This document shows, piece after piece, positions 1-49,021 of a stretch of DNA of 49,021 bases. Origin of the DNA: a virus; the IMG/VR virus record IMGVR_UViG_3300036832_001455, positions 1-49,021 of that record. The stretch is one strand, 5' to 3'. Below the pieces are notes generated by a model. The model was given only the letters and a program-made list of their open reading frames with translations, was not told the origin of the DNA and did not search any database. A program made the translations under genes and the position numbers. Position 1 is the first letter of the stretch, and each line of letters starts with the position of its first letter.

Positions 1-150
1 CTTGGCAGGTAGTTGTAGTGAAAAAGTTCCCGTAGATGATGTTGCTGACGGTTTGGAGTGCGTCCCATACTTGGCCTAAGTATGCGTCCAAACCTTCGAT
101 GCCGAGTTGGTTGAGTGATCCTTGCATAATCCCGGCCAGCTTCAAAGGGG
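1..150. repeat. Terminal direct repeat, left copy
   Basis: Bases 1-150 match 48872-49021 in the same orientation, with one difference (T at 122, C at 48993). The repeat lies inside a coding region whose reading frame continues cleanly when the two copies are merged, so the genome is closed or circularly permuted. It could be an assembly overlap of a circular map or a genuine short terminal redundancy; the sequence alone does not decide. Confidence 0.93.
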
Positions 151-583
151 GCAGTGCCGGGTTGTATTGGGACATGGTCAAGTAGGTGCGGTCGACCTGC
201 GCGTAGGTCACGCTGGGCGCCCATTGTTGGATCACGTGGGTGACCGTGGTAGCGACCGAGGAGGAGCTAAAGCGTGGGTCCGAGCCGGAAAATTTGCTGC
301 ACGCGTATTTGAAGGTGGGGGCGAAGCCGACGCGCACCAGTTCCGTGCGTAGAGCGCTGATCTGTGCTTGAACCAGCCTTACGTCTGCACCCGTTGCCGT
401 TCGATTAACTACTCTAGTAATGCACGGACCAACGCTGTTTTCTAAGCTGGTAAGAAGTGATTGGTTAAGTGGGAATTTCAGCGCCGGCGCACTTTGTGCA
501 AACAGCGGGTTGAGGTTAAGTTCTAGTGATACAGCTCCAACAACTGCAAGACCACTGTTTGTGATAAACATTCTACGGTTCAT
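1..583 (-). CDS. Tat-signal membrane protein, N-terminal part (continues at 48708-49021)
   Basis: This is the 5' part of a gene crossing the contig junction; joined with 48708-48871 it encodes about 248 aa. The start at 583 overlaps the stop of the upstream gene by 11 bases. The N-terminus reads MNRRMFITNSGLAVVGA, a twin-arginine (RRxFI) motif followed by a hydrophobic stretch and an AQS-like cleavage site, so export through the host Tat or Sec system is predicted. The middle is soluble, with a few cysteines. The last 50 residues, encoded at the other end of the window, contain hydrophobic segments typical of membrane anchoring. No family is recognised. A role at the envelope (exclusion, lysis or host interaction) is only inference. 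Confidence 0.85.
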   Translation of the reverse strand, partial: MNRRMFITNSGLAVVGAVSLELNLNPLFAQSAPALKFPLNQSLLTSLENSVGPCITRVVNRTATGADVRLVQAQISALRTELVRVGFAPTFKYACSKFSGSDPRFSSSSVATTVTHVIQQWAPSVTYAQVDRTYLTMSQYNPALPPLKLAGIMQGSLNQLGIEGLDAYLGQVWDALQTVSNIIYGNFFTTTTCQ

Positions 584-953
584 TTTTGGCGACTCCACGG
601 AGACCTCGCAGTGTTTGGGTTGCATTCATTGGAGGGTTGATATGACGCGACCACTTATCGAGAAGCTCGCGCATACAGTGAAAGGCGGTAGGCCCGTAGC
701 CCTTGAATACGGTGTAAGGTTCGTTACCCATACGGCCGCGAAAGCGATGTACGGATGCATAGAACGTTCGCGATGACGGCAACCACGCAATCGCGAGACC
801 AGGATTCGTCGGGTCGTTCGGGTAAAGTTCAGTGATCGACTGGAGCATCAAATCGAACTCGATGCTGGGTGCGACGATCGGAGTTGCTACAGCAACACGT
901 TTAGCCCGCCGTTTTGCGACGGGCTTCTTCTTTTTGACGGTCTTTCGTGCCAT
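573..953 (-). CDS. Hypothetical protein with basic N-terminus (126 aa)
   Basis: Unrecognised protein. The first 20 residues are extremely lysine/arginine rich (MARKTVKKKKPVAKRRAKR), which would suit nucleic-acid binding. The remainder looks like a small mixed alpha/beta domain with 'SSRTFYASVHRFRGRMGNEPY' type aromatic and basic residues. It is followed, with 11 bases of overlap, by the Tat-signal gene and preceded after 4 bases by the AT-hook-like gene, so it belongs to the same leftward transcription unit. Function unknown; gene reality is supported by packing and reading-frame length. Confidence 0.75.
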   Translation of the reverse strand: MARKTVKKKKPVAKRRAKRVAVATPIVAPSIEFDLMLQSITELYPNDPTNPGLAIAWLPSSRTFYASVHRFRGRMGNEPYTVFKGYGPTAFHCMRELLDKWSRHINPPMNATQTLRGLRGVAKNEP

Positions 954-957
954 TGCC

Positions 958-1356
958 TTACGCTACCTTCTTTCTTACAAGACCTCGACGTTTCATCTCC
1001 GCTTTGCGCTGTTCTTCCGTCATAGCGTTCCAGTAGGCTTTGATACCTGACATCTTCTTGGTCTTGCTGCCTACTGGTCGTCCCAATTTTTTCCGTGGGC
1101 GGCCCTTTCGTGTCCGGCTACCCACTTCCATCTCTGCGCTCCCTTGTAGTAATCCGGGGGTCTTTTCTCGCAAAACCCGCATGCGATCCGATACGCTCCC
1201 GGTCGAACTGAGGAGAAGTAACGATCCCAGCTCGTTGGAAAGCTCGGCCGCGGTGATGCCAATTCCCGCTGCGTAGTATTCGATTTGGATTTCGAGCCTG
1301 CCGTGGAGGTGGGCGATTGCTTCACGAGTACTGGCTTTAAGTTTGCGCTCATGCAT
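958..1356 (-). CDS. AT-hook-like DNA-binding small protein (132 aa)
   Basis: The start at 1356 is chosen because GAGGAG lies just upstream of this ATG (MHERKLKAS). The central region has two AT-hook-like cores, KGRPRKK and GRPVGSK, followed by a C-terminal element (YWNAMTEEQRKAEMKRR) resembling a short helical motif frequent at the ends of phage DNA-binding proteins. The N-terminal half is predicted helical, with LHGRLEIQIEYYAAGIG. AT-hooks bind the minor groove of AT-rich DNA, so chromatin-like or regulatory binding is plausible. The leader upstream contains a long inverted repeat (1385-1464). Confidence 0.75.
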   Translation of the reverse strand: MHERKLKASTREAIAHLHGRLEIQIEYYAAGIGITAAELSNELGSLLLLSSTGSVSDRMRVLREKTPGLLQGSAEMEVGSRTRKGRPRKKLGRPVGSKTKKMSGIKAYWNAMTEEQRKAEMKRRGLVRKKVA

Positions 1357-1384
1357 TTGGTTCTCCTCGTTCGTTAGTTGGTAC

Positions 1385-1464
1385 AGAAGGCCGCACTGCC
1401 ACTCCGTTGGCACGGAGGAACGCATCTCGACAAACAATGACCGATGGCGTTCATGCGGCCTTCT
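1385..1464 (-). other. Structured leader: 11-bp inverted repeat with nested hairpin
   Basis: AGAAGGCCGCA at 1385-1395 is perfectly complementary to TGCGGCCTTCT at 1454-1464. Inside the 58-base interval sits a second perfect hairpin, CTCCGT/ACGGAG at 1401-1416. On the minus strand this lies between a terminator-like hairpin and the ribosome-binding site of the AT-hook-like gene, so it may fold as a multi-branched leader RNA. It could also be a protein-binding palindrome. No known riboswitch class is recognised. Confidence 0.5.
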
Positions 1465-1501
1465 CTAACAACGCTCGAGCGAGGTCCTATCGAACATCAG
1501 G

Positions 1502-1541
1502 AAAAGGTGAGCAGGGAGGAGACCAACCAAACCTGCCCACC
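1502..1541 (-). terminator. Intrinsic terminator after the 107-aa gene
   Basis: On the minus strand AGGTGGGCAGG pairs with CCTGCTCACCT (11 bp, one G-U), with a 16-17-base loop, and is followed directly by TTTTCC. It lies about 45 bases past the stop of the 1584-1907 gene, which fits rho-independent termination. The U tract is short, so termination may be partial. Confidence 0.6.
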
Positions 1542-1583
1542 TCTTCGGGCGCCGTAGTTGGAAGCTACGTGCGCATCTCGATG

Positions 1584-1907
1584 TTAAGCGGTAGCGGTGT
1601 CCTCTTCGTCGGGTTCACTCGCTGCAACCATCGCGGCGTACTTCTCTTCCGCTTGCTTATCGGCTTCCTTGACGATGTCATCGTAAATGCCGAGCTTGAT
1701 CGCCTGCTGCTTGTAGGCGTTACGAAGTGCCTGCTGCTTCTGGTTGTACGCCTTCTGTCCGCCCTTCTCCGCCTGCTTTTTCTGTTGAACCTTCTGCCGG
1801 ACGCGGATCGCGAGAAGCTTCTCTTTGACCTGTTCGGGTGTGAGGGCGGAGACTTCTGCTTCAACTGCGGAGAGGTCTACTGTGTTACCGTTCGTTTCGT
1901 CTGCCAT
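1584..1907 (-). CDS. Hypothetical Q/K/A-rich helical protein (107 aa)
   Basis: Unrecognised. An acidic N-terminus leads into a central stretch rich in Q, K and A (KVQQKKQAEKGGQKAYNQKQ), predicted to be long helix, and an acidic tail ending EEDTATA. It has its own near-consensus promoter at 1962-1990 and a terminator-like hairpin downstream (1502-1541), so it may be expressed as a strong single-gene unit, as is common for small DNA-binding or host-takeover proteins. No enzymatic motif is visible. Confidence 0.75.
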   Translation of the reverse strand: MADETNGNTVDLSAVEAEVSALTPEQVKEKLLAIRVRQKVQQKKQAEKGGQKAYNQKQQALRNAYKQQAIKLGIYDDIVKEADKQAEEKYAAMVAASEPDEEDTATA

Positions 1908-1961
1908 TTGGTGTTTCCTTTCGGTTAGCCGCAGTTGCGGCGTGCTTTGTTAATTGTCTTC

Positions 1962-1990
1962 ATTATAGATGATCACGAAAAAATAGTCAA
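1962..1990 (-). promoter_or_regulatory. Sigma70-type promoter (leftward)
   Basis: On the minus strand: TTGACT (1985-1990), 17-base spacer, TATAAT (1962-1967). It sits about 55 bases upstream of the 1584-1907 gene with nothing else between, so it should drive that gene. Confidence 0.82.
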
Positions 1991-2017
1991 CATAAAGGGG
2001 CAAAGTTTTTTTGGACG

Positions 2018-2416
2018 TTAAGACGTTTCTTTGTCACCTCCTAAAGGCATATTCTCGACGGGCGGAAGATCGGTTGTCCTCTCGACGGTTATTTTCGGTC
2101 GTACCGCCTCATCAAGGATAGAGACACATAACGCCATGGCATCATCCCGTTGATGTTCGGGTAAGTCACGGTAAAAGTACGATGCGTAACGGATCGCGCA
2201 TGTAAATGCGTCCGTCGGGTGAGTAAATGCCACCTCCTTAAGTAAGGTTCCTCCCCATGGATTGGGCGTTTGAGTAGAAGCCGCCGTAAGAGAAACGACG
2301 GTGAACCACTGATGAAGCGATTGGGCCGTCTTGATGACTTCACTTTCGTCTCCTTTTACGATGTAGACCGCGAGACGTTCAGGAGCGTTCGATCCTATAA
2401 CGATAAGGCTAGGCAT
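2018..2416 (-). CDS. Hypothetical protein (132 aa)
   Basis: Unrecognised. The start at 2416 (MPSLIVIGSNAPERLAVYIV) overlaps the upstream stop by 8 bases, and the strongly beta-like opening supports this choice over more upstream in-frame codons, which would lie inside another gene. The C-terminus is acidic and proline rich. It is the last gene of the unit started at the 3613-3641 promoter, and its stop lies about 28 bases before the next promoter's -35 element. No catalytic motif is seen. Confidence 0.72.
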   Translation of the reverse strand: MPSLIVIGSNAPERLAVYIVKGDESEVIKTAQSLHQWFTVVSLTAASTQTPNPWGGTLLKEVAFTHPTDAFTCAIRYASYFYRDLPEHQRDDAMALCVSILDEAVRPKITVERTTDLPPVENMPLGGDKETS

Positions 2417-2651
2417 CGAAGTGCTCGTCTGGTGATGGCGTAAGTATTGCGTTCTTCGATACGACGAGAATGTCGTTCGAAGCGTAGAAATACGGGTGAT
2501 ATCCAAGTGCGCGAATCATGTTCGAGATTTCACGCATGTCGGCGAGAAAGCGGTCTTCACGAGTCGACTTGTAGCGGAGGACGCACTTCATTAAGCGGTC
2601 GGCGAGATGTTGCAGCTGCGTCGTTTCATTATTCGCGTCGAATTGTTTCAT
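2409..2651 (-). CDS. Hypothetical protein (80 aa)
   Basis: Unrecognised small protein. The start at 2651 is chosen because GGAG lies 8 bases upstream; longer in-frame extensions would overlap the whole 60-aa gene next to it. The sequence is helical and basic in the middle (LADRLMKCVLRYKSTREDRF), followed by a hydrophobic stretch. It overlaps the upstream gene by 23 bases and the downstream gene by 8, typical of translational coupling. Confidence 0.7.
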   Translation of the reverse strand: MKQFDANNETTQLQHLADRLMKCVLRYKSTREDRFLADMREISNMIRALGYHPYFYASNDILVVSKNAILTPSPDEHFDA

Positions 2652-2811
2652 CTTCAAGCTCCGTTTCGAGGGATTCCAGGATTTGCTCGACGTTATCGAG
2701 CGTTCTATCGTTTGCATCGGAAAGCTCGTCGACATAGGCGAGCCTTCCGACCATAAGGTACGTTCGTACACCTTCAAGGAACTGAAGGAGCGCCGCGCGC
2801 TGAGGTGTCAT
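2629..2811 (-). CDS. Hypothetical acidic helical protein (60 aa)
   Basis: Unrecognised. The first half is hydrophobic/amphipathic (LLQFLEGVRTYLMVGRLAYV) and the second half is strongly acidic helix (DNVEQILESLETELED). The ATG is preceded by GGAGACCAA, the recurrent start context of this left arm, which strongly supports the start. Such short acidic helical proteins are frequent among phage host-takeover genes, but no specific function can be read. Confidence 0.75.
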   Translation of the reverse strand: MTPQRAALLQFLEGVRTYLMVGRLAYVDELSDANDRTLDNVEQILESLETELEDETIRRE

Positions 2812-2819
2812 TTGGTCTC

Positions 2820-3176
2820 CTATGTGATCGAGTCGTCTGCGGCACGCTCGGCCTCCTTACGTATCTTCTTCGTGTCGACACCCGCACGCTGGAGTGCCTC
2901 TTCCATCAGCTGCAGTTCGATCTTCGACGACGTGTTACGCTTTTTGTGGTAGTCGCGACGATTTTCGAGAAAGACCTGAAGCCACTCGAATGCGTCACGC
3001 CATCCGACGAGTAGTTGTTCTTCGAGGATTTCGTAAATCTTCATTCCGCCATCTTCATCGTCGCCGATGACTGCAAGCGAATGACCAGCGTCGATTGTTT
3101 CATCGAGTCGCTCGACCATCTTCGCGAGAAACTCGATCTTCGGTGCGCGAGGTGCTCCGCTTTCAGTTTTTGCCAC
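2820..3176 (-). CDS. Hypothetical helical protein (118 aa, GTG start)
   Basis: Unrecognised. It opens at a GTG that overlaps the 3' end of the upstream gene by 14 bases. Most of the protein is predicted helix, with charged C-terminal coil (KKIRKEAERAADDS). A phrase DAGHSLAVIGDDEDGG suggests one small beta element. It is part of the short operon downstream of the 3613-3641 promoter. No motif indicates activity. Confidence 0.72.
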   Translation of the reverse strand: MAKTESGAPRAPKIEFLAKMVERLDETIDAGHSLAVIGDDEDGGMKIYEILEEQLLVGWRDAFEWLQVFLENRRDYHKKRNTSSKIELQLMEEALQRAGVDTKKIRKEAERAADDSIT

Positions 3177-3375
3177 GGAGGACCTGCTCTTCTACCTGTT
3201 CGATAGGCATTTCGCTATCGTAGGTAACGTAGATCGTCGCGTTCGGGCCGAGCCTCAGTTGGTTAAGGATCTTAATCGGGATGTACAAGTCGGCGATGTC
3301 ACGTGCCGATGTACAGCGGGCACGAACCGAGTGCTTCTTCGGGTCGTACAGTTCGAAGGAATGCGTGACTTTCAT
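3163..3375 (-). CDS. Hypothetical beta-rich small protein (70 aa)
   Basis: Unrecognised. The middle (DLYIPIKILNQLRLGPNATIYVTY) resembles the swapped-hairpin pattern of small AbrB/MazE-like DNA-binding domains, but the match is weak and only by eye. It lies between two small genes and overlaps the downstream one by 14 bases. A regulatory role is therefore a guess. Confidence 0.7.
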   Translation of the reverse strand: MKVTHSFELYDPKKHSVRARCTSARDIADLYIPIKILNQLRLGPNATIYVTYDSEMPIEQVEEQVLRGKN

Positions 3376-3391
3376 CCTTTGTCCTCGTTCG

Positions 3392-3595
3392 CTATTCGGT
3401 TATTGACGAGATTATCGCTTCCCAGTCGGCAACGTCTTGTTCGGTACCATTGCCGGTGAGTCCGTCGTCGTTGAACTGGTCCATCGCCTTTTCGGCTTCC
3501 TCGCGAAAGTCTCGAAGACCCATTTCGGTTGGATTCGCTTTCATCGCCTCGCGAATTAGCCCGACGGCGATATATAACACCTTGTTGACGTTCAT
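3392..3595 (-). CDS. Hypothetical protein (67 aa)
   Basis: Unrecognised acidic protein, first gene after the 3613-3641 promoter. A clear ribosome-binding site (TAGGAGG) precedes the ATG. It opens MNVNKVLYIAVGLIREAMKAN (helical), and the rest is acidic (FREEAEKAMDQFNDDG). First-in-operon position behind a strong promoter implies high early expression. Confidence 0.76.
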   Translation of the reverse strand: MNVNKVLYIAVGLIREAMKANPTEMGLRDFREEAEKAMDQFNDDGLTGNGTEQDVADWEAIISSITE

Positions 3596-3612
3596 TCGTT
3601 CCTCCTAACTAT

Positions 3613-3641
3613 ATTATAAATGAGATTTTTGCAAAAAGCAA
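3613..3641 (-). promoter_or_regulatory. Sigma70-type promoter (leftward)
   Basis: On the minus strand: TTGCTT (3636-3641), 17-base spacer containing TTTGCAAAAA, TATAAT (3613-3618). It is followed within about 18 bases by the 3392-3595 gene. It shares the CTCTTGCTTTnGCAAAA upstream/spacer block with the promoters at 4515 and 8091. Confidence 0.85.
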
Positions 3642-3669
3642 GAGGGGGAGCGTCATGCTTCGGACGTTA

Positions 3670-4338
3670 CTACTTTAGCTCCTTTCGTTTCGTTTCGTAC
3701 TTCGCGAGGTCCTGTTCGGCGGTCGCCTGAATGTTTCGACCGTACTCGAGTCGACGCTTACAGGCCGCGATCTTCTGCGCGTACCTTTTCTTAAGTTCAC
3801 GACGGCAGAACGATGCGATCGATTCGTCATCGCTGTAGACGAACAGCTCGAAGTCTTCGATCTTTAGAGGCTTCTCGCGAGGAGTATATCCTATTGCACC
3901 GTTACTTCCACTCTTCGGCAGATCGATAATCTCGACTGGAACCATGTACGTCAGTTCGAGAGCTTCCGCACGCGCGGCTAGAGGAACCTCTTCACCACGT
4001 CGAGGGAGGAAGATCTTAACGATCTTCGCGTACTGAGCGCGGTAGCCTTCGGTGAATTGGTGAATGATTCCCCAAATGGCAAGTTCGACGATTGGGTCGC
4101 CTAACTGCGGATAACCGGTCGTGAGATGATTGTCGAGTGTTCGATGAGCGTAGATACCGCAACCACATACCACGCGTGGTGCGTTACCACACATCGAACA
4201 GTGGGAAACGACGCTCTTACCAGGCTCCCAGATAAAATTGTGCATACTAACGAGGAATGTCGTATTCGACGATAGCGCGAGTGATTTGTACGCGGAGAGT
4301 CCGCGCAGCGAGACCCTTTGTTCGTAATCGTTAGACAT
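3670..4338 (-). CDS. Zinc-ribbon-containing hypothetical protein (222 aa)
   Basis: Largest left-arm protein, unrecognised. Near residues 47-61 there is a Cys cluster, CSMCGNAPRVVCGCGIYAH, that could bind zinc. The middle is hydrophobic and mixed alpha/beta. The last 60 residues are basic, helical, coiled-coil-like (RRELKKRYAQKIAACKRR). It overlaps by 8 bases the stop of a 47-aa gene upstream, and ends just before the 3613-3641 promoter. A nucleic-acid-associated role is plausible from the zinc cluster and basic tail, but unproven. Confidence 0.78.
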   Translation of the reverse strand: MSNDYEQRVSLRGLSAYKSLALSSNTTFLVSMHNFIWEPGKSVVSHCSMCGNAPRVVCGCGIYAHRTLDNHLTTGYPQLGDPIVELAIWGIIHQFTEGYRAQYAKIVKIFLPRRGEEVPLAARAEALELTYMVPVEIIDLPKSGSNGAIGYTPREKPLKIEDFELFVYSDDESIASFCRRELKKRYAQKIAACKRRLEYGRNIQATAEQDLAKYETKRKELK

Positions 4339-4474
4339 GTGCGGGTTCCTCCGGCTTGGGCGCTGTCGGTTCTACCGGCACGGGTTCGGGTTCGTACGGC
4401 GCGTCTTGGGGTTCTTCTTCGGGTAGTTCGATTGGAATGACTTCGATCGTGCGTTCAAAGTCGCCGATTTGCAT
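4331..4474 (-). CDS. Small Glu/Pro-rich acidic protein (47 aa)
   Basis: A 47-codon frame starting at 4474 (MQIGDFERTIEVIPIELPEE), rich in E and P thereafter. The AGGAGACCATC start context just upstream is the one shared by many genes of this arm. It is the first gene after the 4515-4543 promoter and its stop overlaps the start of the 222-aa gene by 8 bases. Short proteins with this acidic, proline-rich pattern occur in many phages, with unknown function. They are often missed because of their length. Confidence 0.75.
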   Translation of the reverse strand: MQIGDFERTIEVIPIELPEEEPQDAPYEPEPVPVEPTAPKPEEPAHV

Positions 4475-4514
4475 GATGGTCTCCTTGTTCGGGCTGAACT
4501 ACGTTTATACTTCC

Positions 4515-4543
4515 ATTATACGACAAAAGTTTTGCGAAAGCAA
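4515..4543 (-). promoter_or_regulatory. Sigma70-type promoter (leftward)
   Basis: On the minus strand: TTGCTT (4538-4543), 17-base spacer (starts TCGCAAAA), TATAAT (4515-4520). It is located between the 4562-4765 gene and the 47-aa gene it should drive. Confidence 0.87.
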
Positions 4544-4561
4544 GAGGGCGAGCGGGGCCGC

Positions 4562-4765
4562 CTACCGTAGCTTATGTTTAGACTCGACGATGAATCCCCT
4601 ATGTTGACCTTCAACCAAGAGGCTCCAGAAGTTATGCGTAAGTTTCGATACTTCGAGTACGACGCCGTTGCCGAGATGTTTCTGCGCGAATGACTTCGCT
4701 TCGTCGAACGTTACGTGTTTCGTTACTGTTCGGATGGAATTCTTTTCGATCGCTACGTTGTACAT
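4562..4765 (-). CDS. Hypothetical protein (67 aa)
   Basis: Unrecognised. The start at 4765 (MYNVAIEKNSIRTVTKHVTF) is preceded by GGAGACCAAA. Alternating beta/alpha character with an FDEAKSFAQKHL helix suggests a compact small domain. It lies just downstream of the repeat-rich 476-bp non-coding gap, so it is the first protein that could be made from the promoter at 5005-5034, after a long leader of about 230 bases. Confidence 0.74.
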   Translation of the reverse strand: MYNVAIEKNSIRTVTKHVTFDEAKSFAQKHLGNGVVLEVSKLTHNFWSLLVEGQHRGFIVESKHKLR

Positions 4766-4871
4766 TTTGGTCTCCTGTTTCGTTTTTTGTTCTAGCATTG
4801 TCCGATACTGATAATCCTAAATCGATACAATTGGTTCCTAGATGTTGACATGCCAAAGCTAGGATCTACGC

Positions 4872-4896
4872 TATCTCGTTGATTCTAAACGAGATA
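4872..4896. repeat. Hairpin repeat unit A (CTCGTT-N7-AACGAGATACA)
   Basis: Perfect 9-bp stem TATCTCGTT/AACGAGATA with a 7-base loop (4881-4887). The same CTCGTT-N7-AACGAGATACA layout recurs at 5146-5169, which makes a specific binding role more likely than chance. Confidence 0.7.
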
Positions 4897-5004
4897 CACA
4901 TTTGTCCTAAATGAATGTTAGGCATCGAAATAAGTAGTACACCGTCCGTTTCATTGTCGTACAAAGTTAGAGCAAGGTTAAAACAGCGCGAGCAAGGACG
5001 GATC

Positions 5005-5034
5005 ATTATACAAGATTCCTATATGTTCTATCAA
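5005..5034 (-). promoter_or_regulatory. Promoter candidate inside the non-coding region (leftward)
   Basis: On the minus strand: TTGATA (5029-5034), 18-base spacer, TATAAT (5005-5010). A transcript from here would run about 230 bases through the repeats before the 4562-4765 gene. It could therefore serve as a leader, an origin-priming RNA or a small RNA. Confidence 0.6.
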
Positions 5035-5145
5035 TGTCTAAATCTGTGGATTCTCTATATATTTTTGCTCGAACTGTATCGGATCTTTGAGTATCGGTGT
5101 ATTTAATATATCAATGCCCAGCAATAATTTAGGACAATTGTGTAA

Positions 5146-5169
5146 CTCGTTTGTTTTCAACGAGATACA
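5146..5169. repeat. Hairpin repeat unit B (CTCGTT-N7-AACGAGATACA)
   Basis: Second copy of the unit at 4875-4898, same orientation and same 7-base loop length but different loop sequence, with a 6-bp stem. Conservation of the arms and of the ATACA flank, but not of the loop, suggests recognition of the arms. Confidence 0.68.
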
Positions 5170-5227
5170 ACAAATCCTGTCTCAAACATTTGGGCATCAA
5201 GGACAAATGATTATTGGTTTAGGATTA

Positions 5228-5257
5228 TCGCTCGAGCAAGATCAGTCCTTCGAGCGA
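5228..5257 (-). terminator. Hairpin at the end of the 64-aa gene
   Basis: Perfect 8-bp inverted repeat TCGCTCGA (5228-5235) / TCGAGCGA (5250-5257) with a 14-base loop, overlapping the stop codon at 5242. There is no U tract after it on the minus strand, so it may be an RNA end-protecting hairpin rather than a full terminator. Confidence 0.42.
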
Positions 5258-5436
5258 TCGACGCCCTCCAGTTCATCGCGTGGATCGATGACGTCGAGGC
5301 CCTTCGCTAGCTCGACGAATTCGGATCGTAGGCGCATGTCCAATTCGCGCGTCCCCATGATCGCGATACCATCGATGAGGAACCTTAAACGCTTGAACAA
5401 CTCGTACGGCATCATAACGTATTCGCGTTCTTTCAT
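5242..5436 (-). CDS. Hypothetical protein (64 aa)
   Basis: Unrecognised. It opens MKEREYVMMPYELFKRLRFL, helical and amphipathic, and ends strongly charged (DPRDELEGVDRSKD). The start overlaps the upstream stop by 4 bases. It is the last gene of the 5242-7163 cluster before the non-coding gap. No motif gives a function. Confidence 0.72.
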   Translation of the reverse strand: MKEREYVMMPYELFKRLRFLIDGIAIMGTRELDMRLRSEFVELAKGLDVIDPRDELEGVDRSKD

Positions 5437-5672
5437 TTCCGTCTCCTATTTGCGTGAGTTTCCTTCTGGTACTTCATTACGTACAGAGCCCGGTTGACGA
5501 GATGTACGATCTCTTCGTCGGTAAAAACTTGGCGTACGGTTAGTATCGCCTCGTATTCACCCGTGTAGTCCGAAGGTTCTAACAGCAAGAACTTCGGATC
5601 GCCTTTATCATCGTAGGGTATTAGCGCCCAACGATCAGTCATTGGGATCTTTACGTAACGTTCGTTCGGCAC
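5433..5672 (-). CDS. Hypothetical protein (79 aa, GTG start)
   Basis: Unrecognised. It begins with GTG (read PNERYVKIPMTDRWALIPY after the initiator), with beta-rich first half and helical, basic C-terminus (HLVNRALYVMKYQKETHANR). It overlaps the 39-aa gene upstream by 38 bases and the downstream start by 4. AGAGGAAAG lies just upstream of the start. Confidence 0.7.
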   Translation of the reverse strand: MPNERYVKIPMTDRWALIPYDDKGDPKFLLLEPSDYTGEYEAILTVRQVFTDEEIVHLVNRALYVMKYQKETHANRRRK

Positions 5673-5754
5673 GTCGTCTTTCCTCTCTTGGCATTCGTAT
5701 GTGGAAGTCGTACATCCAGTCGAGCCAGTTGCAAAATACGAGGAGCCATCTCAC
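5635..5754 (-). CDS. Tiny aromatic/basic protein (39 aa, GTG start)
   Basis: A 39-codon frame opening at a GTG whose last two bases belong to the upstream gene's TGA (GTGA overlap), with GGAG just upstream. The protein starts RWLLVFCNWLDWMYDFHI after the initiator and ends in a basic helix (PREERRRAERTLRKD). It fills an otherwise empty 78-bp gap, and the amphipathic aromatic-then-basic composition is protein-like. The Shine-Dalgarno spacing is short, so certainty is moderate. Confidence 0.55.
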   Translation of the reverse strand: MRWLLVFCNWLDWMYDFHIRMPREERRRAERTLRKDPND

Positions 5755-5990
5755 GACTCCACGTCCCATTCTTTAACTACAAAGCCAGCCGAATCGAAGA
5801 TGTCGTCGTTGGTAAAAGTATGGCCAGCGTATTCATATGTAATAGGCGCCCAAACCGTACCAACAGATAGATGCGGCTCACGTTCAGGGCGACGCGCATT
5901 ACCCTCGATATAAGCCGTCGTTTCGTCTGCGAAGACGCCGAGAATACGATGTTCCTCGTAGTCGATTGCCATTGCGATGTAGACCTTCAT
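5751..5990 (-). CDS. Hypothetical protein (79 aa)
   Basis: Unrecognised. MKVYIAMAIDYEEHRILGVF gives a beta-strand opening, followed by ADETTAYIEG helix and a later FTNDDIFDSAGFVVKEWDVE. The pattern (status of a value plus its 'ADE' helix) resembles small phage proteins of unknown function that often open MKVYIV. It overlaps both neighbours by 4 bases, so it is translationally coupled within the 5242-7163 cluster. Confidence 0.74.
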   Translation of the reverse strand: MKVYIAMAIDYEEHRILGVFADETTAYIEGNARRPEREPHLSVGTVWAPITYEYAGHTFTNDDIFDSAGFVVKEWDVES

Positions 5991-6133
5991 TTCGACCTCT
6001 TTCGTGGTGGTTTAGCAGCGTTAACATCGACGAGTCCCTCGAATCGAAAGACGAGAGCCCGTAGGTGAGTGAGAATCGTCTCGGGCGAGACTTTCCGCTC
6101 GTCGTAGGTAAGTTCGATGCTAAGCTTCTTCAT
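5987..6133 (-). CDS. Hypothetical protein (48 aa)
   Basis: A 48-codon frame filling the gap between two clear genes. It reads MKKLSIELTYDERKVSPETI at the start and ends in a basic KPPRKRSK. It shares ATGA with the downstream start and overlaps the upstream gene's 3' end by 14 bases. The codon pattern and packing match its neighbours. Function unknown. Confidence 0.7.
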   Translation of the reverse strand: MKKLSIELTYDERKVSPETILTHLRALVFRFEGLVDVNAAKPPRKRSK

Positions 6134-6278
6134 CGTTGTCACGCTCCCAATCTGGTCCGTCGACGTCGAATTCCCAGTTAGGGTGCTCGCGCGTCAACTC
6201 TACGAGTAGCTCAAGTAACTTCATGTTTACATGAGCGGTATATTCAGCGTTACAGTAGACACCTTTCCAAACTCTCAT
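6120..6278 (-). CDS. Hypothetical acidic protein (52 aa)
   Basis: The start at 6278 (MRVWKGVYCNAEYTAHVNMK) is chosen because its ATG overlaps the upstream TGA and AGAGG precedes it; upstream in-frame codons fall inside the previous gene. The C-terminus is acidic (FDVDGPDWERDNDEE). Unrecognised. Confidence 0.68.
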   Translation of the reverse strand: MRVWKGVYCNAEYTAHVNMKLLELLVELTREHPNWEFDVDGPDWERDNDEEA

Positions 6279-6541
6279 TCGATTACCTCTCTCGCTTCCC
6301 AGAAGTCGTCGCACATGTCGAGATCTCCATCACCACTACGGGGACAATCCATTCCGGAGAGGTCGATCTCATCCTCATCGAACGCTACAGCAGTACCACC
6401 CTCGACGTTAATGTGACGCCTGAAGAGATATTCTTCGTTCTCCTCAAGCTCACAGTTGTGAGCCGTACATACGCATCGATAGTATTTCGTCGAGCGCCAG
6501 TCGTTTTCCCAGCCAGCGTATTCCTTATTCATCTTCAGCAT
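6275..6541 (-). CDS. Hypothetical Cys-containing protein (88 aa)
   Basis: The start at 6541 (MLKMNKEYAGWENDWRSTKY) follows GAGGAG closely; the frame is open further upstream but would overlap the zinc-ribbon gene entirely. Cysteines occur as YYRCVCTAHNCELEE and later MDC and MCDD, possibly a metal site. It is strongly acidic near the end. It is coupled to the next gene by an ATGA overlap. Unrecognised. Confidence 0.68.
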   Translation of the reverse strand: MLKMNKEYAGWENDWRSTKYYRCVCTAHNCELEENEEYLFRRHINVEGGTAVAFDEDEIDLSGMDCPRSGDGDLDMCDDFWEAREVIE

Positions 6542-6734
6542 AGATCTCCTCGCCTCTCTCACGCTTATCCGCGCACGAGTTGCAGTACGCGTATTGTGGT
6601 TGTATCCTAACCATACGTCCGCAGCCTTCACACTTCTTTTCGACGTTGGTTTCCTGTATCTCGCGGTAGAACTCGACGTCGTCCTCATCGTCGATGTCCC
6701 AGTGTCCGAAGTTATCATCATAGTAGCTAGCCAC
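6525..6734 (-). CDS. Small zinc-ribbon protein (69 aa)
   Basis: An acidic N-terminus (DIDDEDDVEFYREIQE) is followed by a clear zinc-ribbon pattern CEGCGRMVRIQPQYAYCNSC, i.e. CxxC-x12-CxxC, near residues 35-54. Such single-ribbon proteins are common phage accessory factors that bind nucleic acid or host proteins. It overlaps the upstream gene by 8 bases and the downstream by 17. Specific function unknown. Confidence 0.78.
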   Translation of the reverse strand: MASYYDDNFGHWDIDDEDDVEFYREIQETNVEKKCEGCGRMVRIQPQYAYCNSCADKRERGEEIYAEDE

Positions 6735-7008
6735 GTTTCGTCTCCTTTAACAGCGCGCGTATCTTGCGTTCATTCTTCGCGTCGACGATGTAGTACCATC
6801 CTTCTTCGTCCCTTTCGACGACGCCACGTTTCCTCAAGCGATAGAGCGTATCGTACGCCATCGAGTTAACTGGCGCTTCCCAGCTACCCCTTGCCGCACG
6901 ATCAGCCCTATGTTGTCTGTTCATCTCCCTAATGACAGGGTGAGCGTTTAACTCCCAGACACTATTCGGGAGCAGTTCGAGGATTCTCTCCGTCCAGGGT
7001 TGCTTCAT
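6727..7008 (-). CDS. Winged-helix-like protein (93 aa)
   Basis: The C-terminal half reads YDTLYRLRKRGVVERDEEGW followed by a YYIVDAK wing, the helix-recognition helix-wing pattern of winged helix-turn-helix domains. The N-terminal part is a helix (TERILELLPNSVWELNAHPV), as in MarR-like or PadR-like small regulators. It probably binds DNA and may regulate the left arm. The identification is by pattern only. Confidence 0.72.
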   Translation of the reverse strand: MKQPWTERILELLPNSVWELNAHPVIREMNRQHRADRAARGSWEAPVNSMAYDTLYRLRKRGVVERDEEGWYYIVDAKNERKIRALLKETKRG

Positions 7009-7163
7009 CAGAACACCTCGACGGAGATAACGCGATCACCGCAGCGAATAATGTACGCGATGATCTCGTCCCTCAATTCACGACTCGAGCACTCGAATAC
7101 GTCTACATCTCGAGTGCGACTATTGTAGCAGTAAGTGATACGATACCACTGTCCGTCTATCAT
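7008..7163 (-). CDS. Hypothetical protein (51 aa)
   Basis: The start at 7163 (MIDGQWYRITYCYNSRTRDV) is strongly supported by AGGAGGAGACCAA directly upstream. It is a small beta-alpha-beta-like protein (SSRELRDEIIAYIIRCGDRV). It overlaps the downstream winged-helix gene by one base. Unrecognised. Confidence 0.7.
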   Translation of the reverse strand: MIDGQWYRITYCYNSRTRDVDVFECSSRELRDEIIAYIIRCGDRVISVEVF

Positions 7164-7180
7164 TTGGTCTCCTCCTCCTT

Positions 7181-7366
7181 TTAGTCGCGAAACAGAAACT
7201 TCTCGGTGATACCCTCTTCGACGAGCTCTACGTATCTGGCGACCAACAGCTTCCAACCGTCGGTTCCATACTTGGTTAGACGTGCTTCTTCGGTCATGGT
7301 GAGGATAGTCTTAACGTCCTTACCTATTACGGCAATCGCAGACAACTTACGGTTCTTCTCGTGCAT
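7181..7366 (-). CDS. Hypothetical protein (61 aa)
   Basis: The start at 7366 (MHEKNRKLSAIAVIGKDVKT) follows GGAGACCACGAA, the recurrent context. It is predicted mostly helical, with SAIAVIGKDVKTILTMTEEA, then KLLVARYVELVEEG. It is followed by the 51-aa gene after 17 bases. No function can be assigned. Confidence 0.72.
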   Translation of the reverse strand: MHEKNRKLSAIAVIGKDVKTILTMTEEARLTKYGTDGWKLLVARYVELVEEGITEKFLFRD

Positions 7367-7381
7367 TTCGTGGTCTCCTCT

Positions 7382-7435
7382 CGTACGTCCAACAATCAGG
7401 CGTACGGATGAAGGCATCTCTCTCGAGTGCCTTCA
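7382..7435 (-). terminator. Paired hairpins between two small genes
   Basis: TGAAGGCA (7409-7416) pairs with TGCCTTCA (7428-7435) across an 11-base loop, and CGTACG occurs at 7382-7387 and 7401-7406, giving a second hairpin. They lie just after the stop of the 7445-7621 gene on the minus strand. There is no U tract, so attenuation or RNA stabilisation is as likely as termination. Confidence 0.45.
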
Positions 7436-7444
7436 CCCCTACGT

Positions 7445-7621
7445 CTACTTGTCGATCTGAACCCACACATCTCTCACGAGGTTGTGACCCAAGTCGACGT
7501 TATGTGCAACGTACGACGCTGAGGGATTCGTTTCGTCGTGTTTGGGGTTGACACTCGTTAATTCCACCTCGAGGATAGGTTGCTCCCCGTCCGTCTTGTA
7601 CAGCATGAAGGATACTTTCAT
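7445..7621 (-). CDS. Hypothetical protein (58 aa)
   Basis: The start at 7621 (MKVSFMLYKTDGEQPILEVE) follows GGAGACCACA. It is predicted all-beta, ending HNLVRDVWVQIDK. It is flanked by hairpins on both sides, so it may be transcribed in a separately controlled segment. Unrecognised. Confidence 0.72.
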   Translation of the reverse strand: MKVSFMLYKTDGEQPILEVELTSVNPKHDETNPSASYVAHNVDLGHNLVRDVWVQIDK

Positions 7622-7663
7622 TGTGGTCTCCTTGTACTTCATCTTGTGCTACCCCTTAACGAT

Positions 7664-7707
7664 GGCAACACAGACAGCACCCACTAAGGGGTGCCGCCTC
7701 TGTAGCC
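7664..7707 (-). terminator. Long imperfect hairpin after the 94-aa gene
   Basis: GGCAACACAGACAGCACCC (7664-7682) and GGGTGCCGCCTCTGTAGCC (7689-7707) form a 19-bp imperfect stem with two mismatches and two G-U pairs, around a 6-base loop. It begins 12 bases beyond the stop of the 7719-8003 gene. It is a strong structure but lacks a clear U tract. Confidence 0.55.
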
Positions 7708-7718
7708 CTCGTCGTACG

Positions 7719-8003
7719 TTACTTCTTCGGTGCAGCTACCACCGACGATACCGACGAGAGCGAACCACTCGCCTTCGCCGCCTTGAACGCCTTGAACTCC
7801 TCCCGCATCGCCTGCTCACGGGTGTACTTCACCTTGTTGTACTTCGTACGGTAAACCAAGGCGTAGATGCCGCGCTCGACGATGAGGTCGATGATCTCCT
7901 TCTCCGAACGATCGCCGCGAGTTGAGAGGATCTTAGCGATGGCCGACACCTGCTCTTCGGTCAAGGTGATCTGGACGGTCTTGCTGTTGGAATTGGTAGT
8001 CAT
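7719..8003 (-). CDS. Paralogous small regulator-like protein A (94 aa)
   Basis: Unrecognised family, present twice here. Residues around 10-60 match the 8561-8782 protein closely: an ITLTEEQ/ITLSDEQ strand-helix, then EIIxLxVERGIYALxYRTKY and NKVKYTR. The short beta strand followed by helices is suggestive of ribbon-helix-helix-like DNA-binding proteins. The C-terminus carries an extra A/S/V-rich tail absent from the shorter paralogue. GGAGACCATC precedes the ATG. It lies just after the strong promoter at 8091-8119, implying abundant early expression. The DNA-binding assignment is inference. Confidence 0.78.
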   Translation of the reverse strand: MTTNSNSKTVQITLTEEQVSAIAKILSTRGDRSEKEIIDLIVERGIYALVYRTKYNKVKYTREQAMREEFKAFKAAKASGSLSSVSSVVAAPKK

Positions 8004-8090
8004 GATGGTCTCCTCTGGTTAACCTGCGTGGTGGCGTTACAACACCTACTCGATGAAGCGTCGCCGATAGAACCCGTCGCTTCATAACTT

Positions 8091-8119
8091 ATTATATAAA
8101 AAAAGTTTTGCGAAATCAA
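8091..8119 (-). promoter_or_regulatory. Sigma70-type promoter (leftward)
   Basis: On the minus strand: TTGATT (8114-8119), 17-base spacer starting TCGCAAAACTTTT, TATAAT (8091-8096). It is upstream of the 94-aa paralogue. The spacer block is nearly identical to that of the 4515-4543 promoter. Confidence 0.87.
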
Positions 8120-8309
8120 GAGGCGGAATCAACGGTCTCACGTTAAGACGTCGCGTCCCGTCTCGCGCGTCTCACGCGGGCGACTTCAAGCCAGTCCTCC
8201 GGCTCCGAACCCGGAGGACTTGCGTAGAGGATACGTATCGCTCTAAGTAATAACGCTCTTGCGAACGGTATTACCTAGAACGATATTATCATTCTAGGAA
8301 ACGACGCGC
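8120..8309 (-). other. Structured intergenic segment with serial hairpins
   Basis: No gene seen. Strong hairpins follow each other: AGTCCTCCGG/CCGGAGGACT (8193-8202 with 8211-8220, 8-base loop), GTAATA/TATTAC (8247-8252 with 8269-8274) and CCTAGAA/TTCTAGG (8274-8280 with 8292-8298). The segment lies after the 59-aa gene and before the next promoter. It could be a compound terminator or a structured RNA. No tRNA or known RNA family is recognised. Confidence 0.5.
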
Positions 8310-8489
8310 CTACTCGCGCGTTATCTTGATGCGCAACGTCTTCGAGTCGGTGCGCACACGCCAGCCCTTGCCCTGGTAGAAGTAGATCCTCAGGTAGTTG
8401 AACTGTCGACGATCGGTGCACTTGATGATAACGGTGCCACCGTTGCTTACGATGTTATCGATCCATTTGTAACTGTTACGATCTTTCAT
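8310..8489 (-). CDS. Hypothetical basic protein (59 aa)
   Basis: Opens at 8489 after AAAGGAGATAAT, an excellent ribosome-binding site. It reads MKDRNSYKWIDNIVSNGGTV at the start and ends KTLRIKITRE. It is basic and beta rich, with RRQFNYLRIYFYQGKGWRVR. It is the second gene of the short unit after the 73-aa paralogue. No homology is recognised, but the base composition and start signal match its neighbours. Confidence 0.75.
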   Translation of the reverse strand: MKDRNSYKWIDNIVSNGGTVIIKCTDRRQFNYLRIYFYQGKGWRVRTDSKTLRIKITRE

Positions 8490-8560
8490 ATTATCTCCTT
8501 TGTTATTACTTCGTTAAGCAATGGGGATATCAACTTCGATATCCCCAAGTTCGCTATTAC

Positions 8561-8782
8561 TTACTTCTGCGATGCTTTATAAGCTCTGAACTCCGCCATT
8601 TCTTCTTTTGCTCTCGTGTACTTAACCTTATTATACTTCGTTCTATACTCAAGAGCGTAAATACCTCTTTCGATAACGAGGGTGATTATCTCGTTAATGG
8701 TTCTATCTTGGCGAGTGCTGTGGATGTTAACGATCTGTTGTACTTGCTCATCGCTTAAGGTGATAGTAATCTCTTTGCCCAC
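8561..8782 (-). CDS. Paralogous small regulator-like protein B (73 aa, GTG start)
   Basis: Shorter paralogue of the 7719-8003 protein: ITITLSDEQVQQIVNIHSTR is followed by ERGIYALEYRTKYNKVKYTR near the C-terminus. GGAGACC lies upstream of a GTG start. It is the first leftward gene from the divergent region at 8783-9030, so it sits where an early regulator is often found. Its own promoter is not obvious: only a weak TATTAT without a good -35 element is visible upstream. Confidence 0.78.
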   Translation of the reverse strand: MGKEITITLSDEQVQQIVNIHSTRQDRTINEIITLVIERGIYALEYRTKYNKVKYTRAKEEMAEFRAYKASQK

Positions 8783-8824
8783 GGTAGGTCTCCTTTGGTT
8801 ATTACATCTAGTGGTACTACTTAA

Positions 8825-8863
8825 GGGGGAAACGGGGGTTACTATTTAAGAACCCCGTCCCCC
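8825..8863. terminator. Strong G/C hairpin in the divergent region
   Basis: GGGGGAAACGGGGGTT (8825-8840) pairs with AACCCCGTCCCCC (8851-8863) with small bulges and a 10-base loop. It lies between the leftward 73-aa gene and the rightward terminase promoters. It may insulate the two divergent units or act in the leader of the leftward gene. No clear poly-T on either side. Confidence 0.5.
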
Positions 8864-8937
8864 ACAACGCAGAGCAGTTGCCCTACGGGGTAACCCCTAT
8901 CACCAAATAGTACAAGTTTTACATCGGGACGTCCCTT

Positions 8938-8966
8938 TTGTACGTTGGAGCCTTAGCCGCGATAAT
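8938..8966 (+). promoter_or_regulatory. Promoter P1 for the structural operon
   Basis: TTGTAC (8938-8943), 17-base spacer, GATAAT (8961-8966). It would start about 58 bases before the terminase small-subunit ATG. Both boxes are one or two bases off consensus. Confidence 0.6.
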
Positions 8967-8993
8967 AGAATCTTGTTAGAACATAAAAAGATG

Positions 8994-9022
8994 TTGCCGT
9001 AATGCCTAAAGGGGCGTACAAT
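8994..9022 (+). promoter_or_regulatory. Promoter P2 for the structural operon
   Basis: TTGCCG (8994-8999), 17-base spacer, TACAAT (9017-9022). The expected start near 9029-9030 is immediately before the ATG at 9031, so this transcript would be leaderless unless translation starts at the ATG at 9046. It keeps the same 17-base spacing as the leftward promoters. Confidence 0.55.
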
Positions 9023-9030
9023 TAATTAGG

Positions 9031-9651
9031 ATGTCAACCCAGCCGCCGATGTTCGAAGGTATCGAGGGTATAAGCGTCAGAGACGACGCAGCGAAGACAG
9101 TGCCCTACTCGTCGCGCCTTGGACGCTATCGTCGCGCGTCTGGGAACGGCCAACCTGTCCGACTCGTCACGACAAAAGTCAAGAAGGACGAGATCCTGCG
9201 TTTGCTGCTCATCAACAAGACGACACGCGAAATTGCTAGCGAGATGCGTCTTGCGACTGGAACGGTCCGCGATTACATAAGGGGTGAGGCGTTCCAGCGT
9301 GAGCTTCGGGCGATCAGCGAGCCGATCTGGCGTCGAGTTGACGAGGAGCTTTGCCTCTCCAAACTCAATAAGACCCAGCGCATCGCCGAAATGGGCGATC
9401 GTGCTCTAGAGGTCCTCGCTGATCTGCTCGAAAGCGACGACGAACGTGTCCAGGCACGCGTCGCGAGTGACATCCTCGATCGCAATAAAGAGACATCCAA
9501 GCACGCACAGGTTGATACGACAACTCGGTTCGTAACAATCGATGCGACGAAGTTAGCCCTTGCAGCCCAGACGGCACGTGAAATCGATGCGCCGCGCGTT
9601 GTTTCACAAGACGTTGAGGGCATACGCGAGGGCCTACCCGATGGGCAATAA
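9031..9651 (+). CDS. Terminase small subunit (candidate)
   Basis: 206 aa. The expected role is recognising packaging sites and loading the large terminase on phage DNA. Around residues 47-80 is a helix-turn-helix-like segment (RLLLINKTTREIASEMRLAT, then GTVRDYIRG), as in many small terminases. A long helical region follows (LSKLNKTQRIAEMGDRALEV). It is the first gene of the rightward operon and overlaps the large subunit by 11 bases, the standard order. The start at 9031 has no good ribosome-binding site, and ATG 9046 is an alternative. The assignment rests on position and fold pattern, not on a strong family match. Confidence 0.72.
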   Translation: MSTQPPMFEGIEGISVRDDAAKTVPYSSRLGRYRRASGNGQPVRLVTTKVKKDEILRLLLINKTTREIASEMRLATGTVRDYIRGEAFQRELRAISEPIWRRVDEELCLSKLNKTQRIAEMGDRALEVLADLLESDDERVQARVASDILDRNKETSKHAQVDTTTRFVTIDATKLALAAQTAREIDAPRVVSQDVEGIREGLPDGQ

Positions 9652-11308
9652 TCTCGATATACATCCGATCCTCCTAACGGCAGCGGAAGGTAAGGCTGAC
9701 GAGCTGCGAGAAGAATTGCGCAGCCGGGCATTAAGCTCCCTCTACTATTTCGCAAAGGTCGTCATGGGCTTCAAGGACATGACGCTCGCGTACCATCTAC
9801 CGAAGTGCGAGGAGATCCAGGGCTCGATCTGGGCGCAGCGACGAATGTTCCTATGGGCACGCGGTACGTTCAAGTCGTCGATCATATCGAAGAGCTATTT
9901 GTTGTGGCGTAATGTAGGTGGTGGCGATGAGTTCTTCGACTATGAAAAGGAGGAACTCGATCCACGTAACCGTCGTTGGCTGCTCGTAGGTGAAAGCGAC
10001 GGACGCGTGCGTCGTAATATCGTTAATATCAAAGAACATCTAATGAAGAACGATATGCTTCGTTGGTTGTTCCCTGAAATCATCCCACCCGACATTAACA
10101 AGACCGTTTGGCGTGACGACGAGATCCTTTTACCAAGGACGGGCTCGTACGACGACAATACTCTCAAGGCGATTGGCATTGGAGGGAAATCGACCGGCTG
10201 GCATGGGACGGGCATTTCCTACGACGATCCAATCGGCGAGGAGGCTGCGAAGTCCGAGCCCGAAATGCAGCGTGCCAAGGACTGGTGGAAGTTAGCGACG
10301 GGCCTGCAGGAAGAGGCCGAGAAGTTCGAGGAAGTGTTCGCCGGCACACGATGGAAGCACGGTCGAGCCGATCTATACGGTGAGATCCTCGAAGAGTCAC
10401 CCTTTTATATCGACGAGGAGGGTCGCCCACACGGAGTCAAGTGCTTCGCGTATGATATCTACGATGAAGAGGGCAACTCGACGTTCCCAGAACGCTTGCC
10501 GAACCACGTACTCGCCGACATTTTACAGCGCCAAAAGTCGTACCTATTTTCGTGCCAGTACCGCAATACTCCGTCAACGCCAGCAGGTGCGGACTTTCCC
10601 GAACATCTAATCAAGTCCTATAAGATCAAAGAGGGTCCTGACGGACGACGGAACTTACTCGTGCCATCCGACGGTACTCCTCCGGTATTCCTCTACCAGC
10701 TTAATCGCTCGACGTTTCTCGATCCCTCGTCAGGTGGCAAGAGTGCGGCGTGTGAGAACGCTATCATCGCTCTTGGAACCGCTGCAGACGGCAGACAGTT
10801 CGTGCTCAAACCGATCCTTAAGAACAGTGGCTATCGGGCGATTATCGAAGATTGGCATAATGTTAACGACCAGTTTATCTGCACGATGAACAAGTACGAG
10901 AAGGCTGGTGCGCAGAAGACGATCGAGGAGTTCATTCTCGAGAAGCAACTGTACAAGACGTGCATCATTTGTGGTAAGCAGCATCGCAAGTTGATCCCCG
11001 TAGGTGTAGCGCCTCCTGGTGGTCGCGACAAAGACGATCGTATTCGTCTGTTCCTTAGTACGACAGTTGAAGAGGGTCGTCTCTATCTAGGTGAAGGTGG
11101 ACAGCACGTCCAGTTGCGTACGCAGATGGTTTCGTTTCCGCACTACCTACTTAAGGACGGTGCTGACGCACTCGCCTACGCGGTCCACGAAAGCCGACGT
11201 CCTTCGACAGAGGAAGAGATGCACGATGACTTCGAAAAGACAGCGGAACTCACCGCACCTCATCTACCTCGCGTTAATAGCGAACGTTCTTATGGAGGAT
11301 ACGCCTAA
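9641..11308 (+). CDS. terL: Terminase large subunit
   Basis: 555 aa motor-nuclease that pumps DNA into the prohead and cuts it. The start at 9641 (MGNNLDIHPILLTAAEGK) is preferred to the in-frame codon at 9560, because it overlaps the small subunit stop in the usual way and avoids a shadow extension. A Walker A variant, RGTFKSS, lies near residues 74-80 and a Walker B-like SYDDP near 192-196. The C-terminal nuclease half includes STFLDPSSGG near residue 358, with further acidic residues. Length and order fit terminases of podovirus-like phages. Portal follows with a one-base overlap. Confidence 0.92.
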   Translation: MGNNLDIHPILLTAAEGKADELREELRSRALSSLYYFAKVVMGFKDMTLAYHLPKCEEIQGSIWAQRRMFLWARGTFKSSIISKSYLLWRNVGGGDEFFDYEKEELDPRNRRWLLVGESDGRVRRNIVNIKEHLMKNDMLRWLFPEIIPPDINKTVWRDDEILLPRTGSYDDNTLKAIGIGGKSTGWHGTGISYDDPIGEEAAKSEPEMQRAKDWWKLATGLQEEAEKFEEVFAGTRWKHGRADLYGEILEESPFYIDEEGRPHGVKCFAYDIYDEEGNSTFPERLPNHVLADILQRQKSYLFSCQYRNTPSTPAGADFPEHLIKSYKIKEGPDGRRNLLVPSDGTPPVFLYQLNRSTFLDPSSGGKSAACENAIIALGTAADGRQFVLKPILKNSGYRAIIEDWHNVNDQFICTMNKYEKAGAQKTIEEFILEKQLYKTCIICGKQHRKLIPVGVAPPGGRDKDDRIRLFLSTTVEEGRLYLGEGGQHVQLRTQMVSFPHYLLKDGADALAYAVHESRRPSTEEEMHDDFEKTAELTAPHLPRVNSERSYGGYA

Positions 11309-13254
11309 TGCCTCTAACAATCGTTGAAGTTCAAGGCGCACACCTTCAAGCGAAAAAGAAGGTTATCGAGTACCTCGTCAAGGCTTTCGAGAACGCAGTT
11401 ACAGCCCGTAGTGCTCAGATCGATTCGAAGTACAAAAAATGGCTCGACAACTACAATGCGATTCCGGGGCAGAAGATACGCTCGACACCCTTTCCCAACG
11501 CATCCAACTTTATTCCTCAACTTATCCGGATGCACGTAGATATCCTGACTGCGAGAACGTTAGGTATTTTGTACGGTACCCGACCCTTCTGGCGCCCTAC
11601 TACTTTTTTATCGAATGTACCCCAGGAGCAGTTGAACTCGTTAGCGGCGTGGATGCAATATATCTCATTCAATCGTATGCAAATGTACCCGACTGTTGAT
11701 GCGTCGATCCTCGAGACGTTTAAGACAGGTACGGTCGTTGATAAGATTTGGTGGAACATCGACACGCTCTTCACTGCTACCGGAGGAGAAAACGGAAAGG
11801 TCACGACAACGAAGCTCGAAGAGGCTTCCGCGAAAATGGAGACGATCGCGTTCGAGGACTTCTTTCCTTACCCGATAACGTCGAAACGTATCGAGTTCTG
11901 CGAGATCAAATTCCATCGCCTTCGTCTGACTGAGAACGAGGTTAAGTTTCGCCAAGCGACGAAGATATGGGACGAGAAGGCTTGCGATCTCCTTCTGAAC
12001 GCTAAAGGCTCTACTGGAGGATCGAACACGAGCCAACAACAATTAAGCGAAACGGGTATTACCCTTACCGCTGATGTAGGACGTCCATACGATGTAATCG
12101 AAGCCCACTTCGACTACCAACTCGAGCCAGGCAAAAGGTACCCGCTCGTATGTGCTTTTAATCCGAAGTTCAACGACGAGAAGAGCATCCTACGGTGGTA
12201 CTACAAGCCTGGTTCGAATCCCTTCCAGCAGACGTTTATCGACTATCGCTTTATACCACGCGGAGATTCCTTCTACGGCGACTGCATACCACAAATTCTC
12301 GAGGACTCTCAAGAGGAGCAGGCACAGATTCATAACGGTCGACGCGACGCGAATATGATCGCGAACGTACCTGCGTGGAAGAAGAAACGCTACGCTGACG
12401 TCGCGAACCCTTCGACGGAATGGTACCCCGGTAAGATGTTCGAAGTCGACAACATGGACGATCTGCAGCCACTCGTCGTCGGTGCGAACTACAATAGCAT
12501 GGTCGAAGAGGAGCAGTTCGTCCTACAACTATCCGAACGCTACACAGGTGTGTCTCAGGCCCTTCAGGGTATGGGAGCTGGCGTTAACGGGAAGAGAGGT
12601 TCGTACGCGTCGCAAGGTACACTCGCAATGATCGCAGAAGGTAACAGGCGTATCGATATCTACATCAAGCGGTTGCGCATGCCGTTTAACTCCGTAGGTA
12701 ATAACATTTACACGTCCTACAGGGACTTCGGAGATCCAAATGACTGGTCGCAGTACGGAGAACACGCCCAAAATCTTATACAACTCTTCGGTAAAGACAG
12801 CGCGCTCAGTGGAGGTAAAACCTTCTTCGAGCTATCAGCTTCTGACGCTGGCGCAAATCGTGAGACTGATCGGTCTGGGCTCTTGCTTATGGCTAATACA
12901 ATGTCTTCATATTACCATGAGTTGGTCCAAGCTGCCCAAACTATTGCGCAGGCACCCCCCGATAGCCCTTTTTCGCAAATTATGCTCCAAGTTATGGACG
13001 GAGCTCGAGATCTCGCCAATCGCCTACTTTTTGTATTCGATATCGGTGACAGAGACAAGCTACTCCCCGATCTGCGAAAGGTGCTTGGAGGACCTCAAGC
13101 GGGTCAAGGACAGCCTGGAGCTCAGCCTGGCGCCGCCGCCCAATCAGGACTTCCTGAGTCTGAAGGTGATGTTTCGGTCGGCCAACTACGCGATCTATCT
13201 GGACAACTTGGAGCGCTTACGAGCAGTATGCGTCAGGGAGCTCCAACGCAGTAG
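11308..13254 (+). CDS. Portal protein
   Basis: 648 aa, forming the dodecameric DNA channel at the head vertex. The N-terminal third has the familiar portal pattern with PFPNASNFIPQLIRMHVDIL, followed by an aromatic-rich segment. The middle includes GDSFYGDCIPQILEDSQEEQ (portal stem region), and the C-terminal tail is low-complexity G/Q/A/P (GQGQPGAQPGAAAQ). It directly follows TerL with TAATG overlap. Its length is near that of podovirus portals. Its 3' end overlaps a small gene (13169-13396) in another frame. Confidence 0.9.
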   Translation: MPLTIVEVQGAHLQAKKKVIEYLVKAFENAVTARSAQIDSKYKKWLDNYNAIPGQKIRSTPFPNASNFIPQLIRMHVDILTARTLGILYGTRPFWRPTTFLSNVPQEQLNSLAAWMQYISFNRMQMYPTVDASILETFKTGTVVDKIWWNIDTLFTATGGENGKVTTTKLEEASAKMETIAFEDFFPYPITSKRIEFCEIKFHRLRLTENEVKFRQATKIWDEKACDLLLNAKGSTGGSNTSQQQLSETGITLTADVGRPYDVIEAHFDYQLEPGKRYPLVCAFNPKFNDEKSILRWYYKPGSNPFQQTFIDYRFIPRGDSFYGDCIPQILEDSQEEQAQIHNGRRDANMIANVPAWKKKRYADVANPSTEWYPGKMFEVDNMDDLQPLVVGANYNSMVEEEQFVLQLSERYTGVSQALQGMGAGVNGKRGSYASQGTLAMIAEGNRRIDIYIKRLRMPFNSVGNNIYTSYRDFGDPNDWSQYGEHAQNLIQLFGKDSALSGGKTFFELSASDAGANRETDRSGLLLMANTMSSYYHELVQAAQTIAQAPPDSPFSQIMLQVMDGARDLANRLLFVFDIGDRDKLLPDLRKVLGGPQAGQGQPGAQPGAAAQSGLPESEGDVSVGQLRDLSGQLGALTSSMRQGAPTQ

Positions 13255-13396
13255 CACGAACGACGATGTAATCTTCATCAACGGTAAGCTGACGATGTTG
13301 AAGATCCTGGAAAACCTGCCCACTGAGGTAGACAAGCGTCTCGAAGAGAAGGACGAACCACTTAAGGAGAAGCAAAATGCCCGACCCAGTATTTGA
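13169..13396 (+). CDS. Small overlapping protein between portal and scaffold (75 aa)
   Basis: Without this frame there would be an empty 122-bp gap between portal and the next gene. It starts within the portal 3' end (MFRSANYAIYLDNLERLRAV), is charged and helical, and ends DEPLKEKQNARPSI. It overlaps the next gene by 20 bases. The start is uncertain because the Shine-Dalgarno spacing is poor, and a GTG three bases earlier is possible. Function unknown; position suggests a head-assembly accessory. Confidence 0.55.
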   Translation: MFRSANYAIYLDNLERLRAVCVRELQRSSTNDDVIFINGKLTMLKILENLPTEVDKRLEEKDEPLKEKQNARPSI

Positions 13397-14084
13397 TCCA
13401 GCAGAGCGCGTACCGCCGAACAATGGAGGTGGTCTACCTTCCGAACTACAAGGACGTACACCCCAACAAATCGCGCAGTACTATCAAGACCGTGAACGAA
13501 CGATCTTAGCCAACGCGCAAACGGCGATAGCAAATGCCGCAGCGGGGAACCGTAATGAACCCCCGCCACCGGCGCGTGAATCACGTCAACCTAACGCCGA
13601 AGACTTCGAACGTGATCCACTTGGTACGACGCGAGAGATGATCAACGCGCAGAGTGTTTCGCGTAACGAGTGGAACACGATGACGAGCGCGGTACGTCAG
13701 AATCTGATCGACACGGCGAAGGATCGTGCACGCCAGGGGAAGAAATACTGGGCGCGTCTCGACCCGATCATTACGGGAATGACGCAAAACGTAGGCCTTG
13801 AGGCGCTCGACACGAACTTCTGGGAAACCGCTTATAACGCTGCACTTGGCGCGAATCTAGGGACGATTCAAGCCGAGGAGCAAGCCGCCGAAGCAGCTGC
13901 GCGATCATCCGCCGAACCACCTTCAGGAGGAGCCGTACCGCCTGTTCCACCACGAATTCTTACGACCGACGAAATGCGTGTTGTCACCGGTCTTGGTATT
14001 TCCACCGAATCATACCGTAAGGGCGAAGAGAACATGCGCAATAATAAGTTCCCGCTGACCCTTGATAACCGGAGGCCGTCATGA
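13377..14084 (+). CDS. Scaffolding protein (candidate)
   Basis: 235 aa, proline- and alanine-rich N-terminus, acidic/helical middle, and an A/E-rich stretch (EEQAAEAAARSSAEPPSGG). The C-terminus reads MRVVTGLGISTESYRKGEEN, the GLGISxExYRKG-like ending seen in several phage scaffolding proteins. It lies between portal and capsid, the normal place for a scaffold, and overlaps the next gene by ATGA. The prediction is structural, not based on a strong family hit. Confidence 0.62.
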   Translation: MPDPVFDPAERVPPNNGGGLPSELQGRTPQQIAQYYQDRERTILANAQTAIANAAAGNRNEPPPPARESRQPNAEDFERDPLGTTREMINAQSVSRNEWNTMTSAVRQNLIDTAKDRARQGKKYWARLDPIITGMTQNVGLEALDTNFWETAYNAALGANLGTIQAEEQAAEAAARSSAEPPSGGAVPPVPPRILTTDEMRVVTGLGISTESYRKGEENMRNNKFPLTLDNRRPS

Positions 14085-14557
14085 CAGAGCCCGTGAAGCC
14101 GACAACACCCACGACGCCGAATATCCAAAGCGCACCACCAGCAGTACCTCTTTCACAGGAAGAGCGAAAAGCACGCTACGAAAAGTACCGCCAAGCAGCC
14201 GCAAGTTCGCGGTTCGCAGTTAAGGGAAAGCAAGGCATCCATTATTTTTGGGCGCCGAAGGATGACAGCAGTGAGATGACTCGACTCGACATTATCGGTT
14301 ATACGATCGTGCGCGAGCCTAACGTCACTGATGTTCTCGCCAACAAGGCTAAACCCTCGATCATCGCTAGCGGTCTTCGTCAAGATGGTACATACGTCAT
14401 AGGCGACGTAATCTTAGCCCAATGCCCGGAAGAAACGTACGAGTTCGCACTCATGGATATCGAGGAACGTCACGAAGCCATGAAGCGTGCAGCGAAGGAC
14501 AACTTTCTTATGGAGGCAGAAAAAGCTGGCGTGCCTACGTTCACGTTTAGCAAGTAA
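14081..14557 (+). CDS. Hypothetical head-region protein (158 aa)
   Basis: Unrecognised. A proline/threonine-rich N-terminus (PVKPTTPTTPNIQSAPPAVP) precedes a charged helical KARYEKYRQAA region and a beta-rich core (GKQGIHYFWAPKDD). The C-terminus is helical and acidic. It is coupled to the upstream scaffold by ATGA, and followed after 18 bases by the decoration-like protein. Position suggests a head-completion or assembly role. Confidence 0.72.
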   Translation: MTEPVKPTTPTTPNIQSAPPAVPLSQEERKARYEKYRQAAASSRFAVKGKQGIHYFWAPKDDSSEMTRLDIIGYTIVREPNVTDVLANKAKPSIIASGLRQDGTYVIGDVILAQCPEETYEFALMDIEERHEAMKRAAKDNFLMEAEKAGVPTFTFSK

Positions 14558-14575
14558 CCAAAGAGAGGAAACGAC

Positions 14576-15190
14576 GTGCCTGCAACTGTTGGTGTAGCAA
14601 CTCAGATCACGCCGTATCGGGTTCAGCTCACGGGGGCGGGTACTCAACCGACTCAGAGAATGCTCGAAAAGGCGTCACAGACGTTCCAGCAAGGAACTCC
14701 TGTGCAGATAGACGTAGCGGGAGCTTCAGGGTTTATCATCGCCTGCCCAGCGATGACGAACGCCGCTACTGCGGTTGTTCAGGGCATAGCGCAGGAATCG
14801 GCGTCGAACTTGACGACGAGTGGTGTAGCACAGACGCAGAACCTTACGTATAAGGTTCCCAACCAACCAGCCGCCGTTGTTACGCCGATCGGTGCTCCGC
14901 CGAACGACGGAACCGTTGGACTCTATCTCGCGATGGATCAGACAACGTTCAACGGTCTTCTCGGTAACAGTACTACGGATGCAAACGCCGTCCTCGCGCA
15001 GAGCATGGTCGACTCGCTCATGGGTCTGACGCAGGACGCAACAACGCTCTTCTGGTACGTCGATATGATCAAGAACACAGTGGCAACAGGCGCTTGTGTT
15101 CAGATTGTAAGCCTTATCGATCCAGTCGGCACGCTGCATGGGCGTGTTGAATTCCGCTTCACCAAGGCTGCACAGCAAGGGGAGGCTTAA
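14576..15190 (+). CDS. Head decoration-like protein (204 aa, GTG start)
   Basis: GTG start after AGAGAGGAAACGAC. Residues 1-60 carry many small/beta residues (VGVATQITPYRVQLTGAGTQ), the composition of a capsid-stabilising protein. It sits directly before the major capsid gene with no gap, which is where decoration or auxiliary head proteins lie in many genomes. No strict family signature is visible, so the name is positional inference. Confidence 0.62.
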   Translation: MPATVGVATQITPYRVQLTGAGTQPTQRMLEKASQTFQQGTPVQIDVAGASGFIIACPAMTNAATAVVQGIAQESASNLTTSGVAQTQNLTYKVPNQPAAVVTPIGAPPNDGTVGLYLAMDQTTFNGLLGNSTTDANAVLAQSMVDSLMGLTQDATTLFWYVDMIKNTVATGACVQIVSLIDPVGTLHGRVEFRFTKAAQQGEA

Positions 15191-16081
15191 ATGGCCGCGA
15201 CACGTGGGCAGTTTAGTCAGCTCCTCGCACCAGGTCTCTTTAGTGTTATCTACGAAGATCTGGAGATGCATCCTGAGGAGTACCAGCAGTTCTTCAACGT
15301 ATACCCTACGACAAAGGCATACGAGGAAGATCAACTTGTCGCTGGACTTGGAGCGATTCCACCCAAACCGGAAGGTACGCCGATCGCTTACGATAACGCG
15401 ATCCAGGGCGGTACCGTTCGTTATCAGCCCGTATCTTACGGTATGGGCTTTCAGGTCACGCGTGAGATGTGGGATGACGATCAGTATGGGATCATGCGGA
15501 AGGTCTCGCAGGATTTCGCAGGTTCCATTCGTCAAACGATCGAAACCGGCGCGATTAGCGTCTTGGTCAATAGCTTCACGACCCAGAAGTCAATCGATGG
15601 CGGCACCCTCATCGGTACCCACAACCTGCTCGGTGGCGGCACCTACTCGAACGCGAGCCCTACGAACATGGCGTTCAGCGTCAGCGGCATCCAAGAGCAA
15701 CTGTTGATCTTCGAAAAGATGGTCAACGAGCGCGGCCTTATTAAGCGCGCGACGCCCGAAGATGTTGTTATTCCCGTCGATCTCCAGTTCAAGGCACAGG
15801 AGATTCTCCATTCCGCGTACAAGCCCTACAGCGGTACGAACGAGGTTAACTCGGTACAAGGACGTCTCAATCCTCTTACCGACCACTATCTCGTTTCGCC
15901 TACAGCCTGGTGGACCTTCGCACGCAAGACGGGGCACACGTTGAAGTATTTCTGGCGTACACAACCTGAGTTCGATAGCCAGGACGACTTCAACACGAAG
16001 GGCTCGTCGTTCTCGACGTTCTTCCGTTTCGTTGCCGGCGTTACCTACTGGCACGGGATCAGCGGTTCACCGGGTCAGTAA
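15191..16081 (+). CDS. Major capsid protein (HK97-fold, Mu gpT-like)
   Basis: 296 aa. It builds the icosahedral head. It opens MAATRGQFSQLLAPGLFSVI, then a long E-loop-like region with YQPVSYGMGFQVTREMWDDD, similar to Mu gpT-type capsids, and ends with LKYFWRTQPEFDSQDDFNTK and a beta-rich P-domain. No protease gene or large N-terminal delta domain is seen, consistent with a non-cleaved capsid. ATG directly follows the decoration stop. Confidence rests on the recognisable fold pattern, size and location. Confidence 0.86.
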   Translation: MAATRGQFSQLLAPGLFSVIYEDLEMHPEEYQQFFNVYPTTKAYEEDQLVAGLGAIPPKPEGTPIAYDNAIQGGTVRYQPVSYGMGFQVTREMWDDDQYGIMRKVSQDFAGSIRQTIETGAISVLVNSFTTQKSIDGGTLIGTHNLLGGGTYSNASPTNMAFSVSGIQEQLLIFEKMVNERGLIKRATPEDVVIPVDLQFKAQEILHSAYKPYSGTNEVNSVQGRLNPLTDHYLVSPTAWWTFARKTGHTLKYFWRTQPEFDSQDDFNTKGSSFSTFFRFVAGVTYWHGISGSPGQ

Positions 16082-16092
16082 AAGGAGTGACA

Positions 16093-16776
16093 ATGGCGTA
16101 CTCAGAAGATATTGAGGACTTCATAACGTCAGATCCTTTCGCGACCAGTGTGGTGCCACCCGCACAGGCTGCAACGCTGACGTTTAACAACTTCAAAGGA
16201 GGCCGCTTGATGTCGCGGCTTCCTCACATCGATGGGCTCGTTATCGCTACGGCGGGTAACGGACTCGCCGCGAACTCCGCAAACCTTTTGACGGCGCGTG
16301 TTAGTGCTGGTCTCTGGACGCTTGGTCGAACGGCTGCAGGTGCGGAGAGTTACTTCGTCCGTACGACGCTCGACTTCACGCGAATCGGCGAAAACTATAG
16401 GTACGGCACGGTGGGTTCTCAACCTCCATCTGCTGGACCTAAAGGCATCGCGCTTGCGAACGTATTCGTCAATATGAATGTGGGTGTAGTCCCGTTGACT
16501 GCTGCAACGCTGAGAGTGGGAAAAACAGTGTTTCCCGCATTCGGGGCAGCAGCCGCCGCACCTGTGCAAACGGATTTGCTAGTAGCGACAGCGCTCGGTT
16601 CGCTAGCAACGAATACCGCAGGTCAGTACGCCTCTCAGGGAGTAACGATTCCAACTCCGGCAATGTTCACCGACGATATGGGCGAATTTGAAATTGAGCT
16701 CGCCCTTACGATGGCGAACACAGGTACGGTGGCGATCGCTGGTCTGGGTGCGCACGTACTATTCAACTACACTTAA
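16093..16776 (+). CDS. Hypothetical head/decoration protein (227 aa)
   Basis: The start at 16093 is chosen because AAAGGAG lies 5-6 bases upstream; an earlier GTG at 16087 falls inside that site. It is rich in small residues and beta strands (NMNVGVVPLTAATLRVGKTV). It follows the capsid gene by 11 bases. Unrecognised; possibly a second capsid accessory or fibrous head protein. Confidence 0.7.
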   Translation: MAYSEDIEDFITSDPFATSVVPPAQAATLTFNNFKGGRLMSRLPHIDGLVIATAGNGLAANSANLLTARVSAGLWTLGRTAAGAESYFVRTTLDFTRIGENYRYGTVGSQPPSAGPKGIALANVFVNMNVGVVPLTAATLRVGKTVFPAFGAAAAAPVQTDLLVATALGSLATNTAGQYASQGVTIPTPAMFTDDMGEFEIELALTMANTGTVAIAGLGAHVLFNYT

Positions 16777-16834
16777 ACTGAACGTCTGGTGGGGCGTATC
16801 GTTGTTTCGCTCCACTAGGCGTGGAGAAGATCAA

Positions 16835-17113
16835 ATGGCGAACTTGTTAGCGCAGAACCCAATGGTGCTCGACGGTTCGTCGTTGAGCGTCGTCCTAGTA
16901 AAGACGCAACTGAAGGTTAAGCATTTCGAGTTCGTTGAGTATGCGAACGGTACAGCTTCAGTTGTAACGATTTCGAATCGATTTGGTGACCTTCTTTGGT
17001 CCTGCACGGGCAATTCAACTGGCGATAACCAAAGGTCTGGTAACGTTGGTTGGGTGCACGGTCTCTTAGAGAATGTTCACACCGACGGCTTTTTGCTTGT
17101 TTATTTCGACTGA
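16835..17113 (+). CDS. Hypothetical virion protein (92 aa)
   Basis: The start at 16835 follows GTGGAGAAG at a good distance. It is a compact beta-sandwich-like sequence (LKVKHFEFVEYANGTASVVT; DGFLLVYFD). It lies between head genes and the exported fibre block, where small adaptor or head-fibre proteins often occur. Unrecognised. Confidence 0.65.
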   Translation: MANLLAQNPMVLDGSSLSVVLVKTQLKVKHFEFVEYANGTASVVTISNRFGDLLWSCTGNSTGDNQRSGNVGWVHGLLENVHTDGFLLVYFD

Positions 17114-17123
17114 GGCGCGAGCG

Positions 17124-18554
17124 ATGAATAGCTACATCCGAAAGTACATGCCGCTCGTACTCGTCGCGCTAGGTTTAGCGACGGCTAGTTCGGGACAGTC
17201 GCCTGTACCTATTAACGGTACCATTAGTGACGCGGGTGGGAACCCAGCCACGAGTGGTACCGTTGTCTTTGATATCCAACCACAGTCGTCGTCGATTCAC
17301 TACACTATACCAGGTTTAACGACTGTCGCGCCTCAGTCCGTGACGTGCAATATTAAGCCTAACGGTACGCTCCAGAACGTACTCAACAGCGGGCCTTGCG
17401 TCGTTTGGGGAAACGATCTTATCTCACCCGCGAATACGACGTATAACGTTACGTTCAATCCGAATAATACGAACACGAATCAGGTCGCGCAGGAATGCAT
17501 CTCAACGCCAGGACCGTATAATATTAACAATCCAGTTTTCTGCCCTGTCGTCAGTATCATTCCACAGTATTCGATGATCACAGCGCCGGTCATTCAGGGA
17601 AACGTGATTCCCTCGACAAACGGTGTCTTTACGTTTGGCAACTCGCAGGCGTACTATGCGAACATCTACACGCATACGATAACATTTTTGCCAAGCGCGA
17701 ATGGCTTCCTACTCGCTACAAGCGGTGCGCTGAGTTTTACGAACACGCTTCCAGGTGGACCCTTCTGTCCATTATCGGGTTGTACGTTCACAGGGCAGAT
17801 CATCTTGCCAGGTGGCGGGACAGGTAGCGACGCTGCGACGGTTGATCAAATCAACGCGATTGTAGGGAATTACTGTCTACTCACCGGTTGTACGCTCACG
17901 GGACCTTTGGGTGGTACGTCTGCGTCGTTTAGCTCGAACGTCGAGGCGTTCAATTATTTCGTTCAAGGGCACTTGATGCGCGCTTCGGATCTTTCGAATG
18001 GAGCTAGTGGCTCAGGTGCGGTATGTCTCGCGAGCGGAAGTGCTTGTGCTAGTAGTGCAACTGTTACGTCGGTAGGCCTATCGTCGTCGAATACGACGCT
18101 AATCTCCGTCGCAGGTTCGCCTGTCACTACCGCTGGCACGCTCGCGATGACGTTAAACGTCGCAGGAACCGATACGAAGTTCGCCACGACAAGTGCTTCG
18201 GGTACAAACGGTAACGTCGCTGTATGGGACGCGAATGGTGGTCTTACCGATGGATCGGTGAAAGCTGTTGTGATTCGTACCGGTTCCGCAGCAGGTTGCA
18301 CAACGCCAGTTGGAACGGGTCTGAGTTGCACTACAACGGTAACGTGGAACGCTGCGTTCGCCAATACAACCTATACAGCGGTGTGTAACGGGCTCCCGCC
18401 TTTTACCGGCGGTTCAGGTTCCGAACCTAACTCGGTTAACCTAATCGGCACTCAGAATTTAACGACCACTACCGTCGACGCGATAACGGTTAGTAAGGGT
18501 AGCGGACAGGCAGCTTCTATTGGTACCATAACGTGCATTGGAGTGCACCTATAA
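17124..18554 (+). CDS. Secreted fibre-like protein 1 (476 aa)
   Basis: The ATG at 17124 follows GAGGCGCGAGC. The N-terminus is a Sec signal peptide (basic MNSYIRKYM, a hydrophobic stretch, then SSGQ), which is unexpected for a virion protein. The rest is a beta-rich repetitive shaft with phrases typical of phage fibres: SNGVFTFGNSQAYYANIYTH, GTGSDAATVDQINA, and C-rich loops (CPLSGCTFTG, CLLTGCTLTG), which could form disulfides outside the cytoplasm. It likely acts at the cell surface or on the virion surface. First of five consecutive genes with signal peptides. Confidence 0.75.
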   Translation: MNSYIRKYMPLVLVALGLATASSGQSPVPINGTISDAGGNPATSGTVVFDIQPQSSSIHYTIPGLTTVAPQSVTCNIKPNGTLQNVLNSGPCVVWGNDLISPANTTYNVTFNPNNTNTNQVAQECISTPGPYNINNPVFCPVVSIIPQYSMITAPVIQGNVIPSTNGVFTFGNSQAYYANIYTHTITFLPSANGFLLATSGALSFTNTLPGGPFCPLSGCTFTGQIILPGGGTGSDAATVDQINAIVGNYCLLTGCTLTGPLGGTSASFSSNVEAFNYFVQGHLMRASDLSNGASGSGAVCLASGSACASSATVTSVGLSSSNTTLISVAGSPVTTAGTLAMTLNVAGTDTKFATTSASGTNGNVAVWDANGGLTDGSVKAVVIRTGSAAGCTTPVGTGLSCTTTVTWNAAFANTTYTAVCNGLPPFTGGSGSEPNSVNLIGTQNLTTTTVDAITVSKGSGQAASIGTITCIGVHL

Positions 18555-18565
18555 ACGAGGGCGTA

Positions 18566-19612
18566 ATGAAACGACTTTTGACACTCGCCGTACTAGCCTT
18601 TGCTACGATAGCAAACGCCCAGTCGACGCCTTCGCTTGTTGGTGCGATGACTTCGGCGGATGGTATAACGTGGACGAATCTCACGACGACATCTACCGTA
18701 GCCGCGTACCCACCGACGTTTACGCCATCACTCGTTGGTATTCTCTGTTACAATAACACGACGCATCAATGGGTACCTACGGGATGTTCTGCTAGCGGTG
18801 CTCCTACGATTACTAGCCCGAACGGTACAATTACTGTTGGTGGTACAGCTGGCGCTACGACGGTGGTCGTAAATCCGGATCTTACACTTCATAGTCTCGC
18901 ATTCACTACTAATGATGTGGGAATTACTTTTCTCGATGGTAGTACGATCAATTCTGATCCAACCTTCGGTCTCAACTTAACCTCGACTAAGATATTTTTG
19001 TGTACCAGTGGTCCTTGTCTTACTTTTTCGGATTCGATCAACACCAGATATCCATTATCGCAACTTTCGGGTATCACAGGGGGATCAGCCCTTGGGGCGG
19101 CGGTTGAAGTATTTGATGGTGTAATGACGGGTTATATGATCGGTACGGGACTCGCCGAAAATAGCGGCGGAGGTCCTATGTCAACTCCTGCCAACACTTT
19201 AGAATTACAATTTGGTATCGGTGCAACTACAGGAGGCGGGTTAAATGCCGCAGTATTCGCTCCCACCTTCTTTATTGGTAATAATACGGTTTTCGTAAAA
19301 GGCGCGGTTTCATATAGACTCGCGAGCTTTACGCCTGGCGCGACGGTTAACCTCACAACCGATGCGTTGCAGAGGTACACGTTAAGTGCGGCCACGACAG
19401 TGTCGGTGCCTACGATCTACAGCGGAGAACATATAGTGATTCAGGTATGTCAACCTGGGGGTGGACCGTTTACGTGGACGTGGCCGGCTGCGGTTCACGG
19501 TGGGATGACGATCGGCACGACGATTAGTACGTGTAGTCAGCAGGCGTTTGATAGCTTCAACGGTACCACGCTAGTAGCCGAGAACGTGGGGGTGATCAAT
19601 GTGGCTCCGTAA
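18566..19612 (+). CDS. Secreted fibre-like protein 2 (348 aa)
   Basis: The start at 18566 (MKRLLTLAVLAFATIANAQS) gives a textbook signal peptide with an ANAQS cleavage site. The body is low-charge, beta rich, G/T/S rich, with ATTVVVNPDLTLHS-like repeats and a C-terminal YTLSAATTVSVP segment resembling trimeric fibre tips. It ends overlapping the next gene by 14 bases. Function unknown; a secreted or virion-surface adhesin is the best inference. Confidence 0.7.
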   Translation: MKRLLTLAVLAFATIANAQSTPSLVGAMTSADGITWTNLTTTSTVAAYPPTFTPSLVGILCYNNTTHQWVPTGCSASGAPTITSPNGTITVGGTAGATTVVVNPDLTLHSLAFTTNDVGITFLDGSTINSDPTFGLNLTSTKIFLCTSGPCLTFSDSINTRYPLSQLSGITGGSALGAAVEVFDGVMTGYMIGTGLAENSGGGPMSTPANTLELQFGIGATTGGGLNAAVFAPTFFIGNNTVFVKGAVSYRLASFTPGATVNLTTDALQRYTLSAATTVSVPTIYSGEHIVIQVCQPGGGPFTWTWPAAVHGGMTIGTTISTCSQQAFDSFNGTTLVAENVGVINVAP

Positions 19613-20093
19613 TATTGTTATCTTACTGGGCCTTTTGACGCTATCGTTCACGATGCAGCCTCAGTCGATCAATGGGACACCGAATCAGAACGTAACTGTA
19701 TCAGGTGTATCGGGTGTACCTTCGACCTGCGCACAGCTCCCTTGTGTCGTTTTTGCGAGCCAACAGCCAGGTTTGACGGTCGGAACTGGTACTGTTAATG
19801 TGTATACTCCTACAGGACCAGGTACTTACTTGATAGATTGTAGTATGTATGTTAGTACCGTAGCTACGGCTGGTAATATGGTATGTGGAGCTAGCTGGAA
19901 AACAGTAACTGGGGGAGCGATAAGTAGTGCGTCTGGTAATAATCCACTTATGACTACGCTCGCAAACACTTCTCAATTATCTGCCTTAGCACACGTGGGT
20001 GGAACTGATCCAATTGGGGTTTTTACGACTCTTAACGCTGTTACAGGTTCACCTGTATATGAACTAGATATTGTAGTTATACGTGTACAATAG
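19599..20093 (+). CDS. Secreted paralogue 1 of 3 (164 aa)
   Basis: Signal peptide MWLRNIVILLGLLTLSFTM followed by QPQSING and QNVTVSG, a start shared by the next two genes. Conserved cysteines (STCAQLPC, YLIDC, VCGASW) suggest a disulfide-stabilised beta-sandwich, perhaps a C1q- or fibre-head-like jelly roll, which is inference. The N-terminal block is nearly the same in all three tandem copies while the centres diverge. It probably acts outside the cytoplasm. Confidence 0.72.
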   Translation: MWLRNIVILLGLLTLSFTMQPQSINGTPNQNVTVSGVSGVPSTCAQLPCVVFASQQPGLTVGTGTVNVYTPTGPGTYLIDCSMYVSTVATAGNMVCGASWKTVTGGAISSASGNNPLMTTLANTSQLSALAHVGGTDPIGVFTTLNAVTGSPVYELDIVVIRVQ

Positions 20094-20102
20094 GAGGAAG
20101 CC

Positions 20103-20582
20103 GTGAAGAGCGTGATTTTGTTAGTGGGCCTTCTATTGTTATGCTTTACCGTACAACCGCAATCTATTAACGGCGTTTCGAGTCAGAACGTAACGGGAAG
20201 TGGATTACCCTCGAACTGTACGAACTTCCCTTGTATCGTATACAAGAGTCAACAAACTGGACAGTCCGCGGCTCTTAACACGAATTTCTTTACCCCTACA
20301 ATCGCGGGTGTTTATCAACTTACCTGCACGATGTACATTACTACCGCAGGTACAGCTGGAACGATGCAATGTGGATTCAATTGGAAAAGTGGCGTTACTG
20401 GAGGTTTATCTAGCTCAGCTTCTAGCGGTACAACGAGTATGGTAACACTGGGTAACATTACTCAAACGACTATTACAGCATATTCTGATGGGATAACTGT
20501 GTTTAACCTTTTTACCAATTATACCGGCGCTACAGGTGCACCGATATACGGCATAGACGTTGTAATCAAGCGTATAGGATAG
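20103..20582 (+). CDS. Secreted paralogue 2 of 3 (159 aa, GTG start)
   Basis: GTG start after AGGAGGAAGCC. Signal peptide (MKSVILLVGLLLLCFTV) and PQSINGVSSQNVTGSGLP tag shared with both neighbours. Same four conserved cysteines (SNCTNFPC, LTC, MQCGFNW) and a TTAGTAGTMQCG core. Nucleotide identity with copy 3 is high at the 5' end and drops downstream, as expected for tandem duplication followed by diversification. See copies 1 and 3. Confidence 0.74.
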   Translation: MKSVILLVGLLLLCFTVQPQSINGVSSQNVTGSGLPSNCTNFPCIVYKSQQTGQSAALNTNFFTPTIAGVYQLTCTMYITTAGTAGTMQCGFNWKSGVTGGLSSSASSGTTSMVTLGNITQTTITAYSDGITVFNLFTNYTGATGAPIYGIDVVIKRIG

Positions 20583-20592
20583 GAGGAAGCCC

Positions 20593-21075
20593 GTGAAGAA
20601 CGTAATTCTGTTAATGGGCCTCCTATTACTATGCTTTACGGTACAGCCGCAATCGATTAACGGAGTCGCGAGTCAAAACGTGACGGGAAGTGGGTTGCCT
20701 CCGAACTGCGCGAACTTCCCTTGCGTGGTTTTCAATGGATCGTTTCTTAACGTGACAGCGGCTGTTGGAGTCGTGACGGTATATACGTCTGTAGCAGCGG
20801 GAACGTATGAACTTGCCTGCACCGACTACGTCCAAACAGCAGGAACCGCTGGCACAATGCAGTGCGGTTGGAACTGGAAACCAGGTGGCACCGGCTCTAC
20901 TTTTGGCGCGACGGCGAGTCCGACTACGAATATGACGACCGCAGGCTTGGTCACTCAAGCAACTACTATCGTGCATCTAGATGGAGTAAGCGGTGTAAAT
21001 TACTTCGCCAACTATACAGGCGCAACAGGAACTCCGGTCTGTAGTCAGTACATAACTATCACGCGGTTACAATAA
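20593..21075 (+). CDS. Secreted paralogue 3 of 3 (160 aa, GTG start)
   Basis: GTG start after TAGGAGGAAGCCC. Shares signal peptide and PQSINGVASQNVTGSGLP tag, and a TAGTAGTMQCGWNWKPGG core with copy 2. The central beta strands differ. Together with copies 1 and 2 it forms a triplicate array in the structural operon, suggestive of variable, possibly heteromeric, surface proteins that contact the host. Direct binding partners are unknown. Confidence 0.74.
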   Translation: MKNVILLMGLLLLCFTVQPQSINGVASQNVTGSGLPPNCANFPCVVFNGSFLNVTAAVGVVTVYTSVAAGTYELACTDYVQTAGTAGTMQCGWNWKPGGTGSTFGATASPTTNMTTAGLVTQATTIVHLDGVSGVNYFANYTGATGTPVCSQYITITRLQ

Positions 21076-21083
21076 GGAGCCAC

Positions 21084-21827
21084 ATGAGCACGAACAATAC
21101 GATCATCTGGCCGTATGACGGTAAAACGTATACGGTAACGCCCGTTTCCAATCCTGGTTCCGGACTCGTCATACCCCCGGACGCAAAAACGTCGGGCGTT
21201 CTTGATAACGCGCCGAAATGGAAAGCGGAGAAGGACGCAGGTACGCCCGGTTCGGTATCTTCGACGTTCAATCGGTTTATCTCGGCGACGGAGGGACGAC
21301 AATTCAACGCAGTCCAAACAGGTAAAGCCGGGATGCGTTGGAGTAATCCATTCGCGGAGGATCCGACACCGACGAACTTCGCCTACAAGCTCACCGTTAA
21401 AGCCGATGACTGGGGACAAATGGGTCAGCTTGAACTCGATATGAACCAGATGATGTCGAATGGCGAGAACTGCTTTCTTTGTCTGCAGGTAAATTTCATC
21501 GCCGGCTGCTGGGACTATACGACGGTATCGGGTGGCGGAACCCACTGGAACCACACGACGATGAAGGTTAACCGTAAGGACTGGCCCGCGAATACGTGGA
21601 AGGAACTATGCTTGAAGACATCTCGCGATGCGACAGGCGTCGTTACCTATGAGGGCGTCGAGATCGATGGCGTTTACACGCTTTTCGATCCATCCTGCAA
21701 AGGTCCTTCGGCTTCTAGACAAAACTGGACGCCGGGCGTTCTCATCAACAATTATCAGACGAACGGTGCGAACGCGTCGGGTACGATGAATTCGTTCGCG
21801 AAACAAATGCAGATCTTCTACTGGTAG
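21084..21827 (+). CDS. Carbohydrate-binding-like virion protein (247 aa)
   Basis: No signal peptide, unlike the five genes before it. Tryptophan-rich beta sequence with KVNRKDWPANTWKELCLKTS followed by VVTYEGVEIDGVYTLFD, the sort of pattern found in concanavalin-A-like/LamG jelly rolls that bind or cut polysaccharide. It may be a capsule- or LPS-binding fibre component. Evidence is by pattern only; no catalytic acids are identified with confidence. Confidence 0.6.
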   Translation: MSTNNTIIWPYDGKTYTVTPVSNPGSGLVIPPDAKTSGVLDNAPKWKAEKDAGTPGSVSSTFNRFISATEGRQFNAVQTGKAGMRWSNPFAEDPTPTNFAYKLTVKADDWGQMGQLELDMNQMMSNGENCFLCLQVNFIAGCWDYTTVSGGGTHWNHTTMKVNRKDWPANTWKELCLKTSRDATGVVTYEGVEIDGVYTLFDPSCKGPSASRQNWTPGVLINNYQTNGANASGTMNSFAKQMQIFYW

Positions 21828-21834
21828 GTGCTGT

Positions 21835-22080
21835 ATGCCTAAAGCGAAAGGGATATTCGGTGTACAATGGCGGAATTGCGATCGTTGTGGCTTCCTTCGA
21901 CCGATCAATACGTTGAGACGACAACAGGGCCTCCTACTGTGCGAACAAACGCCTTGTACGGATGATCTTTCGGTTATGTGGCGCGATAAGGAAATTCAGA
22001 TCATATTATCCCAGCCTGGCGAAGGTACGAGCGAAGCTAGTGAGATGTTCAAAGATCCAGGTGAGATCGTGGAGTTCTAA
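21835..22080 (+). CDS. Small Cys-rich protein (81 aa)
   Basis: Contains CDRCG near residues 20-24 and LLCEQTPC about 20 residues later, a likely zinc site. The second half is acidic (SQPGEGTSEASEMFKDPGEI). Similar short zinc-ribbon proteins sit before tail adaptors in podoviral genomes, function unknown. Overlaps the next gene by one base. Confidence 0.72.
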   Translation: MPKAKGIFGVQWRNCDRCGFLRPINTLRRQQGLLLCEQTPCTDDLSVMWRDKEIQIILSQPGEGTSEASEMFKDPGEIVEF

Positions 22081-22826
22081 TGGCGTATGCAACGTTGGGA
22101 AGTCGTATCGTAAATGTCGCGATGAAGCTCGGCAACCGACAGGATCTGTTACAACCTGCGCCTGGGTCGGGCTTTACCTACACGCGCATCGCGGGGTGGC
22201 TACGTGACGCATATATATCGGTTGCATTTGCACATACCTTCGAGCAGTCGGAACAGACGATCCAGATCTCGACGACGCCGAACGCGGATACATACTCGTA
22301 TCCCGACACGGTTCGTGCGATCAAGTCGCTTGTGGGAAAGAATCAAACAACGGGAGCGCCGATAATCGTCGACTGGAAGGATATCAATTACATTCGAAAG
22401 TACGCGTCGCAGTATGTTCCGCCTAATCAACCTTTCGTCGGGGTCCCTGCGATCGTCTGTCCATGGGCGAATACGATTATCTTTCGGCCTGTGCCTGATG
22501 CGAACGGACCCTACGTCTTTTACATGGATTGCTGGATGAAGCCTGTCATTATCGGCGACGATCTTCTTTCGACGCAGCTTCAAGTTCCCGACGATTGGCT
22601 TGAAGTACTCGATTACGACGCGGCGATGAGAGGTCATATCGAGCTGCTCGAACGCGATAAGGCGAACGAGGTTACGAAACTTCTATACGGTTATACAGAC
22701 CCTAACACAGGTGCGAAGATCGCGGGGATCACGGACCGACTTGGGAGTCGTCTTCAGGCTCAAAAGCCTTATATGGATTGGGGTATGCAACCGAAGTTCA
22801 GATCAAACTATACGGCGCATAGATGA
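22080..22826 (+). CDS. Head-tail adaptor (gp4/gp11-like)
   Basis: 248 aa. Probably binds below the portal and joins it to the tail nozzle. The sequence has the layout of podoviral adaptors: an N-terminal helical SRIVNVAMKLGNRQD region, a central beta insert (YSYPDTVRAIKSLVGK), and a C-terminal helical bundle (DDWLEVLDYDAAMRGHIELL). It precedes the nozzle-like gene with a 4-base overlap, the usual order. Confidence 0.72.
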   Translation: MAYATLGSRIVNVAMKLGNRQDLLQPAPGSGFTYTRIAGWLRDAYISVAFAHTFEQSEQTIQISTTPNADTYSYPDTVRAIKSLVGKNQTTGAPIIVDWKDINYIRKYASQYVPPNQPFVGVPAIVCPWANTIIFRPVPDANGPYVFYMDCWMKPVIIGDDLLSTQLQVPDDWLEVLDYDAAMRGHIELLERDKANEVTKLLYGYTDPNTGAKIAGITDRLGSRLQAQKPYMDWGMQPKFRSNYTAHR

Positions 22827-23929
22827 CAGTACAAAGGTATCCAATTGCAGGTCCGTGGAAGGGTATCGTAACCGACTTACCGTCGGCTATGGACGATCAA
22901 GCTCTCGACGTCTGCACGAACTTCTTTTGCCGTAAAGGACGTCTGCAAACGCGACCGCGCTTTAATGTCGTGACGCCTCCTCCTGATGGTCAGCCGGTAC
23001 GGGCGTTATACACGTTCCAAGACGTGCTCGACAATTATCATACGATCGTCCTAACGGCTGCGCATGCGTACTACATCACGAGTGCAGGAGGTGTCATTAG
23101 TTATCATGTGCTTACGTTACCTGGTGGTATATCGTCGTTGTCTGGTACGGGCCTCCCATTCGCGATTCGTGAAATCAATCAGCAAGTGTACTTCGCGAAT
23201 GGCTCGATCCCGCTTAGTTACATCGATGGATCGATTAGCGTCCAAATCGCAGGGGACGTTCCGGGATCATGTCTGTATCTGACGGAGAATAGCGAATCGC
23301 TTATCGGCGTTAATTGGACCGAACCTGCGCCGGGCATAACAGGTTCGATGAACTGGCCCTTCAGGGTTCGATGGAGTGATACGGGTAATCCGACGGAATG
23401 GATCAATGCTTTCGATAATACGGCGGGTGCGACCGATTTGATCGAAAGTGGCGGAGCCTTAACAGGTTGCGGCACGATTGGACGTAATACGTACATTTTA
23501 CGCCAAGAAGGCTCGAGCGTAATGTTCCCGACGGGAAACGCCGTCGCTGCGTTCGCCTTCGAGCCCTTCATGTGGTCACGCCCAGGATGGGGCAACTATT
23601 ATCCGTACTCGCTTGTAACATGGGGTCCGATGATGCTTTGTATTACAGAAAGTTCGGAGGTACTCTCGTTCGATGGAAGTAACTTTAATCGTCTTTCGAG
23701 TGGAAAGATCCGCAAGCAGCTTGCTGCCGACCTTGCACTTGTTGCAAACGACGTCGTACAGTGTTTTGGTTCTGCGTCTATGGGCCGTGGGTACGACCTT
23801 GAGGCCTATTGGATATCAATTCCTGGACCTAACATCATGTGGGTCCACGACTTAGTCGAAGGAACGTGGCAGAAGATGTCGTCGTCTAAAGGTTGGCTCA
23901 CGTATATGCAACGCGTGGCGGTGAACTAA
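22823..23929 (+). CDS. Tail nozzle / packaged-DNA-stabilising protein (gp10/gp12-like)
   Basis: 368 aa, all-beta, with repeated blades such as RYPIAGPWKGIVTDL and RVRWSDTGNPTEWINAFDNT, as in the beta-propeller nozzle proteins of P22 (gp10) and T7 (gp12) type tails. NTYILRQEGSSVMFP and WVHDLVEGTWQKM repeats also fit. It sits right after the adaptor, which supports the role of closing the tail channel. Homology is only inferred. Confidence 0.72.
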   Translation: MTVQRYPIAGPWKGIVTDLPSAMDDQALDVCTNFFCRKGRLQTRPRFNVVTPPPDGQPVRALYTFQDVLDNYHTIVLTAAHAYYITSAGGVISYHVLTLPGGISSLSGTGLPFAIREINQQVYFANGSIPLSYIDGSISVQIAGDVPGSCLYLTENSESLIGVNWTEPAPGITGSMNWPFRVRWSDTGNPTEWINAFDNTAGATDLIESGGALTGCGTIGRNTYILRQEGSSVMFPTGNAVAAFAFEPFMWSRPGWGNYYPYSLVTWGPMMLCITESSEVLSFDGSNFNRLSSGKIRKQLAADLALVANDVVQCFGSASMGRGYDLEAYWISIPGPNIMWVHDLVEGTWQKMSSSKGWLTYMQRVAVN

Positions 23930-25086
23930 TGCCAGCGGCGATACAGATTACGCCTTTAGCGCAGGGGAATTCGCTCAACTTCGGGCCGTTTCCTGTGCAT
24001 ACAGGAATTTCGAGAACGTTCTTTATAACCAACGTAGGTAACTCGAATCTCGTTTTCAACACACCTGCGATTACGCTGACGATTACAAATGGTAATCCTG
24101 GTGATTTCACTATTCCAATTCCCATCGATGGTGCAGTTCTTGTACCAAGTCAGAGAATTGTAATAGGTGTAACGTTTACGCCGTCGTTATCGGATGGTGT
24201 AACCGAAACCTGCACGATGCAATTGAACTCGAATAGCGTTAGTGGTCCAACGCTAATAACGTTAACAGGTATCTCAGCACTAAATACCGAACCATTTGTT
24301 ATAATCGCATCTAGCTTTGGTGGATCGGCTATCGTTTTTCCATGCATAGCGTTCGGAAACGTTAACGCAGGAACGGCGTATACGAGTGGCACAATAACGC
24401 TATTTAATCCTACCACTTCTTCACGTACGGTAACGATTACACCGTTAATCGCGAATGGTTATACCATCGTAAACACAAGCGGCGCGAATCCTATCGTACC
24501 TGGCGGGTCGTTTACGTTCCAACTGCAGTTAATTCCTATAGCGAACAGACCTAACCAGGATGATGTTAACGCCGTTGTTGTAACGGTTCCTTCGCAGGTA
24601 TATATAACAAACGTCGAAGTGACGTACAATACGCAGCCGATTACACCGGTATTTCCGATTGGGGGAACCGACTTTGAAATGCTTCTCGGGTTCTTCAACG
24701 CAACTGGAATTGTATCTCTCCTACAAGCCGATGGATCGAACCTCCAGTGTGAGGAAGACGCGACGATAGCGAGACAGTACGACTTTAAGGCACCCGATAT
24801 GGAGAAGCAGCTGCAGAGGCTTCTGTTAAGGTACGAGCGTTTAGGACCTGCGATCCTTACGGTAACGTATCAGGCGGTTTCGCCGGAAAACCAGACGCCC
24901 GTAACGCAGACGCGTACGTTTGATGCAGCGACGGATAGCTTGCTTCGTACTATTCTATACGACGGTTCGATCGCGGGTGATATCATTAACATCACGTTTA
25001 CGTGTCTTGCGAACCAAGGTCCCGTATCGATAGCATTATTCGCTCCATACGTAGAGCCGAGAGGTGAGATCATTGAAGGTACTTAG
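23929..25086 (+). CDS. ASH / choice-of-anchor-D-like tail protein (385 aa)
   Basis: The start at 23929 overlaps the upstream stop by one base. Two Ig-like repeats near residues 1-110 and 110-220 carry the motif pattern of choice-of-anchor D/ASH domains: NFGPFPVHTGISRTFFITNV with later VIGVTFTPSLSDG, then a second set with FPCIAFGNVNAGTAYTSGTI. The C-terminal third (FPIGGTDFEMLLGFFNATGI, RQYDFKAPDMEK) is a phage-type structural domain. Possibly host-derived Ig domains for surface adhesion. Confidence 0.68.
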   Translation: MPAAIQITPLAQGNSLNFGPFPVHTGISRTFFITNVGNSNLVFNTPAITLTITNGNPGDFTIPIPIDGAVLVPSQRIVIGVTFTPSLSDGVTETCTMQLNSNSVSGPTLITLTGISALNTEPFVIIASSFGGSAIVFPCIAFGNVNAGTAYTSGTITLFNPTTSSRTVTITPLIANGYTIVNTSGANPIVPGGSFTFQLQLIPIANRPNQDDVNAVVVTVPSQVYITNVEVTYNTQPITPVFPIGGTDFEMLLGFFNATGIVSLLQADGSNLQCEEDATIARQYDFKAPDMEKQLQRLLLRYERLGPAILTVTYQAVSPENQTPVTQTRTFDAATDSLLRTILYDGSIAGDIINITFTCLANQGPVSIALFAPYVEPRGEIIEGT

Positions 25087-25426
25087 ACAACCTTATCCGG
25101 CACATACGAAGCCCGTTAGCTCGAAGGATCTTAAGAACACCTACGAGGATATCGGGAAAGCTATTAACGGTGGACTCGAGTTCGGTACACCTACGAGTTC
25201 GAGTGCGCAAAACGTAAGTGGTGCGTGGTTCTCGGGTGTAACACCTGCGACGCCGAATGTAGAGTTTAGCGTACCGGTTAACCTAGGGCGTATACCGACG
25301 GGATTCATAACGTTTTCGATCGATCGAGCAGGAATACTCTACAGGAGTACAACGACATGGACAAGCTCAGTAGTATATCTGAAATGCAACGTAGCTGGGG
25401 CAAACGTCGTGATCTTTCTAACCTAG
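25064..25426 (+). CDS. Hypothetical minor tail protein (120 aa, GTG start)
   Basis: The GTG at 25064 lies within the upstream 3' end. A basic N-terminus (LRQPYPAHTKPVSSKDLKNT) is followed by beta strands with NVEFSVPVNLGRIPTGFITF, a pattern recurrent in short podoviral tail proteins near the ejection genes. Function unknown; probably structural. A TTG three codons later is an alternative start. Confidence 0.66.
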   Translation: MRSLKVLRQPYPAHTKPVSSKDLKNTYEDIGKAINGGLEFGTPTSSSAQNVSGAWFSGVTPATPNVEFSVPVNLGRIPTGFITFSIDRAGILYRSTTTWTSSVVYLKCNVAGANVVIFLT

Positions 25427-25992
25427 GCCTCAAAAGGATTACGCCGATCAATCCCGGCGTCGCTTCGGAAGATTACCTCTTCGAACTATGGCGTAACCTT
25501 TCATCACAGGACTATGCATTCGATGACTTTACAAGAGGGAACTTTCAGTTGTTTCTCGAGGGGCTGCTCGATCCGGGATCGCTACATTTCGCAATCGATT
25601 CGCGTGGGTATATCGTCGTTCGCAACTTGCAGCTGAGTGATAATGCCTCGTTGCATTACGCTATTTGGGACAAGAATATGAAGTTTAGCGAGATCTTGCA
25701 GTGTGGTTATGAGATCGTCAATTTTCTCTTTTCGACGCTTAAGGTCGAAAGGATTACCGCGACGGTTCCGTCGTATAACGAGAACGCGGCCAAGTTCGCG
25801 ACGATGTTAAACTTTCGTTTCGAAGGTGAAATCCGCAGTGGTATTGTTCACCATGAGAAACATTATAACATACGTTTGTACGGCATCCTTCGTAGCGAAT
25901 GGATTAACGTGAGGTACAATCATGCCCGCAGGACAAAGTCAGAAAACATCATCGACATCAACCACCTCAGTAGCAGCCCCTACGTCTGTTAA
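25357..25992 (+). CDS. GNAT-like acetyltransferase (211 aa)
   Basis: The C-terminal half matches the GNAT fold pattern: a beta strand IRLYGILRSEWINVRY following SYNENAAKFATMLNFRFEGE, where the core A/B motifs would bind acetyl-CoA. GNAT genes in this position (between nozzle and ejection proteins) are often found in podoviral genomes, perhaps modifying virion or host proteins. No well-conserved Q/RxxGxG/A is evident, so acetyl-CoA binding is uncertain. Confidence 0.6.
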   Translation: MDKLSSISEMQRSWGKRRDLSNLGLKRITPINPGVASEDYLFELWRNLSSQDYAFDDFTRGNFQLFLEGLLDPGSLHFAIDSRGYIVVRNLQLSDNASLHYAIWDKNMKFSEILQCGYEIVNFLFSTLKVERITATVPSYNENAAKFATMLNFRFEGEIRSGIVHHEKHYNIRLYGILRSEWINVRYNHARRTKSENIIDINHLSSSPYVC

Positions 25993-26536
25993 CCCTGGGG
26001 TACAGTCGATCTATAATTCGATCTTTGGTGGCGGAGCTGCGGGCGGAGCTATCAATACGCTGCAGGGCATTCAGTCTGGTCAGACGCTGCAGAACAACGT
26101 CTCGCAGCTCTATAACACGCTACAAAAGAGCGGACAGTCGCAGTACCAACAAGGGATCGCGTCGATCAAAGCTGCAGGTGGAGCGAGCGGAACGCGCTTC
26201 TCGACGGATACGTCGGCTCAAATTGGCAATTACGCGAACCAGTTCTCGCAGAATCTTAGTCAGACCTCGACGCAAATGGGTCTAGCCGAGGAGTCACAAC
26301 AGGCGGGAGCCGCGACGCCGATCCTCTCGCTACTCGCGCAAGGTGCGAATCAGTACTATACGCCGAAGACGACACAGACAGGAACGCAGACGACGCAGAC
26401 GCAACAGACGGGTGCAGGCGCGTGGATTAACGCAGGACTTGGTATCGCTGGCGGTGCGGTAGGCGTTCTATCAGGGCTAGGCGATCTCAACACCGGCGCG
26501 GGCCTTGCTTCAGGTATCGCGGACATTTTTAGATAG
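25922..26536 (+). CDS. Low-complexity internal virion protein (204 aa)
   Basis: Starts within the GNAT-like gene's 3' end. Rich in Q, S, T, G and A (SGQSQYQQGIASIKAAGGAS; TGTQTTQTQQTGAGAW), with a C-terminal hydrophobic glycine zipper (INAGLGIAGGAVGVLSGLGD), possibly membrane inserting. The features suit the small member of a podoviral ejection set that forms a channel in the host envelope. No strict homology is visible. Confidence 0.64.
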   Translation: MPAGQSQKTSSTSTTSVAAPTSVNPGVQSIYNSIFGGGAAGGAINTLQGIQSGQTLQNNVSQLYNTLQKSGQSQYQQGIASIKAAGGASGTRFSTDTSAQIGNYANQFSQNLSQTSTQMGLAEESQQAGAATPILSLLAQGANQYYTPKTTQTGTQTTQTQQTGAGAWINAGLGIAGGAVGVLSGLGDLNTGAGLASGIADIFR

Positions 26537-26544
26537 GAGTACAT

Positions 26545-28089
26545 ATGCCAATCGATCCAGCTTTGAGTGCACAACCCAGTTCGAATCCTGCACAGCCTCA
26601 GATGCCTCCCGCTGCGCAGGGGGTGCAGTCGCCGAATGATGCGGCAGGTCCTGGCCTCAAGTTCGCACAGGATCTTCTGGCGCTCCATCAAGCACGACAG
26701 AACAGCGCTATGTCGGAGATGGACAAGAATCTGAAAGCCGCTGAGGCTGGATTCCCCGTTGATTCAATGCATATTGCGAAGCTCGCGAAGAAGGCCGGAA
26801 TCCATATCGACACAAGTCCTGAAGCTATCGCGTCGTTCATTAGCGAGAGGACGGGCAATACAAAGGCAGGACATCCACAACAAGCTGGTGCTGATCCAAC
26901 AGCTGGTGGAAATACCTTACAGCCTCCTAAAGGTACGGGAATGCAGCAGCCCGGACAGCAAGGGCAACCGGGACAACAGGGCCAACAACAGCAGATGTCG
27001 AAGAAAGACGCACAGAAGGCGATCGCGACGCACTGGGCGGATAATGCTATAGCCGCTGCGCAGAAGCGAGGAGATGATGCCAATAAGGTCGCGCAACTAC
27101 ATGCGCAGGTAACGCAGCTGAAAAGTGATGTCATCAACGGTACACCTGAACAACAACGTATAGCGACTGGTAAACTCATGGCGTTGAACGAGATTCCGTT
27201 CTCGATTCAAGCAGCGGAATGGAACGCTGCTGATCCTGAACATAGACAGTCGATGATTGACGTTGCGTCTGGTCACGAAAGTGATGCGGAGTTTAAGGTT
27301 CGTTCGACGGGTATAATGAATAACTTACTCGCGTCGGGACGCGTTACCGATCCAGCTGCTGCACAGGTAGTTGCTGACGCAGTCGCAAAGGGATTGCCTA
27401 TTCCTGCAGACGCACAGGCGAAGGTAAAGCCGTTTACGATGACGGAATTAACGCAACAAGTTGAACAGGCAGCGGGTCTCACCACTGCTGGTGTACCACC
27501 AGGAAGTCTCCAACGTACAATGCAAGCTCAAGCATTAGGAGGACTCGCGTACGCGTTACCTACGGGAATGAATCCACCTGTATTGCAGCAGATTAACATA
27601 CAGAAAGAGCAGTTGGAAGTCGAAAAACAGCGCGCAGCTACTGAAGGGCGTCAGGTTAACATCGAAGCACAACGTGCGCAGGCTGAACAGACAAGAGCAG
27701 AAGCGGATGCGGCGAGGGTAGATGTTGCCGCGAAGCTGGAAGAGAATAAAGAATTCTTCTCGAACTTCCAAGCAATCGTTGCGATGGAGAAGGCGAGGAA
27801 GGGTTCGGTACCAACGGAGGTTATGGACTCTTACGTGGCGCAGTTAGCCGAGCGTAGCGGACTTGATGTAGTCGAATCTCGTTCGTGGTTGAATTATCTT
27901 ACTCTCGGCCATATGGGTGGCATGACCATGACTATGACACCAAAGCCAGCGAGTGGTGCTGTAACGAAGATGACGGGTTCGACTCCGAACGCACCAGACG
28001 GATCGAAGAATCAACAAGGTGTAGGTGCGGGTATATCGAAGTTCTATCAGGGCGTTAAACGAGCGGCTAGTGGCGAACGGACCGACTGA
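26545..28089 (+). CDS. Internal virion (ejection) protein, coiled-coil rich (514 aa)
   Basis: N-terminal disordered proline/glutamine-rich region (PQMPPAAQGVQSPND), Q/G/P-rich middle, then long coiled coil (QKEQLEVEKQRAATEGRQVN; EADAARVDVAAKLEENKE) near residues 345-420. The order coiled-coil protein, protease-like protein and giant protein matches podoviral ejection modules. It is probably packaged inside the capsid and injected with the DNA. Specific function inferred from context. Confidence 0.7.
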   Translation: MPIDPALSAQPSSNPAQPQMPPAAQGVQSPNDAAGPGLKFAQDLLALHQARQNSAMSEMDKNLKAAEAGFPVDSMHIAKLAKKAGIHIDTSPEAIASFISERTGNTKAGHPQQAGADPTAGGNTLQPPKGTGMQQPGQQGQPGQQGQQQQMSKKDAQKAIATHWADNAIAAAQKRGDDANKVAQLHAQVTQLKSDVINGTPEQQRIATGKLMALNEIPFSIQAAEWNAADPEHRQSMIDVASGHESDAEFKVRSTGIMNNLLASGRVTDPAAAQVVADAVAKGLPIPADAQAKVKPFTMTELTQQVEQAAGLTTAGVPPGSLQRTMQAQALGGLAYALPTGMNPPVLQQINIQKEQLEVEKQRAATEGRQVNIEAQRAQAEQTRAEADAARVDVAAKLEENKEFFSNFQAIVAMEKARKGSVPTEVMDSYVAQLAERSGLDVVESRSWLNYLTLGHMGGMTMTMTPKPASGAVTKMTGSTPNAPDGSKNQQGVGAGISKFYQGVKRAASGERTD

Positions 28090-28712
28090 TGGCTACAAGT
28101 CTTTTCGATCAACTTTCGACTTCGGTTAAGGGCTTCTTCGGAGGTTCGTCGCAAAGTCCTGCTCCACAGCAGGCATCTGTCAAGGACTTTACGATGATGC
28201 CTGCGCCTATCCAGCAGGCGATTTCGCGTGCGAAGATCGTGCAGGGTAAGGCTCACTCGACGTTCAGTGGTCTTGAGGACATCGCAACGGTTGATGACGG
28301 CTCAAGGGACACGATCACCGTACGTAATCAACAGAAGTTTCAACCTCAGGTGATAGCACATGAGTCTACACATCTCTGGCAAAATTCGTTGCCAGAATCG
28401 ATTCGAAAGCAGTTCGCGCAGACGGATCAGAAAAATGCGTATATCGATCCGAATAACTTTCTTCCCTCGATCGCTACTATGCGTCAGAAGGGTTTGAAGC
28501 TCGAGAACCTTTCGGACGAACATCAAGCACAAATCATGCAGGCGTGGTACCTGTATCATGGAGACAAAGAGTCGAAGGCGATTCTCCAACCTTGGGTCGA
28601 GGATGTGACGAGGATTCAAAACGCAGCGGACCTTGAGAATCTACTGCACAAACCGCTTTTACCAAGTAGTAAGAATCTCACGGCGCTTTATAACGGGCAG
28701 AGAGGGAACTAA
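28089..28712 (+). CDS. Zinc-metallopeptidase-like virion protein (207 aa)
   Basis: A clear HExxH motif, HESTH at residues 91-95 (VIAHESTHLWQ), is the zinc-binding active site of gluzincin-type peptidases. The surrounding residues look like peptidases of toxin- or phage-protein context (DUF4157-type). Start and end overlap neighbours by one base, so it is translated with the ejection proteins. It may cleave host envelope proteins or process virion proteins on entry. A third zinc ligand is not identified. Confidence 0.72.
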   Translation: MATSLFDQLSTSVKGFFGGSSQSPAPQQASVKDFTMMPAPIQQAISRAKIVQGKAHSTFSGLEDIATVDDGSRDTITVRNQQKFQPQVIAHESTHLWQNSLPESIRKQFAQTDQKNAYIDPNNFLPSIATMRQKGLKLENLSDEHQAQIMQAWYLYHGDKESKAILQPWVEDVTRIQNAADLENLLHKPLLPSSKNLTALYNGQRGN

Positions 28713-31700
28713 TGCCACAAGATACAGCGACGCCACAAGACGCGACTGATATTTCGCAGCAGGCACGAGAACTCGCAGCGAGAGTAGGACTGGAAACTGG
28801 AGTTTCTCAGAACGTTCTCTACGCCCAATGGTCGCATGAAACTGGAAACTTTACAAATCGTGGCGCGCGATCGTTGAATAATCTCGCGGGTGTAAACGTG
28901 CCTGGAGGTAAAGGTCAAGATTATCGATCTTTCAAGTCTCTCGATGAATTCGGAGATTACTTCGCGGGTATGCTTAAGCGTAAATATCCCGGAGCGTTAG
29001 GTGCGAAGGATACGCATTCATACGCGAGTGCGCTGAAAGCTGGAGGATATTTTACCGATACACTTTCGAATTACGAAAAGGGGATGAATAGGTTTCTCGG
29101 AAAATCTTCGGCAGCAGCAACATCATCGTCGGGTGAGGTTAAGCCCTTTAATGAGCTCGCGAAGTCCTTCGACCCGATGATGCCGCAAGATCAGTACGAT
29201 ATGATTCGTCATAAGTACTTCGACGATAATGTCGTACCGCTTATCCCGAAGGGTTTTTCGACCGCGGCGACGCGAACCGAGTTTCTAAAGGCTACCGAAC
29301 GCGCACCGATGGTAAACTATCCGATTTCTGCGAAACTGGGGATGGGCGCGCTTGCTACGACAGAACAGTTGCTTCAACCACTAAAAGATACCAGTCCGGG
29401 AGCGAGGAGACTATATGACGCGAATCGTAAGAAACAAGCGAGTCTTGGAGCAGCAATGCAAAGAGACAATATCTCGTTTACGGGCCCGAAAATCGCTGGA
29501 GAACTTATCGGAGGCGGGATTGCTTTTGCGGGAATCCAAGCAGCGACTGACGGAGCTGGAGCTGAGCTTGGCGTCGATGCGCTTATCGATAGCATCGCGC
29601 AAACTGCCAAAACAGCAGACTTGGCCGCCAGACTTTCTAAAGGAGCGTTAGCGTTCGGAACGGTTGAGGCCTTAAACGCTGAAGGTAAAAATCGCGGCTA
29701 TGCGTTCGCGAAGGGCGTAGCAATGGGTGCCGCCTTCGATGGAAGCTTCACGCTACTAGGGAAGCTCGCACGATCTGGTGTAGAGGGTAGCCCAGAAACT
29801 ATCGAAAAGGAAATTGGAAATGCATTTACACCGGATCCTAAACCGATGTCCCCGGTACTTGATAAAACGCTCGCGGAACATATCACGACGACGCAAGAGG
29901 TCGCGCGGGCGGAAGCTAAACCCCTGTTCACTAAACCCGACGAAGGGAGTCGGAAGATCCGAATCATGGGAACGGAGGGGACAGGACAGAAATTTACTCT
30001 CTTCGTGGAACCTGAAGCTGAAAGTAGAACGATTGATACTCTCAAAGATAAACTCGCTAATGGAGGATCGGTAGATGCGGTCCTTTATCATCCTGACGAG
30101 GTTAACGGGTTCAACCGCTTCGCGAAGATGACGCAGGATATTGGTCTTGTCCCAAAGACTGAGACGAAGATCCTAACGACGGAACCTAAAGCTGCGAAGA
30201 AAGTCGCTGCGGCGATGAACGCGGAAGGTATTCCTGCCGAGCCGAATGGCGACGCTAAAGTGCACTTCGAGGTTCCCAAACCAAGGGAACCAAATCTAAC
30301 GCGAATAAGGAGCGATCTTTCGACGCATGAATTACCAAACGGCACGAGACTATCTGAAGGGGAAACCTGGGATTACGCCAAACGAATTAAAAGCTTGTGG
30401 GATTCACGTGTTCCCCTTACCTCGAAAGAAGCCACGGCGAGACAGTTGGCTGGTCTCGATATGGAAAAGTGGATTCCGGAGGAGTGGCATCGCACGGTCG
30501 AGGAAGTAGGCGAAGAGCCGCTCGAGCACGAAGCCGATGAGGTTTTCGATCCGCGTACGCAAGAGGCGATGGACATTTTCAACGAGACGATCGCGGAGCG
30601 TGAGCGGCAGATTCCTTCGAAGATAGGTCAGCTCGGAGCCGAGTTCGCCGAGAAAGGTGAAGGTATTCCCGGCTTTAGCGTAACGAAGCAGCCTGGTATG
30701 CGCGACTTGTTCGAAAAGCAGATACCTCCAGGCGAGCGTAGAACGATCACGGTTGGAAAAGGTCTAAATCGGTTCGGAGCGCGAGAGCCTGTCGTCGTTA
30801 CGACTCGTCGTGATCGCGTCACGATGCGCGTCGAACCGAACCAGATGCAACAATTGATAGGTAGCGCTCAGGCGTTCGTTGCGAGAGATAACACGTGGCA
30901 AGATATCATGCGTCAGATGGGTTACACACAGATGGGAGGTTACGGCGAAGCGAAACTACCCGTCGAAGTTTATTCGAAGGGCGCGAGTCGAGGACTCATT
31001 TATCACGAAGGGCTACACGTACAGCTTACACCGTTTAGAGAACAGCTACCAGATATCTTCGGTACGCATCCTGCGGCGTTACAGATCGCGAAGTGGCTTA
31101 GAGACGAAGTAGGTTCGTATGCTACGGCGGCACATGCTCAACGCCTCGAAGAGGCTTACGTTTACGCTGCGTCCGCGATTCGTCACGGCGATAAGGTAAT
31201 GCTCGATAGCCTTGGTGCGGTCGACACAAGTACGAAACACGTAATCGACATGGTCGATGCTTCGACGATCAGTATCCTCGAAGCTATGGGTCGTAAGGTT
31301 TCGACACAAGAAATGCGTGCGACCGAAGAGCGTATGTACGATCTTTTGCGACGAACTGGACGTGCGAGACTCGAACGCTGGCAGGAGGGTGCGGCAAGGG
31401 CTGGCCATGAACTTTACTTCGATCCCGAAAGCGATTCGTTTGTGATGACGAATCCACGTGAGAGCGTACACATCGGTCCGAAGTCTTCTGTCGCGGATCA
31501 TATCGAGCAAGCACAAGGGGCGGCGGAATACGTTCCCGACGATTCGATCTTCTTTCAACAGGCGGGCTTAAAGTCGCCGATGGCAGCGGTACATACGTTG
31601 CCGTTTTCGAAGAAAGACGTTCCGATGGCGGAACTTACGCCTCATGAGGATCGCTTTAGAGGACTCGCAGCTGCATCGTCGCTTATAAGACCTACCGGAG

Positions 31701-33757
31701 ATTGGTTCGCATCGATCGATTCCAAGTTCGAAGCAGTTGGGCGAAAGTTAGGGCTTTATGATAGGTTCAAAGACGTCGATGATGGTGTACGAACAGGGGC
31801 GAACTGGCTTACGAAGAACTATCAAGACTGTGCAAAGTTCTTGCGTGGTGATGCAAACCGTCTAAAGACGATGTTCGAGTTTCTCGCTGCTGATCCGAAA
31901 TACTGGGATAGGATGGTATCACAACAGCGTTTTGGTGCCGTCGATGCTAACTTCCTACAAGATACACGTTTGGCTAACAAGTGGTTAACGGACTTCCGTG
32001 ATTCAACAGGTATTCAGGTTTTTGACTATCTTCGTAATGATCTTGGTCGGTTACGAGGTTTCAACTTTGATCCTGCTGAGGTTTTTGGCAAGGGAATCAA
32101 GGATGAAACGCAAATGTCGTTCTTCCATAAAGCGATCGTAAACGGAGAACTCAATCCTCGTGACGGCCATGCGGGTCGTTTTATCAACTATCTCCTTCGT
32201 GAAGGCTACAATAAAAAGTTCGTTGAAAAGCCGCTCGCGGAGCTTTCGAAGTTACTGCGGCTTGAGGATCGTAACGGCGTATCGGTTCTTGGTACACTCC
32301 GGTTTCCGATTCAGAACTATATCAACTACGTCAAGGGTATTCCCGATGTCTCACAACAGGTAATCACGAAGGGTATTAGCGACTTTCAGAAGAATCTCGC
32401 GAACGGCTTCAAGGAGATGAACAAATATCTCCCGAAAGGATTCCAACTTAAGGAGGAGTTTAACTATCCGGGAACGCTCTTCAATCGTATGGTCGCGCTA
32501 TCGTACACCGCAGGAATCGGCGCGAGACCTATCATTCCTCTTCGTGATATGATTCAGGTCATCACAAATACGTTACCGATTTTAGGACCGACGAAGATGC
32601 TCGAAGGTCTTCGTAAGGGACTAACTTCCGCAGGATTCGCCGAAGCAAGGGCGGCTGGTGCGTTACTCGATAGCCATAACGTTATGGAACTATACGGTGA
32701 CATCTACCACGAAATGCCACCACATAGTGGGGGTACGCTCGACAAGGCGATGGAACTTTCGAATCGTCTGCTCGCACCTTCTCGTTGGGGTCATAACTTC
32801 GGACGTAACGTCGCCTATCATGGCGAGTATGGCTCGGCGCTTAAAGCTGTTAAGGCCTATCGAGCCGGACGGATAGACGTACGTCAATTATTCGAAGACA
32901 CGTCGATGTGGTTTTTTCCGAAACCTCTTCAAACGCGAATTATGCGAGACGTCTTAACGAAGGGTAATATCGAGGAAGTTGAGAAGACCCTATACAAATT
33001 GAACGACCAGTTGTATAACGAGACTCGATCTGCGAGACCAAATCAAGATCTCGTTAAGAAGCTCGAAAGTAAGATCGAGACTACACGTCGCGAATTTGAA
33101 ATGGTACGTAAACTTGGTCCTGGAAAAACGGTATCCGCCGAGGATATCGCGAAGAACATCGCGCTCGAGACTGTCGATGCTACTCTCTGGCCGTATCGTC
33201 GTGGATCTCAACCTTTAGCGTTAAGGACGGGTCTTGGTCGCATTTTCGGCCAGTATGGGATGTGGCCGCTTAATTACATGGAGTTCCTACGGAAGGGTAT
33301 ATCGAAGTACGCGGAATATCCGGCGAAGACGCGTCGAGCTATGGCTTTGTGGACTGCTTCGAATTACGCGGCGTCGAAGACGCTCGGTAACGTTGGAGGA
33401 TTCGGTGACGCTGACGTAGGCAAATGGTTCTTCTTCTCGCCGGCGGGATATGGCGGTTCGCCGCATCTCAAGCTCGCGCAGGATATCATGAAAGCTCCTG
33501 AGGAAAGCGACGAAGGAAGACAAGCGCGGAAAGATATTCTCGAATATCCGTTGAACTTCATCCCCGGTTCGATCGAGATGGAAGCGATTCTGAAAGCGAT
33601 CGAGAAGGGCGGATCGCCGATTGTGAACGGTCAGTTAACGCCTGAGGCAATTCGCGTACTTGGGATGAAACCGAAGAACGAGCACTTACAGGACCTTTCA
33701 CCTGAGGATTGGATGAAGTACGAAACAGGCTTCAAGCAGCAAGGTCGCCAGCAATGA
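28712..33757 (+). CDS. Giant ejection protein with muramidase-like domain (1681 aa)
   Basis: Largest gene of the genome. Residues about 15-130 resemble GH73/lytic-transglycosylase-type muramidases: an acidic catalytic candidate E43 in SHETGNFTNRGARSLNNLAG, and later FKSLDEFGDYFAGML. A second HExxH (HEGLH, residues 765-769) suggests an embedded metallopeptidase. The remaining 900 residues are long mixed helical segments typical of T7 gp16-like internal proteins that form the ejection conduit. It is probably stored in the head and injected first. Overlaps the next small gene by 4 bases. Confidence 0.78.
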   Translation: MPQDTATPQDATDISQQARELAARVGLETGVSQNVLYAQWSHETGNFTNRGARSLNNLAGVNVPGGKGQDYRSFKSLDEFGDYFAGMLKRKYPGALGAKDTHSYASALKAGGYFTDTLSNYEKGMNRFLGKSSAAATSSSGEVKPFNELAKSFDPMMPQDQYDMIRHKYFDDNVVPLIPKGFSTAATRTEFLKATERAPMVNYPISAKLGMGALATTEQLLQPLKDTSPGARRLYDANRKKQASLGAAMQRDNISFTGPKIAGELIGGGIAFAGIQAATDGAGAELGVDALIDSIAQTAKTADLAARLSKGALAFGTVEALNAEGKNRGYAFAKGVAMGAAFDGSFTLLGKLARSGVEGSPETIEKEIGNAFTPDPKPMSPVLDKTLAEHITTTQEVARAEAKPLFTKPDEGSRKIRIMGTEGTGQKFTLFVEPEAESRTIDTLKDKLANGGSVDAVLYHPDEVNGFNRFAKMTQDIGLVPKTETKILTTEPKAAKKVAAAMNAEGIPAEPNGDAKVHFEVPKPREPNLTRIRSDLSTHELPNGTRLSEGETWDYAKRIKSLWDSRVPLTSKEATARQLAGLDMEKWIPEEWHRTVEEVGEEPLEHEADEVFDPRTQEAMDIFNETIAERERQIPSKIGQLGAEFAEKGEGIPGFSVTKQPGMRDLFEKQIPPGERRTITVGKGLNRFGAREPVVVTTRRDRVTMRVEPNQMQQLIGSAQAFVARDNTWQDIMRQMGYTQMGGYGEAKLPVEVYSKGASRGLIYHEGLHVQLTPFREQLPDIFGTHPAALQIAKWLRDEVGSYATAAHAQRLEEAYVYAASAIRHGDKVMLDSLGAVDTSTKHVIDMVDASTISILEAMGRKVSTQEMRATEERMYDLLRRTGRARLERWQEGAARAGHELYFDPESDSFVMTNPRESVHIGPKSSVADHIEQAQGAAEYVPDDSIFFQQAGLKSPMAAVHTLPFSKKDVPMAELTPHEDRFRGLAAASSLIRPTGDWFASIDSKFEAVGRKLGLYDRFKDVDDGVRTGANWLTKNYQDCAKFLRGDANRLKTMFEFLAADPKYWDRMVSQQRFGAVDANFLQDTRLANKWLTDFRDSTGIQVFDYLRNDLGRLRGFNFDPAEVFGKGIKDETQMSFFHKAIVNGELNPRDGHAGRFINYLLREGYNKKFVEKPLAELSKLLRLEDRNGVSVLGTLRFPIQNYINYVKGIPDVSQQVITKGISDFQKNLANGFKEMNKYLPKGFQLKEEFNYPGTLFNRMVALSYTAGIGARPIIPLRDMIQVITNTLPILGPTKMLEGLRKGLTSAGFAEARAAGALLDSHNVMELYGDIYHEMPPHSGGTLDKAMELSNRLLAPSRWGHNFGRNVAYHGEYGSALKAVKAYRAGRIDVRQLFEDTSMWFFPKPLQTRIMRDVLTKGNIEEVEKTLYKLNDQLYNETRSARPNQDLVKKLESKIETTRREFEMVRKLGPGKTVSAEDIAKNIALETVDATLWPYRRGSQPLALRTGLGRIFGQYGMWPLNYMEFLRKGISKYAEYPAKTRRAMALWTASNYAASKTLGNVGGFGDADVGKWFFFSPAGYGGSPHLKLAQDIMKAPEESDEGRQARKDILEYPLNFIPGSIEMEAILKAIEKGGSPIVNGQLTPEAIRVLGMKPKNEHLQDLSPEDWMKYETGFKQQGRQQ

Positions 33758-33837
33758 GGCACCTTATCTATAACTCTATAACCTTGGACACCGATTACGC
33801 ATATTGGTGGCCACCAGGAGAAGACCCATGGGCATGA
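33754..33837 (+). CDS. Tiny aromatic protein (27 aa), possible
   Basis: A 27-codon frame starts with an ATGA overlap at the end of the giant gene (MRHLIYNSITLDTDYAYWWP) and stops inside the next gene. The overlap is typical of coupled genes, but the ribosome-binding site (AAGG) is weak and the 72-bp gap is short. It may be chance. Confidence 0.38.
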   Translation: MRHLIYNSITLDTDYAYWWPPGEDPWA

Positions 33838-34019
33838 AACCGCCGCTAGGTGACCGTGCGCAGGCTGTAGGTGACTGCGTTAACCAACCGAAAGATGTTG
33901 ACGAGTTTAAGAACATCCCAGGAACTGTCAGCACCTTGAAGCGGGTGCAGGACAAGCCAATTCCAGGTGTTGTCTCGCAACGCGAATCGCCGAAGAGTTC
34001 AACGACGAAAGGACGCTAA
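33828..34019 (+). CDS. Hypothetical small protein (63 aa)
   Basis: ATG 33828 follows CCAGGAGAAGACCC. It is hydrophilic and probably disordered: KPPLGDRAQAVGDCVNQPKD then GTVSTLKRVQDKPIPGVVSQ. Unrecognised, positioned after the ejection protein and before a basic protein; an ATG two codons later is possible. No function can be read. Confidence 0.62.
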   Translation: MGMKPPLGDRAQAVGDCVNQPKDVDEFKNIPGTVSTLKRVQDKPIPGVVSQRESPKSSTTKGR

Positions 34020-34020
34020 C

Positions 34021-34488
34021 GTGGCGAAAGTCAGATCTCTTATCGCAGTACAAAAGCGGAAGATCGTCGATGAACGCGTTCGCGCGAAAGTCCTCGATAT
34101 GTACAAAGACATGGGCCCGGTAGGAATTCGTCTCGTCCAACGTGCATGTGGTGCGTACGAAGATGGCGGAATTGGGAACGAAACGCTTACGCTTTTGAAT
34201 AGCGCATCGCCGGATCGCATCCTCGCGCGACTTGCGACGCTTTCACTTTCATACTATAGTACACTCGAAGGGACGAAGGAACAGCACGACGCGTGGGCAA
34301 AACGCGCGAAGCGACTCGGCAAAGAGGGCGTCAACTGGACGCTAGGGCAAGGAGGCCCGAAGACACATGAGCAAGTTTCTGTTCCTGAGCAACACGGGGG
34401 ACGGGCTCGGCTTAGCGCTGAGACTGAAGGACAAAGGACATCAAGTAGCAGCGTGGATGAGGGACAAGAGAGCAAAGCAGAACTATGA
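34021..34488 (+). CDS. Hypothetical basic protein (155 aa, GTG start)
   Basis: GTG start after AAAGGACGCTAAC. Basic, helical N-terminal half (SLIAVQKRKIVDERVRAKVL). The last 40 codons overlap the ATP-grasp gene by 122 bases in another frame, giving a hydrophilic QEHGGRARLSAETEGQRT-like tail. If translated to its stop, it is one of the longest overlaps here. Unrecognised. Confidence 0.6.
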   Translation: MAKVRSLIAVQKRKIVDERVRAKVLDMYKDMGPVGIRLVQRACGAYEDGGIGNETLTLLNSASPDRILARLATLSLSYYSTLEGTKEQHDAWAKRAKRLGKEGVNWTLGQGGPKTHEQVSVPEQHGGRARLSAETEGQRTSSSSVDEGQESKAEL

Positions 34489-35677
34489 CGGGCTTCTGGA
34501 GAAACCGCGGAGATGGGAAACCGCCCTTACCAAAGAGACCATCGTGGTTTTTGACAGTAGTGGTGGTGGCCGTACTGGTGATCGTCTACGCGCTAGTGGC
34601 TACAGTGTTTTTATGGGATCAGTATTCGCGGATGCGTTAGAACTGGAACGCGATGTCGCCTTTGAATATATGACGCAAGTCGGGATAAAGGTACCGACGA
34701 CGGAAACATTCCACGATTGGGAGGATGGACGCGTGTACGCGAAGAAAGAGGGAAAACGTCTCGCGTTCAAGCCTTCGGGTAAACTCGGCGATGATCACGC
34801 CGTTGGGTCATACGTCTCGACGGACGATGCGGATATGATCGAAATGCTCCATTACTTCGAATCCGTTGCAACCCACGCTCCGGAGTACGAGCTTCAGGAG
34901 TTCAAAGAGGGAGTTGCTATTTCTACCGAGGGTTGGTTTAATGGTGAGACCTTCATGATTCCGTTCAACCATACCGTTGAACGTAAGCAGCTCATGAATG
35001 GAAACCTCGGACCCTCTGGCGGCTGTAGTGGGAACCTCGTCTGGGCTTGGCAGACGGGCACTAATCACATCATCGAGGAGGGGCTCAAGCGGATGGAACC
35101 AGTCCTCCGTGAATTTAGTTACGTAGGGCCAATAGACCTCAACTCGATTGTCAACGAGGAAGGCGTGTGGGCGCTCGAGTTCACTCCACGTTTCGGATAC
35201 GATGCACTCCCCTCTTTCTTGGAGCTTTTCGAAGGCGATATCGGGGATGATCTCATTACTCCGCTGGCGCGTGGGGACAAGCCAAAGGAGTTCGTTCTGA
35301 AAGGCGGTTACGGGTCTGCTTTGCGTGTTGACGTACCCCCATATCCCTCTGACCAGTTTCATCACGAGGGGAATGTTCCAATTCGTGGCTTCGAGCGCAA
35401 AGATCGCAATCATCTTTTCTTTTACGACGTGATGTTTAACGAGCGCAATCAGCTCGTAACGACGCCCGCGTACGGGGCCGTTGTCGCTATTACCGGACAT
35501 GGCTTTGACTCCGAAAAAGCATTTGAGGGACCTATGGCGCTTGCAGAAGCGGCAAAGATCCCTGAAAAAATGTATCGAACTGACCTCGCATGTGTCCTCG
35601 ATAACGACATCGCGAGGTTCAATCGGTTGGTGCAAATCTGGCGAAACACCGACGCCGACTCTAATGGGCCGCCTTAG
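34367..35677 (+). CDS. ATP-grasp ligase, PurD-like (436 aa)
   Basis: The N-terminus has a Rossmann-like glycine-rich beginning (FLFLSNTGDGLGLALRLKDK), as in phosphoribosylamine-glycine ligase (PurD). The central ATP-grasp part carries KPSGKLGDDHAVGSYVSTDD, EFKEGVAISTEGWFNGETFM and NSIVNEEGVWALEFTPRFGY, matching the lysine, glutamate and acidic metal-binding features of ATP-grasp enzymes. Such enzymes join an acid to an amine with ATP. A viral version in a structural operon may modify a metabolite, base or peptide rather than make purines. The 3' end overlaps the convergent coiled-coil gene by 17 bases. Confidence 0.8.
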   Translation: MSKFLFLSNTGDGLGLALRLKDKGHQVAAWMRDKRAKQNYDGLLEKPRRWETALTKETIVVFDSSGGGRTGDRLRASGYSVFMGSVFADALELERDVAFEYMTQVGIKVPTTETFHDWEDGRVYAKKEGKRLAFKPSGKLGDDHAVGSYVSTDDADMIEMLHYFESVATHAPEYELQEFKEGVAISTEGWFNGETFMIPFNHTVERKQLMNGNLGPSGGCSGNLVWAWQTGTNHIIEEGLKRMEPVLREFSYVGPIDLNSIVNEEGVWALEFTPRFGYDALPSFLELFEGDIGDDLITPLARGDKPKEFVLKGGYGSALRVDVPPYPSDQFHHEGNVPIRGFERKDRNHLFFYDVMFNERNQLVTTPAYGAVVAITGHGFDSEKAFEGPMALAEAAKIPEKMYRTDLACVLDNDIARFNRLVQIWRNTDADSNGPP

Positions 35678-35954
35678 GTGCGTCGGTCTTCGGCTTTTCG
35701 TCCGGCGTCTTCACGAGCTGAAACCCTTGCTGTGTCTGCGCGAGTGTATATCCTGGGTGAGCCTTCTCGATCGTCTCTTTAGCTTCTTTCGTTCTCGCTT
35801 GCAGGTCGGTGATTTGTTGGTTTATCAGCGCCTGACGTAGTTGGATGTTCTCGAGTGTGAGCGTCTCCTCCTTGGTTAACTGGGGTTGCGTTTGAGCTAG
35901 CGATACGGTCCAGATAAATATGAGTCCCAGCGTGAGCGATAACGTCTTTTTCAT
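35661..35954 (-). CDS. Secreted coiled-coil protein (97 aa)
   Basis: Signal peptide MKKTLSLTLGLIFIWTVSLA then QTQPQ. The mature part is helical and heptad-like (LTLENIQLRQALINQQITDL), then a proline/lysine-rich tail (PDEKPKTDAPKAAH). Periplasmic coiled coils encoded at the end of late operons can act as spanin-like lysis factors, but no lipobox or partner is visible. It is coupled by ATGA to the GroES-like gene. Its 3' end overlaps the rightward ATP-grasp gene by 17 bases. Confidence 0.7.
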   Translation of the reverse strand: MKKTLSLTLGLIFIWTVSLAQTQPQLTKEETLTLENIQLRQALINQQITDLQARTKEAKETIEKAHPGYTLAQTQQGFQLVKTPDEKPKTDAPKAAH

Positions 35955-36283
35955 ACTGTTCTTTCCTCTTTCGTGACCATGATGATTTGTTGAAACTCCA
36001 GTGAACGAAAACGCACGCCATCAATGTGAACAAAAGTACCGTCCAGATAACTAAAAGACACGATATCTCCGACATCGATCTGCTCCTGCACGAAAGGATC
36101 GCTACCTACCGCGATCACGCGTCCTTGTGTCGATTGAGGTCTTTGAGCCTCCGCGACGACTGCGACGAGACCTGCCGGCTCGTTATTCGGACCGACGATA
36201 TTTTCCATGCGCTTTTCGACGCTCAACGTCGTTACGATATCATCGACGAGAACACGCGCACCTAGGGGACGTGAGATGCTCAC
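35951..36283 (-). CDS. GroES-like co-chaperonin (110 aa, GTG start)
   Basis: Phage-encoded counterpart of the lid of the GroEL chaperonin. SRPLGARVLVDDI at the start, AQRPQSTQGRVIAVGSDPF in the middle and VGDIVSFSYLDGTFVHIDGV towards the end follow the GroES beta-barrel pattern (RPLxDRVLV, GxVVAVG, VGDxVxFxxxxGTEVxIDG). Phages use such proteins (T4 gp31 is the classic) to enlarge the cage for capsid folding. The start is a GTG sharing GTGA with the upstream stop. The mobile loop region (NEPAGLVAVVAE) keeps its expected place. Confidence 0.82.
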   Translation of the reverse strand: MSISRPLGARVLVDDIVTTLSVEKRMENIVGPNNEPAGLVAVVAEAQRPQSTQGRVIAVGSDPFVQEQIDVGDIVSFSYLDGTFVHIDGVRFRSLEFQQIIMVTKEERTV

Positions 36284-36561
36284 AGGTCTCTCACCTTTCC
36301 GGCTTTACGCCATTCAAGCGTATCGGGGCCGCGGAGCTTCGCCTCGATCACCGCAGGATCTTTAGTTACCGTCTCCTTATGTTCCCTTAGTGCGAGAAAC
36401 GATATCTCGTCCGCACAACGGAGTTCGAGGTAGAGTTCGTCGATAACGTAACACTCCTTCGAGTGTGTATCTTCGAAGAAGGACTTACTATCGACGATGC
36501 GGTGGATAAGCCACGAACGACCTTCACGTTGGATAATCGTACCGACTTTATACTCGATCAT
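36280..36561 (-). CDS. Hypothetical protein (93 aa)
   Basis: The ATG at 36561 (MIEYKVGTIIQREGRSWLIH) shares ATGA with the DpdA stop. Beta rich first half, acidic middle (SKECYVIDELYLELRCADEI) and helical end (IEAKLRGPDTLEWRKAGKVR). It sits between the DpdA-like enzyme and GroES-like gene, coupled to both. Unrecognised. Confidence 0.68.
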   Translation of the reverse strand: MIEYKVGTIIQREGRSWLIHRIVDSKSFFEDTHSKECYVIDELYLELRCADEISFLALREHKETVTKDPAVIEAKLRGPDTLEWRKAGKVRDL

Positions 36562-37301
36562 ACGTTCACCCCACATACTGCAAGATTGTCTCTAATCGCT
36601 TGAAGGTTGCGTCTATTCGTTTGAGGTGGGGAATCAAAATCAACATCAGTACCTTCAACTTCCCAAGCGGGATCGTGGAGACGGAAACCATTCCATCCCC
36701 TCCAAACTGGAGCTGAGGAATCCACCGACGCACAGTTCGCGCTGGCAAGCAAAGGCAGTTCCGCTGCATTCCCCGCAAGCATTCCGAGCGCGTGAACGTT
36801 AACGGACGGGTACCTCGTATGTATATAGGCACACCACTGTGTGCGGGTACCAATACCAGGCGCAAGTTTTGTTCCAAGAATGCGCGGTAACGCAACCCAC
36901 GAAGGCTGTATTTCCTCGATGCCCTTGCAGAGCACGTATTCGAAATCCTTGATCGTTTCACCCTGCGGTACATACATCCACTCCGTATTACTTATGATTG
37001 ATCGCCACTTTGTATGGAAACGTACACTGATATCGAGTGAATCGCGTCCGGGTCCGCCGAAAAGATCTGGCAAGACAACAACTTGAGGATGGTAGAGTCC
37101 AATTCGCTCAAGAAGTTGGTTACTGTCGAGACGTCCTTCATATGCTCCGTTATCGAGTATGATAAGATCGCCATCTTCACGCCTCCTTCGGTAAAACTGT
37201 TGATAAAGTGCGTTCGTTACGTGCGACAAAACTAAGTGCGCTTTACTTTTGGTCGCCCATTGTTGCAACCCCGTCGCCGGACTGATTATGCAGAATTGCA
37301 T
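36558..37301 (-). CDS. dpdA: DpdA-like 7-deazaguanine DNA transglycosylase (247 aa)
   Basis: TGT-family enzyme that swaps guanine in DNA for a 7-deazaguanine base. The barrel motifs are visible: LDNGAYEG (49-56), VLPDLFGG (76-83), VALPRILG (135-142), VHALGMLAGNAAEL (169-182) and SVDSSAP (192-198), where D194 is a nucleophile candidate. The size is close to the short DpdA forms found in phages. The same operon holds folE, queD, queE and queC, which supply preQ0, making the assignment strong. Its 5' end overlaps the helix-turn-helix gene by 59 bases. Confidence 0.85.
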   Translation of the reverse strand: MQFCIISPATGLQQWATKSKAHLVLSHVTNALYQQFYRRRREDGDLIILDNGAYEGRLDSNQLLERIGLYHPQVVVLPDLFGGPGRDSLDISVRFHTKWRSIISNTEWMYVPQGETIKDFEYVLCKGIEEIQPSWVALPRILGTKLAPGIGTRTQWCAYIHTRYPSVNVHALGMLAGNAAELPLLASANCASVDSSAPVWRGWNGFRLHDPAWEVEGTDVDFDSPPQTNRRNLQAIRDNLAVCGVNV

Positions 37302-37689
37302 CGCTTTCGTCTTCCTCCTCTTGTATTATGTTACCCGACATTTCGGATAGACGTCCGATCTTCCATTGTTTGTACTTGTAGAGCGACGCGGTCGAGACGC
37401 CGATAGCCGCGGAACATTCGCTTAGACCGAGGATCAGAATAATCCTTTGGTCGACGTGAAACATCTTGTAACGCACCGATGTTTTGTTAACAATACCACC
37501 CCGACGACGACGAGGGATGCCGTGTTTCTCCATCCGCTTGAGAACCGTACCCGTTGAAGTGTTCAGGACCGCAGCCACCTCAGGGATCGAGGCATTTTCG
37601 TAAAGTGCTACAAGCATCTCGCGTTCGTTCTCGAAAAAACGCGACTTCGCAATAAGATCCCACGCGATATCTTTCTCGTTTTTAATCAT
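37243..37689 (-). CDS. Double helix-turn-helix DNA-binding protein (148 aa)
   Basis: Residues 25-60 (ALYENASIPEVAAVLNTSTG then VLKRMEKHGIPRRRRGG) form one helix-turn-helix like those of homeodomain-like resolvases, and residues 80-115 (IILILGLSECSAAIGVSTAS then LYKYKQWK) form a second. The C-terminus is acidic. It is coupled to the helicase gene above by 8 bases of overlap and to the DpdA gene below by 59 bases. Probably a transcription or replication regulator; the target is unknown. Confidence 0.76.
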   Translation of the reverse strand: MIKNEKDIAWDLIAKSRFFENEREMLVALYENASIPEVAAVLNTSTGTVLKRMEKHGIPRRRRGGIVNKTSVRYKMFHVDQRIILILGLSECSAAIGVSTASLYKYKQWKIGRLSEMSGNIIQEEEDESDAILHNQSGDGVATMGDQK

Positions 37690-39202
37690 TGTATCCCTCC
37701 GCTAAGGTGTAAGAATGTTCGATAGCACTGCGCGTTTCGCGGATCACACCCGCCTCTTTAAGGCTACTGAGAATGTTTCGCGTTCCCGCAGCTGCCATTT
37801 TGTACTGCATCTTACGTATAAGATCACTATGGTCGATTTTACCTCCAGCACCGCGGATCTTGCGGATGATAATTTCTTGGTCTTCACCCCATGCCGTTTT
37901 GAACATCTTACCGGCGAGAGCGGGTAAAAATTTTTCCGTCCACGTCAGAAGTTTTAGCGCTCGTTCCCAACACGCGAGACAAACGATCATGTCCTTACAG
38001 GACGAGAGATGAAGGCACATCGCGATACGCAGGAGATGTTGTGGTTTCCTCTGGTAATACGTTTCGAGGATCTCGTGCTCGACGAGTCGTGTCTTTTTGT
38101 CTTCCTCGTACCAATCGATGTGCGTCGTTCGTGTTGCATCGGATAAGATCATCTCCCCTTGATTCTCGTGCATACACGCGAGCTCGATCTTTAGTTTCTC
38201 CCGCAGGCGTCCGTCGGAAGGTTCGGGAAGTGCTTTCATACGCGCCGAAGCCTCCTGCAGGATCATAACGTTACGCGCGATGAAACCTCCGCCGAAGATC
38301 GACTCGGGTGTGTTCTTTACGAACCAATCCATCGTCGAGCACATGATACACGTTATGGCTACGTCGGTCAAGACCGCCTTGCCGCGCATAATCGTTCCGC
38401 TCTTCCATAAGTCGGGTGAGTCCATGAAGCGCGTGAGAAGCGGGATGATCGACTCCATATATCGTTGTCTGCTGATCAAGACGGTCATTTCGGGAGCGTA
38501 AACCAAGCCGGTAGCGTTACCTCCTTTCATCGCGTCGATCAGCGCTTCAGGCGTTAGCTTTTCGGCGTAGACCGGTGTGAGTTGCATTTCGTTAATAATT
38601 CCGATGATAATATCTGCCGCAGAAGTCTTTTTGATTCCAGATGGTCCAAGTATAAGAATGCCAAAAGGAAGGAACAACCTAAAGTTGCCCATGTCGAAAA
38701 AGACTCGGCGATTGACAGTCGCAGCAATACCAGCAATAGCGCAAAAAACATGGTAAGCGAGAGGAGCCTCACTGTTCCGAGTATAATTTGCATAGTCATG
38801 TAGGAATCCCTCTCTTGGTATAAGCTTCCATAGTTCTTCCTCTTGTCGTCGAGCGATCGCCGTTAGATCTAGCGAAGGTGTTATGAGACGCTCGACGATT
38901 CTCGCGACTTCTCCTATAGGCGCTTCGATCGGTATTGGATCCGCTGCGGTAAGGATCGCTTGTCGAAGTTCGTCTTCGTTGATATTGAACGCGATGCATA
39001 CGAGTGTTTTTATTTCCTCGCGATACTCCGCAGGCATTTCAAGTGGCATCTTAAGCCACGTTACGACGGCACCAAAGATCCGACTTTTAACGTCGAGGCC
39101 TCGTTTGTCGCGCAACAGTAGCTTGAAGGTTTCAAACTGTTGTTGCGGTGAACTTTGCAAGGAATTTTTCCTTTCGTGCACCTTGCCCCCATGACGGGCC
39201 AA
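37682..39202 (-). CDS. DUF3987-type primase-helicase-like ATPase (506 aa)
   Basis: Walker A GPSGIKKT lies at residues 186-193, with Walker B-like LVYAPEM and a sensor-like segment (DVAITCIMCSTMDWFVKNTP) downstream, then a helical C-terminal region. This matches DUF3987-type helicases found in phages. Expected role: unwinding at the phage fork with the Pol I-type polymerase encoded immediately upstream. The annotated start at 39202 lies 71 bases inside the polymerase gene; a TTG at 39160, with AAAGGA upstream, would reduce the overlap to about 29 bases and is plausible. Confidence 0.8.
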   Translation of the reverse strand: MARHGGKVHERKNSLQSSPQQQFETFKLLLRDKRGLDVKSRIFGAVVTWLKMPLEMPAEYREEIKTLVCIAFNINEDELRQAILTAADPIPIEAPIGEVARIVERLITPSLDLTAIARRQEEELWKLIPREGFLHDYANYTRNSEAPLAYHVFCAIAGIAATVNRRVFFDMGNFRLFLPFGILILGPSGIKKTSAADIIIGIINEMQLTPVYAEKLTPEALIDAMKGGNATGLVYAPEMTVLISRQRYMESIIPLLTRFMDSPDLWKSGTIMRGKAVLTDVAITCIMCSTMDWFVKNTPESIFGGGFIARNVMILQEASARMKALPEPSDGRLREKLKIELACMHENQGEMILSDATRTTHIDWYEEDKKTRLVEHEILETYYQRKPQHLLRIAMCLHLSSCKDMIVCLACWERALKLLTWTEKFLPALAGKMFKTAWGEDQEIIIRKIRGAGGKIDHSDLIRKMQYKMAAAGTRNILSSLKEAGVIRETRSAIEHSYTLAEGYND

Positions 39203-41624
39203 TCTTCACCTCTGCGGGGAATACGAAGCCATCCATCTCTGGGATGGGAGCTTCAAAGGCCGACTTGACTAGGTCGTACGCATCTAGCGCCTTGCTTCGC
39301 GATAGCGTACCGTCACCAAAGTCGCAGTTGACATTCATTATTGCCGAGTCATGGACGGTGAAATAGATTCTCGACCGCTCGCCAAAGGTTGCAGTAAGAC
39401 GTTGGGGAAGAGCGAGCAGTACATTTCGTACGAGTACATCGACTGCTGTTGTTTGTCCAGGAAAAGCGCATATCTCGTTGTGTTGTCCTTCGGGATTCGG
39501 GAAACGGCGTAGTCTTCCAAAGACCGTTTGAAGGTAGCCATACTTAGACGCGGAGAGCTTGAGTTCGCTGTGTAGTCGGCGAAATTCCCAATAGTCTCGG
39601 TGAAAAGCATCGTAAATGGCTCGGGCTTTAACGCGATCAATCGGTAGCCCTTGGTCAGTAGGATTGGGAACTCCTCGTCCATAAGTAAACCCCAACGGCC
39701 ACGACTTCGCAATAAGTAGTTTCCATGGGGGAGTGTGATCTTCATCACGGAACTCTTTATACCTGGGCTTACCTCGAAGGAAGAAAGGCTCGTTCCATAT
39801 TTCTTCGTAGAAGGCTGCATATAGATAGTCTCCGCTTTCTTTGATCTCTAGTGCATGTTTGCACTTCGAGTACCACGCGTACGCCCAGAATTCGATTTGC
39901 GAGAAGTCTGCGCTGATAACGACATCGCAAGGACGCTCAGCTGGAATACAATCCCGAGGAGACGATCCCGCGAGAATTTCTGGAATCTGTTGCATGTTTC
40001 GATTAACCGTTTGGATTCTTCCGCCGACCTGACCGTGCCCTTTGCCTCGGCAATAGACGCGTCCGTCTTTACTTGCGAGATTAACGAAGTCGCCTGCTTT
40101 TCGAAGCTCTCGCATAGTACGTATAAGTCGAGCAGTTTGATTTCCGTTGAGCTCAAGTTTTTCGAGGAAGTTGTCATCAACGCTGGGTGTGTACGTTCCA
40201 TTGGATCGTTTTACCTTCGGCACTTTAATGCCGCGTGTTTGGAACATTTCGACGAGCTGCTTGGGAGACGACCACGAGAACATGGGAATGTTCTTCGCCC
40301 ACCACTTTTCGTACGCATCGAGCTTCATTCGCAGTTCGATCTCGATCATGTCGCTTTTTGCTTGGTCGTACGGGGCGCCGATGACGTTCCACGATCCAAT
40401 CTCTGGGATGATCGGCATTGCATGACGCCAGAAGAGGTCCTCGATCCCTTGATGGAACCAGCGAAAGCGTTTGGCACCGTACCGGTCAAGCTCTTGCATA
40501 GCTGCGACCATGTTTTGACCAGCTTCGAGAACTCCGTAGGTATCGGCGGCGTTGTATTCGTCTGGTGAAATGTCCTGTAGGTTTTTGTGGAAGGGTAAGT
40601 CCGTATAGAACGACATGCACGTTGCGAGATCCTTCCGCGCCATCTCAGGCCTTAAAAGGTGGAACGCCATCATCGCGTCAGCTGGTCGTATAGCGTCGAG
40701 AGAAAAGTGCTGCCGCAGATGGTGAAAGTCAAAGCCTGCATTGTAGGCCCAGAGGGTGACCTGTCGATCACGATCATCGGATCCTCGATGTGAAACGTCA
40801 CACAGTCTTCGTAGGAGAGGAAACTGATCAGGATATACCTGGAGTGCGTGGTTATGTTCAGCTGAGAGCCCAATAACCCCGACAGGAAGATATTTTCCTT
40901 CGACGAGTTCGTCTTCATCCTCCACGAGCGATTCCGGAGTCTCAATATCAAGTCCACCCTCTCCTCGGCTAAGAAGGAGATCGACGTACTCGTTGATCGT
41001 CGCAGTAGTGGGAGATGAATCAAAACTCGGGGTCCGCCAAACAGCACGTCCGTCAGCAAATCGACCAGCTTTGGCGATGTCGCTCTCCATGACAGGAGCG
41101 ATCGTAAAGCCTGTACGCATGACGAAAGCCGGATGGAGGGTTGGTATGACCACGTAGGTACGCTCGCCACGATTGATTCGTGTAGGACAACCACGTAACC
41201 AGTAGTTGGCGTCTTTTCGGCTGACTCGTCTATCGTGGAGCATGTGGAACTTTTTCGGGCTCGCGATTTCATTGAACGCCTCGGCGCCTAACGTTAAGAT
41301 GGTAGATACCGACTTAAGATTTCGCAACTCTCTGTCAAGGAGTGGTTTACACTTAGTAACTGCTCCCGGAGGTACCGGTTGTCCTGGGGCGACAAAGCAC
41401 TTAACCGTATTTGTAACAAAGTTCTGCGTACGGCTAATACCTCCATCTCCAAGAGCGCGATCAAGTATTCTTCCGGATGGTCCGGCAAAAGGTCTTCCTT
41501 CAGCGATTTCTGTTGGTCCAGGAGATTGACCCAGAATGGCGAGTTTTGCGTTAGGGGTTCCAGTTCCCCATATGGGTCCGGGGGCGTTGTATAAGGGGCA
41601 TCCATTGCATGTCTCCGGTTTCAT
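39132..41624 (-). CDS. DNA polymerase I with N-terminal uracil-DNA-glycosylase domain (830 aa)
   Basis: Replicative phage polymerase. Residues 1-190 are a family-4-like UDG: four candidate Fe-S cysteines (CNGC at 6-9, VKC and KCKPL near 84 and 97), motif 1 as GQSPGP instead of GEAPG, and HPAFVMR as motif 2. A 3'-5' exonuclease-like part follows (GGLDIETPE; AYNAGFDFHHLRQ; YNAADTYG). The polymerase domain has motif A DFSQIE (D573), motif B AKSWPLGFTYGRG (K about 640) and motif C VHDSAI (H758 D759). UDG-PolA fusions are known from SPO1-like phages. It follows folE after one base. Confidence 0.93.
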   Translation of the reverse strand: MKPETCNGCPLYNAPGPIWGTGTPNAKLAILGQSPGPTEIAEGRPFAGPSGRILDRALGDGGISRTQNFVTNTVKCFVAPGQPVPPGAVTKCKPLLDRELRNLKSVSTILTLGAEAFNEIASPKKFHMLHDRRVSRKDANYWLRGCPTRINRGERTYVVIPTLHPAFVMRTGFTIAPVMESDIAKAGRFADGRAVWRTPSFDSSPTTATINEYVDLLLSRGEGGLDIETPESLVEDEDELVEGKYLPVGVIGLSAEHNHALQVYPDQFPLLRRLCDVSHRGSDDRDRQVTLWAYNAGFDFHHLRQHFSLDAIRPADAMMAFHLLRPEMARKDLATCMSFYTDLPFHKNLQDISPDEYNAADTYGVLEAGQNMVAAMQELDRYGAKRFRWFHQGIEDLFWRHAMPIIPEIGSWNVIGAPYDQAKSDMIEIELRMKLDAYEKWWAKNIPMFSWSSPKQLVEMFQTRGIKVPKVKRSNGTYTPSVDDNFLEKLELNGNQTARLIRTMRELRKAGDFVNLASKDGRVYCRGKGHGQVGGRIQTVNRNMQQIPEILAGSSPRDCIPAERPCDVVISADFSQIEFWAYAWYSKCKHALEIKESGDYLYAAFYEEIWNEPFFLRGKPRYKEFRDEDHTPPWKLLIAKSWPLGFTYGRGVPNPTDQGLPIDRVKARAIYDAFHRDYWEFRRLHSELKLSASKYGYLQTVFGRLRRFPNPEGQHNEICAFPGQTTAVDVLVRNVLLALPQRLTATFGERSRIYFTVHDSAIMNVNCDFGDGTLSRSKALDAYDLVKSAFEAPIPEMDGFVFPAEVKIGPSWGQGARKEKFLAKFTATTV

Positions 41625-41625
41625 G

Positions 41626-42174
41626 TTAGCGTTTCCAGTTCAAGACGATGTCGAAAAATCTCGCTTGGATGTGAGGAACGTTAAGAAATTCTCCAACCAA
41701 GTTGTACGTTGTGATATCGCCCAGAGTTCGAATACCGCGAATCTGCATGCAATCGTGATTTGCAGTAACCAGACAGGCGGCTCCTTTTGCAGTGGGGATG
41801 ATCGACTTAAGGCGATCGACGATTTCCCGAGTGAAAGCCTCTTGTAATATTGGCCCGGCATTGCAATCATGCACAACTCTCGCAAGCTTAGAGAGTCCAA
41901 GGACCTCTCCGTTAGGAATGTAGGCCACATGGACTTCCATATGAACTGGTAAGAGATGATGCGGGCAGAGAGAGAACATTTTATGTCCTCGGAGTAGGAT
42001 AAAGTCGCTATAACTTTCCTCAAAGGTTGCGTATTCAGTTTCCTTTGGGGAAAATATTTCGTCATAAGCGCGAGCAACCCGTTCGGGAGTCTCTGCATAG
42101 TTACGATCCTTCGTGTCGCAATTGAGTCCGGCGAGAATGAGTCTAACGCCTGCTTCGATTTTCGAGTGGTTCAA
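41626..42174 (-). CDS. folE: GTP cyclohydrolase I (FolE)
   Basis: 182 aa with TTG start at 42174: an AAGGGAGG ribosome-binding site lies 8 bases upstream, and the TTGA overlaps the preceding stop. It converts GTP to dihydroneopterin triphosphate, first step to preQ0. Zinc and catalytic residues are present: SLCPHHLLPVHM with Cys and His ligands, and HDCMQIRG near the C-terminus for the second Cys. The length fits FolE. Phage FolE genes occur in deazaguanine DNA-modification clusters, and this operon also holds queD, queE, queC and a dpdA-like gene. Confidence 0.92.
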   Translation of the reverse strand: MNHSKIEAGVRLILAGLNCDTKDRNYAETPERVARAYDEIFSPKETEYATFEESYSDFILLRGHKMFSLCPHHLLPVHMEVHVAYIPNGEVLGLSKLARVVHDCNAGPILQEAFTREIVDRLKSIIPTAKGAACLVTANHDCMQIRGIRTLGDITTYNLVGEFLNVPHIQARFFDIVLNWKR

Positions 42175-42602
42175 CTGTTTAACCTCCCTTGCCGCGTTTT
42201 CTCCTCTTCGAGGTAGCTCGCGTCGATTTGCTTCATGATACCACGCACGACGTGACAATCGCATTCGGCCTCGAAGTGCATGAGAGCGAACGCAGCCCAC
42301 GCGATTGCCGCGAGATCGTTGTCGACGGTATTACCGTTGAGCTTGTAATGATTGAGGTGCATTTCGAGATGGTTGAGAATGCTCGAAATAGGCATTCCCT
42401 TCGTCCAGTTGTCGTCGCCATACTTCGTGCCGAGATCGTAACGTGCTGCGAGTTGCGCGAGCGCCGTCGGACAAACGAGGTCGTAACGAAAACCCGCGTC
42501 TTCAGTTGACCTTTGTGCTCCGCTTTCGAAGACCTTCGTTGATTCTTCGCTCGTAGGTATCGAACCAATGTTCGATTTGTCGAGATACGTCGGCTTCTGC
42601 AT
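42171..42602 (-). CDS. dATP/dGTP diphosphohydrolase-like protein (143 aa)
   Basis: A DUF5664 / dGTP_diPhyd_N-like domain spans most of the protein: TKVFESGAQRSTEDAGFRYD, then PTALAQLAARYDLGTKYGDD with NWTKGMPISSILNHLEMHLN and LAAIAWAAFALMHFEAECDC, giving the acidic helical bundle expected of MazG-like pyrophosphatases. The likely job is adjusting dNTP pools or removing unmodified dGTP. The start at 42602 (MQKPTYLDKSN) is uncertain, and overlap with the 122-aa gene reaches 101 bases. Confidence 0.72.
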   Translation of the reverse strand: MQKPTYLDKSNIGSIPTSEESTKVFESGAQRSTEDAGFRYDLVCPTALAQLAARYDLGTKYGDDNWTKGMPISSILNHLEMHLNHYKLNGNTVDNDLAAIAWAAFALMHFEAECDCHVVRGIMKQIDASYLEEEKTRQGRLNS

Positions 42603-42870
42603 CTTGGTCACTAGGCTTACGAACGAGTCCTGCGAAGAACTCCTGCCAGGCTTTTTGCGCCGCGGCTTTGGCGTGTTCGATGTTGACGTTTCCTGTTTTT
42701 TCATTGTAGTGGCGTGCTGTTATTTCGCCGTCTTGACGGTTTACCGCGCCGACGACATAACAGAGGTTTCCTTTCTCGTAGTGAGTTCCGAAAAATCCAA
42801 GATACTTACCGCTGTACGAAACGACGCGTTCGAGGATGGTGTACGGGGGGCGTTTGAAGTCGAGAAGCAT
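42502..42870 (-). CDS. Hypothetical protein (122 aa)
   Basis: Unrecognised. Beta rich N-terminal half (PPYTILERVVSYSGKYLGFF then YVVGAVNRQDGEITARHYNE), followed by helical, acidic C-terminus (QIEHWFDTYERRINEGLRKR). It overlaps the next gene's N-terminus by about 100 bases, and one of the two starts may be wrong. It follows the 29-aa membrane protein after three bases. No functional motif seen. Confidence 0.62.
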   Translation of the reverse strand: MLLDFKRPPYTILERVVSYSGKYLGFFGTHYEKGNLCYVVGAVNRQDGEITARHYNEKTGNVNIEHAKAAAQKAWQEFFAGLVRKPSDQDAEADVSRQIEHWFDTYERRINEGLRKRSTKVN

Positions 42871-42873
42871 GTT

Positions 42874-42963
42874 TCACCGCTTTCTCGGAACGTAGTATAC
42901 GACCAGCGCGAAGATAGCGTTCGCGAATGCGATAACGAGCATGTAAGGGTGTTCGATCTTCAT
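42874..42963 (-). CDS. Tiny single-pass membrane protein (29 aa)
   Basis: MKIEHPYMLVIAFANAIFAL, then VVYYVPRKR. The ATG shares ATGA with the QueE stop. A single hydrophobic segment followed by a basic end is typical of a type-II or tail-in membrane insertion. It is one of five such tiny membrane genes in this operon or the next. Confidence 0.6.
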   Translation of the reverse strand: MKIEHPYMLVIAFANAIFALVVYYVPRKR

Positions 42964-43658
42964 CTGACCCCCAAGAACTTGTGCCATTGGGCGGAAAGAC
43001 GCCACGATGGGTGAGTCGCGAGGATCGAAAGCGCGTAGGAAACATTCTTGAGGCTAACGTCGTGTTCATCGTTGATCGGTGAGAGAAAGATGTTCTTTTT
43101 GTTCAGAATCATCGCAGGAACGTTCTCGATTTTGAACGACTCATCGATGAGTAGTTTGATTTCGTTCGCACGTTTGATCATACCAGGAGTGACGTTACGC
43201 TTTGGGGCAACGGCGATCCAGTCGTTTTCGAAGAACTTGTTCGAGATGTAGATCGCTCCGGACGTTTCGATGTGAATCGTGATACTTCGTGATTCGGCGA
43301 TTTCGTGAAGTTCCTTCATCCAAGGTCGATTCGCGTATGCGAGCGGTTCTCCGCCAGTAAGGCAGATGTGCTCTTCGTACGTCTCACGAAGAAGATATTC
43401 GGGCGATAGTTCTTCCGCTAACGCGAAGTCGGTATCGCACGTAAAGTAGCGACCGTCGTACGTTTGGCACTTCGATCCACGCCGTCCGTTTGATAGGATC
43501 GGGATCGTTCCACGATTGGCGGTAACGAAATCGTGCGTCGCCTTCGCTCCGACACAACAACCGGCAACGCGAATGAAATGCATCGTCGTACCGACGAATG
43601 TGCCTTCGCCCTGGATTGAGTGGAAATGTTCAGCGAGTGGGATAAGATTGTGGTTCAT
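42960..43658 (-). CDS. queE: 7-carboxy-7-deazaguanine synthase (QueE)
   Basis: 232 aa radical-SAM enzyme making CDG from tetrahydropterin. The characteristic start HFHSIQGEGTFVGTTMHFIR is present, as are GGEP (SAM contact, in LTGGEPLA) and FFENDWIAVAPKR. The cluster-binding Cys spacing is atypical: GCC (34-35), then C64, then CDTD with C74, instead of a tight CxxC near the first cysteine. Some bacterial QueE enzymes do expand this loop, though here both spacers are enlarged. Activity is therefore likely but deserves testing. Coupled to the zinc-ribbon gene by ATGA. Confidence 0.88.
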   Translation of the reverse strand: MNHNLIPLAEHFHSIQGEGTFVGTTMHFIRVAGCCVGAKATHDFVTANRGTIPILSNGRRGSKCQTYDGRYFTCDTDFALAEELSPEYLLRETYEEHICLTGGEPLAYANRPWMKELHEIAESRSITIHIETSGAIYISNKFFENDWIAVAPKRNVTPGMIKRANEIKLLIDESFKIENVPAMILNKKNIFLSPINDEHDVSLKNVSYALSILATHPSWRLSAQWHKFLGVR

Positions 43659-43825
43659 AGGTACTCCTTACCGCACGTTTCGCAGTAGGCCTTACGTTCT
43701 TTTATGTCCCATACAATTGGGTCGCCTTCGACGATATCTTCTTCGCATTCAGCACAGTGACCATCGTAACGCGCCTCCATTTGGATGAAGCGATCCTCGT
43801 TAAGGTTCTGCCGGATTAGCACCAT
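43655..43825 (-). CDS. Small zinc-ribbon protein (56 aa)
   Basis: The start at 43825 (MVLIRQNLNEDRFIQMEARY) follows AAAGGATACAAG. The C-terminal two-thirds shows CAECEEDIVEGDPIVWDIKE then YCETCGKEYL, i.e. CxxC-x17-18-CxxC, a zinc ribbon as in several phage accessory proteins. It overlaps QueE by ATGA with AAGGAG serving the next start. Function unknown. Confidence 0.72.
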   Translation of the reverse strand: MVLIRQNLNEDRFIQMEARYDGHCAECEEDIVEGDPIVWDIKERKAYCETCGKEYL

Positions 43826-43982
43826 CTTGTATCCTTTCATCGTGAATCCACGGAACCATCTCACGACCGTCGAGCTTCTTTACTGTGCAAGGGTAACCGA
43901 CCGCGCTCTTACATAACGGGCAGACGATGTCGTAGCGCGGATCGAGTTCACCATGTAGTACATCATAGCGTAACGTTTCCAT
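43800..43982 (-). CDS. Zinc-finger-like protein (60 aa)
   Basis: The start at 43982 (METLRYDVLHGELDPRYDIV) follows ACGGAGCGATT. Pattern CPLCKSAVGYPCTV then a later WIHDERI offers CxxC...C...H ligands, similar to short zinc-binding proteins of many phages. It overlaps the next gene by 26 bases. Unrecognised function. Confidence 0.66.
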   Translation of the reverse strand: METLRYDVLHGELDPRYDIVCPLCKSAVGYPCTVKKLDGREMVPWIHDERIQDGANPAEP

Positions 43983-44034
43983 AATCGCTCCGTAAAGCGG
44001 GAGGCATGAACAGGGTGCACATACCTCCCGTTTG

Positions 44035-44619
44035 TTAGAAGGGAATGTCATCGTCGCGGATATACGCGTCTATATCAATCGGCGGCGACGCTACTTTTTT
44101 GCCTTCTTGGGCGGGAACTTCTTTTCCTTCTTCATTTCCTTCTTTATCTCCTTCTTCTTGCCTGCCATGGTTGCCTCCTTCCTTCAAGAAGTAGCGCGTA
44201 TGTTCCCAGCGCTCGAGTACTGCGGAGGAGGTGCAAGTTTCGTTGATTTCTAGCTTGCACCAAGGTAACGTTGTTGGAATCTGTGAAGCGATCCAGACGA
44301 GAAGATTTTCGGATGTTGGTGTGAAACCGGGAATCATTCCTTCGACGGTTGAAAGAAGCCAGACTTTGTAGTCGGGTTCCATGCCGTTGAAATGGATTAC
44401 TTCGCCTTCGCCGAGATGCTGATGATCGAGTTTGTCGACGATAGGCTGGACGGCTTGTTTGATGTCGTAGAAGTCCTTGACCATCTTTGTGATGGGATCT
44501 AGCTTCCCTTGACAGGTTACCGTAAGGACCCAAGAGTGACCATGAAGGCGCCGACATTTGCCAGGATGGTTGGCAATTTGATGCGACGCCTCGAAGGTAA
44601 ACGTTTTACTTACGTACAC
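44035..44619 (-). CDS. queD: 6-carboxytetrahydropterin synthase (QueD) with acidic SSB-like tail
   Basis: GTG start at 44619 with AAGGAG 8 bases upstream. QueD converts dihydroneopterin triphosphate to 6-carboxytetrahydropterin. Zinc His13, His26 and His28 (FEASHQIA, RRLHGHSW), catalytic Cys22, LDHQHL and TSENLL are all present. Beyond about residue 146 there is an unusual tail: charged and glycine/glutamate rich, ending AYIRDDDIPF. The last six residues are identical to the C-terminal tip of E. coli SSB. QueD enzymes normally lack this. A lysine-rich mini-gene overlaps the same segment in another frame, so the tail may be a coding coincidence or a genuine fusion. Confidence 0.87.
   Translation of the reverse strand: MYVSKTFTFEASHQIANHPGKCRRLHGHSWVLTVTCQGKLDPITKMVKDFYDIKQAVQPIVDKLDHQHLGEGEVIHFNGMEPDYKVWLLSTVEGMIPGFTPTSENLLVWIASQIPTTLPWCKLEINETCTSSAVLERWEHTRYFLKEGGNHGRQEEGDKEGNEEGKEVPAQEGKKVASPPIDIDAYIRDDDIPF
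44091..44168 (-). CDS. Lysine-rich mini-protein overlapping the queD tail (25 aa)
   Basis: Starts at 44168 after GGAAGGAGGCAACC, one of the best ribosome-binding sites in the genome. It reads MAGKKKEIKKEMKKEKKFPP then KKAKK. Just before its TAG is the heptamer A-AAA-AAG (44094-44100), a classical -1 slippery sequence; slippage would join the lysine-rich part to the queD frame and add VASPPIDIDAYIRDDDIPF. Both the mini-gene and its extension are inference from motif and phase. Confidence 0.45.
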   Translation of the reverse strand: MAGKKKEIKKEMKKEKKFPPKKAKK

Positions 44620-44701
44620 GCTCGCGCTCCTTGTTAATCCGACGTGTTTCGATCGAAATAACGAGGAGCGCCCATATGACGATGAATATGGGCGCCCACA
44701 T
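44606..44701 (-). CDS. Tiny single-pass membrane protein (31 aa)
   Basis: MWAPIFIVIWALLVISIETR then RINKERERVRK. The ATG lies one base past the stop of the DUF669-like gene, and the TAA is inside the 5' end of queD. One strong hydrophobic segment followed by a highly basic tail fits a small inner-membrane protein. Confidence 0.6.
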   Translation of the reverse strand: MWAPIFIVIWALLVISIETRRINKERERVRK

Positions 44702-44702
44702 G

Positions 44703-45098
44703 TTATCGAACTCCCGGTGCTTGCGTTAGTGATTTGAAGCTGTACGGTGGAACGTTCATTGACGGAGCGCCCTTGTACATACCGTGGACGACGGTAAGGT
44801 ACATCTCCGCGTCGAGTACTTGTTCGGGATCATGACCCTCAGGGCCAGGGGTGTAACCTGCGGCTTTGTAGATGCCCTTAAGGGTAAAAAGCGCGTTGGG
44901 TTCGAGTGATGCCCAAACCCTCACGTTGCGCCCATACGAGGGCCCTTCGTTCTGGATTTTGAAGTCAACGACGACCATCGGCTTGCCTTGTGCCGACGTA
45001 TCTTCGGTAACGCTACTGACGCGTACGTGGTACGTGCCTTCCGGGACTAGTTCACCTGGTGCCTGAACCTCATCCATATTATCTGTGTGTATTGTCAT
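44703..45098 (-). CDS. DUF669-like phage replication/recombination protein (131 aa)
   Basis: Pattern VPEGTYHVRVSSVTEDTSAQ, then KPMVVVDFKIQNEGPSYGRN and LEPNALFTLKGIYKAAGYTP matches DUF669-type proteins, OB-fold-like factors found beside Sak4/RecB genes in phages and thought to bind single-stranded DNA. It lacks the acidic tip typical of host SSB, which in this genome appears instead on the queD tail. The start has a weak ribosome-binding site (GAGCAAATCAA). Confidence 0.74.
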   Translation of the reverse strand: MTIHTDNMDEVQAPGELVPEGTYHVRVSSVTEDTSAQGKPMVVVDFKIQNEGPSYGRNVRVWASLEPNALFTLKGIYKAAGYTPGPEGHDPEQVLDAEMYLTVVHGMYKGAPSMNVPPYSFKSLTQAPGVR

Positions 45099-45140
45099 TT
45101 GATTTGCTCGATTAGCTCGATTAGCTGGGCTGATGGTACG

Positions 45141-45344
45141 TTAACGAACGTGCCGTCGAATGATTTCTTCGACGGCAGGACGGAGCTGGTTGTGAATCGC
45201 GTTTTCGAACGCTCCGTATGCGAGATCGTACTGTTGCTTCTCGTTGAAAGCGACGCGTTCGCCGGTCGTGGTGATCCGCGTACCGCTTAACGAAAGTTTT
45301 GGCCACATAGTATCGTCGATGGAGAATTCGAAACGAACGATCAT
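45141..45344 (-). CDS. Hypothetical protein (67 aa)
   Basis: Starts where the upstream gene stops (TAATG overlap). Beta rich N-terminus (IVRFEFSIDDTMWPKLSLSG) then helical (QQYDLAYGAFENAIHNQLRP). Followed by a short run of AT-rich tandem-like bases (ATTAGCTCG repeats at 45105-45128). Unrecognised. Confidence 0.66.
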   Translation of the reverse strand: MIVRFEFSIDDTMWPKLSLSGTRITTTGERVAFNEKQQYDLAYGAFENAIHNQLRPAVEEIIRRHVR

Positions 45345-45547
45345 TAGCTGGTTTCCTCTTCGTCGGCGCTTTCATCTGCGACGCGTGAAAGTTCCTCGAC
45401 CTTTTCGACGGCGATATCTTCGATTTGGAAATCTTCGAAGGCCTCGTCGAGGAACGTTGACCAGGACGCGACGAGTTCGGCGTTATCCATCTCCTCGCCG
45501 GAATCTTCCTTGTCGGTGGCGGTGAATGTTACACGTACATTGCGCAT
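45344..45547 (-). CDS. Hypothetical acidic protein (67 aa)
   Basis: MRNVRVTFTATDKEDSGEEM, then AFEDFQIEDIAVEKVEELSR and an acidic end (ADESADEEETS). AAAGGAG is 10 bases upstream of the start. Between the Sak4-like and DUF669-like genes; unrecognised. Very acidic short proteins can mimic DNA in defence evasion, which is only a thought here. Confidence 0.68.
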   Translation of the reverse strand: MRNVRVTFTATDKEDSGEEMDNAELVASWSTFLDEAFEDFQIEDIAVEKVEELSRVADESADEEETS

Positions 45548-45570
45548 GCGTTTGTTTCTCCTTTTGTGGG

Positions 45571-46326
45571 TTAGTACAACGTCGCGACGGTTCCGATGAA
45601 GCGCTCACATTCCTTTGAGTCTTCAACGTCGTATGAATCTACCTTAAAACTCTTATCGCCGACTATTTCGGGGATCGACTTGGTTCCTCGGTCGAAGTCG
45701 AAGAGATAGAGGGGTCGTGGGAAGGTGAGGAGCGCTCGGGTTTTACCAATCCCAAAGGGCCCGTAAAAGATCCAAATGTAAGCCGGATTCCATAGACCTG
45801 TTGGTTTTGCCAGTGCTGCGATTTTACCATAGTCGAAGGGAAGATATCCTGGAGGCGCGCCGATAGTTCGTGCGTTAAATCGATCCTTAGTTTCCCAGTA
45901 ATCTCCTCCTGCACCCAATACCTCACGTGCAGCGACAGCCACCGGCTGTCTATTAACGATTTTGACATGGAGAACGTTATCTGCTGCACGGCACATTTCG
46001 TCTGGTGTTCGATTTCCAGGCATATCGGGCCAACCTTTAACAGCAACAGGCTCAGCGGGCTGTTGACCCTTGCTAGCCATTGCACCTCCACGAGCGTAGA
46101 CCTTTTGGATATCTTCATGAGCGGTGAAGACGACTTCAGTTCCTTGGTCACGTAGGTTCTTAAGCCTCCGAATAAGCATGTTCATACGTTCCGTGGCTGG
46201 CGGGTAGTCGTTCATCCCGCGAATCTTTTCGGTATCGAGCGTCGTTTTGTTCATCGCCTTCGAGAAGTACAAGCGCGCCATCTCACTGCACGAGTCGAAG
46301 GCGACCGTCGCGTACTTAGCGGCCAT
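45571..46326 (-). CDS. Sak4-like (AAA_24) ATPase with circularly permuted motif order (251 aa)
   Basis: Phage recombination ATPase related to RecA. The usual Sak4 order is Walker A first, Walker B and the TAH motif later. Here Walker B (YATVAFDS) is at residues 5-12, then TAHEDIQK, MPGNRTPDEM and FNARTIGAPPGY, while Walker A (GPFGIGKT) comes only at 189-196, near the C-terminus, followed by FPRPLYLFDFDRGTKSIPEI. The frame is continuous through both halves. The start is ATG 46326 (MAAKYATVAF). It overlaps the small membrane gene by 11 bases. It could be a real circular permutation or a rearranged but intact gene. Confidence 0.85.
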   Translation of the reverse strand: MAAKYATVAFDSCSEMARLYFSKAMNKTTLDTEKIRGMNDYPPATERMNMLIRRLKNLRDQGTEVVFTAHEDIQKVYARGGAMASKGQQPAEPVAVKGWPDMPGNRTPDEMCRAADNVLHVKIVNRQPVAVAAREVLGAGGDYWETKDRFNARTIGAPPGYLPFDYGKIAALAKPTGLWNPAYIWIFYGPFGIGKTRALLTFPRPLYLFDFDRGTKSIPEIVGDKSFKVDSYDVEDSKECERFIGTVATLY

Positions 46327-46465
46327 GGATACCGCCGATAAGGTACGTAAGGACCCAGAAGAAAAGACCAAGCGCGATGAGGTTCACGCGCGGCCAAGCG
46401 ACGTTAATCGCGGCGATGAAGAAGCATATCGCGGCGAGAATATACAGGATAAAAGAGGCGTTCAT
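46316..46465 (-). CDS. Small two-helix membrane protein (49 aa)
   Basis: MNASFILYILAAICFFIAAI, then NVAWPRVNLIALGLFFWVLT and a YLIGGIHGR end. The ATG shares ATGA with the QueC stop after GGAGGAATCC. Two hydrophobic segments with a short basic turn give a hairpin membrane topology. Similar tiny proteins occur next to recombination genes in other phages, of unknown function. Confidence 0.68.
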   Translation of the reverse strand: MNASFILYILAAICFFIAAINVAWPRVNLIALGLFFWVLTYLIGGIHGR

Positions 46466-47133
46466 GAGAGGATTCCTCCATATTCGGTTGGATCGTTGAT
46501 TCCGGCGAGCGCGAAAGCCTCACGGCGTTCGACACAGGTACCACAACGCCCGCAGTGGAGCGACAAGCCTTTGTAGCACGACCACGTATGGTCCCAAGGC
46601 ACGCCTAGTTCGTTCCCGAGTCGGGCAATGTCCGCCTTCGTTATGTTGGTGTAAGGCGCGTGGATATAAATGTCGCTGTCGTTGCCGGTCGAAAACGTTA
46701 CGCTGAGCATCTCGATAAACCCTTGCCGGCAGTCGGGGTAGATCGGGTGATCTCCAGCATGTGCTGCTATCGCGACGAGTTTCGCGCCGATCGAGACCGC
46801 GAAGCCGTAGGCGATCGAGAGCATGATCGCGTTCCGGTTAGGCACGATCGTCGCTTTCATCGTCGCATCCGTATAATGACCTTCGGGTACGTCAATCGTA
46901 ACGTCAGTAAGCGACGATCTTCCGAGTAGATCGCGCAGTTGTAAGAGCGAGATAGTCTTGTGAAAAATCCCAAGATCCCTCGCAACAGCCCGCGCATAGT
47001 CGAGCTCCTTTCGATGTCGCTGACCGTAATCGAACGAAAGCGTGTGGACTTCGTATGTTCGTGCGAGATCATAGACAAGCGTACACGAGTCCATGCCTCC
47101 CGAATAGATCGCAACTGCTATAGGTTTATTCAT
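46462..47133 (-). CDS. queC: 7-cyano-7-deazaguanine (preQ0) synthase (QueC)
   Basis: 222 aa; start at 47133 (MNKPIAVAIYSGGMDSCTLV), which shares ATGA with the nuclease stop; longer in-frame extensions would lie inside that gene. Adenylates and amidates CDG to preQ0. SGGMDS is the ATP-pyrophosphatase PP loop, and SCYKGLSLHCGRCGTC near the end gives the four zinc cysteines. Together with FolE, QueD and QueE it completes the route to preQ0. No QueF or amidotransferase is seen, so preQ0 is the expected product. Confidence 0.94.
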   Translation of the reverse strand: MNKPIAVAIYSGGMDSCTLVYDLARTYEVHTLSFDYGQRHRKELDYARAVARDLGIFHKTISLLQLRDLLGRSSLTDVTIDVPEGHYTDATMKATIVPNRNAIMLSIAYGFAVSIGAKLVAIAAHAGDHPIYPDCRQGFIEMLSVTFSTGNDSDIYIHAPYTNITKADIARLGNELGVPWDHTWSCYKGLSLHCGRCGTCVERREAFALAGINDPTEYGGILS

Positions 47134-48257
47134 GCGGTCTCCAGTTGTAGTACCTTTTTGTACTCCGCTTCGACGTAATCTTCCTCGCGTTCGTGGAACT
47201 CGCCTTCGTTCGCAACGAACATCCGCTGACAGTAGTCCATATAGTAGCACTGCCGGTTGTAATTCGTACACGACTTCGTATTCATATAGACGGCGGCGAT
47301 ATTTCCTCCATCAGCAGCTGCAAATGCGCGCTCGTAGTCGTTTGCTTGTTCAACGAGCTCGAGAGCAAACCTTTCAAGGTCTTCATTTGAGCGGAAGTAA
47401 GGTTCACGTCCGAAACCAACTGCAAGCTGATCTTTAGCGTTTTTGTACGGCTTCTGGATAACGTTAAGGATGAAACCTTCAGGTTTGACTCCAAGAGTTT
47501 TCCATATGCCGTACATGTAACCCGTAGCTTGGGCATCGAGTAGGTACCTCTTGTAGAAAATTTCCGGCGCTTGCGCGTTCGTTTTGTGCTCGAACAACCA
47601 GACCTTCGTCATCCATTCGACGACGGCGTCCGTTTTGCCCTTGAAATAGTGGGGCATGAAGCATTTTGGTACGGGCGTCGAGCATGTAGGGCAACGCCCC
47701 TCGCTTGGGTACATATCCGAGTGCTCGACGCCCATCGACGAAACATGGTTCAAGACGAGCCCTTGTTCGGTTTGGCATTGTTTCCATGATTCACAAGCAG
47801 GTCGTTTTGCGATTTGCGTAATTGCGGGTGGTTCTTCGCGCGGCGGGGCCGGGGGCGGATAAAGTAACTTATGCGCGAAGTGACAGTGGTGCCAGGAGTT
47901 TGGCATCGGAAGACAGAAGGCGACTTCCGGCCAAAGGACTTGAACGTCTTGACCTTCGTAGTGTTCAGCGAACTTAGCTACCGCTCGCTTCGTCCACTCA
48001 ATGCCATGTTCGATGATTGGTTTTTCTTCGGCTAGGATGACCTGCGTTGCGTACCTATCGCGCATGTCTTTTTCTGCAGCTGCAACGGCTTTTTGTACGT
48101 CCTTCGTCGCGAAAAGGACAGCGGCTCCGACGTGAAATCCGCCGCCGGTAAGGAGTGCGTCGGCCTCACGCCATGACGAGAGACGTAAAGCGTCCCAGTT
48201 GTACGCCTTACGACGACATTCCTGGAACTGACTGATTCGTGACCAGTTGATGATCAT
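47130..48257 (-). CDS. RecB/Cas4-like PD-(D/E)XK nuclease with Fe-S cysteines (375 aa)
   Basis: N-terminal Cys14 (FQECRRKAYNW) and C-terminal SCTNYNRQCYYMDYCQ provide the four cysteines of an Fe-S cluster that staples the nuclease. The active site is GKTDAVVEWM with D210 followed by LFEHKT with E223 and K225. A Cys-rich insert (residues 155-199) may form a second metal site. It should act as a 5'-3' or 3'-5' exonuclease with the Sak4-like annealase. Shares ATGA with the tiny membrane gene and with queC. Confidence 0.85.
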   Translation of the reverse strand: MIINWSRISQFQECRRKAYNWDALRLSSWREADALLTGGGFHVGAAVLFATKDVQKAVAAAEKDMRDRYATQVILAEEKPIIEHGIEWTKRAVAKFAEHYEGQDVQVLWPEVAFCLPMPNSWHHCHFAHKLLYPPPAPPREEPPAITQIAKRPACESWKQCQTEQGLVLNHVSSMGVEHSDMYPSEGRCPTCSTPVPKCFMPHYFKGKTDAVVEWMTKVWLFEHKTNAQAPEIFYKRYLLDAQATGYMYGIWKTLGVKPEGFILNVIQKPYKNAKDQLAVGFGREPYFRSNEDLERFALELVEQANDYERAFAAADGGNIAAVYMNTKSCTNYNRQCYYMDYCQRMFVANEGEFHEREEDYVEAEYKKVLQLETA

Positions 48258-48352
48258 AACGAGCGCCGAATCTTGTCCACGACGATTTTCACGACGTAAC
48301 CAAACACGAAGCCGACGATAACGCTGATGAGATCCATCGTATAGTTGTTCAT
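48254..48352 (-). CDS. Tiny single-pass membrane protein (32 aa)
   Basis: MNNYTMDLISVIVGFVFGYV, then VKIVVDKIRRSL. The ATG overlaps the upstream stop by 4 bases and its own stop overlaps the nuclease ATG by 4 (ATGA on both sides). A single helix with a basic C-terminus; a small membrane protein of unknown role. Confidence 0.66.
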   Translation of the reverse strand: MNNYTMDLISVIVGFVFGYVVKIVVDKIRRSL

Positions 48353-48516
48353 AGGGGATAAATGTGCTGCGCGGGAGGTTCTGATTTGGAAAGAAAGTCG
48401 AGGAACGCTTGGTATTCGATGATTAACGCAGATTGGATAGCGATTTGGATACTATCACGTTCGAGACTGTAGTACAAGCGAAGTTGGTCGAGCCGATCCT
48501 GAATATGCTCTTTCAT
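48349..48516 (-). CDS. Hypothetical helical protein (55 aa)
   Basis: The start at 48516 (MKEHIQDRLDQLRLYYSLER) follows AAGGAG at 11 bases. Helical, with a hydrophobic/aromatic second half (IQSALIIEYQAFLDFLSKSE). It is the first gene of the long leftward right-arm operon, behind a strong promoter. Function unknown. Confidence 0.7.
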   Translation of the reverse strand: MKEHIQDRLDQLRLYYSLERDSIQIAIQSALIIEYQAFLDFLSKSEPPAQHIYPL

Positions 48517-48532
48517 GAACACTATTCTCCTT

Positions 48533-48561
48533 ATTATACAGCATGTGGTGGCGCATATCAA
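48533..48561 (-). promoter_or_regulatory. Sigma70-type promoter of the right-arm operon (leftward)
   Basis: On the minus strand: TTGATA (48556-48561), 17-base spacer, TATAAT (48533-48538), with the AAGGAG ribosome-binding site beginning four bases past the -10 box. No other good promoter was found between here and 35661, so it may drive over 20 genes. Confidence 0.85.
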
Positions 48562-48562
48562 A

Positions 48563-48600
48563 CTAAAGGGGCAATGGACGTTAGTTCGTTACCCCTCTAG
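48563..48600 (-). terminator. Hairpin ending the left-arm transcript
   Basis: CTAAAGGGGCAA (48563-48574) pairs with TTACCCCTCTAG (48589-48600) in a 12-bp stem with two G-U pairs and a 14-base loop, followed on the minus strand by TTTGATA. It sits between the left-arm 3' end and the right-arm promoter and may separate the two leftward units. Confidence 0.6.
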
Positions 48601-48606
48601 TCAGCA

Positions 48607-48720
48607 TCACTTGTTCTTCTTAAACCATGATCGATATCTGGCGCGATCACGATAGATGCCGAGCCCGCTTAGCACGAACAAAGCGATGGTCATAACCCAC
48701 AGCCAGTCTATATGCCGCAT
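48607..48720 (-). CDS. Tiny single-pass membrane protein (37 aa)
   Basis: MRHIDWLWVMTIALFVLSGL, then GIYRDRARYRSWFKKNK. The start lies inside the 3' end of the Tat-signal gene, and the stop is a few bases before the terminator-like hairpin. A clear membrane helix with a strongly basic tail. It is the last gene of the left-arm transcript. Confidence 0.66.
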   Translation of the reverse strand: MRHIDWLWVMTIALFVLSGLGIYRDRARYRSWFKKNK

Positions 48721-49021
48721 AGCATTGTCCTTATCAATACGTTGACAAATCCAATCACGAAAGCGATGATGCGCACCAGAGGGCAGATTTCCACTAGTAC
48801 GCCAGTTAATAGACAGATACCGCTAAGGACTACGAACGCCGCGCTCAGAAAGAACAACGCGTTCTTAATTTCTTGGCAGGTAGTTGTAGTGAAAAAGTTC
48901 CCGTAGATGATGTTGCTGACGGTTTGGAGTGCGTCCCATACTTGGCCTAAGTATGCGTCCAAACCTTCGATGCCGAGTTGGTTGAGTGATCCCTGCATAA
49001 TCCCGGCCAGCTTCAAAGGGG
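48708..49021 (-). CDS. Tat-signal membrane protein, C-terminal part (continues to position 583)
   Basis: Second part of the gene whose beginning is at 583. This segment contains a soluble region (MQGSLNQLGIEGLDAYLGQV) and then about 50 strongly hydrophobic residues (LFFLSAAFVVLSGICLLTGV; IIAFVIGFVNVLIRTMLCGI) that should span the membrane twice or form a hairpin. The reading frame is continuous through the terminal repeat and needs both ends of the contig, which is good evidence for circular permutation or closure. Confidence 0.85.
   Translation of the reverse strand, partial: PLKLAGIMQGSLNQLGIEGLDAYLGQVWDALQTVSNIIYGNFFTTTTCQEIKNALFFLSAAFVVLSGICLLTGVLVEICPLVRIIAFVIGFVNVLIRTMLCGI
48872..49021. 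repeat. Terminal direct repeat, right copy
   Basis: Repeats bases 1-150 with a single substitution (C at 48993 against T at 122). In the minus-strand gene the change converts a CAA codon to CAG, both glutamine (MQGSL), so it is silent. It is either an assembly overlap with one read error or variant, or a true terminal redundancy. Confidence 0.93.

Follow-up and report, generated by a model that had tools for sequence, protein, structure and literature searches.

The sak4-like gene and its relatives

The window, i.e. the whole 49,021-nt stretch of viral DNA analysed here (IMG/VR record IMGVR_UViG_3300036832_001455), carries on its minus strand a 251-aa ORF that starts with ATG at position 46326, has its final sense codon at 45574 and ends with a stop codon at 45573–45571. 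Frame 1 of the plus strand, read from 45571, has several stops. The initial annotation, which gave no strand, had described an open frame here that overlaps the upstream gene and encodes a Sak4-like ATPase with rearranged motifs. The motifs lie in the translated minus-strand ORF where they had been placed (YATVAFDS at residues 5–12, TAH at 68–70, DMPGNRTPDEM at 101–111, and GPFGIGKT near residue 189 with 55 residues after it), and the frame overlaps by 11 nt a 49-codon ORF (46465–46316, minus strand). The latter is located between queC and the permuted sak4 and probably codes for a membrane protein; a similar ORF is found in the related contig L003. The features of the locus are as follows.

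45571–46326, minus strand: circularly permuted Sak4-like ATPase gene (251 aa, with stop), identified by profile matches, rotation tests and 16 other contigs
46291–46314, minus strand: Walker B strand YATVAFDS, residues 5–12 (strand 7–11 in the structural model; D11 in 11 of 11 aligned permuted proteins)
46111–46137, minus strand: AH-motif strand EVVFTAHED, residues 64–72 (matches the canonical A/H column; strand 64–69 in the model)
46012–46104, minus strand: Gly/Arg/Lys-rich stretch of low model confidence (pLDDT <50), residues 75–105, candidate DNA-binding loop region
45880–45888, minus strand: conserved K-x-R (KDR), residues 147–149, near the ancestral C-terminus (alignment)
45778–45849, minus strand: junction, residues 160–183, where the ancestral C-terminal helix (166–176, confidently predicted) is joined to the ancestral N-terminus (alignment of rotated and canonical proteins)
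45739–45762, minus strand: Walker A GPFGIGKT, residues 189–196, followed by 55 residues (sequence, alignment)
45691–45693, minus strand: Asp212, in a column that is mostly Glu in canonical Sak4 (alignment)
44703–45098, minus strand: DUF669 SSB, candidate partner (Pfam PF05037, PHROG 378), at this position in every related contig that extends so far
46462–47136, minus strand: queC, between the exonuclease and sak4 genes in the permuted clade (Pfam, PHROG)
47130–48257, minus strand: exonuclease (phrog_1218), candidate partner, upstream of the permuted gene in all related contigs reaching that far

The product was matched by two family profiles, Pfam AAA_24 (PF13479; E 4e-15, above the curated cutoff) and PHROG 124 (Sak4-like ssDNA annealing protein; E 6e-26), each in two stretches. 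The ORF is thus not a chance one, and the proposed kinship with the Sak4 and AAA_24 families stands. When the viral record was searched with PHROG 124, profile positions 106–237 fell on the N-terminal half of the protein and positions 43–96 on its C-terminal part, that is, in swapped order. All 14 aligned permuted members were matched by this profile.

Scans of IMG/VR yielded 13 further contigs with the permuted gene, and a later scan that used the neighbouring polymerase added three more. The permuted order is therefore present in 17 contigs including the window, which come from different metagenome datasets and whose proteins are from 87% down to about 47% identical to that of the window. 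The ORF is intact and full-length in 13 of these contigs, is cut by the contig end in two (L011 and L013) and has an interrupted frame in the remaining two (L017 and L062). In L017, the start region of the gene (7936–8010) is out of frame with the remainder, with the break near position 8000; an in-frame TGA of L062 corresponds to a Trp codon in L050. Walker B precedes Walker A wherever a contig of the clade spans the two motifs, and the new N-terminus lies 3–5 residues ahead of the Walker B strand in the 12 intact genes whose start region was read (four residues in the window protein). Wherever the contigs reach, the gene order is also retained: exonuclease, queC, permuted sak4, DUF669, queD, queE, folE and UDG-PolA.

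A peptide-pattern search of 84,980 prokaryote genomes did not find the permuted gene, nor was it found in plasmids, and searches of cultured phages gave no match in permuted order. Two records, MW202675 and MW202455, seemed to cross the junction; in their annotated layout the match begins in one gene and continues into the next, which is an ordinary AAA-domain gene, and they were set aside.

Rotation tests

In canonical members of the Sak4/AAA_24 family, Walker A is N-terminal and Walker B follows 60–80 residues later. Canonical Sak4 proteins from phages and viral contigs, 14 in all, were used to build an HMM, against which proteins were scored after rotation in steps of three residues; for each canonical protein, the model was built with that protein left out. 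On rotation, the best single-domain score of the window protein rose from 36.7 to 77.5 bits; cuts placed between about residue 75 and residue 183 did equally well. All 11 full-length permuted proteins tested peaked at an internal cut, with gains of 27–54 bits that roughly doubled the score, whereas each of the 14 canonical proteins peaked at its natural ends or at cuts within its variable tails. Profile–profile comparison with hhalign improved from E 3.7e-12 over 70 columns for the unrotated proteins to E 5.1e-24 over 136 columns for the rotated ones, and the AAA_24 match to the window protein changed from two stretches (56 bits) to a single one (62 bits). Among cultured phages, the rotated query matched 97 records at a query coverage of at least 80%, and the unrotated query none. 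The only solved structure matched by the permuted profile was ORF016 in 8RC5, weakly (E 0.009) and in two pieces of swapped order; 8RC5 is the Sak4 of phage 52A according to the Stl2 paper (PMC11846896).

Both halves of Sak4 are thus present once in the permuted protein, with their N- and C-terminal order exchanged. Permutation-aware comparison, which merged two partial matches to canonical Sak4 and AAA_24 into one continuous match, supported the circular permutation suggested in the initial annotation, and we regard the permutation itself as nearly certain. The similarity of the permuted proteins to canonical Sak4 is low (about 25–35%). Because these proteins are homologous to Sak4 yet the canonical colinear order, with Walker A first, is absent from their clade, we refer to them as circularly permuted derivatives; judged by its sequence, the window protein is a derivative of Sak4 and not an ordinary member of the family.

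Conserved residues

We defined as conserved those columns in which at least 11 of the 14 canonical proteins share the same residue, and aligned 11 permuted proteins to the resulting 17 columns. Fourteen of these are unchanged in all or nearly all permuted proteins, including the Walker A G-x-x-G-x-G-K-T, D11 of Walker B, A69 (10 of 11 permuted proteins) and the K147-x-R149 pair, both residues of which are retained in all 11 permuted proteins and in 12 of the 14 canonical ones. The three changed columns are a Gly position at which most permuted proteins have Pro, a column that lies past the fused C-terminus, and the one occupied by Asp212. In the last of these, all 11 permuted proteins have Asp, whereas 11 of the 14 canonical proteins have Glu and two have Asp; we assume that this Glu may correspond to the catalytic Glu96 of RecA.

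One subgroup, consisting of three other relatives, has an altered Walker A, GMEKT in L050 (gene at 4519–5367) and L062 (4561–5349) and GIKKT in L054 (4861–5643). Since L050 and L062 have the GMEKT change in common, sequencing error is unlikely for both. The loss of a key Walker A residue in these three relatives and the broken frames in two (L062 and L017) suggest that some members of the clade may not depend on ATP.

Predicted structure

AlphaFold2 gave a pLDDT of only 33 for the single sequence; with a 14-sequence alignment and no templates it predicted the chain confidently in its permuted order (pLDDT 79.4, pTM 0.80). In this model, the N-terminal part comprises the Walker B strand (7–11), helices 13–24 and 41–60 and the AH strand (64–69); the middle part consists of the low-confidence stretch 75–105, strands within 117–131 and helix 166–176, the ancestral C-terminal helix that is now in the linker; and the C-terminal part contains the Walker A strand (184–188), helix 195–201, strands 206–210 and 227–231, and helix 238–248. 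Residues 75–105 are candidates for the counterparts of the RecA loops L1 and L2.

An order-dependent Foldseek search of the PDB with this model returned chance matches only, with none at E 0.001 and neither RadA nor Sak4 among them, as is to be expected of a permuted chain. A Foldseek search of BFVD gave one significant match, A0A516LUR7 (E 5e-5, TM 0.43), a 248-aa viral protein that, from its modelled structure, could be another permuted Sak4.

Predicted function

The Sak4 of phage HK620 is an ssDNA-binding protein whose annealing of complementary strands depends on ATP and is stimulated by the DUF669 SSB encoded next to it (PMC5928155). The window protein resembles the phage ssDNA-annealing ATPases of the Sak4/AAA_24 family, such as those of HK620 and 52A, in its homology over both halves, in Walker A, Walker B, AH and KxR, and in the presence of exonuclease and DUF669 SSB genes nearby. 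It differs from them in the Walker B to Walker A order, the fused ancestral termini, the new termini before Walker B, and in having Asp for Glu after strand 2.

Given the exonuclease and DUF669 SSB encoded in the same operon, we propose a resect–coat–anneal role like that of HK620 Sak4: the gene very probably encodes a circularly permuted Sak4 derivative whose most likely activity is ATP-dependent single-strand annealing together with these two partners. In this derivative the ancestral termini are joined by a short helical linker, and the new ones lie in the loop immediately ahead of the Walker B strand; the chain runs from Walker B through the AH strand, the candidate DNA-binding region, the ancestral C-terminal helix and the linker to Walker A, strand 2 and a helix. 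The same ATPase core is expected, with an ATP site assembled from the last third of the chain (Walker A) and its first residues (Walker B). The neighbouring exonuclease would resect DNA ends, the DUF669 SSB would coat the resected strand, and the permuted protein would anneal complementary strands during replication and recombination. ATP binding, annealing and partnership with the SSB are all predicted properties, and the term 'recombinase' used in the initial annotation rests on homology and gene context.

A protein with the permuted fold might instead serve another purpose, for example as an ATPase regulator or an SSB-handling factor in a replication and 7-deazaguanine operon, an option to which we assign a small but real likelihood. 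The gene is embedded among queC, queD, queE and folE, one subgroup shows Walker A decay, and the DUF669 SSBs here are devoid of an acidic C-terminal tail, whereas HK620 Sak4 needs such a tail on its SSB. Against this, exonuclease and DUF669 SSB genes adjoin the permuted gene as they do in canonical Sak4 modules, in outgroup viruses that share the operon a canonical Sak4 gene adjoins the exonuclease gene, and a change in Walker A is also tolerated by a canonical Sak4, that of phage PA73, which is reported to keep recombination activity when its Walker A is mutated (PMC5499656). Annealing remains the favoured function.

Origin of the permuted order

In maximum-likelihood trees of rotated permuted and canonical Sak4 proteins, the permuted proteins form a single clade (support 100/100) on a long branch, and the other 25 Sak4 proteins are all canonical. 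The tree does not settle which canonical subgroup is closest to this clade. To look just outside it we used the polymerase encoded at 39132–41624 (minus strand), a DNA polymerase A with a fused N-terminal uracil-DNA glycosylase domain (both domains above Pfam cutoffs), which serves as a marker of the lineage. Viruses that encode a distant version of this UDG-PolA have a canonical Sak4 wherever a Sak4 was found. In two of them, L080 and L095, the order is exonuclease, canonical sak4, queD, queE, folE, queC and UDG-PolA, and the Sak4 of a third contig, L086, is nearly identical to that of L080. From the gene order in L080 and L095, an exonuclease gene adjoining sak4 looks ancestral; queC between the two was not seen in the outgroup viruses examined. 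The canonical Sak4 genes of these two contigs and of phages Lebethron, PMBT14 and Serbin are like the permuted one in having the exonuclease beside Sak4 and either UDG-PolA with que genes or PolA near; they differ in that Walker A comes first and sak4 directly follows the exonuclease gene, with no queC between.

By this phylogenetic evidence, the permutation arose on one lineage of uncultivated bacterial viruses. A simple route would be that sak4 was duplicated in tandem and the two outer halves were then lost, possibly in one event with the placement of queC between the exonuclease and sak4 genes. An ancestral permuted order, or more than one gain of it, is very unlikely: the long branch and the unsettled sister group leave some room for this, but the permuted set lies on one side of a fully supported branch, with canonical proteins in the rest of the tree and in those UDG-PolA viruses outside the clade in which a Sak4 was found.

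Integrity of the gene

Fourteen of the records were searched with PHROG 124, several of them 47–51 kb long, and each has a single Sak4-like gene, so that the permuted ORF is not a fragment accompanying a canonical gene. Between the window and its closest relative, with a protein 87% identical, dN is ∼ 0.09 and dS ∼ 1 (dN/dS ∼ 0.1), and invariant residues are found in both halves of the permuted proteins. On the basis of this divergence, the permuted order is kept by selection, with strong purifying selection over the whole ORF. That the ORF is a mere fusion of fragments, while a separate canonical Sak4 elsewhere does the work, is accordingly hardly credible; the interrupted frames in two relatives would fit such a fusion, but the lack of a second Sak4-like gene in the searched records, the selection on the entire ORF and its invariant residues in both halves all speak against it.

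A scrambled contig hiding a canonical gene is excluded for practical purposes, for although the permuted gene is known from metagenomic contigs only, with no isolate and no match in a cellular genome, the same order, cut site and neighbours recur in independent contigs from different datasets at identities down to about 47%, and the 16 relatives bear out the earlier view that mis-assembly need not be invoked.

Comparison with other P-loop proteins

The position of the cut is analogous to that in cpRAS, a P-loop domain whose termini are likewise opened between strand 2 and the Walker B/G3 strand. Its order is G3-G4-G5-G1-G2, and an earlier survey had judged such a cut likely to impair folding (PMC2430557). 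Unlike the permuted Sak4, cpRAS is a Ras-like GTPase domain within large proteins, and is neither RecA-like nor viral nor involved in DNA recombination. The YRG/cpGTPases (YqeH, YlqF and YjeQ) are also naturally permuted P-loop NTPases maintained by selection; they have the order G4-G5-G1-G2-G3 and are GTPases of ribosome assembly. Dual-wield NTPases were considered as a further parallel and rejected, as they have a different topology and no permutation has been reported in them. RecA, Rad51 and RadA belong to the superfamily of the same ATPase core but have the canonical order and carry out strand exchange; no direct sequence match of the permuted protein to them was detectable here. Rad51 is the closest structural homologue of the 52A Sak4 (PMC11846896).

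The natural permutations of P-loop NTPases that we found described are all in GTPases, and no report of a permuted Sak4 or RecA-family recombinase was found in the open-access literature, represented mostly by titles and abstracts. We suggest only tentatively, and with more doubt than confidence, that the permuted Sak4 is the first case of natural circular permutation among the RecA/Rad51 recombinases and one that changes protein assembly. If so, the segments that flank the core at the free ends of canonical Sak4 would be locked in an internal linker and the free ends would lie beside the ATP site, which may result in a different oligomer or different regulation. A RecA-like protein swapped throughout a lineage indicates that new ends next to the ATP site are compatible with this core, and the permuted Sak4 offers a natural experiment on which segments are responsible for filament formation and contact with the SSB. 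It also points to a blind spot of annotation: profile methods report an ordinary Sak4, and a structure search that depends on chain order retrieves no solved relative.

Other genes of the window

The QueD-like protein of the window (44035–44619, minus strand) ends in an SSB-type acidic tail, DDDIPF. The same tail is found in L001 and L003, a variant (DDDLPF) in L013 and a weaker one (DNCPF) in L002. The genes folE, queE, queD and queC, a 7-deazaguanine (preQ0) set, are interleaved with replication and recombination genes between 41626 and 47136 (minus strand), and the protein encoded at 42171–42704 (minus strand) has a dATP/dGTP diphosphohydrolase N-terminal domain (Pfam PF18909). Finally, an ORF at 36558–37301 (minus strand), which has no Pfam match, resembles by eye a transglycosylase-like (DpdA-type) protein, a resemblance that would fit a DNA modification pathway.
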